From contig JAITXV010000033.1 in NCBI GenBank assembly GCA_031284605.1, positions 1 through 39,984 of the forward strand: DNA of 39,984 nt, written 5' to 3'. How positions within the stretch are numbered: position 1 is the first letter of the stretch; the number at the start of each line of letters is the position of its first letter. Position numbers and translations under genes: made by a program. Below, piece after piece: positions 1-39,984 of the stretch. Source of the DNA: Acholeplasmatales bacterium. Lineage in GTDB: Bacteria > Bacillota_I > Bacilli_A > Acholeplasmatales > Acholeplasmataceae. The notes beneath the pieces were generated by a model. That model was not told the origin of the DNA. It saw nothing but the letters and a program-made list of their open reading frames with translations, and made no database searches.

Positions 1-1
1 G

Positions 2-895
2 AAAGAAGATTTTGTTTTAATCCACGATGCTGCTAGACCACTTATTACTTCATCTTTAATTAAAAACATTTTAGAAATTGATTATAATTTTTATAACTGC
101 GCTGTTGTTTGTAAAAATATAAGCAATTCATTGTTTGATAAACAAAAAAGAACCCACTTAGATAGAAATAATTTTTTATCATTAGAAACCCCTCAGGTTT
201 TTAAGGTAACTGATATAAAAACAGCTTATGACAATATAGATGATAATATGGTGTTTTATGACGATTTAAGCGTGTTATTAAACACTTTCCCTAACAAAAG
301 CATAAACTACTTCATCTATAATGAAAATAACTTAAAATTAACTTATGAGAGTGATTTTTATTTAATTAGTAATTTACTTCACGGTATTGATAATACAAAT
401 TATATTTATAAGATTGGTTATTCTTATGATTTTCATAAATTAGTTAAAAATAGGAAACTAATACTAGGAGGAATAGAAATTCCTAGCGAAAAAGGCCTGC
501 TTGGTCATAGTGACGCAGATTGTTTATTGCATGCAATAGCAGAAAGTTTTCTAGGAGCATTAAGCTTAGGGGATTTAGGAAAGTACTATCCTGATACAAA
601 TATAGCATTTTTGAACAAAGATTCTAAAGAAATCTTAAAAGAGATATATAATATAATAATATCTAATGGATTTTTAATAAACAATATAGATTGTATGGTT
701 CATTTAGAAAAACCAAAATTAGGTATGTATATAGATAAACAAAAATTAACAATAGCATCTATATTAGCTATAGATCCTTCATTAATTAGTATAAAAGCTA
801 CTACTAATGAAAGAGTTGGATTAGTAGGAAAAGAAAAAGGTATAGCTTGTAGTGTGATGACGTTATTAAGAAAAGAGGTAAAAAATGGTAATTGA
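2..895 (+). CDS. ispDF: Bifunctional IspD-IspF (MEP isoprenoid pathway), 5' end outside the window
   Basis: The frame is open from base 2 and no start is visible, so the N-terminal half of the IspD domain lies upstream. The visible IspD part has IHDAARP (visible residues 7-13) and ETPQ (about 62-65), both IspD hallmarks (2-C-methyl-D-erythritol 4-phosphate cytidylyltransferase). The same frame continues into a complete IspF domain (2-C-methyl-D-erythritol 2,4-cyclodiphosphate synthase): the metal site D-F-H near 143-145, GHSDAD near 168-173, LGDLGKYYPDT and the C-terminal KATTNERVG. The two halves catalyse non-consecutive cytosolic steps of isoprenoid precursor synthesis. A TTG at 131 could be mistaken for a start, but the IspD motifs upstream of it rule that out. 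It ends in TGA and overlaps yutD by 11 bases. Confidence 0.93.
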   Translation, partial: KEDFVLIHDAARPLITSSLIKNILEIDYNFYNCAVVCKNISNSLFDKQKRTHLDRNNFLSLETPQVFKVTDIKTAYDNIDDNMVFYDDLSVLLNTFPNKSINYFIYNENNLKLTYESDFYLISNLLHGIDNTNYIYKIGYSYDFHKLVKNRKLILGGIEIPSEKGLLGHSDADCLLHAIAESFLGALSLGDLGKYYPDTNIAFLNKDSKEILKEIYNIIISNGFLINNIDCMVHLEKPKLGMYIDKQKLTIASILAIDPSLISIKATTNERVGLVGKEKGIACSVMTLLRKEVKNGN

Positions 896-1166
896 TACGA
901 AATATGGACAATTTGAGTTAGTAAAAAATTATAAAGATGCTTTTAATATAACTGCATTTGAGACTAGGTATGTAGATGTGGCTTTTGATAGATATTCCTA
1001 TATTTTAGGTGATATAGCCATTGATAGTGTAAATGGTAATAAACTAAGATTAAAAGGTTTTTCTACTAATGAAAAAAGTGTTAGTTCTTACAAGAAGATA
1101 CCTGATTATTTAGCAGAATACTGCAATGTAGATGCTGCTTATTATATATTAAGGAGAATAAAATAA
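885..1166 (+). CDS. yutD: YutD family protein (DUF1027)
   Basis: A 93-residue protein of the YutD/DUF1027 family, widespread in Bacillota and of unknown function. What I recognise is the order of conserved blocks: NYKDAFN near the start, FETRY...DRYSYILGD, then LRLKGF, and the C-terminal IPDYLAEYCN with a following aromatic stretch. It has no signal peptide or membrane segment, so it is cytosolic. The ATG overlaps the end of ispDF and the next gene starts directly after its stop, so it is translated within the same operon. The assignment to the family is firm; a molecular role cannot be given. Confidence 0.85.
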   Translation: MVIDTKYGQFELVKNYKDAFNITAFETRYVDVAFDRYSYILGDIAIDSVNGNKLRLKGFSTNEKSVSSYKKIPDYLAEYCNVDAAYYILRRIK

Positions 1167-1167
1167 A

Positions 1168-1479
1168 ATGGCAGTAGATTTAAAAAAACAATATGATTTA
1201 GTTGTGGAATACATTAGTCAAATAACTCCTTATATAAAAAGAGATGGTGGAGATTTAAGTATAACTAAAATAGAAGATGGAATAGTTTATATTAAAATGT
1301 TTGGGGCGTGTATTGAATGTAAAAGTTTAGATATAACCTTAAAAGATGGAATTGAGGCTATGCTTATTGAGAATGTAGAAGGTATTATAGGTGTTACATT
1401 AGATAACGAAGATATAACTACTGACCAATATTTAGATTCACTTTTTGATGAAGCTGAAAATAAAACAAATAAGAAATAA
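1168..1479 (+). CDS. NifU C-terminal-domain Fe-S scaffold protein
   Basis: A 103-residue single-domain protein resembling the NifU C-terminal (Nfu) domain, which carries or transfers iron-sulfur clusters in the cytosol. The diagnostic stretch is RDGGDLS followed by GACIECKSLDITLKDGIE, where C-I-E-C supplies the CxxC pair that binds a cluster between two subunits; the usual family form is GACxxCPSS. The C-terminal 25 residues are acidic and polar and probably disordered. It sits one base after yutD, with an AAGGAG ribosome binding site (1151-1156) inside the end of yutD. The Bacillus counterpart is YutI. Fe-S clients elsewhere in this window include the ferredoxin-fused reductase at 31645-32763. 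Confidence 0.87.
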   Translation: MAVDLKKQYDLVVEYISQITPYIKRDGGDLSITKIEDGIVYIKMFGACIECKSLDITLKDGIEAMLIENVEGIIGVTLDNEDITTDQYLDSLFDEAENKTNKK

Positions 1480-1492
1480 GGAGATATAAGAA

Positions 1493-2773
1493 ATGAAAGA
1501 AAAAATAACAGTTAATAAACAATACTTATTACCGTTTTTAAAAGAAGATTATCATGTGTACCAGGCTAAAGTTAAAGAAATCCATAATGGATTAATTGCT
1601 AAGACTTTACTAGGTAGTGATTTTTTAGGATGGCTAGATTTACCTGTTAATCCAAAAACAGAAGAAATTAATTTTATTAAAGATTTTTCTAAAAAAATAA
1701 GAAAAGAAAAAGCATATTTAGTAGTAATAGGGATTGGAGGATCTTATTTAGGAGCTAAAGCAGCTATTAGTTTTTTAGCTAAACCTTTTAGTTCTTCTAA
1801 AGTAATATTTGCAGGATATAACACAAAAGGTGAATATTTAGAAGGTTTATGTAAGTTTTTACAAAATAAAGACTTTTATATTAATATTATTTCTAAAAGT
1901 GGAACTACTTTAGAACCTGCTCTTAGCTTTAGAGTAATAAAAAATTTATTAGCTAAAAAATACCCAGATACTTGGAAAGAAAGAATAGTAGCTACTACTG
2001 ATAAAGCAAGAGGCGCATTATATACTGAAAGTGTTAATAACGGATATACTAAACTAGTAATAGAAGATAATGTAGGAGGCAGATATTCTGTTTTAAGCGC
2101 TGTTGGATTATTAGCTGCTAGCGTTTATGGTATAAACATAGATAAACTATTAAAAGGTGCATTAGATGCATACAAAGATTTACTTAATCCATCACTTGAT
2201 AAAAATGATGCATATTTTTATGCGGTTGCTAGATATATGCTATATAAGGATAATAAAGTTACTGAGTTATTAATTAATTATGATGAATCACTAAATTATT
2301 TATCTGAATGGAGTAAACAGTTATTTTGTGAATCTGAAGGTAAAGATAAAAAAGGATTATTAGTTGGAAGTATGAGTTATACAACTGATTTACATAGTTT
2401 AGGTCAATATGTACAAGACGGATTAAGAAATGTGTTTGAGACTATTTACAATGTAGAAAACGTTAGCACAGATTATTTAATTAGTGAAGATGATAAAAAT
2501 TATGATAAATTAAATTCTCTTGCAGGTAAACATTTTAAGGATATAACAGGAGCTGCTATGCAAGGAGTAATAAATGCTCACACAGAAGGCGGAGTACCTA
2601 ATATTATTATTAATATACCTTCTAAAAATGCATATTGTTTAGGTTATTTGTTTTACTTTTTAGAAAAAGCTTGTGCTATTAGTGCTCATCTTTTAGAAGT
2701 TAATCCATTTAATCAGCCAGGTGTTGAAAGTTATAAAAAAGAAATGTTTAAGCTCTTAGGACTACTCAAATAA
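1493..2773 (+). CDS. pgi: Glucose-6-phosphate isomerase
   Basis: A 426-residue phosphoglucose isomerase interconverting glucose 6-phosphate and fructose 6-phosphate in glycolysis. Visible family features are IGIGGSYLG (79-87), the phosphate-binding SKSGTT (134-139), VGGRYSVLSAVG (194-205), the catalytic region around CESEGK (near 277) and HTEGGVPN toward the C-terminus. The length fits the short bacterial form (about 430-450 residues). The start is set by an AAGGAG site a few bases upstream of the ATG. It lies in the same direction as the Nfu gene before it (13-base gap) and tsaE after it (5-base gap), so one operon is likely. Confidence 0.96.
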   Translation: MKEKITVNKQYLLPFLKEDYHVYQAKVKEIHNGLIAKTLLGSDFLGWLDLPVNPKTEEINFIKDFSKKIRKEKAYLVVIGIGGSYLGAKAAISFLAKPFSSSKVIFAGYNTKGEYLEGLCKFLQNKDFYINIISKSGTTLEPALSFRVIKNLLAKKYPDTWKERIVATTDKARGALYTESVNNGYTKLVIEDNVGGRYSVLSAVGLLAASVYGINIDKLLKGALDAYKDLLNPSLDKNDAYFYAVARYMLYKDNKVTELLINYDESLNYLSEWSKQLFCESEGKDKKGLLVGSMSYTTDLHSLGQYVQDGLRNVFETIYNVENVSTDYLISEDDKNYDKLNSLAGKHFKDITGAAMQGVINAHTEGGVPNIIINIPSKNAYCLGYLFYFLEKACAISAHLLEVNPFNQPGVESYKKEMFKLLGLLK

Positions 2774-2778
2774 AAATA

Positions 2779-3228
2779 ATGAAAAAGATATTTAGTGGAA
2801 TAGGTACTATAGAACTTACTAAAAGAGTTGCGTACCTAATAAGTAAACAAATAGTTGAGGGTGATTGTATTTTACTTGGGGGAGATTTAGGAAGTGGTAA
2901 AACTACTTTTACTAAATTTTTAGGAGAATTTTTAGGAATAAAAGAAATCATTTCTTCTCCTACCTTTACTATATTAAAACAATATGAAACAAAAAAATTT
3001 ACATTTAATCATTTTGATTTTTATCGTTTATCAAATGATAAAGATAATGATTTTGATTTTATTGATTATATTGAAGATAAGAAAAGTGTTTCAGTGATAG
3101 AATGGTATAATCAATATGAAAAAATTTTACCAACGCAATATATATTAATAAATTTTAAAGAAATTGGAGAAAATAGATTAATAGAAGTTTTTTCTAGTAA
3201 CCACATAGAGAGCATAGAAAATGAATAG
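2779..3228 (+). CDS. tsaE: tRNA t6A biosynthesis ATPase TsaE
   Basis: A 149-residue P-loop protein of the TsaE/YjeE family, the ATPase that works with TsaB and TsaD to make N6-threonylcarbamoyladenosine at position 37 of ANN-reading tRNAs. The Walker A loop GDLGSGKTT (35-43) is followed by SSPTFTILKQYE and HFDFYRL, the typical family blocks, and an EWYNQYEKILP segment. The length is standard. The gene follows pgi by 5 bases and its end overlaps the tsaB-rimI fusion by 8 bases, so the three t6A genes are co-translated. Confidence 0.94.
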   Translation: MKKIFSGIGTIELTKRVAYLISKQIVEGDCILLGGDLGSGKTTFTKFLGEFLGIKEIISSPTFTILKQYETKKFTFNHFDFYRLSNDKDNDFDFIDYIEDKKSVSVIEWYNQYEKILPTQYILINFKEIGENRLIEVFSSNHIESIENE

Positions 3229-4234
3229 ACTGTTTCTTGATACATCAAACAATTTTAGTTATATAGCTTTAACTAAAGATAACAATTTAATAGACTTTTT
3301 TGTAAGGGTTCAAAAAAATGATTTAGCCGCTTATTTTACTAATGATATTAATAATTTGTTAGTTAAAAACAATTTGACTGTTAAAGACATAGAAGGGATA
3401 ATAGTAGGGGTAGGACCTGGAAGTTATACAGGGTTAAGGATAGCTATAACTAACGCTAAAATGTTAGCTTATTTTTTGAATATTAAATTGTTTACAGTGT
3501 CTAGTTTGTTTTTACTTACTAGTGGTTATGATAAAGTATTGGCTTATGAGGATGCTAGAAATAACAATTATTTTATAGGAGTATATGAAAAAAATAAAAC
3601 TATAGTTAAAGATGGTTTTTATAATATTAATTTTTTAAGTGCTAAAAATTACCAAAAAGTTTTGATAAGTGATGAAACTTATAAAGTAGATGTAAAAAAA
3701 GTAATTAAAAAAGCTAAAGAAAATGATAATTTTATTTTGTTAGAACCTTCCTATCTTAGAGAAACTGAAGCACAAAGAAATCTTAGTAATTCTAGTGTTA
3801 GATGCTGTATAAGGAAAACAATAGTTTTAGATTATAATCAAATAATTGATATTGAAAAAGAAAGTTTTGGTAATGATGTAAACTATATTGATTCTTATTT
3901 TGATAATAACAAAAATATATTACAAGCATTTTCTTTTATAGAAAATGGCATTTTAAAAGGATATATTTTATATTCTGTTAATAATGATACTGCTTGGATT
4001 GTTTCTATAGCAGTCAAAAATGAATACAAATGTGCGGGTATTGGTACTAAACTAATAAATAAAATAAAAATAAGAAAAAATATAAACAGTATCGGGTTAG
4101 ATGTTAGATTTGATAACTTAAACGCTATTGGGTTTTATACCAAAAATGGTTTTAAATATTTTAAAACAGTCGCTTCATATTATCAAAATCCCGTTTGTGA
4201 TTCGCGTGTTTTTATTTGGGAGAAAAAAATATGA
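3221..4234 (+). CDS. tsaB: TsaB-RimI fusion: t6A synthesis partner joined to a GNAT acetyltransferase
   Basis: One 337-residue protein with two domains. Residues 1 to about 190 are TsaB: LDTSNN at the N-terminus and GVGPGSYTGLRI (64-74), the ASKHA-fold signature. TsaB lacks catalysis itself and dimerises with TsaD. Residues from about 195 to the end look like a GNAT acetyltransferase of the RimI type, with the acetyl-CoA loop around AGIGTKL (about 272) and a C-terminal LNAIGFYTKNGF block. RimI acetylates the N-terminus of ribosomal protein S18; that substrate is taken from the family and is not shown here. tsaB and rimI are separate neighbouring genes in many bacteria. The stop overlaps the tsaD start as ATGA. 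Confidence 0.9.
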   Translation: MNRLFLDTSNNFSYIALTKDNNLIDFFVRVQKNDLAAYFTNDINNLLVKNNLTVKDIEGIIVGVGPGSYTGLRIAITNAKMLAYFLNIKLFTVSSLFLLTSGYDKVLAYEDARNNNYFIGVYEKNKTIVKDGFYNINFLSAKNYQKVLISDETYKVDVKKVIKKAKENDNFILLEPSYLRETEAQRNLSNSSVRCCIRKTIVLDYNQIIDIEKESFGNDVNYIDSYFDNNKNILQAFSFIENGILKGYILYSVNNDTAWIVSIAVKNEYKCAGIGTKLINKIKIRKNINSIGLDVRFDNLNAIGFYTKNGFKYFKTVASYYQNPVCDSRVFIWEKKI

Positions 4235-5232
4235 TTATATTATCAGTTGAAACAAGTTGTGATGAAACAAGTGTAGCTATTAGTATAGACGGGAAACAAA
4301 TTTTATCGAATATAGTTTTATCACAAATAGATATACATACTTTATATGGTGGCGTAGTTCCTGAGATAGCTAGTAGGAACCACACTAAATTTGTTCTTGA
4401 AGTTTTTATTAGGGCTATAAATGAAGCTAAAATAAAAATAAGCGATATTAACCTAATAGCAGTAACAAATGGTCCTGGATTAATGGGTTCTTTGTTAGTT
4501 GGAGTAAGTGCTGCTTTAGCATTTGGGTTAGCTAATAACATAAAAGTCATAGGAGTAAACCATTTATTAGGTCATATTTTTTCATCTAACATCGATAATG
4601 ATATAGTTTTCCCTGCTGTTAGTTTATTAGTAAGCGGAGGACACACTGATTTAATATACTTAGAAGATTATTATACTTATAAAGTTTTAGGAGTTACATT
4701 AGATGATGCAGTTGGTGAAACTTATGACAAAGTAGCACGTATATTAGGTTTAGGTTATCCTGGAGGTCCTATAATAGATAAGGAAGCTAAAAAGGGAGTA
4801 TCTAATATTAAGTTTCCAGTACCTAAAGTGGATTTACCATACCATTTTAGTTTTTCAGGGTTAAAAAGTGCAGTATTAAATAAATATAATAGTGACATTA
4901 AAACAAATGAGAAAATAAATATAAGCGATTATGCATCAAGCTTTCAAGATTCTGTATTAAAACAATTATTAAGTAATACTAAAAAGGCTGTAAATGAATA
5001 TAAAGTTAATACTTTAATTTTAGCAGGTGGTGTTAGTGCTAATTCTGCACTAAGAGAGTTATTTAAAAATGAATTTTCTAATATCAATTTATTAATACCT
5101 AAATTTGCGTATTGTACTGATAACGCAGCTATGATTGGAAGAGCTGGATATTTGATGTATTTGAAAAATAAAAAAACAAATGATGAATATATTTTGAAAA
5201 CATATTCAACTGCTAGATTTAGTGACTTATAA
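4231..5232 (+). CDS. tsaD: tRNA N6-threonylcarbamoyladenosine transferase TsaD
   Basis: A 333-residue TsaD (Kae1/YgjD family), the catalytic subunit that transfers threonylcarbamoyl to A37 of tRNA. The start ETSCDETSVAI, the metal-binding pair H111 and H115 in NHLLGH, SGGHTDL, FSFSGLKSAV, and the C-terminal CTDNAAMIGRAG are all present. I use ATG 4231 and not the upstream TTG at 4216: a GGGAG site lies about 8 bases before the ATG, and the protein then begins at the conserved position. It overlaps the tsaB-rimI stop by 4 bases (ATGA). The whole tsaE/tsaB-rimI/tsaD set is therefore contiguous. Confidence 0.96.
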   Translation: MIILSVETSCDETSVAISIDGKQILSNIVLSQIDIHTLYGGVVPEIASRNHTKFVLEVFIRAINEAKIKISDINLIAVTNGPGLMGSLLVGVSAALAFGLANNIKVIGVNHLLGHIFSSNIDNDIVFPAVSLLVSGGHTDLIYLEDYYTYKVLGVTLDDAVGETYDKVARILGLGYPGGPIIDKEAKKGVSNIKFPVPKVDLPYHFSFSGLKSAVLNKYNSDIKTNEKINISDYASSFQDSVLKQLLSNTKKAVNEYKVNTLILAGGVSANSALRELFKNEFSNINLLIPKFAYCTDNAAMIGRAGYLMYLKNKKTNDEYILKTYSTARFSDL

Positions 5233-5246
5233 ATATATATTTATAA
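5227..5246. repeat. 20-bp perfect AT-only palindrome over the tsaD stop codon
   Basis: The bases form a perfect self-complementary 20-mer of only A and T that includes the tsaD TAA. It could be a weak hairpin or a cruciform-prone spot at the end of the operon, but there is no clear T-run behind it and in such AT-rich DNA it may be chance. Confidence 0.35.
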
Positions 5247-5299
5247 AATAGACATTTTTGTGCATTTATATGATATTTTATCAAACTAAGTGCTGTACT

Positions 5300-5309
5300 A
5301 TGGTATAAT
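5300..5309 (+). promoter_or_regulatory. Extended -10 promoter for the 5347 gene
   Basis: ATGGTATAAT is a perfect TATAAT preceded by TGn, 37 bases before the start of the membrane protein gene. The base positions 17 upstream (5281-5286, TCAAAC) are a poor -35, as at the other promoters in this window. An AACGGAGG ribosome binding site lies between it and the ATG at 5347. Confidence 0.7.
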
Positions 5310-5346
5310 TAAGTTGTTATAAAAAAATATAACGGAGGAATTACAT

Positions 5347-7086
5347 ATGTGGAGAATAATTAAATTTATAATAATAGGAATAGTAATAATAATAGTAGGA
5401 GTTCCATTAGCTATTGTATTATCTTTATGGAAAACATATACACCACCAACTATAGAAAGTAATGGAAAAGATTCTGCTTTAGAAGGTATTTATAGTAGTA
5501 TTGATAGTTTTTTAGCTAATCAAACTGTAAATGCAAAAAATACTCTTGAATTAGGTGTTCAAGAAGATCCTATTAACTATGAAATTAAAGCTATATTAGA
5601 TAAAGTTCTTGAAGACAGAATACAAATAAGCTATTTAGAAATAAAAGGTGCTTGGGTTATTTTTGATGAAAATAAAATAACTATTGAAGCTGGTGCTAAA
5701 TTTGGTTTTTATAATTCTGGAGTAACTATTGTGTTAATCCCTGATTTAAGCACACCAAATTATACTTTAGAATTAAAAACTTTAAAAATAGGAAACTTAA
5801 ATTTAAAATTATTCAAATGGGTTGGAGATATAGTTGTAAATGCAATATTTAAGAAAAATATAAGTGCACTAGTAGAAGATTTCCTAACTGTAGAAATAGA
5901 TAATGAAGATATTACATTAGCTGAAGTAGATTTTGATCATTACATCGTATCTGCCTCAAGAGATAATTTAGTTAAATTAGCTACTAAATATTTACCTAGC
6001 CAATATGAAGGTATAATAGGCTTAGGAAAGTCAATCATATTTGACCAAGGAATGTTAGATATATTATTCCATAAAGGTCTTGTGGGTGCAGGAATAAATT
6101 TAGGAAATATTAGAGATACATCTTATAATGAAATACCTGAATACCTTAAATTTAACAGCGAAGATGCGATGATTAATTATATTAAAGTTATGACAACTAC
6201 TATGTTATTATCAAGTATATTGTTCCCTAACAGTGATGGTAAGAGTTTTATGACTATCGATCAACTAAGTTTTAATAGAGTAATAGATTTCTATTTAAGA
6301 GATACAGAAATATTCCCTATTAATTATGCGGTTGGACCAAACGATGCTCATAGTTATTCAGTTGAAGGAATGGTACCTTATGTTGATATTACAAATGGAG
6401 CTTTATATTTAAAAGTAAGTATTGCAGTGTATACCGAAGAATCAAAAGCTTTAGGAAGTGTATTTAGAACAAGTATACTTTTAGATGCAACTCCTGTAAT
6501 AGAAAATGATGATCCCGCTACAAGCGTTGATGAATCAAATTGCTTAATTTTACAAATTGGTAACAATATTAAAATAGGTGATGGACTAGATATCGATATT
6601 GATGAAATATATAGTCTAATTAAGGATTTATTAGGTAATGCAACTTCTGGTGCTAGTGAATTTTTTGATATAGACAAGAAACAAATTAAATTAGAAGGAT
6701 TTAAAGATTATTTCTCTTCTTCATATTTAGCTTATGATGGAATGAGTGTTGAAGAAGGAATGTTTAAAGTTTATTTAACTCCAAATCCTGAAAACGACCC
6801 TGATGATATTGAAGTTATTATTTTAATAGTAGAAAAAGTAAAACATTTATTAGAAGAAGGATTACTTGATGAACTTAATAATACATTCCCAAGTTTGGGT
6901 TTATATGAATTAGAAATTCTTGGTAATATGAATGCTTATGACGATGTTATTGGAAATTTAATTAATTTAACCGATAGTGAGAAAGAAGTTTTCTATAATA
7001 TAGTAACAGAAGCATTGGTTATAGCTATTATGAATGACCCAGCAATAACTGGTGAGTTAAGTGATTGGATAGGTTTTGGTAACTAA
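5347..7086 (+). CDS. Membrane-anchored protein of unknown function, 579 residues
   Basis: I do not recognise this protein with confidence. One N-terminal membrane helix (about residues 5-28, nearly all isoleucine and valine) is followed by roughly 550 residues predicted to lie outside the membrane. The region about 60-170 alternates short hydrophobic strands, in blocks such as ISYLEIKGAW and LELKTLKIGNLNLKL. That loosely recalls YpmS/DUF2140 and other elongated beta lipid-binding proteins, but this is only pattern resemblance. There is no lipobox, so it would be anchored by the helix itself. It is monocistronic: its own extended -10 promoter is at 5300-5309 and a strong hairpin follows at 7100-7133. 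A good AACGGAGG site fixes the start. Confidence 0.85.
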   Translation: MWRIIKFIIIGIVIIIVGVPLAIVLSLWKTYTPPTIESNGKDSALEGIYSSIDSFLANQTVNAKNTLELGVQEDPINYEIKAILDKVLEDRIQISYLEIKGAWVIFDENKITIEAGAKFGFYNSGVTIVLIPDLSTPNYTLELKTLKIGNLNLKLFKWVGDIVVNAIFKKNISALVEDFLTVEIDNEDITLAEVDFDHYIVSASRDNLVKLATKYLPSQYEGIIGLGKSIIFDQGMLDILFHKGLVGAGINLGNIRDTSYNEIPEYLKFNSEDAMINYIKVMTTTMLLSSILFPNSDGKSFMTIDQLSFNRVIDFYLRDTEIFPINYAVGPNDAHSYSVEGMVPYVDITNGALYLKVSIAVYTEESKALGSVFRTSILLDATPVIENDDPATSVDESNCLILQIGNNIKIGDGLDIDIDEIYSLIKDLLGNATSGASEFFDIDKKQIKLEGFKDYFSSSYLAYDGMSVEEGMFKVYLTPNPENDPDDIEVIILIVEKVKHLLEEGLLDELNNTFPSLGLYELEILGNMNAYDDVIGNLINLTDSEKEVFYNIVTEALVIAIMNDPAITGELSDWIGFGN

Positions 7087-7099
7087 AAAAAATATATAT

Positions 7100-7133
7100 A
7101 TAATAATAGGCAAGGCAACTTGCCTATTATTAT
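7100..7133. terminator. 15-bp perfect hairpin with GCAA loop
   Basis: Arms 7100-7114 and 7119-7133 are exact reverse complements and enclose GCAA, a GNRA tetraloop. The hairpin follows the 5347 gene by 13 bases and precedes glnS. There is no clean T-run on the plus strand; on the minus strand the tail is T-rich (complement of the A-run at 7085-7092). It most likely ends or stabilises the upstream transcript. Confidence 0.7.
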
Positions 7134-7155
7134 AACAAAATAAGGAAAAAAGATA

Positions 7156-8787
7156 ATGGAAAGTAATTTTATAAAAACATTTATTGAAGAAGATTTAAAA
7201 AATAATAAGTATAAAGAAATAGTAACACGTTTCCCGCCTGAACCAAATGGTTTTTTACATATAGGTCATGCAAGAGCTATTATTACTAATTTTGAATTAG
7301 CTGCAGATTTTAATGGATACACTAATTTGAGATATGATGACACTAACCCTTCAAAAGAAGACCTTGTTTATGTTGAAGCAATTAAGAATGATATTAAATG
7401 GTTAGGTTATGAACCAAAAAATGTATATTTCGCTAGTGATTATTTTAATGAAATGTATGAAAGAGCTGTTTTACTTATTAAAAAAGGAAAAGCTTACGTA
7501 GATAGTCAAACCGCTGAAGAAATAAGTGCTTCAAGGGGGAATTTAACTACTGTAGGAACTAATTCAATATACAGAGAAAGAAGTAAAGAAGAAAACTTAA
7601 AACTATTTGAAATAATGAAAAACGGTTTATGCGATGAAAAAACTTATGTTTTAAGAGCTAAAATTGATATGAGCAGTCCTAATATGAATTTAAGAGACCC
7701 AGTTATTTACAGAATAGTCAAAGAATCACATCACAGAACAAAAGATGCTTGGGTTATTTACCCAATGTATGATTTTGCTCATCCTATTGAAGATGCAATA
7801 GAAGGTATAAGCCATTCATTATGTAGTTTAGAATTTGAAGATCACAGACCTTTATATGATTGGGTGATAAGAGAATGTGAAATGCCAAATACTCCTAGAC
7901 AAATAGAGTTTGGAAGACTATCTATTGAAAATACTATAATGAGCAAAAGATATTTACGTGAATTAGTTGAAAGTAAAAAGGTAAGTGGTTGGGATGACCC
8001 AAGAATGCCTACTCTTTCTGGTTTAAGAAGAAGGGGTTTTACTCCAACTTCAATTAAAAACTTTATACTAAGTGTTGGGTTATCTAAAATTAATAGCACT
8101 ATGTCACTAGAGATGCTAGAAAGTGCGCTAAGAGAAGATTTAGTTTTAAAAACTAAAAGAGTTATGGCTGTTGTTAATCCTTTGAAAGTAACAATAACTA
8201 ACTATACTAAAAAAACCTTAGAAAAATACGAAGTTCCATATAACGCTGATAATTTAGAATTAGGTACTAAAAAAATATCTTTTGGTAAAGAATTATATAT
8301 AGAAAAAGAAGATTTTAGTATTATTAAAACTGATAATAAATTTAAAAGATTATATTTAGGTGGTGAAGTAAGATTACTTGGAATAGGCTATTTTATTAAG
8401 TGCAATGAAGTTGTTTATAACAGTGAAAATGAAATAGTTGAATTATTATGTACTTATGATAAAAATACTAAATCTGGAAGTAATTTTAGCCAAAGAAAAC
8501 CAAACGGAACTATTTCTTATGTTTGTAAGAGTGATAGTGCAAATGCTAGTTTTTATATGTATGAAAGTTTAATTGATAACGATATCCAAAGTGACAACAT
8601 CTTAGATAAATTTAATGAAAATTCTTGTGTTGTTAAAGAAGGATATGTTGAAAAAAATGTTAGTAAGAGTAAAGAAGAAGATAAATACCAAATTATTAGA
8701 AATGGATATTATGTCGTAGACAAAAATAGTACTAAAGATAATCTTATTTTTAACAAAATAGTATCTTTAAAATCTAGTTACAAATAA
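7156..8787 (+). CDS. glnS: Glutaminyl-tRNA synthetase
   Basis: A 543-residue class I aminoacyl-tRNA synthetase of the GlnRS type that charges tRNA-Gln directly. The N-terminal TRFPPEPNGFLHIGHARAI contains the HIGH motif (35-38), and MSKR (262-265) is the KMSKS counterpart. The block RFPPEPNG followed by RYDDTNP separates GlnRS from GluRS. The C-terminal half is the beta-barrel anticodon-binding region. Length fits the family (about 550). An AAGGAAAA site precedes the ATG. Its stop shares one base with the pcrA start (TAATG), so these two are translationally coupled. Having GlnRS implies the organism need not rely on the GatCAB route for glutamine, though gatCAB cannot be excluded outside this window. 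Confidence 0.96.
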   Translation: MESNFIKTFIEEDLKNNKYKEIVTRFPPEPNGFLHIGHARAIITNFELAADFNGYTNLRYDDTNPSKEDLVYVEAIKNDIKWLGYEPKNVYFASDYFNEMYERAVLLIKKGKAYVDSQTAEEISASRGNLTTVGTNSIYRERSKEENLKLFEIMKNGLCDEKTYVLRAKIDMSSPNMNLRDPVIYRIVKESHHRTKDAWVIYPMYDFAHPIEDAIEGISHSLCSLEFEDHRPLYDWVIRECEMPNTPRQIEFGRLSIENTIMSKRYLRELVESKKVSGWDDPRMPTLSGLRRRGFTPTSIKNFILSVGLSKINSTMSLEMLESALREDLVLKTKRVMAVVNPLKVTITNYTKKTLEKYEVPYNADNLELGTKKISFGKELYIEKEDFSIIKTDNKFKRLYLGGEVRLLGIGYFIKCNEVVYNSENEIVELLCTYDKNTKSGSNFSQRKPNGTISYVCKSDSANASFYMYESLIDNDIQSDNILDKFNENSCVVKEGYVEKNVSKSKEEDKYQIIRNGYYVVDKNSTKDNLIFNKIVSLKSSYK

Positions 8788-10865
8788 TGAATTTTGAAAA
8801 TAAAGAATATTTAAAAAAATTAAATGCTAAACAACTAGAGGCTGTCATCCATACAGATGGTCCTCTTTTTGTAATTGCAGGTGCAGGAACAGGAAAAACT
8901 AGAACTTTAACTACTAGAATAGTGTTTTTACTTGATAATATGTACGCTAGTGATGATGAAATATTAGCTGTTACTTTTACTAATAAAGCAGCTAGTGAAA
9001 TGAAAGATAGAATAAGAACTGAGTTAAAAAGAAATATTGGAGGAATGTGGATTCTTACATTTCACAGTTTAGGTAGTCGTATATTAAGAAGTTATATTGA
9101 GTTACTCAATATAGGAAATTTAAGAAAAGATTTTAGTATAATAGATGAAAGTGATCAAAAACAAATAATTAAGGAAATATTAAAAAACTTAAAAGTTGAA
9201 AATAAAAAAACAGGAGATGTAATAAATTATATTAGTTTATATAAAAATAATAATATTACTGTTAACGAAGTTTTATTAGATGATTATGAAAAAATATATT
9301 TTGAATATAATAAATATCTAATTAACAATAACTTAGTTGATTTTGATGATTTATTAATATATTCTTATAAATTACTACTTATGGATGAAGTTTTAGATAT
9401 ATATAAAAAAAGATTTAAATATATATTAGTTGATGAATTTCAAGATACTTCTTTACTACAGTTTTTAATTATCAAAAAATTGTCTTCTTATAATAACAAT
9501 GTCTTTGTAGTAGGAGACCCTGACCAATCTATATATGCGTTTAGAGGAGCATCATATAAGAATGATGAGTTATTTAAATCGCACTTTGACGCTAAAATAT
9601 GTGTTTTAGATGATAATTATAGGTCTAGTAATAATATTTTAGATTTAGCTAATAACTTAATAAAACATAATAAAAATAGAATAGCTGAAAAGAATTTATC
9701 TAGTTCTATAAATAGTTCATTTAAACCGGAGTATGCGTCTTGTTTTAATGAAAATGAAGAGGCTAAGTATGTAGTAGATAAAATAAAACAGTTATATGCT
9801 ATGGGGTATAAATATAAAGAAATGGCTATTATTTATAGAAATAATTCACTTTCTAGAATTTATGAAGAAGCGCTACTAAGTTCTAAAATAAAATATATAG
9901 TATATTCAGGACATAGCTTTTTTGAAAGAAGAGAAATAAAAGATGTTATAGCATATCTAAGAATAGCTTTAGACCCATACAATGATTTTTATTTAAAAAG
10001 GGTGTTAAACACACCTTCTAGAGGAATAGGTAAAACTTCTATAGAAATGTTAGAAAACATTGCATTAGAAAGAGGCATATCTTTGTTTGAATCAACTGAC
10101 TATTTTAGAAAACGTGAATTAGATAAGTTTGTTAGTACGGTTTTAGAACTTAATAAAGATATTGACGATTTTGAAAGTGCTGCTTTATTTTTAGAGCACG
10201 TTCTTGAAGTTATTAATTATATTGCTTATGTTAAAGAAAAATTAGATGACGCTGATGATAGAATTGAAAATATCATAGAATTTAAGAATATGTTAACAAA
10301 TGCAGATTTGATGTATCCAGGTACAATAAGAGATAAATTAACCTCCGTTTTAGAAGAAATAAGCCTAGCTACAGATATAGAAGATAAAGACGATAAGGAT
10401 ACAGACAAGGTTATTTTATCATCATATCACAGGGTAAAAGGTCTTGAATTCGCTGCAGTTTTCTTAGTAGCTATGGAGAGCAGTATTTTCCCATCTTTTT
10501 ACGCTAGCGGAGATGATTTAGATGAAGAAAGAAGAGTAGCTTATGTTGGAGTTACTCGTGCTAAGGAATTTTTATATTTATCTAGTGCAACTAGCCGCTT
10601 TAGAAACGGTGTTAGAGAATACGCAGATAAAAGCAGGTTTATTGATGAAATGTTTTTAACTAAAAATAATAAAAAAGTAGATAATAGTAACTTCTTAGAA
10701 CAACCCTCTAATATATATAAAGAAGGAAACAAAGTATATCATCCATCTTTTGGTGAGGGAGTAATAGTTCAAATAAAAGACAGTATTTTAACTATAGCTT
10801 TTGCATTACCATACGGTATTAAAAAAATCTTAGAGACTTATAAAGGTTTAGAAATAATTAAATAA
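8787..10865 (+). CDS. pcrA: ATP-dependent DNA helicase PcrA (UvrD family)
   Basis: A 692-residue SF1A 3'-5' helicase, the Gram-positive PcrA used in repair and in removing RecA and stalled complexes. In order: Q-motif KQLEAV, Walker A GAGTGKT (32-38), TFTNKAASEM, DEFQDT (216-221), GDPDQSIYAFRGA, DNYRSS, motif V YHRVKGLEF (about 547) and motif VI VAYVGVTRAKEFLYL. About 195 residues between YRNN (349) and motif V hold the 2B subdomain. The C-terminus has the small Tudor-like PcrA tail, seen as GNKVYHPSFGEGVI. It is slightly shorter than the usual 720-740 residues. The start overlaps the glnS stop by one base. Confidence 0.95.
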   Translation: MNFENKEYLKKLNAKQLEAVIHTDGPLFVIAGAGTGKTRTLTTRIVFLLDNMYASDDEILAVTFTNKAASEMKDRIRTELKRNIGGMWILTFHSLGSRILRSYIELLNIGNLRKDFSIIDESDQKQIIKEILKNLKVENKKTGDVINYISLYKNNNITVNEVLLDDYEKIYFEYNKYLINNNLVDFDDLLIYSYKLLLMDEVLDIYKKRFKYILVDEFQDTSLLQFLIIKKLSSYNNNVFVVGDPDQSIYAFRGASYKNDELFKSHFDAKICVLDDNYRSSNNILDLANNLIKHNKNRIAEKNLSSSINSSFKPEYASCFNENEEAKYVVDKIKQLYAMGYKYKEMAIIYRNNSLSRIYEEALLSSKIKYIVYSGHSFFERREIKDVIAYLRIALDPYNDFYLKRVLNTPSRGIGKTSIEMLENIALERGISLFESTDYFRKRELDKFVSTVLELNKDIDDFESAALFLEHVLEVINYIAYVKEKLDDADDRIENIIEFKNMLTNADLMYPGTIRDKLTSVLEEISLATDIEDKDDKDTDKVILSSYHRVKGLEFAAVFLVAMESSIFPSFYASGDDLDEERRVAYVGVTRAKEFLYLSSATSRFRNGVREYADKSRFIDEMFLTKNNKKVDNSNFLEQPSNIYKEGNKVYHPSFGEGVIVQIKDSILTIAFALPYGIKKILETYKGLEIIK

Positions 10866-10916
10866 AAAAGTAAATAAATAAAAATTAACATATTATATAT
10901 ATAGGGAGTATATATA

Positions 10917-12155
10917 ATGGAGTTAGATAAAAAACAAACCCAAATAGTGTGTGCAAGATATAAACACCTTTTTATTTTAGCTGGCGCAGGAAGTGGAAAA
11001 ACTAGAGTAATTGTTGAAAAAATAAAATTTATATTAGAAAATAAGGAAATAAATGAGGATGAAATACTTTGTATTACATTTACAGTTAAAGCATCTACAG
11101 AGATGCATGAAAGACTAGGTAAAAAAAATATAGATGTGATGACATTTCATAAGTTAGCTTATGAAATGATAAAAAAATATAAAAATAATAATATAAAAGT
11201 ATATGATGGTGATGGTGATAATAAGTTTAGTAAAGAAGATATTTTAAAAATATCTTCTTATAAAAACTCATTTAAAAATACCTTATTTAAGCCTTTTTTA
11301 ATAAAGAAATATAATGATTTCCTATTAAAAAATTGTTTTTATGATTTTGATGATTTGTTACTAATATTGCTTAAAATGTTAAAAAGTAATTATAACAATT
11401 GTTACTATGATTTAAAATATAAGTATATTTTTATAGATGAATTTCAAGATACTAATAATTTACAATATAATATTTTAAAAGCACTAACTAAAAAAGATAC
11501 TCAAACTTTAGCTGTAGGTGACCCAGACCAAGCTATTTATTCATTTAGAGGATCAAACTATAAAATTATTGATAAATATGTCAAAGATTTTAACGCTAGT
11601 GTAGTTACGCTAGATACTAACTATAGAAGTAATGTAAGTATTATTAACTGTGCTAATAATTTAATAAAACATAATATGTTTAGACATAAAAAAACGCTAT
11701 TTCCAAATAAAGGAGGGATTGGAAGTGTAATATATAAGAATTTTACTTCTAAAGATGAAGAAAATATTTTTATTATCAATGAGTTGAATATTTTAAAAAC
11801 TAAACACCAATTAAAAGAGATAGCGATAACCTATAGAAACCATATGTCTAAAAGTTTAGTTATTAGTTGCTTAGAAAAATATTATTTTAGTTATAGTGAA
11901 GACAAAGATAACTCTTCAAATGCCATCTCATTACTAACAATTCATGAAACGAAAGGGCTAGAGTTTGAAGTTGTTTTCATTATTGATATTAATGATTATA
12001 TACTACCTGATAGAAAAAATGATTCTATTTTTAATACCGAAGAAGAAAGAAGATTATTTTTTGTAGGAATTACTAGAGCTAAAGAAATACTATATCTAAT
12101 AAGCAATAATGAAAATGGTAAAATATCCGCATTTATTAACCAAACAAAGCATTAA
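10917..12155 (+). CDS. Compact UvrD/Rep-type helicase lacking most of subdomain 2B
   Basis: A 412-residue paralogue-like SF1A helicase directly downstream of pcrA. The core motifs are intact: Walker A AGAGSGKT (about 22-29), TFTVKASTEM, DEFQDTNN (174 on), GDPDQAIYSFRGS, NYRSN, motif V HETKGLEFE (about 343) and motif VI FFVGITRAKEILYL. Only about 35 residues separate the TYRN block (306) from motif V, against about 197 in the neighbouring PcrA, so the 2B subdomain is essentially missing. Subdomain 1B is also short and there is no C-terminal Tudor tail. Because every catalytic motif survives, a working small motor seems more likely than decay, but no substrate can be named. A GGGAG site 7 bases before the ATG fixes the start. 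Confidence 0.88.
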   Translation: MELDKKQTQIVCARYKHLFILAGAGSGKTRVIVEKIKFILENKEINEDEILCITFTVKASTEMHERLGKKNIDVMTFHKLAYEMIKKYKNNNIKVYDGDGDNKFSKEDILKISSYKNSFKNTLFKPFLIKKYNDFLLKNCFYDFDDLLLILLKMLKSNYNNCYYDLKYKYIFIDEFQDTNNLQYNILKALTKKDTQTLAVGDPDQAIYSFRGSNYKIIDKYVKDFNASVVTLDTNYRSNVSIINCANNLIKHNMFRHKKTLFPNKGGIGSVIYKNFTSKDEENIFIINELNILKTKHQLKEIAITYRNHMSKSLVISCLEKYYFSYSEDKDNSSNAISLLTIHETKGLEFEVVFIIDINDYILPDRKNDSIFNTEEERRLFFVGITRAKEILYLISNNENGKISAFINQTKH

Positions 12156-12172
12156 AGTGATAAAATATATGT

Positions 12173-12261
12173 GGAACAATACTCAAGAGGCTAAAGAGGC
12201 TGGTTTCGAAAACCAGTAGTGGCTAATACCTGCAGGAGTTCGAATCTCCTTTGTTCCGCCA
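12173..12261 (+). tRNA. tRNA-Ser, anticodon CGA
   Basis: The acceptor arms GGAACAA (12173-12179) and TTGTTCC (12251-12257) pair perfectly, followed by discriminator G and an encoded CCA. The anticodon stem CTGGT/ACCAG holds the loop TTCGAAA with anticodon CGA, reading UCG. The 17-base variable arm and the D-arm sequence CTCAAGAGGCTAAAGAG are typical of class II tRNA-Ser. T-arm AGGAG-TTCGAAT-CTCCT is perfect. Confidence 0.96.
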
Positions 12262-12284
12262 AAATATTTTTTTAAGGAGAAAGA

Positions 12285-12728
12285 ATGGATAAAAAACCAC
12301 TAGCATACAGAACATACTTACATTTAATATATTTAGGAGCTGCTATCTTTGTAGAACTTTTATTCTTCTTTCTATTTTTTTATATCTGCTCTCTAAATAA
12401 AGATTACAGTGTTTTAATTAATAGTATACCAGGATGGGTGTTGTTTATACTTTTAGACGGTTTTTTTATATTTATGTTTTTTAGAAACCCTAAGGTAACT
12501 ATTTACTATGATAGAGAATATATCTATCTAGCTAAGTCTAAAACTCAAATAAAAATTAGTGATATAGTTAATGTTACATATAGAAGAACATTTTCTAGGT
12601 ATTTTCTTAGTACAATAACTATATCTTGTAGAAACAATGAGTATAGTGTTGGTGGAATCAGATATATTAATGGTACAGTAGAAAAATTGATAGATTTAAA
12701 ATTAAGATATAGAAAACCAACTAAATAA
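12285..12728 (+). CDS. Small membrane protein with two helices and a PH-like cytosolic domain
   Basis: A 147-residue protein of unknown function. Two membrane helices (about residues 11-35 and 46-67) are followed by a soluble segment of about 75 residues. The tail runs VTIYYDREYIYLAKSKTQIKISDIVNV and continues as short beta strands, resembling the bacterial PH-like domains often found behind two helices; that match is by eye only. An AAGGAG site 5 bases before the ATG supports the start. It follows the tRNA-Ser by 23 bases and could share its transcript. The next gene has its own promoter at 12754-12763. Confidence 0.78.
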   Translation: MDKKPLAYRTYLHLIYLGAAIFVELLFFFLFFYICSLNKDYSVLINSIPGWVLFILLDGFFIFMFFRNPKVTIYYDREYIYLAKSKTQIKISDIVNVTYRRTFSRYFLSTITISCRNNEYSVGGIRYINGTVEKLIDLKLRYRKPTK

Positions 12729-12753
12729 AAAATACAAATAAATACGCTAAAAA

Positions 12754-12763
12754 ATGGTATAAT
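12754..12763 (+). promoter_or_regulatory. Extended -10 promoter ATGGTATAAT for the 12797 gene
   Basis: A perfect TATAAT (12758-12763) with TGG before it, identical over 10 bases to the promoter at 5300-5309. A weak -35 candidate TACAAA sits at 12733-12738. Transcription would begin near 12770, leaving a short leader before the coding frame. Confidence 0.65.
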
Positions 12764-12796
12764 AATACTATATTAATATAAAGGATGGATAAATAA

Positions 12797-13519
12797 ATTA
12801 ACGCCAAAGAAATTGTTAGAAAAAGAAACATAATATTTTATACTTTCATATCGGTGATAGTTATAATAATAATAACTATAGTATTATTAGCGGTATTTTT
12901 AGAAAGCGACACCGCTAAATTAGTTGTAAATTCAATTTTATTAGCGGTTTTAGGGATATTTGCGTTAATTATGAATGGATTTATCACAGCCTATAATAGT
13001 GCTGCTAGAATAGCGCTAATGATATTAAATCAAGGACCTCCAGTGCCATATATTAATAACCCAATTGAAAATGAAAAAGTAATACTCAAAAAAGATTTTA
13101 TAATGCATGCAAAAAATAGTGATTACTCAATATACTATAAAATTGAAAAAACTTCTCGCGGTAAATTAAGAAAAGTATTATATTTATGTGCGGTAATCTT
13201 CTTAAAAGATAAAAATTTGAACTTTTATAGTAAAGTCATAACCGATGAAATAACAAAGCTAGAAACATCTTTAAAAGAAATAAAAAGAATAAGTAAGAAA
13301 GTAATAATACAATTTAAAGAAATAGATGATTTAAGTGAAGATACAAAGAAAGAAATTGCGGATGTTATATCATATATGCAGTCTAACTCATACTATGCTC
13401 AAATAAATGTTGGGTTATATAATAAGGATAGAAATGCTTATTTCTTGTATAGTGAAAAGAAAATGCCGTCATACCACTATAAAGATGCAGTCGGATTAAT
13501 AAAGGAATTAATTAAATAA
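12797..13519 (+). CDS. Two-helix membrane protein with no standard start codon
   Basis: An unknown membrane protein of up to 241 residues. Two helices (about residues 13-37 and 44-66) precede a cytosolic domain of about 165 residues with basic, helical stretches such as ITKLETSLKEIKRISKKV. The frame is open from ATT 12797. The first conventional start inside it is GTG 12854, which lies at the beginning of the first helix and has no ribosome binding site, and would remove the basic INAKEIVRKRN segment expected in front of the helix. A GGATGG stretch (12783-12788) lies about 8 bases before ATT 12797. In the same frame upstream is ATG-GAT-AAA followed by TAA. So either ATT is the start or the gene carries an early stop. 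The domain itself looks intact. Confidence 0.65.
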   Translation: MNAKEIVRKRNIIFYTFISVIVIIIITIVLLAVFLESDTAKLVVNSILLAVLGIFALIMNGFITAYNSAARIALMILNQGPPVPYINNPIENEKVILKKDFIMHAKNSDYSIYYKIEKTSRGKLRKVLYLCAVIFLKDKNLNFYSKVITDEITKLETSLKEIKRISKKVIIQFKEIDDLSEDTKKEIADVISYMQSNSYYAQINVGLYNKDRNAYFLYSEKKMPSYHYKDAVGLIKELIK

Positions 13520-14020
13520 TAAAGACAATGCCTGCTAATAAATAAATAATAACTGAAGGTTTTATAACTTGTTTTTGTTATTTTAGCATTATACTCATTC
13601 AATTGTATGTTCTATACTAGTCAAATATAGCACCATTATTTGAGAAAGTCGTACTCACACTACCAATTAAATAGTAATATCTAACCAACCAATATAGCAA
13701 TTTAAATTATCTGGGTTATTTCTTTATTACAAGACTAAATTAGGAATATTTCTATTATTTCACTTGTAGTGATGTTTTTAGTGTAAAACTCATAGTATCT
13801 TTAATATAAAATTCATCTATTATTTTTAGCGCAGAACATATACGTATCAGAAACTCAACATCTAAAAATTCTTTTGGACAGTTATAGTCAAAATAAATAT
13901 AGTAGTTAGAGTGTATGTGATATATGATTAAAAGCTATTACAATTATTCAAAATCACAATGAAAATAATTATTTTGTAAATATATTAAGTGTTCAATAAA
14001 GATACATAATAGTATAAAAA
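13520..14020 (-). pseudogene. Probable decayed coding sequence in a 620-base gap
   Basis: Bases 13520-14140 hold no intact gene. On the minus strand, codon-like text appears in several frames. 13934-13755 is open for 59 codons with no start and includes KEFLDVEFLIRICSALKII and DEFYIKDTMSFTLKTS. Left of it, around 13690-13617, the phrase YLIGSVSTTFSNNGAIFD ends in TAG, and NEYNAKITKTSYKTFSYYLF continues in another frame toward 13530. This suggests one gene broken by frameshifts and stops. Its family is not recognisable, and in DNA this AT-rich the reading is uncertain. Confidence 0.35.
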
Positions 14021-14021
14021 A

Positions 14022-14069
14022 TCACAATTAACTTCCCCGCTATAGTTGCTTTTCTTCTGTTAATTGTGA
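14022..14069. repeat. 11-bp inverted repeat with 26-base loop
   Basis: TCACAATTAAC (14022-14032) is repeated as its reverse complement at 14059-14069. On the minus strand the right-hand arm is followed by TTTTTT, so it could act as a leftward terminator, but no intact minus-strand gene lies to its right before the plus-strand lipoprotein. It may belong with the decayed sequence beside it. Confidence 0.4.
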
Positions 14070-14110
14070 AGAGTTACTAATAAGATTAATAATAATAATA
14101 TGAATAAGAG

Positions 14111-14116
14111 TATAAT
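14111..14116 (+). promoter_or_regulatory. TATAAT -10 box for the 14141 lipoprotein gene
   Basis: A perfect TATAAT 24 bases before the ATG, followed by an AGGAGA ribosome binding site (14126-14131). There is no TGn extension and no good -35, so this is weaker than the others in the window. Confidence 0.45.
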
Positions 14117-14140
14117 ATATGCATAGGAGAAATATAAAAT

Positions 14141-14863
14141 ATGAAAAAAATGTTTTTATTAATTTGTTTATTCTTTATTGCAATATTAACAACAAGTTGT
14201 AACAAAAATACAAAAAGAGAAATAGAAGGACTATCTAGCAAAGATGAAATAGTGTGGTTTTCTTCAGGTGGATTATCTTTGTTTAAAAATATCATAGGAA
14301 GCAGCGATGGATATTTTACTATAGTAAATCCGATTCTTTTAGCGTATCAACTTGTAACTGTTGATAATAATTTTTATATAAGATTATATTATGGTACTCA
14401 TATGAGCCCAGAAGATAGAAATCAGGATGATTTTTACGATGATGCTTCGTATGAATTAAAGGTAGAAGAGTTTCAAGCAACTAGTGAATTTATTTCTATG
14501 GGTATAATCACGGGCAACACGCTGTTTTCAACCGCAATAGAAAGTTTTGGGTCTTCAAAATATAACTTAGATCTTATTGATACTGAAGAATATGGTGGTA
14601 TAATTTATAAGTATTGTGTTTTAGCTCCAATAGATTTATCTAGTCTTCCTAATAAAGGTGGATTAGCATTTACATTAGATAGTGCCTCAAGTATTGAAGG
14701 TCGCTACAGTGGTACTATAATCATATATTATGAAAAAAAGTCAGGTGGAATAATGTTTTATAACCGTGCTTCAATTGATAGATATCGCAAAATTGAATTT
14801 TATCTAGGAAGTAGTACACCATTTTGTACTTTACCTGAAACTTTCTTAACGGTTGGAAACTAA
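14141..14863 (+). CDS. Lipoprotein of unknown function, 240 residues
   Basis: A secreted lipoprotein: the N-terminus is MKKMFLLICLFFIAI followed by lipobox LTTSC with cysteine 20. The mature part of about 220 residues is rich in serine, glycine and tyrosine and appears mostly beta, with no enzyme motif I can see. It is transcribed alone, away from the decayed region on its left, and convergent with the lipoprotein gene at 14976; the shared hairpin at 14944-14971 ends both transcripts. The function is unknown. Confidence 0.85.
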   Translation: MKKMFLLICLFFIAILTTSCNKNTKREIEGLSSKDEIVWFSSGGLSLFKNIIGSSDGYFTIVNPILLAYQLVTVDNNFYIRLYYGTHMSPEDRNQDDFYDDASYELKVEEFQATSEFISMGIITGNTLFSTAIESFGSSKYNLDLIDTEEYGGIIYKYCVLAPIDLSSLPNKGGLAFTLDSASSIEGRYSGTIIIYYEKKSGGIMFYNRASIDRYRKIEFYLGSSTPFCTLPETFLTVGN

Positions 14864-14868
14864 CAACT

Positions 14869-14919
14869 ATGAGAAAACTTATTATTGTATTAGTGACATT
14901 TTGTTTGAGTTTATTTTAA
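14869..14919 (+). pseudogene. Orphan 16-residue lipoprotein signal fragment
   Basis: ATG 14869 starts MRKLIIVLVTFCLSLF and then TAA. This has the charge and hydrophobic profile of the lipoprotein signal peptides in this window but stops before any mature domain, and it has no ribosome binding site. It is either the stub of a deleted lipoprotein gene or chance. Confidence 0.3.
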
Positions 14920-14943
14920 TATTCATTCATTACTTCTAAAAAT

Positions 14944-14971
14944 AAAAAGTCGCTTAAATAAGCGGCTTTTT
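14944..14971. terminator. Bidirectional terminator between convergent lipoprotein genes
   Basis: Arms AAAAAGTCGCTTA (14944-14956) and TAAGCGGCTTTTT (14959-14971) pair with one G-T wobble and have A-runs and T-runs on their flanks, so the hairpin works in both directions: for the plus-strand gene ending at 14863 and the minus-strand gene ending at 14976. Confidence 0.88.
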
Positions 14972-14975
14972 ATTT

Positions 14976-15536
14976 TTATTTATGAGTTAATGAAGTAACG
15001 CTGTATCCGTAATTACTCAAACTGTATAAAGATTCAACTTCTAACATAAGTTTGACATCTTTTGATGCAAATCCAATATTATAATCAGACCCCATAAAAA
15101 TGTGTGATGTAACTATTATATATATAGTAATTACTAAATTACCATCTTTTTCTTTATAATAAATCTTTAAATCAGTATCACATAGATTAGTACCTGCAAT
15201 GGCTAAATCATTTGCATAACTAAGCATAACTTTTTCTTGAACAATGTCTTCTTGATTATATTTGGTTTTAGTTTTATTAATTTTTACATATGTTTTTAAT
15301 TTTGTTCCTAGATAATTAGCATAATTGATTTGTAATAAAAATATTTTATTACCAGAATTATAAAAAACTTTCCCACTTTCGTCATTTAAATAATAGTTTT
15401 TGTATATTTTATTACCAGCTTTATCGCGTACAATTAATGCTTGGCTATCATTTATTAAAGTTCCATAATCCTTTTTACAAGAAACTAAAAACATACTAAA
15501 CAAAGTTATTACTAAGATAAATAATATTTTTTTCAT
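14976..15536 (-). CDS. Lipoprotein at the end of the opp operon, 186 residues
   Basis: The signal MKKILFILVITLFS plus lipobox FLVSC (cysteine 20) marks an exported lipoprotein. The mature domain of about 165 residues is beta-rich, with alternating hydrophobic stretches such as KIFLLQINYANYLG and VITIYIIVTSHIFMG, and no motif I recognise. It follows the DUF3899-like gene by 10 bases with an AGGAGG site, and the terminator at 14944-14971 closes the transcript, so it is the last gene of the opp unit. A role in peptide capture is possible from context only. Confidence 0.83.
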   Translation of the reverse strand: MKKILFILVITLFSMFLVSCKKDYGTLINDSQALIVRDKAGNKIYKNYYLNDESGKVFYNSGNKIFLLQINYANYLGTKLKTYVKINKTKTKYNQEDIVQEKVMLSYANDLAIAGTNLCDTDLKIYYKEKDGNLVITIYIIVTSHIFMGSDYNIGFASKDVKLMLEVESLYSLSNYGYSVTSLTHK

Positions 15537-15546
15537 TTGTTTCCTC

Positions 15547-15936
15547 CTAATTTATATCTATAATTGCGAGCACTAAATCTACTAGCAAATATGCAAGAGC
15601 AATTAACACAATATATGCATTTCCTTTTCTATTTTCAGACGCTCTATCGTCAGTATAGTCTTTATATGTTGGATATTTTTCTTTTGTTTCTTTCCTTTTA
15701 AATATCATTCTAGTTGAATATGAAATTCCACTCCAAATTCTAGTTGCGCCTGTAAGCATAACTAATCCTACCACAAATACTAATGCACTGGATGCAAATA
15801 TACTAGATACAATATTAGTGAGTGTAAATCTATCATGATATACAATAAGCTGGAAACCTAGTGCTATAACTGGAATAATTACAGCTATTATAAGACATTT
15901 AATAAAAGAAATTTTAGGTTTTTGCTTTTCATTCAT
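15547..15936 (-). CDS. Small membrane protein, DUF3899-like
   Basis: A 129-residue integral membrane protein with about three helices: roughly 12-32, 42-66 and 108-126. Between the last two is a charged loop containing KEKYPTYKDYTDDRASE. This arrangement, with a SYxxY-type loop and a short C-terminal helix, resembles the DUF3899 family of Bacillota; the match is by eye. It starts within the oppF stop (TAATG, one-base overlap), so it is co-translated with the Opp transporter and may be an accessory part. No function is known. Confidence 0.75.
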   Translation of the reverse strand: MNEKQKPKISFIKCLIIAVIIPVIALGFQLIVYHDRFTLTNIVSSIFASSALVFVVGLVMLTGATRIWSGISYSTRMIFKRKETKEKYPTYKDYTDDRASENRKGNAYIVLIALAYLLVDLVLAIIDIN

Positions 15937-17723
15937 TATTTAACTACTTTTAATAAATATTTTTGATATTCAGCTTCATTACAAAGTACATAGTGTTCAT
16001 CTTCAACTAACCTAAGTGTTGGTTTATCAATGCTGTAATCGTGCTGAGCAGGATTATATCTAACAGATGAAACTCTGTTCTTTTCATAATTAGGATCTGG
16101 AATAGGAATAGACGAAATTAAAGAAAGTGTATATGGATGTAAAGGATGATCAAACACTTTAGTCTTATCCCCCATCTCAACTATATGACCAAAATACATA
16201 ACAGCAACTCTATCACTTATAAATTTTACAACAGATAAATCATGGGCTATGAATAATATGGTTAAGCCTAAATTCCTTCTTAAGTCATTAAATAAATTGA
16301 TAACTTGCGCTTGGATTGATACATCAAGAGCACTAATTGGCTCATCTGCTATAATTAATTCGGGTTCTGAAATAATAGCTCTAGCAATACCTACTCTTTG
16401 TCTTTGTCCGCCTGAAAATTCATGAGGATAATGATCAGCGTGTTCTGGTTGTAACCCAACAGTTTTTAAAGCATCATACACTTTTTCTAAAATTATTTTC
16501 TTATTTGTAATACCATTAATATACAAGCCTTCTGCTATTATATCTTTTACATTCATTCTTGGATCTAAAGAATCAATTGGATCTTGGAAAACCATTTGCA
16601 TTTTATTGATTAATGGTCTATTATATAATCTAGGACCAGTGATTAGTTTAGCTTTTTCAAGGTCTACATTATCTTGATATAACTCGTGAGCTTTTTTAAC
16701 TTCTTCGAATTTATTAAAAGCTTCGATATATTCAGGGCTTTTAGGAGCATTAGATAATGGTTTTGGTATTCCATCAAAGGCATGTTTTTTCTTATTTATG
16801 AAGTCTTTATTTTCTAAAGCTGCTTCTTGTTGTAATACTTTCAACTTTTCAGCGTTTTCTAAAGATAAGCTTTTAGCTATATCAGCGTTTGGTCTAAATA
16901 AATCGTTTTGGTCATGCTCTCTTTCCTCTATCTCTTGATGCAATTTTTGAATTTGAGAAGTTACTTGTGCTTTATTAGCGTTTATTTTAGCTACAACAAT
17001 TTGTTTTAAAATACTAAAAATAGAATTAAAAATATTTACTGTTTTTGATTTTAATAAGTTTCTTTTTTCAATATATTCATTAAATGCTATTTTATGAAGT
17101 CTTTTCTTCTCGTTAGCATCAATATCTTCTGGCAACCTATCAACACTGTCAAAAGCAGTTTTCTTAAATTCCAAAAATTCATTTTCAGATACTACAAGCT
17201 TTTGTTCTAATACTAATATTTTTTCTTTTAAAGAAGCATCATCACTGCTATTTAAAATATCATTTTTTAAATCTTGTAATTTTTTATTAATTGCTTCTAT
17301 TTTACTTGTAGTATATCTATATTCGCCTTTGTTATATAATACGGAATTTAGTGCAACTTTAATATTAGAAACTCTTTCATTTAGGCTGTTAGTATTTTCT
17401 TTTTTAAAAGTAGCTTCAGATTTTCTTAAACTTTTAATTTCGTTTTTTAAAGAAAGCGTACCTGCAACAATTCTTTTTCCAAGTAAGTATACTTCACCAT
17501 CGGTAGGCTTATATAATCTAATAATTGTTCTTCCTGTAGTAGTTTTCCCACAACCAGATTCTCCAACTAACGAAAATATTTCACCTTTTCTAATATCAAA
17601 AGTAACTCCATCAACCGCTTTATTATATATTTTGTATTTTCCTGAACCAGTTTTAAAATGTTGTTTTAAATTTACAACATTTAAAACTATCTCATCTTTT
17701 CTTTTTTCATCATTATTTTGCAT
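15936..17723 (-). CDS. oppF: Oligopeptide ABC transporter ATPase OppF with a long coiled-coil insertion
   Basis: A 595-residue ABC ATPase of the OppF type, nearly twice the usual 310-330. Walker A GESGCGKTT is at 54-62; the Q-loop FQDP is not reached until residue 380; then HEFSGGQRQRVGIARA, LIIADEP, and the H-loop FIAHDLSVV, with the C-terminal HPLHPYTLSL typical of Opp/Dpp ATPases. The roughly 280 residues between Walker A and the Q-loop are charged and helical (for example IQKLHQEIEEREHDQ) and probably coiled coil. I choose ATG 17723, since AAGGA lies 8 bases before it; this gives an 11-base overlap with oppD. ATGs at 17732 and 17765 are possible alternatives but overlap more. Confidence 0.92.
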   Translation of the reverse strand: MQNNDEKRKDEIVLNVVNLKQHFKTGSGKYKIYNKAVDGVTFDIRKGEIFSLVGESGCGKTTTGRTIIRLYKPTDGEVYLLGKRIVAGTLSLKNEIKSLRKSEATFKKENTNSLNERVSNIKVALNSVLYNKGEYRYTTSKIEAINKKLQDLKNDILNSSDDASLKEKILVLEQKLVVSENEFLEFKKTAFDSVDRLPEDIDANEKKRLHKIAFNEYIEKRNLLKSKTVNIFNSIFSILKQIVVAKINANKAQVTSQIQKLHQEIEEREHDQNDLFRPNADIAKSLSLENAEKLKVLQQEAALENKDFINKKKHAFDGIPKPLSNAPKSPEYIEAFNKFEEVKKAHELYQDNVDLEKAKLITGPRLYNRPLINKMQMVFQDPIDSLDPRMNVKDIIAEGLYINGITNKKIILEKVYDALKTVGLQPEHADHYPHEFSGGQRQRVGIARAIISEPELIIADEPISALDVSIQAQVINLFNDLRRNLGLTILFIAHDLSVVKFISDRVAVMYFGHIVEMGDKTKVFDHPLHPYTLSLISSIPIPDPNYEKNRVSSVRYNPAQHDYSIDKPTLRLVEDEHYVLCNEAEYQKYLLKVVK

Positions 17724-19413
17724 TTTGTCCATCCTTAGATTGTAAATATCCTTTAACACTTTCAATACGCTTAGTAATTTCTTCAGGGCGTTCTACTTCT
17801 GGAGCATCTGGGTGTAATAACCAAGTTGCTGCATAATGGGTATCACTTATTTTAAATAGTGGTGGTTCTTCTTCAAAATCTATTTTCATAGCATACTTAT
17901 TTCTAACTGCGAATGCATCTCCTTTAGGAGGGAAAAGCATATTAGGAGGAGTACCAGGAATTGTATTTAATTTTTCCTTGCTATTTAAATCAGGCATACT
18001 ATTCATTAGCGCCCAAGTATATGGGTGTCTTGGATTATAAAATACATCGTTAGCAGAGCCGTATTCAACAATTTTTCCTGCATACATAACAGCAATTCTA
18101 TCAGCTACGTTCGCAACAACACCTAAATTATGGGTAATGAATATTACAGATAAGTTTCTGTTTTGCTTGATTACTTTGATTAATTCTAATATTTGAGCTT
18201 GGATAGTAACATCTAAAGCTGTTGTTGGTTCATCACATATTAATATTTTAGGTTGAGCCATAAGCGCTATAGCAATTACTATTCTTTGTTTCATACCACC
18301 TGAAAATTGGAAAGGATACATATTGTATCTTTTTTCAGGCTCCATAATCCCAACTTCCTTCATTATCTTTAAAGCTTCATCTCTAGCTTCTTTTTTAGTA
18401 ACTTTAATTTTTCTGTTGTAATCTTCTTTTACTGCAAATATTACTCTAAAGTAATCAATTATCGCAAAATAATATTTCAAAAACTCAAAATCTCTAAGAG
18501 ATGCTTGTTTTGTTCTAACTGCTTTATCATAAGTTCTTTTAGAAAATATATATAGCACTATACCCGCTACAATAGGTACTGCAATTAACCAAAATATCCC
18601 TGCAGGCTTAGCGGCAATAGATACAACGATAGAAACAAGCAAAGCAATAATTGCTAATATAAAAGCACTAAATAAAGCTATAGGTAAGATTAATGACTTT
18701 CTTCTTGATAAAATAGTTTCATCACTTATTTTTTCTTTATTTTGGTGAATGGCTGTTATTTTTTTACGTGCATTTTGTTTTGCATCTTTTTTAGTTTCTA
18801 AATACTCTTTTTTATAGCCTGAATATAAATTATCAATATATTGTGATGCTTCTTTTTCTTTGTTTTCATATACTATTTTAGCATTTGATAATTTTATATT
18901 TTCTTCGTTTAAAATCCTTTGTTTATCTTCTATAGATAATTTTTTGTCTTTTTTTGTTTCTTTAATCTTATTTTTAATATAAAAATAACTATTTTTTTCT
19001 TTATAGAAATAATCTAAATATGAGTTTTTCTTTCTCTTTCCATTAAGAATCATTGCTTCAGTAATCTGTTTTCCAACTTTCATAATTGGATTTAAACTAG
19101 AAGTCGGATCTTGGAAAATCATACCAATATGATTTCCTCTGATTTTATGAAACTCCTCTTCTTTAATATTAATTAAGTCTTGATTTTTATAAATGATTGA
19201 ACCATCTTCTATAATTGCGTTAGGAGCTAATATTCCCATTATTGTTCTTGATGTTACACTTTTACCAGAACCTGACTCTCCAACTATAGCTAAAGTTTCA
19301 CCTTGATATAGTTCGTATGAAACTCCTCTAACTGCGTGAACTAATCCTTGGTTTGTTCTAAATGAAACAACTAAATTTTTTACTTCTAATACTGTTTCTC
19401 TATTATTATTCAT
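17713..19413 (-). CDS. oppD: Oligopeptide ABC transporter ATPase OppD with a membrane-helix insertion
   Basis: A 566-residue OppD-type ATPase; the usual length is about 330. Walker A GESGSGKS (45-52), Q-loop FQDP (Q101), signature FSGGMKQ (370-376), Walker B ILICDEP (390-396) and H-loop FITHNL (about 425-430) are all present, as is the C-terminal RHPYTWALMNSMPDL block. Between the Q-loop and the signature lies an insertion of about 210 residues: a charged helical part (about 128-240), then two strongly hydrophobic helices (about 241-263 and 270-290), then more helix. Such helices are not expected in a cytosolic ATPase. The start shares bases with the oppC stop. Confidence 0.93.
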   Translation of the reverse strand: MNNNRETVLEVKNLVVSFRTNQGLVHAVRGVSYELYQGETLAIVGESGSGKSVTSRTIMGILAPNAIIEDGSIIYKNQDLINIKEEEFHKIRGNHIGMIFQDPTSSLNPIMKVGKQITEAMILNGKRKKNSYLDYFYKEKNSYFYIKNKIKETKKDKKLSIEDKQRILNEENIKLSNAKIVYENKEKEASQYIDNLYSGYKKEYLETKKDAKQNARKKITAIHQNKEKISDETILSRRKSLILPIALFSAFILAIIALLVSIVVSIAAKPAGIFWLIAVPIVAGIVLYIFSKRTYDKAVRTKQASLRDFEFLKYYFAIIDYFRVIFAVKEDYNRKIKVTKKEARDEALKIMKEVGIMEPEKRYNMYPFQFSGGMKQRIVIAIALMAQPKILICDEPTTALDVTIQAQILELIKVIKQNRNLSVIFITHNLGVVANVADRIAVMYAGKIVEYGSANDVFYNPRHPYTWALMNSMPDLNSKEKLNTIPGTPPNMLFPPKGDAFAVRNKYAMKIDFEEEPPLFKISDTHYAATWLLHPDAPEVERPEEITKRIESVKGYLQSKDGQNAK

Positions 19414-21431
19414 TATTCTTGACCTCTTAAAGATGGATTCATAGCATCTCTTAATGCATTACCAAATAAATTAAATGAAACCATTAAGATTAGTATAATT
19501 GCTGCTGGAATTATTAATAAATAAAACTTTCCAGGAGCAGACATATTTTGTTGCCCATCAAATAACAAAACACCAAGTGATGTTCCAGACAATTTAAAGA
19601 AACCTAAATCAAGAGTGGCACCGTGCCCAATTCCTAATCCTAGATAACTTATCGTTGCTTCTGAAAATATAATTCCAGGAATAGATAACACTGTAGAGGT
19701 TATTATTCTTCCTATACCATTAGGTAAAATATGTTTAAATATAAGTCTTCTATCTTTAGCTCCTAATGTTTTGGAAGCTAAAACATATTCTCTATCTCTA
19801 AATCTATAAAATTGAATTCTCGTAGTAGATGCAGGCCCTATCCAACCACCAAATACTAAATATACAAATAGTAAAATAAAGCCATTTAAAATATATTTTT
19901 TTAATATAATTAAGATAGTTAAGAATGGAAAAGATGATATAAATTCATTAAATCTCTCCATACCAAAATCAACAGCTCCTCCGTAATAACCTTCAATGGC
20001 ACCATAAATAACACCTAATACAATATTTACTATTGAAACTATTAAGCCTAAAAACAAAGATGTTCTAAGTGATAACCATATTTCTGCAAATAAATCTCTA
20101 CCAGAAGAGTCGGTACCAAAGAAATAGTATGGCATTTTGTCAAATCCAGAACTAGCAATTCCATCTTTCATTACAAAATAGTTACCTTCTGCAATTAATT
20201 CTCCTGTTTTTGGATTATAAACATCTTTACTCTTCCCAGTTACTTCATATATTTCCCATAAATGTAAGTCTTCAGATTCACCATCTAAATTAGAATTAAA
20301 ATACCATTTCAAAGGAGTATCTCCTTCATCGTATATACCATTTGCATTCGCATCGGTATAACTAGTAACAACTATTGCTTCTTCAGCACCAGGATTATCT
20401 GCTAAAAATTTTCTATATTCTGTAGCAGATAGTGTAGCATTAAAATTAGCATATACTCTATTATAAACATAGTATTTAAAAGAACAAACTGTTCTTATAG
20501 CATTTTTTCTAAACCAACTTCCACCAAAACCTTTAATTGAAATACCAGTCCACATTGAAAAGTTGTATCCAGATATCTCGGTAGTTGTTGTAGTATCAGG
20601 GTTTATTACTACTGAATCAAATTCAAGTTTTTGACCTAATTCAGTACCTTCAAAAAATAAAGCAAGTTTTCCTTCTGAACTAATATTAGAAATTAAATCA
20701 GTAACTCCTTCACTTAATATGTCTGCACCTATTTGAGCATAGTAACTAGGTATATCTGCTAATTCTGCAGAAGAAGAAGGGGCAGTAGCAGGGATAAAAT
20801 ATAGTCTAACTATAGTGTTGGCTGGCATATCAATAATGTTTACTCTTACTATATCTTCAGCGTTTAAACTATATACAGCAGTAGAAGCAATGACACTCTT
20901 TTTTAAATATGATTCATTAGTGGTTTTAAGTAATTCCATATAGTTAGTTCCACCAACATAGTCAGGTATTTTATTGCTACCAATTACTTCTTTATTAGTT
21001 AAACTACCTTTTTTAATATATTGTTTGTCATAGTAATTTGTAGTATCATATTTTGGATAATACAAAATACTACCATCTTCATCAACGTATTGATTATTAA
21101 AATCAACTGAATAATCAGTAACTCCAATAGTTCCATCTAAAATACCAAGATTTTCAATATATGGAACTCTAGGGGGAAGCAACTGAGCTCTAGCTACATT
21201 TGCTGATTCATAATCTTTTAAGGTTATTGAAGGAACCACTATTGATAAAAGTACAAATAAAATTACTATTGTAGTAGCTACCAAATTAACTTTATTCTTA
21301 ATAAAACGTAATAGTGCATCTTGTAAAAATGATCTAGGTTTACCATTAAACTTTACATCAAATATTTTTTCATTTAAAGATACTAATTCAAATTTATCTT
21401 TGTCTATGTGTTTTATATCTTGATTATGCAT
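19413..21431 (-). CDS. oppC: Oligopeptide ABC transporter permease OppC with a large external insertion
   Basis: A 672-residue permease, more than double the usual 300. After an 45-residue cytosolic start comes helix 1 (about 48-69), then an insertion of about 350 residues outside the membrane, then the classic permease core beginning FFGTDSSGRDLF (about 434). The core has five further helices and the EAA loop YVLASKTLGAKDRRLIFKHILP, which docks to the ATPases. The insertion is polar and beta-rich and includes DANANGIYDEGD (about 364-375), a calcium-loop-like pattern. The start overlaps the oppB stop by 8 bases. The core assignment is secure; the role of the insertion is unknown. Confidence 0.92.
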   Translation of the reverse strand: MHNQDIKHIDKDKFELVSLNEKIFDVKFNGKPRSFLQDALLRFIKNKVNLVATTIVILFVLLSIVVPSITLKDYESANVARAQLLPPRVPYIENLGILDGTIGVTDYSVDFNNQYVDEDGSILYYPKYDTTNYYDKQYIKKGSLTNKEVIGSNKIPDYVGGTNYMELLKTTNESYLKKSVIASTAVYSLNAEDIVRVNIIDMPANTIVRLYFIPATAPSSSAELADIPSYYAQIGADILSEGVTDLISNISSEGKLALFFEGTELGQKLEFDSVVINPDTTTTTEISGYNFSMWTGISIKGFGGSWFRKNAIRTVCSFKYYVYNRVYANFNATLSATEYRKFLADNPGAEEAIVVTSYTDANANGIYDEGDTPLKWYFNSNLDGESEDLHLWEIYEVTGKSKDVYNPKTGELIAEGNYFVMKDGIASSGFDKMPYYFFGTDSSGRDLFAEIWLSLRTSLFLGLIVSIVNIVLGVIYGAIEGYYGGAVDFGMERFNEFISSFPFLTILIILKKYILNGFILLFVYLVFGGWIGPASTTRIQFYRFRDREYVLASKTLGAKDRRLIFKHILPNGIGRIITSTVLSIPGIIFSEATISYLGLGIGHGATLDLGFFKLSGTSLGVLLFDGQQNMSAPGKFYLLIIPAAIILILMVSFNLFGNALRDAMNPSLRGQE

Positions 21432-22545
21432 GCTTGGCCCCCATTCTAATTCTTGGATCTACGACACCTAAAAGCATATCGTATAAAATTCCACTAATTA
21501 AACCTATTGTTAAGAAAAAAGCAGTGTCGTACATTATTATATTAATATCGAATTGTAAAGTAGCTGCTAAGCCTACTCTACCAGCACCAGGAATTCCATA
21601 TACTTGCTCAGTAATAGGGGAACCACCTAGCAAACTTGTGAATATAAGAATTAAACTTGGAATGATTGGCGTTAAAGCAAATCTTAATCCATGTCTAAAA
21701 ATTGATTGAAATTTTGATAATCCTTTAGTTCTAGCTAATAAAACAAAGTCAGAAGTTAATACCTCAGTTAGTTCAGCTCTTACAAATCTAGTTAATGAAG
21801 CTATGCCGCCAATTGATAATGAAATAACAGGGATAAAATAACTTAATATTTTTTGTTTGAGAGTTGAATCACCAGGCGCCCATTGCGTTGGGAACCATTT
21901 TAAATCCCAACCAAACCACTTCATCATAAGCATTATTACGACGAATGCAGGTAAAGAGATAAACACCATAATAAAAATAGATATCAAGTTATCAATCCAT
22001 TTATTTTTATACAGAGCAGCTAATATTCCCAAACCAATTCCTAAAGGTATTTCTAACAATATAACAATTATATTTATTCCAATTGTATACTTAAACGTTT
22101 GATTTAACACTTTCGTGGCTGGAACATTAGTAGCTAGTTTGGTTGAATAACCCCAATCAAACTTTGTTACAAGATTCGCGACCCATCGTCCATATTGTAT
22201 AAAAAGATTAATTCTGGTATATACATACATCGTTCTACTAGGATCAGTAGGACTAGAAGTATTGTAAACCCAAAAAATACCATCATTTTTGGTAAATTTT
22301 TCGTACTTTTTTTGTTCTTCAGCTATTTGTGCTAAAGTCCAAGATTTGTAAGGATCAACTTCTTTAGAAATAATAAGTCTAGTCATATATCCGTCTGAAA
22401 CTTGTTTATCTAAAAATGCCCTTTTCATTTCTATTTGAGTTGGTGGGTCTTCTGGATCTACTTTTAAAAATATAAACGTTACTGTTAGTACACTGACTAA
22501 CATAATCAAAACCCAAAATAATCTTTGTAAAAAATATCTAAACAT
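21424..22545 (-). CDS. oppB: Oligopeptide ABC transporter permease OppB
   Basis: A 373-residue permease of the OppB/DppB type. Helix 1 (about 10-32) leads into an outside loop of roughly 100 residues, longer than the usual 65, then five more helices. The EAA loop is seen as FVLLARTKGLSKFQSIFRHGLR, shortly before PIIPSLILIFTSLLGG and ITEQVYGIPGAGR, family hallmarks. Its own extended -10 (22573-22582) and an AGAGGAG site lie upstream, and the oppA terminator at 22615-22640 separates it from oppA. It is the first gene of a tightly overlapping oppBCDF set. Confidence 0.94.
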   Translation of the reverse strand: MFRYFLQRLFWVLIMLVSVLTVTFIFLKVDPEDPPTQIEMKRAFLDKQVSDGYMTRLIISKEVDPYKSWTLAQIAEEQKKYEKFTKNDGIFWVYNTSSPTDPSRTMYVYTRINLFIQYGRWVANLVTKFDWGYSTKLATNVPATKVLNQTFKYTIGINIIVILLEIPLGIGLGILAALYKNKWIDNLISIFIMVFISLPAFVVIMLMMKWFGWDLKWFPTQWAPGDSTLKQKILSYFIPVISLSIGGIASLTRFVRAELTEVLTSDFVLLARTKGLSKFQSIFRHGLRFALTPIIPSLILIFTSLLGGSPITEQVYGIPGAGRVGLAATLQFDINIIMYDTAFFLTIGLISGILYDMLLGVVDPRIRMGAKHA

Positions 22546-22572
22546 GAGAAACTCCTCTTTTATGTTTTATAT

Positions 22573-22582
22573 ATTATATCAT
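22573..22582 (-). promoter_or_regulatory. Extended -10 promoter for oppBCDF
   Basis: On the minus strand this reads ATGATATAAT, 27 bases before the oppB start. It lies after the oppA terminator, so the permease genes can be transcribed independently of oppA. The -35 region is poor. Confidence 0.65.
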
Positions 22583-22614
22583 AATAGTGATATAAAACCT
22601 AGTTTTTTAATAAA

Positions 22615-22640
22615 ATAAGCCCATCATACGATGGGCTTAT
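22615..22640 (-). terminator. Hairpin terminator between oppA and oppB
   Basis: ATAAGCCCATC (22615-22625) and GATGGGCTTAT (22630-22640) form a perfect 11-bp stem with a 4-base loop, followed leftward on the minus strand by TTTTATT. It lies 37 bases after the oppA stop. Partial termination here would make more OppA than membrane components. Confidence 0.85.
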
Positions 22641-22677
22641 CATATTTGTAAATAAAATTATTAATATTTAGTAACAA

Positions 22678-25614
22678 TTAGTAGAAATACAAAGCAGGTA
22701 ATGTATTGCCATCAGCATCTTCAGGCCATTCTCCACCATAACTACCAACAACAGCACTAACTGGAACAACGTCAGAGTTTTCTAATAATGTACAAAGTAT
22801 ATAAGCGTCTCCATCAGTAAATTCAGCACACCAAGTACCATCTCCATATACAGCAACTGTAAACTTAGCAGGAGATAAATAATCTATTACATTTTCTAAA
22901 GTAGTACCTTCTGGTAATACAACCCAGAAACCACCTAGAGCTGATTCATCTTCAAATAATTCGTAAATTCCTTCAGGGAATTCAACATTATAAATATATG
23001 GAAGGAAGTCTTCTAATTCTGCTTGTAAGCCAGCTAAATCATAAGTACCTGGATCGATAACAGGAGGAACTTCAGAACCTTCATGTACTGTAACCTTACC
23101 ATCTAATGCTTCAACTAATGCATCGTATGACCATAATTCTACTCTGTGTTCAACACCATTACCAAAGTCATAATCATATTCAACAGCTATTTCAACTACA
23201 GAAGTATCAAAACCCCAATTGATAGTGAATCCGCCTCTGTTATCTGAACAGAATACATCAAGGAATGAAGAAGCGTTTAGGGCAGAACCAGAAATACCAC
23301 CTATAGCGATATCACAATTAGCAACCATTTGATAATCATAGTAAATATCAGGGAATGCAGTATCAGTAATAGATATTTCAATTTTTATATTTAATGCTGG
23401 ATCAATTAATTTTTCCCAACATGCTTTTGTCCAATCGGCAGTTTTTCTAATAGCTTCACTTTCAGTATATTGCATAACTCTAACATCAATAGCAATTACA
23501 GTAGGATTAGCAGCAGTACCAGCAGTATAATAACCATCAGCGATACCTTGTAATAATGCTTCATGGAAATACCATAATGCAGCATCTAAATTATAGCCTC
23601 TTGAATCATAACCATAAGCATCAGCTACAGCTTGTGCTTCTTCACTATTTCTATAAGGAATACCTGATTCAGGATCAACATAGTATGCACCTGAGAAATA
23701 TCCAACTGCTTGTCCTCTAGTAGGAACCCAGTTTTCTTGTAAATCAAGTCTATCTAAACTCCAATATAAAGCTTGTTTGAAATCAGTATAAGATAATATA
23801 GGTTCAGGAACAAATGTAGTATCAGGGAATACTTCTTTAGCAGCAGCTAATGTACCAAATCCATTGATATTATATCTCCAAGTAGTTGAATCAGGACTTT
23901 CAAGTCTTCTAGGATCTTGAATAAATTCAGCTATTCTTGAGTTTGGAATACCACAAGTTTCTAATTTTCCATCTAAAAATTCATTAAATGCGATTTCTTG
24001 AGATTCTAAAATGATAACTTCTTCGCCTGTCCATTTAGTTGTTGAAGCATAAGGACAATTAGGATTTTTGACGAATCTAGTTAATTTATCACTTTCATAA
24101 TATGAAATAATATATAATCCACTTGAAGCAACATGTAATTCATCACTTCCGTATGTATTATCTTCAACTGTACCAGAAGGACCATATTTAGCCCATAAAT
24201 CTTGGTTCATTGCAGGCCAACCAGCTAAATATCTAAAATCAAATGTTGATTGTGAATTTTTGAAAGTAAATTCTAATGTATAATCTCCAACTTTTTTAAT
24301 ACCTACAGCATTCCAAGCGCTATCTAATTCTGCTTGTTCTTCAGGTGAAAGAGTATGATTAATATATTTAGTTTTTAATGATGCAGCTAACTGTGCATAC
24401 GCTTGAGCGCCTGCTACTTCTGAAGCAAAATCTCCACCACCACTTATAGCTCTAAATAAATTTTGAGTTAAAGCTTCTCTATATGTCCAATAAAAGTCAT
24501 TTGCGTCTAAATTTAAATCAAAACCTGTAGTATTAATAGCACTATTGAAACTCCATTTTAAATCATGTCTTAATTCAATTCTCCAAGATTTAGAAGTATC
24601 TTTACCATTAACAACTTTATAAGTAGCACCAAATGGAACAGGATCTCCTAAAGCTAAGTCATTAGCCCATGTCCAACCATTTCTAGCATCATTTAAAGTC
24701 ATTCTATAAAAACCACCTTCGATGTTTCCTAGATAACCAGCAGATACACTATCATCATATACCCAGAAATTAAGAGTGTTAAAGTCTTGAGTATTAAAAT
24801 CACGGTAAGTATATTCATTAGGATTTCCAGGTAAACCATTTGTTAGTTTAATTTGAGAATCATCTAAAGTAATATCTGCTAATGAAGTACCCCAACCATA
24901 AGAAGGAATATATGTATCAACAGGTAGTGATACTCTTGAAGCAAGTAATGACATTGACTGTGCAACATAGATTGGAATACCACCAAGCATACCATCTAAA
25001 AGATATTTTTCAGCAGCAGCGAATAATGGGTTTTTAGTGTCTGAAGTAGCAAATTTGAAATTGTAAACACCTTCAGCATAGTCAGGAACTACAGTTACAA
25101 CTCTATTTACAGATGCGCTTAAACCTTCAGCATCAGTTACAGTATAAACTAATGTGTATTCACCAGTTGCAGAACCTACTGAACCAGATACAACGATAGA
25201 AGCTGTAATATCTTTTTGATCTGAATCAACGGCAGTAACACCATCTAATGCGTTAAATGCAGATGCCTCAGAATATGCAACAGAAACATTAACAGCACCA
25301 GATATAACAGGTAGATTAGATACTTCTACTTTTGCCTCTGCGGCTGCTTCAAGTCCTTTTGAATCTGAAACGCTATATTTAACAACATATTCTCCAATAG
25401 CTGAAGTGTCAACATTGCTATCAACCTTGATAGAAGCAGTTAAGTCTCCATCTTGTGCATCTGTTGCAGTTACTCCGGCTAATGGATTAAAAACAGAACC
25501 TACTGAAACTACTTGATCTTTTACACCATGTAATTCTGGTGCAGTGTTGTGATTACAAGCAATCAACAATGAGCTCGAAACTAATACAATTAACATAATT
25601 AATATTTTTTTCAT
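22678..25614 (-). CDS. oppA: Peptide-binding lipoprotein OppA with two N-terminal Ig-like domains
   Basis: A 978-residue lipoprotein (typical OppA is about 540). The signal ends in lipobox LLIAC with cysteine 20. Two Ig-like repeats of the DUF5011 type follow (about 25-100 and 103-178), each with the pattern GVTAxDxxxxDxTASI then GEYxxxYxVxDxxGL. From about 185 to 800 is a family-5 solute-binding domain: the RIELRHDLKWSF block, a DANDFYWTYREAL segment and FKQALYWSLDRLDL are characteristic. The last 170 residues are extra, acidic and aromatic, and match nothing I know. The substrate is inferred to be peptides from the opp neighbours. Its own promoter, terminator and a cre site flank it; the ribosome site is AAAGGAG. 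Confidence 0.92.
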   Translation of the reverse strand: MKKILIMLIVLVSSSLLIACNHNTAPELHGVKDQVVSVGSVFNPLAGVTATDAQDGDLTASIKVDSNVDTSAIGEYVVKYSVSDSKGLEAAAEAKVEVSNLPVISGAVNVSVAYSEASAFNALDGVTAVDSDQKDITASIVVSGSVGSATGEYTLVYTVTDAEGLSASVNRVVTVVPDYAEGVYNFKFATSDTKNPLFAAAEKYLLDGMLGGIPIYVAQSMSLLASRVSLPVDTYIPSYGWGTSLADITLDDSQIKLTNGLPGNPNEYTYRDFNTQDFNTLNFWVYDDSVSAGYLGNIEGGFYRMTLNDARNGWTWANDLALGDPVPFGATYKVVNGKDTSKSWRIELRHDLKWSFNSAINTTGFDLNLDANDFYWTYREALTQNLFRAISGGGDFASEVAGAQAYAQLAASLKTKYINHTLSPEEQAELDSAWNAVGIKKVGDYTLEFTFKNSQSTFDFRYLAGWPAMNQDLWAKYGPSGTVEDNTYGSDELHVASSGLYIISYYESDKLTRFVKNPNCPYASTTKWTGEEVIILESQEIAFNEFLDGKLETCGIPNSRIAEFIQDPRRLESPDSTTWRYNINGFGTLAAAKEVFPDTTFVPEPILSYTDFKQALYWSLDRLDLQENWVPTRGQAVGYFSGAYYVDPESGIPYRNSEEAQAVADAYGYDSRGYNLDAALWYFHEALLQGIADGYYTAGTAANPTVIAIDVRVMQYTESEAIRKTADWTKACWEKLIDPALNIKIEISITDTAFPDIYYDYQMVANCDIAIGGISGSALNASSFLDVFCSDNRGGFTINWGFDTSVVEIAVEYDYDFGNGVEHRVELWSYDALVEALDGKVTVHEGSEVPPVIDPGTYDLAGLQAELEDFLPYIYNVEFPEGIYELFEDESALGGFWVVLPEGTTLENVIDYLSPAKFTVAVYGDGTWCAEFTDGDAYILCTLLENSDVVPVSAVVGSYGGEWPEDADGNTLPALYFY

Positions 25615-25644
25615 AATTTTCTCCTTTAAAAAATATATGTAAAT

Positions 25645-25654
25645 ATTATAACAT
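25645..25654 (-). promoter_or_regulatory. Extended -10 promoter for oppA
   Basis: Reads ATGTTATAAT on the minus strand, with transcription expected to start near 25638 and an AAAGGAG site just before the oppA ATG. No good -35 is present, which would fit a promoter helped or blocked by a regulator at the cre site just upstream. Confidence 0.65.
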
Positions 25655-25683
25655 TATTTTTACAAAACATAAAGTATGAAGTT

Positions 25684-25699
25684 ATGAAAACGTTTTCAT
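25684..25699. promoter_or_regulatory. Catabolite-responsive element (cre), perfect palindrome
   Basis: ATGAAAACGTTTTCAT is a perfect 16-base palindrome that satisfies the CcpA consensus WTGNAANCGNWNNCW. Its centre is about 53 bases upstream of the expected oppA transcription start, just beyond the -35 position. Sites there can activate, while overlapping sites repress; the sequence cannot tell which applies. Confidence 0.8.
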
Positions 25700-25842
25700 A
25701 GATTTTATGGTACCAAAATTTTCATAAAATTGCTATTTTTTAGGTTTTTATACTGTTTTTAACAAATTTATTAGTTTAATTCTTGTTTTGTTTTTGTCTA
25801 AATAACCAAAAATTGTATATTTGTAATTTTTTAGATAAAAAA

Positions 25843-25868
25843 AAGATAAGCCTAAGAAGGCTTATCTT
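25843..25868. terminator. Terminator after the 25880 gene
   Basis: AAGATAAGCC (25843-25852) and GGCTTATCTT (25859-25868) form a perfect 10-bp stem with a 6-base loop. On the minus strand it is followed by a run of eight T, 11 bases after the 74-residue gene. The plus-strand side is also T-rich. Confidence 0.88.
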
Positions 25869-25879
25869 GTTTATTTTTT

Positions 25880-26104
25880 TTATTTATCAGCATTCAATCT
25901 TGCTTTTTTTCTTGCAAAATATTTACCTAATAATAAATATATTGGAATAACAGATATTACTAAAAATAATCCACTTAATATAATACCTAGCTCAACTATT
26001 TCTCTATTAGTTGTGTAAAGTATTATAAATGGCAAAAATACAATGACTGCTATTAACAATATTATGAATAAATAATAATAATTTTTTACAAATTCCTTAA
26101 ACAT
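25880..26104 (-). CDS. Small two-helix membrane protein, 74 residues
   Basis: Two hydrophobic helices (about 10-31 and 37-61), with a basic C-terminus ending in KYFARKKARLNADK on the cytosolic side. No family is recognised. It has a TATAAT box (25 to 35 bases upstream, 26134-26139 on the minus strand), a GAGG ribosome site and its own strong terminator at 25843-25868. So it is a self-contained gene between the proteases and oppA, not a chance open frame. A link to peptide import is only positional. Confidence 0.7.
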   Translation of the reverse strand: MFKEFVKNYYYLFIILLIAVIVFLPFIILYTTNREIVELGIILSGLFLVISVIPIYLLLGKYFARKKARLNADK

Positions 26105-26133
26105 TTCTTATACCTCACATATAACATATATTT

Positions 26134-26139
26134 ATTATA
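26134..26139 (-). promoter_or_regulatory. -10 box TATAAT for the 74-residue membrane protein
   Basis: A perfect TATAAT on the minus strand 30 bases before the ATG at 26104, with GAGG between them. It has no TGn extension and no clear -35. Confidence 0.5.
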
Positions 26140-26169
26140 CAACATTTATTAGTTTTTTTATTATATTTT

Positions 26170-26215
26170 ATGCGAAGATGACTAAAATATCAAATTATTA
26201 TAGCCATCTTCGCAT
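26170..26215. terminator. 15-bp hairpin after the metalloprotease genes
   Basis: ATGCGAAGATGACTA (26170-26184) pairs with TAGCCATCTTCGCAT (26201-26215) with one mismatch or G-T wobble and a 16-base loop. It lies 39 bases after the protease stop. There is no immediate T-run on either side, so it may be a 3' stabilising structure as much as a terminator. Confidence 0.6.
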
Positions 26216-26253
26216 TTAAAATTAAATATATACTAAATGTTTGTTTTTTATTT

Positions 26254-28521
26254 TTACCTTTGTTCGTATTGAACTGATACTATAGCATAATTTTCAGCAA
26301 TTTCTTGAACAACAATAGATACTTTAGGATTATATTTACCAACTGTATACCATTTATATTGATTCCAGTTGTATAAGTTACCTTCTAATTTAAATAGTTC
26401 TGGGTCACCAGCTGTAAAATTCTTTGAGGTAGTATTTCTGTTTTTAGCTGAAATCCAATCAATTAATTTATGATCAGTATATGAGTTATTAAACATAAAC
26501 GGAGTGCCAAGTGTAGCATCAACATGATATACTCTTACTCCTGAGGCTGCAGGTGCAGAACTAGTGTATGAAAATAAACCAGTTTTTGTATAATAATCAA
26601 CTACTAAGTATTCAGTAAAGAATGAATGATTCCAATGGTAAGGGATAATTAGAGACTGACCAGAAGCAGGAGCATTATATAATTTAACAGTTACAGTTTC
26701 AGTTATAACTTGTGGAACTGTCCAACCTAATAAGATTTTGTTCCAAGGTCCATGATCTCCGTAATTGTAGTCCATCATATCAAAACCACCTAAACCTCCA
26801 CCAGCACCAACTTCATCATCATAATCATAAAAATCAGGTAAACCAAACATATGACCAGATTCATGGATAAATGTTTCACATTGAATAGGAATTTTTGAAT
26901 ATGCTCCTTCATAAAAGAAATCAAAACTTGCCCACATAAATACAGATGGTCTTATTTCTACTTCATCGCCTTCGTTATAAATAACATCTGGGTAACTATC
27001 ATATCCTTCAAGATACAAAGATTTATGAGCCCACCATTGTCCAGCCCATTCATTTGAATGAGGTCTCGCATATACTAAATAAATTCCATCAACATAACCG
27101 TCTCCGTTTGCATCGTGTTGAGTTATAGTTGTATTGTTATTTACATATTCCATAGATAAATTAATAGCTTGATAATCTAATCTATCACCATAAGTACTAG
27201 CAAATAAAGTTGAAGTCATATTTACTGCAAATGGTTCTAATATAGTTGGATTATAATTTACTGTACCATAACTTGTTTTATTATAATAACTAGCAACAGA
27301 TTCCCATCCAGTATCTGCGGGGTTTGTGCCAGCTTCACCAAAACCAATTCTTAAAGTCTCCATTCTTGTAAAATTTTTACCAGGAGCGGTACCATTATTA
27401 TCAGAAAATTTATAGTCAGTAAATTCTATTGGAATTACTATTGGATTAACTGTAATTGACTCTCTTGCATCAAGAGCACTTGTTGGTACAGATGCACTAT
27501 TACCTGCTGCAGGTGGAATACCAACTCTTAATTGACTATTACCAAATGCTTGCATTTGATCAGGAAGGGTTCTAATAGGGTTAGCATATATACCTTCGCC
27601 TCCTCCGTTATAATATTGATAAGGAGCGTATTCAGTAGTAACATAGTTTGCTTTTGAAACAGTTATTTCATATGTTCTTGAATCGTAAGTAGCATTATAT
27701 TTTACTATAGCAACTAAAGAAATACTTGTAGTAGCGAATGTTGGTGTTAATACACCATCTCCTGCTAATACTTCTGGTACACTTGAATTCCATAATACAG
27801 ATACTCCTTCTATTCCTGGGTCTGACAATAAATTGATATTAGCGTTTACAGCATTTGGATTAGGCATACTTGCATTTAAAGCATTTTCTACTACTACCCA
27901 TGCTTCTGATATTTTAATGTTAGTATCGCTTCCAGCTATTTGGTTATATTTAGCAACTAATATATAAGTTTTATTAATCAAAGTAGTAGATAAATCAACT
28001 ATTACATCATTTTCTGTCCAACCAACAAATTCATATCCAATTCTATCTGGAGTTGGAATACTAGCAGCTGGAATAATTGAAGAAGCATTAACACTAATAA
28101 CTTCAATTGAGTAAACGCAATTAAATGTTACTAAAAAGCTTGTTGCAGGAGCTTCTTCGCTTAAACCTAAAACGTTTGCTGTAAATTTATAACTAAAAGA
28201 TAAATCTTTATATGATAGTGTATATGTCAATATTACAACTTTTGATGAAGATGCTTGATGCACTACTGCACTGCCTCCGCTTATTGTAATAACTGCTGTA
28301 TCACTACTTACACAAGATACGCTTACACCTTCTACATCACTAGGAATAACAAAGTCATCGCCATCCTCTAAATTACTTAAATTAAGAGAAGAACTTATAC
28401 TTGCATAAGCGCTTTGAATTTTGTCAAATTCTTCTTTATGCAAAATTTGATCAGTTCCGCATGAAACAGCAACTAAAGAGAAAAATAATATGTTTATTAA
28501 TAATAATAATTTTTTAATCAT
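26254..28521 (-). CDS. Secreted M6-type zinc metalloprotease lipoprotein with intact active site
   Basis: A 755-residue exported lipoprotein (lipobox AVSC, cysteine 21). Order: an N-terminal Ig-like stretch, an InlB B-repeat-like module around 130-195 (IPTPDRIGYEFVGWTEND), a second Ig-like part, then a peptidase of the immune-inhibitor-A (M6) type from about 290. The zinc motif HESGHMFGLPD has H553, E554 and H557, with D563 following. A calcium-loop-like DANGDGYVDGIYLVYA and GGFDMMDYNYGDHGPWNK are also typical of M6. It would be tethered outside the cell and cut large proteins. It follows its paralogue by 12 bases with an AGGAGG site, and lies upstream of oppA, which suggests its products feed the importer. 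Confidence 0.9.
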   Translation of the reverse strand: MIKKLLLLINILFFSLVAVSCGTDQILHKEEFDKIQSAYASISSSLNLSNLEDGDDFVIPSDVEGVSVSCVSSDTAVITISGGSAVVHQASSSKVVILTYTLSYKDLSFSYKFTANVLGLSEEAPATSFLVTFNCVYSIEVISVNASSIIPAASIPTPDRIGYEFVGWTENDVIVDLSTTLINKTYILVAKYNQIAGSDTNIKISEAWVVVENALNASMPNPNAVNANINLLSDPGIEGVSVLWNSSVPEVLAGDGVLTPTFATTSISLVAIVKYNATYDSRTYEITVSKANYVTTEYAPYQYYNGGGEGIYANPIRTLPDQMQAFGNSQLRVGIPPAAGNSASVPTSALDARESITVNPIVIPIEFTDYKFSDNNGTAPGKNFTRMETLRIGFGEAGTNPADTGWESVASYYNKTSYGTVNYNPTILEPFAVNMTSTLFASTYGDRLDYQAINLSMEYVNNNTTITQHDANGDGYVDGIYLVYARPHSNEWAGQWWAHKSLYLEGYDSYPDVIYNEGDEVEIRPSVFMWASFDFFYEGAYSKIPIQCETFIHESGHMFGLPDFYDYDDEVGAGGGLGGFDMMDYNYGDHGPWNKILLGWTVPQVITETVTVKLYNAPASGQSLIIPYHWNHSFFTEYLVVDYYTKTGLFSYTSSAPAASGVRVYHVDATLGTPFMFNNSYTDHKLIDWISAKNRNTTSKNFTAGDPELFKLEGNLYNWNQYKWYTVGKYNPKVSIVVQEIAENYAIVSVQYEQR

Positions 28522-28533
28522 TTTTTTTACCTC

Positions 28534-30714
28534 CTAAATGAATGTTATGCTGATAACAGCATAATCATCGTCTGGGTCAATAGTTAAAACTTTAATATTT
28601 AATCTACTTCCATCTGCAAATTTAAATTTAGACCAAGAATAAGTTGAAGCTTGATTGAAAAGTGCAGCATCTGTAGCTGGGGATTCACTAGTAATTGTTG
28701 GACCACTACCAGCAAACAATTGGATTAGTTTTCCATTAGTATAAATATTACTAGCAGGATTAAACGAAGTTGTTGGATTAAATGTTACATAATATATTCT
28801 TACACCTCTTGTTGTAAATACTGGCATTCCAGTATAGTGTTGTGCTTGGATAGCATACATTCCATTTGGTGTATAATAATCAACTAATAAGTAATCTCCA
28901 TAATATGAATTATTCCAATTAGGTTTTATAAGTAAAGTTTGACCAGTAGTTGAAGCAGGAGATAATTTAATCATAGCTGATGAAGTAACTACTTGTGGAG
29001 CAATCCAACCCATTACGAGTTTACTCCAAGGACCGTGATCTCCTGTGTTAGAGTGCATCATATCCATATATCCTAATCCATTTTGTACTTCAGGACCTCT
29101 TGCATATTCATAATAATAAGGTAATCCGAAAAATCTTCCAGATTCATGAATAATGATTTCAGCATTTACGTTAATATCTAATTCTTTTACGTTTTCAATT
29201 AAATTTTCAACACTATACCAAACATATCCGTATGGGCGATAAACTACTGAGTTTTGTTCATAACTTATATCTCCTAAAGTATATTCAGATTTTCTATATA
29301 AATCATGATATGTCCAGTAAGGAGGGTATGTTCCAGTTAATTGTTGTGGTGCTGAATATACTATGTATATAGCATCAATATATCCATCTCCATTAGCGTC
29401 GTGTTGTGCAAAGTTAATTGAATCTTTAATTGTGTCAAGAGCTAGTTTTAAAGCATTATAATCAAGATAATTTTTATTTCCATAAGCTCCAGCGGTTTCA
29501 AACTGAGCAACTGTTACATTTGTATGAACTACAGGTGTAACTACTCCGTTTATATCAACGTGATTATATGAAGATTTTTGATAGAAAGTTCTTAATGATT
29601 CCCATCCTGTTTCTTGACTAGTACCAAACCAACCTTTTTCAATTTTATCTAATTCTTCAGGTGTGAAGCTGTCATTAGAAAAATCAATAGGTACTACTAT
29701 AGCATTTACGCTAGTTATGCCTTCACTACTATATGATGGAGCTTGAATAACTTGACCAAGTGATGCCATCTTATCTTGTAGTAATTGTACACCTGAAACA
29801 TCAGAAGCAGTAAAATTAGTAACTTCATCCCAAGGTATTTGATATTTATGAACCACAAAAGTAAATGATCTAGTTTCCTGATAATCAGCAGTAGCGTTTA
29901 TTAAAGTTTTTGGAACTCTAAGTTTTGCAGATAAAGTTACAGATGTATCTGCATCCATAGGTTTTGTTAAAATTCCTAATAAACTAATAACGCTAGAATT
30001 AGTTGTAGTCCAGGTTACTTTAGCTGTTGCATAGGTTTCACCTTTTAGTGGTAAAACAAGATTTTGGTCAACTACGTTTCCATCTGTTACATTTGAATAA
30101 AGAATAGCAATAACCTCACTCCAAGTTATGGCTATTGGATTATCAGCCAAAGAAACACTTGAATACTTAGCATTAAAAATGTGAGATTCATTTATAACTA
30201 CGTCAGTAACTATAACCTCGATTCCGTTTTCAAACCATCCTACAAAGATATAACTATCTAAGTTAGGAGTAGGAACATCAGATGATGCTACTTTTGCACC
30301 AGCAGGAACACTTATTACTTTCACATCACTTCCATAATGGAATATTACACTATATTCGGTTGGGGTAGGTATAACAGCCTCCAATCCTAGTACTATAACA
30401 TTATAATGATATGTAGCAGTAGTTTCTCTAAACACTGCAGTAATAGTTAGTTTAACTAATACATCATTTTCAGATCTAGTTACTACAGCGTTTTGATTGT
30501 TAATAACAATAGCAGCGTTATCACTAGCGTATGAAAATTGTACTGAAGATACATCACTTAATAAACTAAAGTTTGATGTGGTGCTAGTTGGTAAGCTATC
30601 TGAAACACTGTTGTAAGCGTCTTGAATAATTTTATAATCAACCTGTTCGCCTTTACAAGAAACAAATAGTATTCCAAGTAATATAGCATTGAATAAAATG
30701 ATAATTTTTTTCAT
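28534..30714 (-). CDS. M6-type metalloprotease paralogue with a destroyed zinc site
   Basis: A 726-residue lipoprotein (lipobox FVSC, cysteine 20) with the same architecture as the gene after it: Ig-like part, InlB B-repeat-like module (VPTPNLDSYIFVGWFENG), Ig-like part and M6-type domain. The DANGDGYIDAIYIVYSA loop and GYMDMMHSNTGDHGPW are kept, but the zinc motif reads HESGRFFGLPY: H523 and E524 remain while the second histidine is R527 and the motif aspartate is Y533. The frame is otherwise full-length, so it is a probable non-catalytic partner, not a decaying gene. It has no ribosome binding site of its own; a ten-codon open frame ends 9 bases upstream. Confidence 0.88.
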   Translation of the reverse strand: MKKIIILFNAILLGILFVSCKGEQVDYKIIQDAYNSVSDSLPTSTTSNFSLLSDVSSVQFSYASDNAAIVINNQNAVVTRSENDVLVKLTITAVFRETTATYHYNVIVLGLEAVIPTPTEYSVIFHYGSDVKVISVPAGAKVASSDVPTPNLDSYIFVGWFENGIEVIVTDVVINESHIFNAKYSSVSLADNPIAITWSEVIAILYSNVTDGNVVDQNLVLPLKGETYATAKVTWTTTNSSVISLLGILTKPMDADTSVTLSAKLRVPKTLINATADYQETRSFTFVVHKYQIPWDEVTNFTASDVSGVQLLQDKMASLGQVIQAPSYSSEGITSVNAIVVPIDFSNDSFTPEELDKIEKGWFGTSQETGWESLRTFYQKSSYNHVDINGVVTPVVHTNVTVAQFETAGAYGNKNYLDYNALKLALDTIKDSINFAQHDANGDGYIDAIYIVYSAPQQLTGTYPPYWTYHDLYRKSEYTLGDISYEQNSVVYRPYGYVWYSVENLIENVKELDINVNAEIIIHESGRFFGLPYYYEYARGPEVQNGLGYMDMMHSNTGDHGPWSKLVMGWIAPQVVTSSAMIKLSPASTTGQTLLIKPNWNNSYYGDYLLVDYYTPNGMYAIQAQHYTGMPVFTTRGVRIYYVTFNPTTSFNPASNIYTNGKLIQLFAGSGPTITSESPATDAALFNQASTYSWSKFKFADGSRLNIKVLTIDPDDDYAVISITFI

Positions 30715-30723
30715 TTCATATGT

Positions 30724-30756
30724 TTATATGTCACTAATTTGAGCAAGATTTGACAT
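30724..30756 (-). CDS. Candidate ten-codon leader peptide
   Basis: ATG 30756 to TAA 30724 encodes MSNLAQISDI. It carries the only good ribosome binding site of this leader (GAAGGGAG, 7 bases upstream) and stops 9 bases before the 30714 start, in the same frame. It could pass ribosomes to the protease gene by re-initiation. It is too short for any homology. Confidence 0.45.
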   Translation of the reverse strand: MSNLAQISDI

Positions 30757-30812
30757 ATTTACTCCCTTCGAAATTTTTTTATGCCCAAATGAACTATTTT
30801 AATAGTTATCTA

Positions 30813-30822
30813 ATTTTATCAC
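30813..30822 (-). promoter_or_regulatory. Extended -10 promoter for the protease pair
   Basis: Reads GTGATAAAAT on the minus strand, a TGn-extended TAAAAT. It would give a leader of about 90 bases that contains a small AACTATT/AATAGTT hairpin (about 30791-30806) and the ten-codon frame. Confidence 0.5.
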
Positions 30823-30851
30823 ATTTCTTCAAAAAAAATGATAATTAAATT

Positions 30852-30865
30852 ATGAAAGCGTTATT
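30852..30865. promoter_or_regulatory. Near-consensus cre upstream of the protease pair
   Basis: TGAAAGCGTTATTA matches the 14-base cre core except at the conserved C near the end (T here). Its placement about 40 bases upstream of the -10 resembles that of the perfect cre at oppA. Confidence 0.45.
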
Positions 30866-30869
30866 ATTT

Positions 30870-31297
30870 TTTTTATACTCACTAATATTCTTGATTTTTT
30901 AATAAACTTTTACATTTGTTTAGAAAAAATATCTAAATTGGTTTTTAAATGAGCATTACTATTTTTTTATATATCGCACTCTATAACTAAGAGTTCAATT
31001 AATATAAAACGTTCGCTTTTAATTAAATTATCGTGTTTATTTGTTTTTTTCTTTATTACTCTCCTTTTTTTGTATTTATAAATTAAAAATTGTTTATAGT
31101 ATTTTGATATTTAATCTATCAATAAATGATTATATTTGTTTAATACTCACATATTTGTTTTAGATGTTATTATTTTATCACTACTAATACGTTTTTAAGT
31201 AATATATCCTGCTTTATCTAATTGTGATAGTGGATTAATATATAAATAATGATTTAAAGCTTGTATATTGTTAAGATTATACTCTAAAAAATAAAAA
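30870..31297. other. AT-rich gap with no gene
   Basis: No frame here has both a start and plausible length, and I see no RNA gene. A 33-codon start-less minus-strand frame (30967-31064) is the only coding-like text. The right edge is the tRNA-Glu terminator. Confidence 0.6.
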
Positions 31298-31321
31298 AAC
31301 TCCTAAGAAAACCTAAGAGTT
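31298..31321 (-). terminator. Terminator after tRNA-Glu
   Basis: On the minus strand AACTCTTAGG and CTTAGGAGTT pair (two G-T) around a TTTT loop, followed by a run of T. It lies 12 bases after the tRNA. Confidence 0.82.
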
Positions 31322-31332
31322 AAAATAATAAA

Positions 31333-31408
31333 TGGTGACGAATACGGGATTCGAACCCGTGAATGCATGCGTGAAAGGCATGTGAGTTAACCGTTTCTCC
31401 AATTCGCC
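31333..31408 (-). tRNA. tRNA-Glu, anticodon TTC
   Basis: On the minus strand GGCGAAT pairs with ATTCGTC (one G-U), followed by A and an encoded CCA. The anticodon arm CATGC-CTTTCAC-GCATG carries TTC, which reads GAA and GAG. The T-arm CACGG-GTTCGAAT-CCCGT is standard. Total 76 bases. Confidence 0.96.
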
Positions 31409-31499
31409 ACTTATGAAACGCTTATATATTTTACTATAAATATTTAAATATGTCAAGGATAATGGCATTCTTATTTGGCTTATTATATAATTTGATAAT

Positions 31500-31544
31500 A
31501 TAAACACCAATAAATACAAAATTCTTGTATTTATTGGTGTTTAT
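31500..31544. terminator. 20-bp perfect hairpin between the reductase gene and tRNA-Glu
   Basis: Arms 31500-31519 and 31525-31544 are exact reverse complements around AATTC. The hairpin lies 100 bases after the minus-strand reductase gene and 92 before the tRNA. Neither side has an adjacent T-run, though AT-rich DNA with six T follows rightward at 31555. It may end the reductase transcript. Confidence 0.6.
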
Positions 31545-31644
31545 CCATGAATTATTTTTTATAAACTATGTACTTCTGAAATATATGAATTGTTAAGATT
31601 ACCTAAATATATCTAGTTTGATAATATTAACCCCTTTTTTAGTA

Positions 31645-32763
31645 TTATTTATTGATGTTCTTTTTAATTTCTTCTAACTTAGAAGGTATTTTAATACTTT
31701 GTGGACATTTAGATAAACATACTCCGCACTTAACACAAGACTCTAAATATGAATCTTCAATTAATACTTCTAAATCAAAATCAGTGCATCTATCATATAT
31801 ATACATTTCATTATATCTAGCGAATATATTTTTAATATCAACTCCTGCTGGGCAAGGCATACAATATTTACATCCAGTACAAGGAACAAATATTCTTTTT
31901 TCTAAGTTTTCTCTAACTTTAGCAATTATTTCATAATCTTCAGTGTCGTATCTATCTTCTGAATTGAATGTTTTAATATTGTCTTCAACTTGATATAAAT
32001 TACTCATTCCACTTAATATAGTAACAATATTTTTAAATTGAAATAAAAATCTAAATGCCCAACTAGAAATACTCCAAGTAGGGTGTTTTAGAAACAATGG
32101 TAAACTAATATTACTAGGTAATTTAGATAATGAACCACCTTTTACTGGTTCCATAATTATTACAGGAATATCATATTTTTCTAATAAATTATAACCAGTA
32201 ATGCCTTGTTGATGATCTAAATCCATATAATTAAGTTGAATTTGTACTATATCCCAATATTTTTTACCATCTTCTAAAATATAAATAAAATCTTCTAATA
32301 CTCCGTGAAATGAAAATCCTAAGTGTTTAATTTTACCTTGTTTTTTTAAAGCAACCATTTTTTCAAATACACCAAGTGATTTAATATGGTCGTATTTAAC
32401 TTTATCGATAGCGTGAATAAGATAAAAATCTACATAATCCATTTGTAACTTAGTTAGTTGTTCATTAAATATTTTTAAGATGTCTTCTTCCTTAAATACT
32501 TTCCATACTGGTAATTTAGTAGTGATAGTAAAACTATCTCTAGCATAATCTTTTAGTATTTCACCAACTACTAATTCACTTTGTCCTCCGTGATAAGGAT
32601 ATGCAGTATCAAAATAGGTAACTCCTCCTTTGAAAGCTTCACTAAACATAATTCTTACTTGTTCTTTGTCTATTTCGCCATCTTCTAAAGTAGGAAATCT
32701 CATACAACCAAAGCCTAACAAACTTGGTTTTGTTTTTAATTTTTTAAATTCTCTTTTTTCCAT
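31645..32763 (-). CDS. Aldo/keto reductase fused to a 2[4Fe-4S] ferredoxin domain
   Basis: A 372-residue oxidoreductase. Residues 1 to about 290 form an aldo/keto reductase barrel: LGFGCMRFPT at the start, FDTAYPYHGG with the catalytic Asp and Tyr, TTKLPVW with the catalytic Lys, YLIHAID with His, and SGMSN near the end. The C-terminal part has two clusters, CTGCKYCMPCP (about 297) and CVKCGVCLSKCP (about 347), each an Fe-S motif. This layout is the COG1453 type, whose substrates are mostly unknown; a link to a ferredoxin-based redox pool is plausible. It follows the 32765 gene with one base between them. Confidence 0.92.
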   Translation of the reverse strand: MEKREFKKLKTKPSLLGFGCMRFPTLEDGEIDKEQVRIMFSEAFKGGVTYFDTAYPYHGGQSELVVGEILKDYARDSFTITTKLPVWKVFKEEDILKIFNEQLTKLQMDYVDFYLIHAIDKVKYDHIKSLGVFEKMVALKKQGKIKHLGFSFHGVLEDFIYILEDGKKYWDIVQIQLNYMDLDHQQGITGYNLLEKYDIPVIIMEPVKGGSLSKLPSNISLPLFLKHPTWSISSWAFRFLFQFKNIVTILSGMSNLYQVEDNIKTFNSEDRYDTEDYEIIAKVRENLEKRIFVPCTGCKYCMPCPAGVDIKNIFARYNEMYIYDRCTDFDLEVLIEDSYLESCVKCGVCLSKCPQSIKIPSKLEEIKKNINK

Positions 32764-32764
32764 C

Positions 32765-33262
32765 TTATTTTATTAATTCCTTTACATATTTTTTATTTAT
32801 TACTCGGTAGTGTGGACTATAATATTCGTTGTAGATATTAGAATGATGGGTTGGTGTAAAATCATAATTATCTAAAAAGTTTATATTATCTAAATGTTTA
32901 ATACTTTCTAGCACTTCTTTAAAATTGTTTGTTTTAGGTGTTATAGTGTTAGCACTTTTAACAAAATATTTATTCAATAACTTTAAATCTTTGTTTTGTC
33001 TAACATATTCACTTAAATATATTCTAACATATTCTCCACCAATATCTTCTAATAAAGTACTGTTATTATCTAGTAAAATATTGTTTATTTCTTCTTGTAA
33101 ATAAGCATATGAGCTTTTAGAACTCTTTATCATATGACCTGGACCAAAATAGCGTTGAAATAGGAGCTTTACAATATCTTGAAATTGAATATAAGGATAT
33201 TTTATTATATGTTCTTTTATTATTTGATCTTCAATTGTAATGTTTTTATAAGTATTTTCCAT
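32765..33262 (-). CDS. Conserved-looking soluble protein of unknown function
   Basis: About 166 residues with no signal or membrane segment. The blocks LLFQRYFGPGHMI near the start and SNIYNEYYSPHYRVINKKY at the end look conserved, but I cannot name the family. It is co-transcribed with the reductase after it. The start is uncertain: ATG 33262 lies 20 bases from the AAGGAG at 33283-33288, and TTG 33268 lies 14 bases from it. A four-codon frame (MIYF) starts 3 bases after that site and ends over the TTG, so coupling is possible. It diverges from pflB, sharing a 110-base region. Confidence 0.78.
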   Translation of the reverse strand: MENTYKNITIEDQIIKEHIIKYPYIQFQDIVKLLFQRYFGPGHMIKSSKSSYAYLQEEINNILLDNNSTLLEDIGGEYVRIYLSEYVRQNKDLKLLNKYFVKSANTITPKTNNFKEVLESIKHLDNINFLDNYDFTPTHHSNIYNEYYSPHYRVINKKYVKELIK

Positions 33263-33319
33263 TTTCAAAAATATATCATTTTCTCCTTAATACTTTATTA
33301 TACAAAAATGTTATAAAAA

Positions 33320-33329
33320 ATGTTAAAAT
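33320..33329 (+). promoter_or_regulatory. Extended -10 promoter for pflB
   Basis: ATGTTAAAAT is a TGn-extended TAAAAT 44 bases before the pflB ATG, of the same kind as other promoters here. Confidence 0.55.
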
Positions 33330-33373
33330 AAAGTACTACATTGCAAAAACAATGTGAAAATGAGGTGAAAAAT

Positions 33374-35614
33374 ATGATAAATAATCCATGGGAAAGTTTT
33401 AAAAATGGTAAATGGAATAAAGAAATAGATGTAGAAGATTTTATTAATAAAAATTATATTGGATACGATGGTGATGAAAGTTTTTTAGAAGGAGCAGCGT
33501 ATACAACTGAAACTTTACAAAAAAATCTTGAAACGTATTTAGATATTGAAAGAAAAAAGGGGGTTGTAAGTTTAGACTCAACTGTTGTTAGTGGGATTTT
33601 ATCACACGGAGTTGGATACCTAAACTCAAGCCTTGAAAAAATTGTGGGATTACAAACTAATGTACCGCTAAAGAGAGGTTTTTTTCCTGAAGGTGGGATT
33701 AGAGTAGCTACTAAAGCTTGTGAAAGTTATGGATATGATGTACCATCGGATATAAAAGAATTATATACTAATGTTAGAAAGACTCATAATCACGGAGTGT
33801 TTGATGCATACACAGATGAAATAATGAAAGCAAGACATACTCACTTATTATTAGGATTACCAGATTCATATAATAGAGGAAGAAGAATTGGTGATTATAG
33901 AAGAGTAGCATTATATGGTGTTGATAAATTAATTGAAGAAAAAAGAAAAGATAAAAACCTAATTGTTAATATATTTGATGATGAAACAATTAGATTAAGA
34001 GAAGAATTACAAGAACAAATAAGAGCTTTAAAGGAATTAAAAGCTTTAGCTGAATTATATGGGTATGATATATCTAAACCTGCTTCTAATGCTAAAGAAG
34101 CTATTCAGTGGTTATATTTTGGATATTTAGCTTCTATTAAACAACAAAATGGCGCAGCTATGAGTGTTGGAAGAATAGATAGCTTTATTGACATATATAT
34201 TTCTAGAGATATAAAAAATGAAATACTAGGTGAGAAAGAAGCTCAAGAATTAGTAGACCATTTTGTTCAAAAATTAAGAATGGTTAGATTTGCTAGAACA
34301 CCTGAATATAATAGTTTATTTTCAGGAGACCCTGTATGGGCTACTGTATCAATAGGAGGGGTTATTTCTAAAGATAAACATTTAGTAACTAAAACCACAT
34401 ATAGATTTTTAAATACTTTATATACTATGGGTACTTCACCAGAACCAAATCTAACTGTATTATGGAGTGAAAATTTACCACAAAACTTTAAAAAATACTG
34501 TGCTAAAGTTTCAATCGAAACTAGTGCTATTCAATATGAAAATGATGATTTAATTAGACCAGTACATGGTCATGATTACGGAATAGCTTGTTGTGTAAGT
34601 CCTATGGAAATTGGTAAAGAAAGCCAATATTTTGGGGCTAGAGCTAATTTACCAAAATGCTTATTATATGCTATAAATGATGGTAAAGATGAAATAACGG
34701 GTGAACAAATAACTCCTTCATTTAATAATAATATTTCTTATGTTGATATTAATAACAATCTAATATATGAGGTAGTATTAGATTCTTTTAAAAAACAAAT
34801 GGCATATTTAGCTAAAATATATGTAGAAGCTTTGAATATTATCCATTATATGCATGATAAATATAGTTATGAAAAAATTCAAATGGCATTAGTAGATACT
34901 CATATCAAAACATTCTTCGCTACAGGGTTAGCAGGGATTAGTATAGTAGCAGATAGTTTGTCAGCTATTAAATTTGCGAAAGTAACTCCTATAAAAGATA
35001 CTAGAAATATTATAGTAGATTATAAAATTGATGGTGATTTTCCTAGATATGGAAATAATGATGATAGAGTAGATAGTATAATAATTGAATGCATTAGTTT
35101 CTTTATGTCATGTGTCAGACAATACAAAACATATAGAAATAGTGAACCAACTTTATCTCTTCTAACTATTACTAGTAATGTAGTATATGGAACTCATACA
35201 GGAAATACTCCTGATGGAAGAAGAGCAGGTGAACCATTCTCACCAGGAGCTAATCCAAGCCAAGGAAAAGACAACACTGGTATGTTAAATAGTTTATTAT
35301 CAACAGCTAAATTACCTTTCAAAGACTGTCAAGATGGTATTTCTAACACTTTCCAAATATTACCATCTGGTTTAGGAAAAAATCTTGATTCACAAAAAGA
35401 AAACTTGAGTAGTGTGATAAATGGTTATTTTAATAAAGGTGGATACCATTTAAATATCAATGTATTCAATAAAGAGTTATTACTTGATGCATTTGATAAT
35501 CCTGATAAATATCCAAATTTAACTATTAGAGTAAGCGGATATGCTGTTAGATTTAATAGTTTAACTGCAAATCAGAAAAAAGAAGTAATGTCTAGAACTA
35601 TACACGAAAGATAA
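33374..35614 (+). CDS. pflB: Pyruvate formate-lyase (formate acetyltransferase)
   Basis: A 746-residue glycyl radical enzyme converting pyruvate and CoA to acetyl-CoA and formate in anaerobic fermentation. The active-site pair C406-C407 lies in [11 protein letters not shown] and the radical glycine G722 in RVSGYAVRF, 25 residues from the C-terminus, exactly as in PFL. Also present: [13 protein letters not shown], the HDYGIACC context and [16 protein letters not shown] 33374 follows a GAGGTG site by 7 bases and begins [12 protein letters not shown], the usual PFL start; the upstream TTG at 33341 is not needed. The activase gene pflA is not next to it. The enzyme is oxygen-sensitive, so anaerobic growth is likely. 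Confidence 0.97.
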
Positions 35615-35626
35615 GAGAAAGCAATT

Positions 35627-36499
35627 ATGAGATTCAAAAAAGTAGATTTAAGTTTTCAAAGTTGTAATAGTGAATATAATGCTGCAGATGTAGTTATTTT
35701 TAGTGCCCCTATGGATACTACTACTAGTTTTAGACCTGGCACTAGATTTGCAGGTAATGCTGTAAGAGTAGATAGTATAGGAATAGAATGGTATAGCCCT
35801 TATAGAAATCTAAGTTTAAAAGATTTTAAAACTTGTGATATAGGAGATTTAGATTTTGGAGTAGGAAATATTAAGCTTCAATTAAGCGAAATATTCAATA
35901 CTACTAAACGAATTTTAAAAGATAATAAAACTCCTATTATGATAGGTGGAGAACATCTAGCATCATATAGTACTATAAAAGCTGTATATGAAAAATATCC
36001 AGATTTGCGTGTTATTCATTTTGATGCTCATACCGATTTAAGAGAAAGTTTTTTAGGAAATACATATAGTCATGCTACATTTATGAGACACGTTAATGAG
36101 TTTTTAGGAGATCATAAGATATACCAATTTGGAATAAGAAGTGGTGACAAAGAAGAATTTGATTGGGCAAAAGACCATATTTATCAACATAAATATGATT
36201 TAGAAACTTTAGATAGTGTTGTAGAAGAGATTAAAAACTTCCCCGTTTATATTACAATTGATTTAGATGTTCTTGACCCTGCTGTCTTTCCTGGAACTGG
36301 TACCCCAGAACCAGGTGGAATAACTTACAAAGAATTATTAAAAGCCTTTGATTTGTTTGAAAAACTTACTAATATAGTTGGTTCTGACCTAATGGAACTA
36401 TCTCCATATCTTGATGCATCTGGTGCTTCAAATATGGCTGCTATAAAAGCTCTAAGGGAAATGATACTATTAATTCAAAAGAATAAGTCAAATAAATAA
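35627..36499 (+). CDS. speB: Agmatinase-family ureohydrolase
   Basis: A 290-residue binuclear manganese enzyme of the arginase/agmatinase family, which releases urea from agmatine to give putrescine. Metal ligands are seen in GGEHLASYS (about 106), HFDAHTDLR (about 130-138) and IDLDVLDPAVFPGTGTPEPGG (about 212), plus SHATFMRH. The GTGTPEPGG block favours agmatinase or a related guanidino-hydrolase over arginase; the exact substrate is not fixed by sequence. It follows pflB by 12 bases in the same direction, so they are probably co-transcribed, though no direct metabolic link is evident. Confidence 0.9.
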   Translation: MRFKKVDLSFQSCNSEYNAADVVIFSAPMDTTTSFRPGTRFAGNAVRVDSIGIEWYSPYRNLSLKDFKTCDIGDLDFGVGNIKLQLSEIFNTTKRILKDNKTPIMIGGEHLASYSTIKAVYEKYPDLRVIHFDAHTDLRESFLGNTYSHATFMRHVNEFLGDHKIYQFGIRSGDKEEFDWAKDHIYQHKYDLETLDSVVEEIKNFPVYITIDLDVLDPAVFPGTGTPEPGGITYKELLKAFDLFEKLTNIVGSDLMELSPYLDASGASNMAAIKALREMILLIQKNKSNK

Positions 36500-36504
36500 A
36501 TTTT

Positions 36505-36514
36505 ATGATATAAT
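36505..36514 (+). promoter_or_regulatory. Extended -10 promoter for the 36565 lipoprotein
   Basis: ATGATATAAT, a perfect TATAAT with TGn, about 50 bases before the ATG; a GAGAGGT ribosome site follows. Confidence 0.65.
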
Positions 36515-36564
36515 ATTTATGTTAAATATACATATAATAACAAAAAAAGAGAGGTAAGAAAAAA

Positions 36565-37047
36565 ATGAAAAAATTAATATTAGTATTTATGGTTCTATTA
36601 ACGTCTTTGTTTATAGCTAGTTGTGGTGGGGTTAATATCGATGGTCATAGGTTTGAATGTTCAAAATCTATTTTGAATGCAGTTAAAGTTGCTGGAAAAG
36701 ATACTCCTGAGGATTTAAGTGATGATATTTATACTGTTACTTTTGATTTAACTATTAGTATCAGAGAAAATAAAACAGAATATACTGTTTATAAAAATAA
36801 ATGGGTATTTTCAGAAACTACTTTAACATTTCATATGGCTAATACAAATTTAGGAATTGCTAATTTAGATGTTGAAACTGCTTTAGTTAATGCTAATTTA
36901 GAAGGTACTACTACATTCAAGTTTGTTTATTTATGGGTAGAGTTAGGAAACAAAACAAAGGAAGAGGTTGAACAACTTCAAAAGAGCTTTAATATTAAAT
37001 ATGGCACTACAAGAATTAATTTAACTACTGGGCTTATATATAAATAA
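36565..37047 (+). CDS. Lipoprotein of unknown function, 160 residues
   Basis: The signal MKKLILVFMVLLTSL ends in lipobox FIASC (cysteine 20). The mature 140 residues start GGVNIDGHRFECSKS and contain strand-like stretches such as DIYTVTFDLTISIREN and TTLTFHMANTN, suggesting a small beta domain. I cannot assign a family. It has its own extended -10 promoter and a strong terminator (37070-37109), so it is monocistronic. The start is supported by GAGAGGT. Confidence 0.82.
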   Translation: MKKLILVFMVLLTSLFIASCGGVNIDGHRFECSKSILNAVKVAGKDTPEDLSDDIYTVTFDLTISIRENKTEYTVYKNKWVFSETTLTFHMANTNLGIANLDVETALVNANLEGTTTFKFVYLWVELGNKTKEEVEQLQKSFNIKYGTTRINLTTGLIYK

Positions 37048-37069
37048 TATTAGATAAAACAAATTTAAT

Positions 37070-37109
37070 AAAACACTCTAAAGCTATTTATATAGATTTA
37101 GAGTGTTTT
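37070..37109 (+). terminator. Rho-independent terminator after the 36565 gene
   Basis: AAAACACTCTAAA (37070-37082) and TTTAGAGTGTTTT (37097-37109) form a perfect 13-bp stem, followed by T-rich sequence. Confidence 0.88.
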
Positions 37110-37188
37110 TATTTTATTATTAACAAAAGTCCAAATAATCATTATTTCAAATTTGATTATGTAATATCTGATTTTTAGCATTAACTAA

Positions 37189-37216
37189 TTAACAAATGAT
37201 AAAAATGTGGTATCAT
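37189..37216 (+). promoter_or_regulatory. Promoter for the large right-edge gene
   Basis: TTAACA (37189-37194) and TATCAT (37211-37216) are 16 bases apart, with TGG before the -10. Transcription would start near 37223, giving a leader of about 80-90 bases. Confidence 0.5.
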
Positions 37217-37311
37217 ATAAATACTTTATAGAATAAAATTTAAATTTGTTGTACATATTTTCTTTAATAAAGAAATGAATTGTTATAAAATAAGCAACGA
37301 TGGAGCAAAAA

Positions 37312-39984
37312 GTGCAAATGGAAAAATATCTTTTAGATAAAACTGAGGAAATATTTCAAAAAAATAAGTTAATAGGAAATTATGACCTCTCAGAGGATGA
37401 CTACTCATCTTTTTTAGAAAAATGTTCATTCATTGTTAATAGTTGCATAAATAAAAATCCTTCCAATGTACCTCAAACTTATCACAAACTTATTTTTTTA
37501 GTCCTTGTCGAAATTACTAAACGCTGGAAAGACGAGGATGAATGTGACGACGAGGAAAGTGATGATAACAAATATAGCTATTGGAATTATGTCTACAAAA
37601 TTTTAAGGATTAGATCTGATTATTTTCAAAAAGCTTATAAGATGTTTGAAAATATTATTACATCTCTTGGAATGCAAAAAATTATTCCAGTTGTTGAAAA
37701 AGGAAAAAAATATTACGCTACTATAATGATGCATGCGCTTGCTCCTAAAAAAAGTATGGATGCATTTTTCGAGTTATGTCTTAATATTTACAAAAAAGAT
37801 TTAGATTTAAGTTTTACTGAAAGCGACATAGAATTTTGTGCTATAGCAGCAAAAATAACTAGCGATATCTTTTCGAAAATAAAAAGCAACAAAAACGGGG
37901 TGACTATTGGATCTAGCGTATATTCAATAAAGATAGGACTACGCGCTTTATCAATGCATAAAGATTTATCTGATTATTATATTGAATTTTTTAAACACAT
38001 ATTTATACTAATCGACAAATACTTTTGTGATGAATTAAACTCACATAAGACAAGGATTGAGCGACAACTAAGTGAATGGATAAACAAAATAACTAAGATC
38101 GATAAGAAATTCAATGATGATAAGAAAATACATATTGCTACTGTTTCTAAACAAAATATTAATGTAAAATATGCTCATTCAAAAAATGAAACTTTGATCA
38201 TTATTCCTGCTATAAGAATTGACAGTATTAATCAAAAATTATATCTAGAAATTTTTGTAGGCGATAACGAGTTTTTAGTGCATTCTCAAGAAATTCCTAC
38301 AAAGATTGGAGAAATAACTGTAACCACTAAGCAGTTGGAATTTGACCTTAATGATATTGTTAGGAAAGAAAAAGAAATAAAAATACGTGTTATTATAAAA
38401 GAAAACAATGTTGCAATATTTGATTCTAAAACAAGCAACAAATACACGCTAGATAGAGATTTTATACTTTTTGACAATAAAAGGGAAATATTTACCCAAT
38501 ACAACGATCTTAATAATTATTTTGTTTATTCACTTAAACCAGATTATTTATTACAAAAGCCTGAAAAATTTAACAGAATAAACACCAATTTATATAATAT
38601 ATACCCAAAAGATGGCGAAAAACTTTTTGGTTTAACTAAACAAATATATTTTTTTGAACACTCTAGTCCTACAAACCGTAATAACCCCAACTTTTTAGGT
38701 GGTCTAGAAAACGCAGAATGGAGATATAATGATGATATAAATTGCGAAATTTTTAGTGATCTTGTTATTCTACAAATTCCTGAAACAACTAATCCCAAAG
38801 AAATAGAACTAAATGTTGATAATAATAAAATCTTCTTAGCAAAACTAATTGCACAAACGACTGAAAATGGTTTTATGTCTTTTGATATATCAAAACTATT
38901 TTCTACTGATAAACCATGCAAATTTTCGATATTTTCATATATTAAAAATGATATTATACTGACAAAAAATATAGTTGTTTTTCATAATTTTAGTTTAAAG
39001 TTTAATAATAACTATTATTATGGAGACTGCCTCCACAATTTAATAATAGGGGGTGACGAATATAAAAAAGAAATAACTTGGACAAACGACGAAAATCAAA
39101 TTGTAACTCAATACAAAGAAGGCGAACTAATTATTAAAATTCCATATATCTGTTGGAAAATAACTGATAATGATTGGGAAAATAAACCATGCGAAAAAAT
39201 TAAGTGGTACAAAGATTATTTGAGTGCAAGCTCTATTCTAGAAATAATAAGTCCTGTGGGTTTAAGTGTCAGCAGTCTTATACTACAAACTGATTCTAAT
39301 AAAACTAACAAAGAAATTACAGAGAAAGGAAAAAAATTTGAAATAGGAAGAGTTGTTTATAATCTTAAAGATACAAAAATAGCAGAAATAAAATTTATAT
39401 ATCGTGGTATTGAAAATAGTATCATTAAGTTTGCAATGAAAGAACAGTTTGATCGATGCCCACTAGTATGTGAAAACTCAAGGGTTTATTGGAGACCACA
39501 AATAGGATATATTGGAGATAAAAAAAGTGAATTTATAGTCGAAATATTATCTAATAACAAATTGAAATTAAAAGAAAGCTTGTCCATGAATGAAAAGGAA
39601 ATTGGAGATTTTGAGGATGATTTATATAACTACAACATTTTTAAAAAATCAAATTCAATATTTAGTTCAACTCCAGAACTAATACAAAGTGATGTATTTT
39701 GTGTTGGAAATCCAAACAAATATAAATTTAAAAATAAATATTTGCAAATAAATGGGGTTTATTTATTAGCAAAAAGCGAATCAGATTTGTTTTTAAAAAA
39801 ACTATCCTCTATATATTTAATAAAAAATATAGAATACTATGAATATGAAAATCAAGATTTTTGGATAGGATCCCTATGTGTAATTTGTAAAGATGGCAAG
39901 ATAAAATATTTAGATTATCTAAAAAATGAGAAAGACATATGGGAAGTTACAAATCCTATAAGGTTAGAATTACGTGATAATAGA
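37312..39984 (+). CDS. Very large protein of unknown family, cut by the right edge
   Basis: One frame stays open for about 890 codons to the last base, so the C-terminus is missing. Three starts are possible: ATG 37300 without a ribosome site, GTG 37312 six bases after GGAG (my choice), and ATG 37318. No signal or membrane helix is visible, so it is cytosolic. Residues 1 to about 270 are helical, with TYHKLIFLVLVEITKRW, a very acidic patch (EDECDDEESDD), SDYFQKAYKMFENI and MMHALAPKKSMDAFF. After that it is mostly beta, as in series of Ig-like or sandwich modules (for example RDFILFDNKREI). CPLVC and CVIC occur near the end. Codons ending in C and rare codons (CGC, TCG, TCC) seem commoner than in neighbours, a hint of transfer. 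I do not recognise it. Confidence 0.85.
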   Translation, partial: MQMEKYLLDKTEEIFQKNKLIGNYDLSEDDYSSFLEKCSFIVNSCINKNPSNVPQTYHKLIFLVLVEITKRWKDEDECDDEESDDNKYSYWNYVYKILRIRSDYFQKAYKMFENIITSLGMQKIIPVVEKGKKYYATIMMHALAPKKSMDAFFELCLNIYKKDLDLSFTESDIEFCAIAAKITSDIFSKIKSNKNGVTIGSSVYSIKIGLRALSMHKDLSDYYIEFFKHIFILIDKYFCDELNSHKTRIERQLSEWINKITKIDKKFNDDKKIHIATVSKQNINVKYAHSKNETLIIIPAIRIDSINQKLYLEIFVGDNEFLVHSQEIPTKIGEITVTTKQLEFDLNDIVRKEKEIKIRVIIKENNVAIFDSKTSNKYTLDRDFILFDNKREIFTQYNDLNNYFVYSLKPDYLLQKPEKFNRINTNLYNIYPKDGEKLFGLTKQIYFFEHSSPTNRNNPNFLGGLENAEWRYNDDINCEIFSDLVILQIPETTNPKEIELNVDNNKIFLAKLIAQTTENGFMSFDISKLFSTDKPCKFSIFSYIKNDIILTKNIVVFHNFSLKFNNNYYYGDCLHNLIIGGDEYKKEITWTNDENQIVTQYKEGELIIKIPYICWKITDNDWENKPCEKIKWYKDYLSASSILEIISPVGLSVSSLILQTDSNKTNKEITEKGKKFEIGRVVYNLKDTKIAEIKFIYRGIENSIIKFAMKEQFDRCPLVCENSRVYWRPQIGYIGDKKSEFIVEILSNNKLKLKESLSMNEKEIGDFEDDLYNYNIFKKSNSIFSSTPELIQSDVFCVGNPNKYKFKNKYLQINGVYLLAKSESDLFLKKLSSIYLIKNIEYYEYENQDFWIGSLCVICKDGKIKYLDYLKNEKDIWEVTNPIRLELRDNR

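What the first reader, a model, noticed from the sequence alone, without database searches (positions are those of the whole stretch)
37300..39984. Unrecognised protein of at least 890 residues opening a possible accessory region
A continuous frame runs from about 37300 to the window edge. Its order (helical N-terminal third with a MHALAPKKS block and acidic patch, then serial beta modules) matches no housekeeping family I can name. C-ending and rare codons look more frequent than in the pfl-speB genes next door, and it has its own promoter after a strong terminator. Large cytosolic proteins of this kind often sit in defence or other mobile islands; that is inference only.
Basis: partly seen in the sequence, partly recalled or inferred. 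Interest (0 to 1): 0.78.

Follow-up and report, generated by a model that had tools for sequence, protein, structure and literature searches.

The report
Sensor-like partner of a Druantia-type phage defence
The unrecognised protein at the window's end is the first gene of a two-gene bacterial anti-phage system of the Druantia kind: a chain of immunoglobulin-like modules that probably senses infection and works with the helicase encoded next to it, and standard defence-gene catalogues miss it.

Summary
One frame runs from 37300 (start perhaps 37318) off the contig end, about 50 codons short of its stop. It encodes a helical N-terminal third, then tandem Ig/FnIII-like beta modules (AF2, pLDDT 83). 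It has its own terminator, a promoter-like site, and the lowest codon adaptation in the window.

It is very probably a defence gene. In 18 related loci it lies directly upstream of a DruE-type helicase (DEAD, Helicase_C, DUF1998/MZB), usually overlapping it by 8 bases. The window's genome carries the last 651 residues of such a helicase at the start of contig C66. Identity rankings of the two genes agree (rho 0.91), both have atypical codons, and a relative has speB and nrdD 1.1 kb apart with neither gene between. So C15 and C66 probably flank one acquired Druantia III-like operon.

The helicase clade is separate from Druantia III-A, and the own helicase has no fused nuclease. The partner is not DruH (STY4851/YjiT) by HMMER or profile comparison, although the same DruH profile finds a remote DruH. 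It belongs to its own superfamily of DruE partners. Best reading: a new variant of a known kind; the sensing mechanism is inferred by analogy with DruH.

The parts
37300..39984 (+). Partner gene of a Druantia III-like system (DruH-position protein), 895 codons, cut by the contig end; start codon 37300 or more likely 37318
37300..38124 (+). N-terminal alpha-helical domain (residues 1-275)
   Evidence: AF2 model with 19-sequence alignment, pLDDT 82.6 overall
37732..37767 (+).
   Evidence: invariant in the 19-member family; H145 in 25/26, P149 and S152 in 23/26 of the wider superfamily
38167..39984 (+). Tandem Ig/FnIII-like beta modules (residues 290-895)
   Evidence: AF2; Foldseek best matches in the PDB are tandem Ig/FnIII receptors, whole-length TM low
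37189..37216 (+). Promoter-like site TTAACA-16-TATCAT with TG extension
   Evidence: consensus match only
37067..37110 (+). Intrinsic terminator hairpin of the preceding gene, separating it from the defence gene
   Evidence: z -6.7; self-complementary match
35627..36499 (+). speB/agmatinase-type arginase family gene, left flank of the inserted operon; not part of the system
   Evidence: Pfam Arginase 1.2e-75; linked to nrdD in relatives
36565..37047 (+). Small lipoprotein gene, last gene before the insertion; not part of the system

Best explanation
The gene encodes the DruE partner of a two-gene Druantia III-like anti-phage system that entered this small AT-rich genome between speB and nrdD. 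The second gene, a DEAD-box/DUF1998 helicase without a fused nuclease, is inferred to begin just past the contig end; its last 651 residues open contig C66. Most likely mechanism: the partner's Ig-like chain recognises a phage protein or another product of infection, and the partner then switches the helicase on, perhaps through its helical domain. The activated helicase loads on 3' single-stranded DNA of replication intermediates and blocks phage replication or circularisation. Shown here: gene identity, pairing in relatives, fold class and atypical codons. Inferred: joining of C15 and C66. Inferred by analogy with DruH-DruE: sensing, activation and the DNA target.
For: The one homologue found by the protein itself (L007) overlaps a DruE gene by 8 bases. 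A helicase-anchored scan then found the homologue directly upstream in 18 loci, L007 included, with overlaps of 1-17 bases in 14 and gaps of 1-32 bases in 4. DruE assignment: PADLOC DruE1 at 1.9e-173 for L007 and 1.5e-91 for the own-genome fragment C66:1-1956, with Helicase_C and MZB domains. The window gene and the C66 fragment rank the same loci as closest (Spearman 0.91 over 19 loci). Both have low CAI (0.624, 0.585). In G012 speB and nrdD/nrdG are 1.1 kb apart with neither gene; speB lies upstream of nrdD on the same strand within 25 kb in 9 of 10 family genomes that hold both on one contig. L007 has CBASS and IetAS upstream. The Ig-like fold parallels the Ig-like DruH sensor (PMC13192584). 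DruH-DruE interaction and triggering by a phage tail protein are reported for a DruHE without a nuclease domain (PMC13316683).
Against: C15 and C66 are not joined in the assembly; about 3 kb, including the helicase's DEAD motif, is unseen, so the locus could be broken. Seventeen of the 18 loci were fetched through the helicase, so their helicase linkage is partly by construction; L077 has a nearly full helicase without the partner. No experiment exists for this family. Sequence and profile comparisons do not connect it to DruH, so transfer of mechanism is by analogy. Foldseek matches are only to the general Ig/FnIII class.
Confidence: 0.8

Rival explanations
1. It is a highly diverged true DruH: same ancestor as the STY4851/YjiT family, only beyond sequence detection. 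(A variant of the best explanation rather than an exclusive rival.)
For: Same position before DruE, similar size, same order of helical N-terminus then Ig-like modules starting near residue 257-290; a faint N-terminal alignment with the combined superfamily profile (hhalign 4.4%).
Against: Profile-profile comparison with an 8-member DruH alignment gives 0.5% probability, while the same DruH profile finds a remote DruH in Chryseobacterium at 96.4%. The DruH C-terminal helical region with its ATP site has no evident counterpart, this protein ending in beta modules.
Confidence: 0.4
2. The gene pair is a decayed remnant: the operon on C15/C66 is broken and no longer functional.
For: The assembly breaks inside the operon and 3 kb are unseen; other DruE loci in this group are visibly broken, for example L069 and L077 and Mycoplasmopsis arginini L128.
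Against: Both visible parts (895 and 651 codons) are open without stops, and conserved signature residues are intact.
Confidence: 0.1
3. A DNA-repair or housekeeping partner of a YprA/MrfA helicase rather than a defence gene.
For: YprA-family helicases include repair enzymes (PMC12458937).
Against: Sporadic presence (0 of 100 close relatives searched), atypical codons, defence neighbours in L007, and best PADLOC matches to DruE.
Confidence: 0.05
4. An adhesin or secreted surface protein, as the tandem Ig/FnIII matches might suggest.
For: Foldseek matches to receptor and phage-tail Ig/FnIII arrays.
Against: No evident signal peptide at the N-terminus (judged by eye), which is a conserved helical domain, and close linkage to a DNA helicase gene.
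Confidence: 0.03

Closest known systems
Druantia type III (DruH-DruE; for example E. coli ATCC 8739)
   Same: Two adjacent genes; partner about 1000 aa with helical N-terminus and Ig-like domains; DruE YprA-family helicase with DUF1998
   Different: Helicases form a separate clade; the own helicase ends shortly after MZB with no fused nuclease; partner not detectably related to DruH and without an evident counterpart of its C-terminal helical region
Druantia type III-like / III-B branch of Bell et al. 2025 (PMC12458937) and M. smegmatis MSMEG_1253-1254 (PMC13316683)
   Same: DruE usually without nuclease, in a branch distinct from III-A; two overlapping genes; M. smegmatis DruE is 1667 aa with DExD/H, helicase C and DUF1998
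   Different: Sequences of those systems were not available here, so identity of branch and of partner family is a lead, not a test; M. smegmatis DruH is 1132 aa, longer than this family
ARMADA type II (ArmC)
   Same: YprA-like helicase of the same defensive branch
   Different: Has BrxHII-like helicase, PglX-like methylase and ArmD; its helicases form their own clade; none of these genes are seen here

Membership tests
Druantia (DruE-containing system) | DruE YprA-like helicase with DEAD, Helicase_C and DUF1998/MZB | tested here: met
   In relatives met in full; in the own genome only the part from RecA2 to MZB is visible, on C66
Druantia type III | Two-gene operon, partner directly upstream of DruE | tested here: met
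   18 loci of the family; in the own genome inferred across a gap of about 3 kb
Druantia type III | Partner belongs to DruH (STY4851/YjiT, NF038336; PADLOC DruH) | tested here: not met
   No PADLOC or NCBIfam match; hhalign 0.5% against a DruH profile; positive control 96.4%
Druantia type III-A | DruE with C-terminal PLD nuclease domains (about 2000-2100 aa) | tested here: not met
   Own DruE ends about 36 residues after the MZB domain; most relatives are 1576-1642 aa; clade outside III-A
Druantia type III-like / III-B of Bell et al. | DruE in the distinct III-like branch, usually without nuclease | tested here: inconclusive
   Architecture agrees but their reference sequence GIH50614.1 was not available for the tree
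Druantia type I/II/IV | Partners DruA-D, DruM/F/G or DruF/DruL | tested here: not met
   Window protein and relatives match none of the PADLOC models; further operon genes in the gap cannot be excluded but are absent in relatives
Anti-phage defence system | Protection against phage | not testable with these tools
   needs an experiment

The most novel reading that the evidence does not exclude
The DruE helicase has recruited, independently of DruH, a second superfamily of large Ig-like partner proteins (at least three sequence families). It forms a mostly nuclease-free Druantia class spread through Bacillota, Mycoplasma relatives and Bacteroidota that current catalogues miss, in which the helicase itself, or an unseen catalytic centre in the partner, is the effector.
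Probability: 0.4. Interest if true: 0.65.

Novelty: new variant of a known kind. Interest (0 to 1): 0.5.

Why it matters
Druantia is thought to be a common helicase core activated by subtype-specific partners (PMC13192584). A second, sequence-unrelated partner superfamily with the same Ig-like layout would be a natural test of that idea and would show what a sensor must provide. It also explains a set of large unnamed proteins in gut Bacillota and Bacteroidota genomes, and would let defence-finding programs detect them.

Tried and rejected
Pfam, PADLOC, NCBIfam and PDB sequence searches with the window protein alone found nothing, and so did tblastn in plasmids. A single-sequence AF2 model was useless (pLDDT 31). 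Pattern scans of genome and viral contigs with the partner itself failed, probably because it is too diverged; anchoring on the helicase worked. Viral contigs gave no helicase relatives. A G508 match (E 1e-4) has no comparable open frame around it and lies among long repeat-rich frames; it was set aside as chance. A PADLOC PDC-M13B match (E 0.023) was not followed. Foldseek against the PDB and BFVD gave only the general Ig/FnIII class; DruH 9tud was not among the 50 rows listed, and its release date relative to that library is unknown, so nothing is concluded from its absence. A search of the own genome for the helicase N-terminal part found none, so the gap is real in this assembly. PADLOC scans of genes near other relatives gave no consistent further defence system.

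Full report
What is there. The frame at 37300-39984 is open over 895 codons to the window edge, far beyond chance. The window is the whole of contig C15, 39984 bp, so the gene is truncated by the assembly. Comparison with full-length relatives shows that about 50 residues are missing and that translation may begin at ATG 37318. A hairpin terminator at 37067-37110 and a promoter-like site at 37189-37216 separate it from the small lipoprotein gene upstream.

Against the other window genes its codon adaptation is the lowest (0.624; mean 0.723) and its share of C-ending codons the highest.

Finding relatives. The protein alone matches no family library and no solved structure. One full-length relative (28% identity) turned up in a genome of the same class. 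It has IetAS and a CBASS pair upstream, and it overlaps by 8 bases a helicase that PADLOC scores as DruE at 1.9e-173. The window's own genome holds the last 651 residues of such a helicase at the first base of contig C66.

A scan of the genome collection anchored on that helicase returned 30 loci. In 18 of them (one being the same locus as L007) a homologue of about 890-955 aa, or a longer open frame containing one, lies directly upstream of the helicase. Fourteen pairs overlap by 1-17 bases, most by 8, and four are 1-32 bases apart. A further locus, L060, begins inside the partner's last 50 codons. The one exception with a nearly full helicase and upstream sequence is L077; other loci without the partner hold cut or broken helicases. 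Because the scan was anchored on the helicase, this shows that the helicase clade nearly always carries the partner; the reverse rests on L007 and on the own genome. L049, fetched through its helicase, carries a more distant partner of the same family.

The window protein is closest to homologues in Bacteroidota and a few Clostridia (about 31-36% identity), and the own helicase fragment is closest to the same loci (60-65%). Across 19 loci the two identity rankings agree with rho 0.91. Related loci share history, so this supports but does not prove linkage.

Independent support for adjacency of C15 and C66. In G012, of the same family, speB (69% identical to the window's) is followed 1.1 kb later by nrdD and nrdG (71% and 50% identical to those on C66), with only a diacylglycerol-kinase-like gene between. 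In 9 of the 10 family genomes in which both genes lie on one contig, speB is upstream of nrdD on the same strand, 1 to 25 kb away. The defence operon therefore appears to be inserted in a conserved neighbourhood. The missing piece is about 3.0 kb (inference from homologue lengths).

Anatomy. With a 19-sequence alignment AF2 gives pLDDT 82.6: helices over residues 2-272, then strands almost to the end. Whole-chain pTM is 0.49, as expected for a flexible chain of modules. Foldseek matches are tandem Ig and FnIII arrays.

Relation to known systems. A tree of 47 YprA-type helicases puts the own fragment in a fully supported clade of 28, separate from seven DruE proteins that neighbour DruH (taken as III-A), from ARMADA II helicases and from DruA-associated helicases (quick method, some long branches). 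This clade falls into three groups whose partners (this family; L044/L045/L046; L047/L048/L050) are related to one another by profile comparison (95.5 to 98.7%) but not to DruH (0.1 to 0.5%). The DruH profile does detect the 995 aa partner in Chryseobacterium (96.4%), so the test has reach.

The own helicase ends shortly after its MZB domain, with no fused nuclease. Bell et al. (PMC12458937) describe a distinct Druantia III-like branch that most often lacks a nuclease, which fits, but the text held here does not name DruH or discuss that branch's partner. Li and He (PMC13316683) showed defence by a DruHE from M. smegmatis without a recognised nuclease domain; whether its DruH belongs to this superfamily was not testable here.

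Mechanism. Wu et al. (PMC13192584) argue that DruH senses late phage proteins through Ig-like domains and that DruE acts on DNA with 3' single-stranded parts. The same layout here makes sensing by the Ig chain and action through the helicase the most likely scheme; all of it is inference for this family. How a nuclease-free pair stops phage is open: helicase-driven disruption of replication, recruitment of host nucleases, or a cryptic site in the partner.

Verdict. The finding is a new variant of a known kind: the partner gene of a probably acquired Druantia III-like operon, in a partner superfamily that the libraries searched here do not hold.

Noticed in passing
L007:213-5210: Defence island upstream of the nearest-class homologue: IetA/IetS pair (213-3492) and a CBASS pair of CD-NTase and Cap15 (3717-5210), directly before the Druantia-like pair.
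   Followed up: partly
L049:1274-3157, L056:15181-16890 (tested); L066:8095-9801, L047:2830-4635, L050:1793-3493 (by position and size only): In several relatives a third gene follows the helicase: a NERD nuclease domain fused to a UvrD-like helicase. It may supply the nuclease that these DruE proteins lack; no such gene follows the helicase in the window's own genome.
   Followed up: partly
L010:2477-2878 (MT836674.1): A human-gut phage-labelled contig with two integrase-like frames carries a short frame with the same LLHALAPKQS signature, apparently a fragment of a related partner gene.
   Followed up: no
L128:1-791 and 2285-4081 (Mycoplasmopsis arginini plasmid record): Short pieces 89% identical to the L047-type helicase, next to broken NERD/helicase and restriction genes: apparently a decayed relative of the system.
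   Followed up: no
window 26254-28521 and 28534-30714 (-): Two adjacent lipoproteins resembling M6-type metalloproteases; the first has HESGHMFGLPD, the second HESGRFFGLPY, so the second seems to have lost metal ligands.
   Followed up: no
L124:2719-5706 (Chryseobacterium balustinum plasmid): A 995 aa unnamed protein before a DruE is a remote DruH by profile comparison (96.4%), beside a WYL regulator and type I restriction genes.
   Followed up: partly
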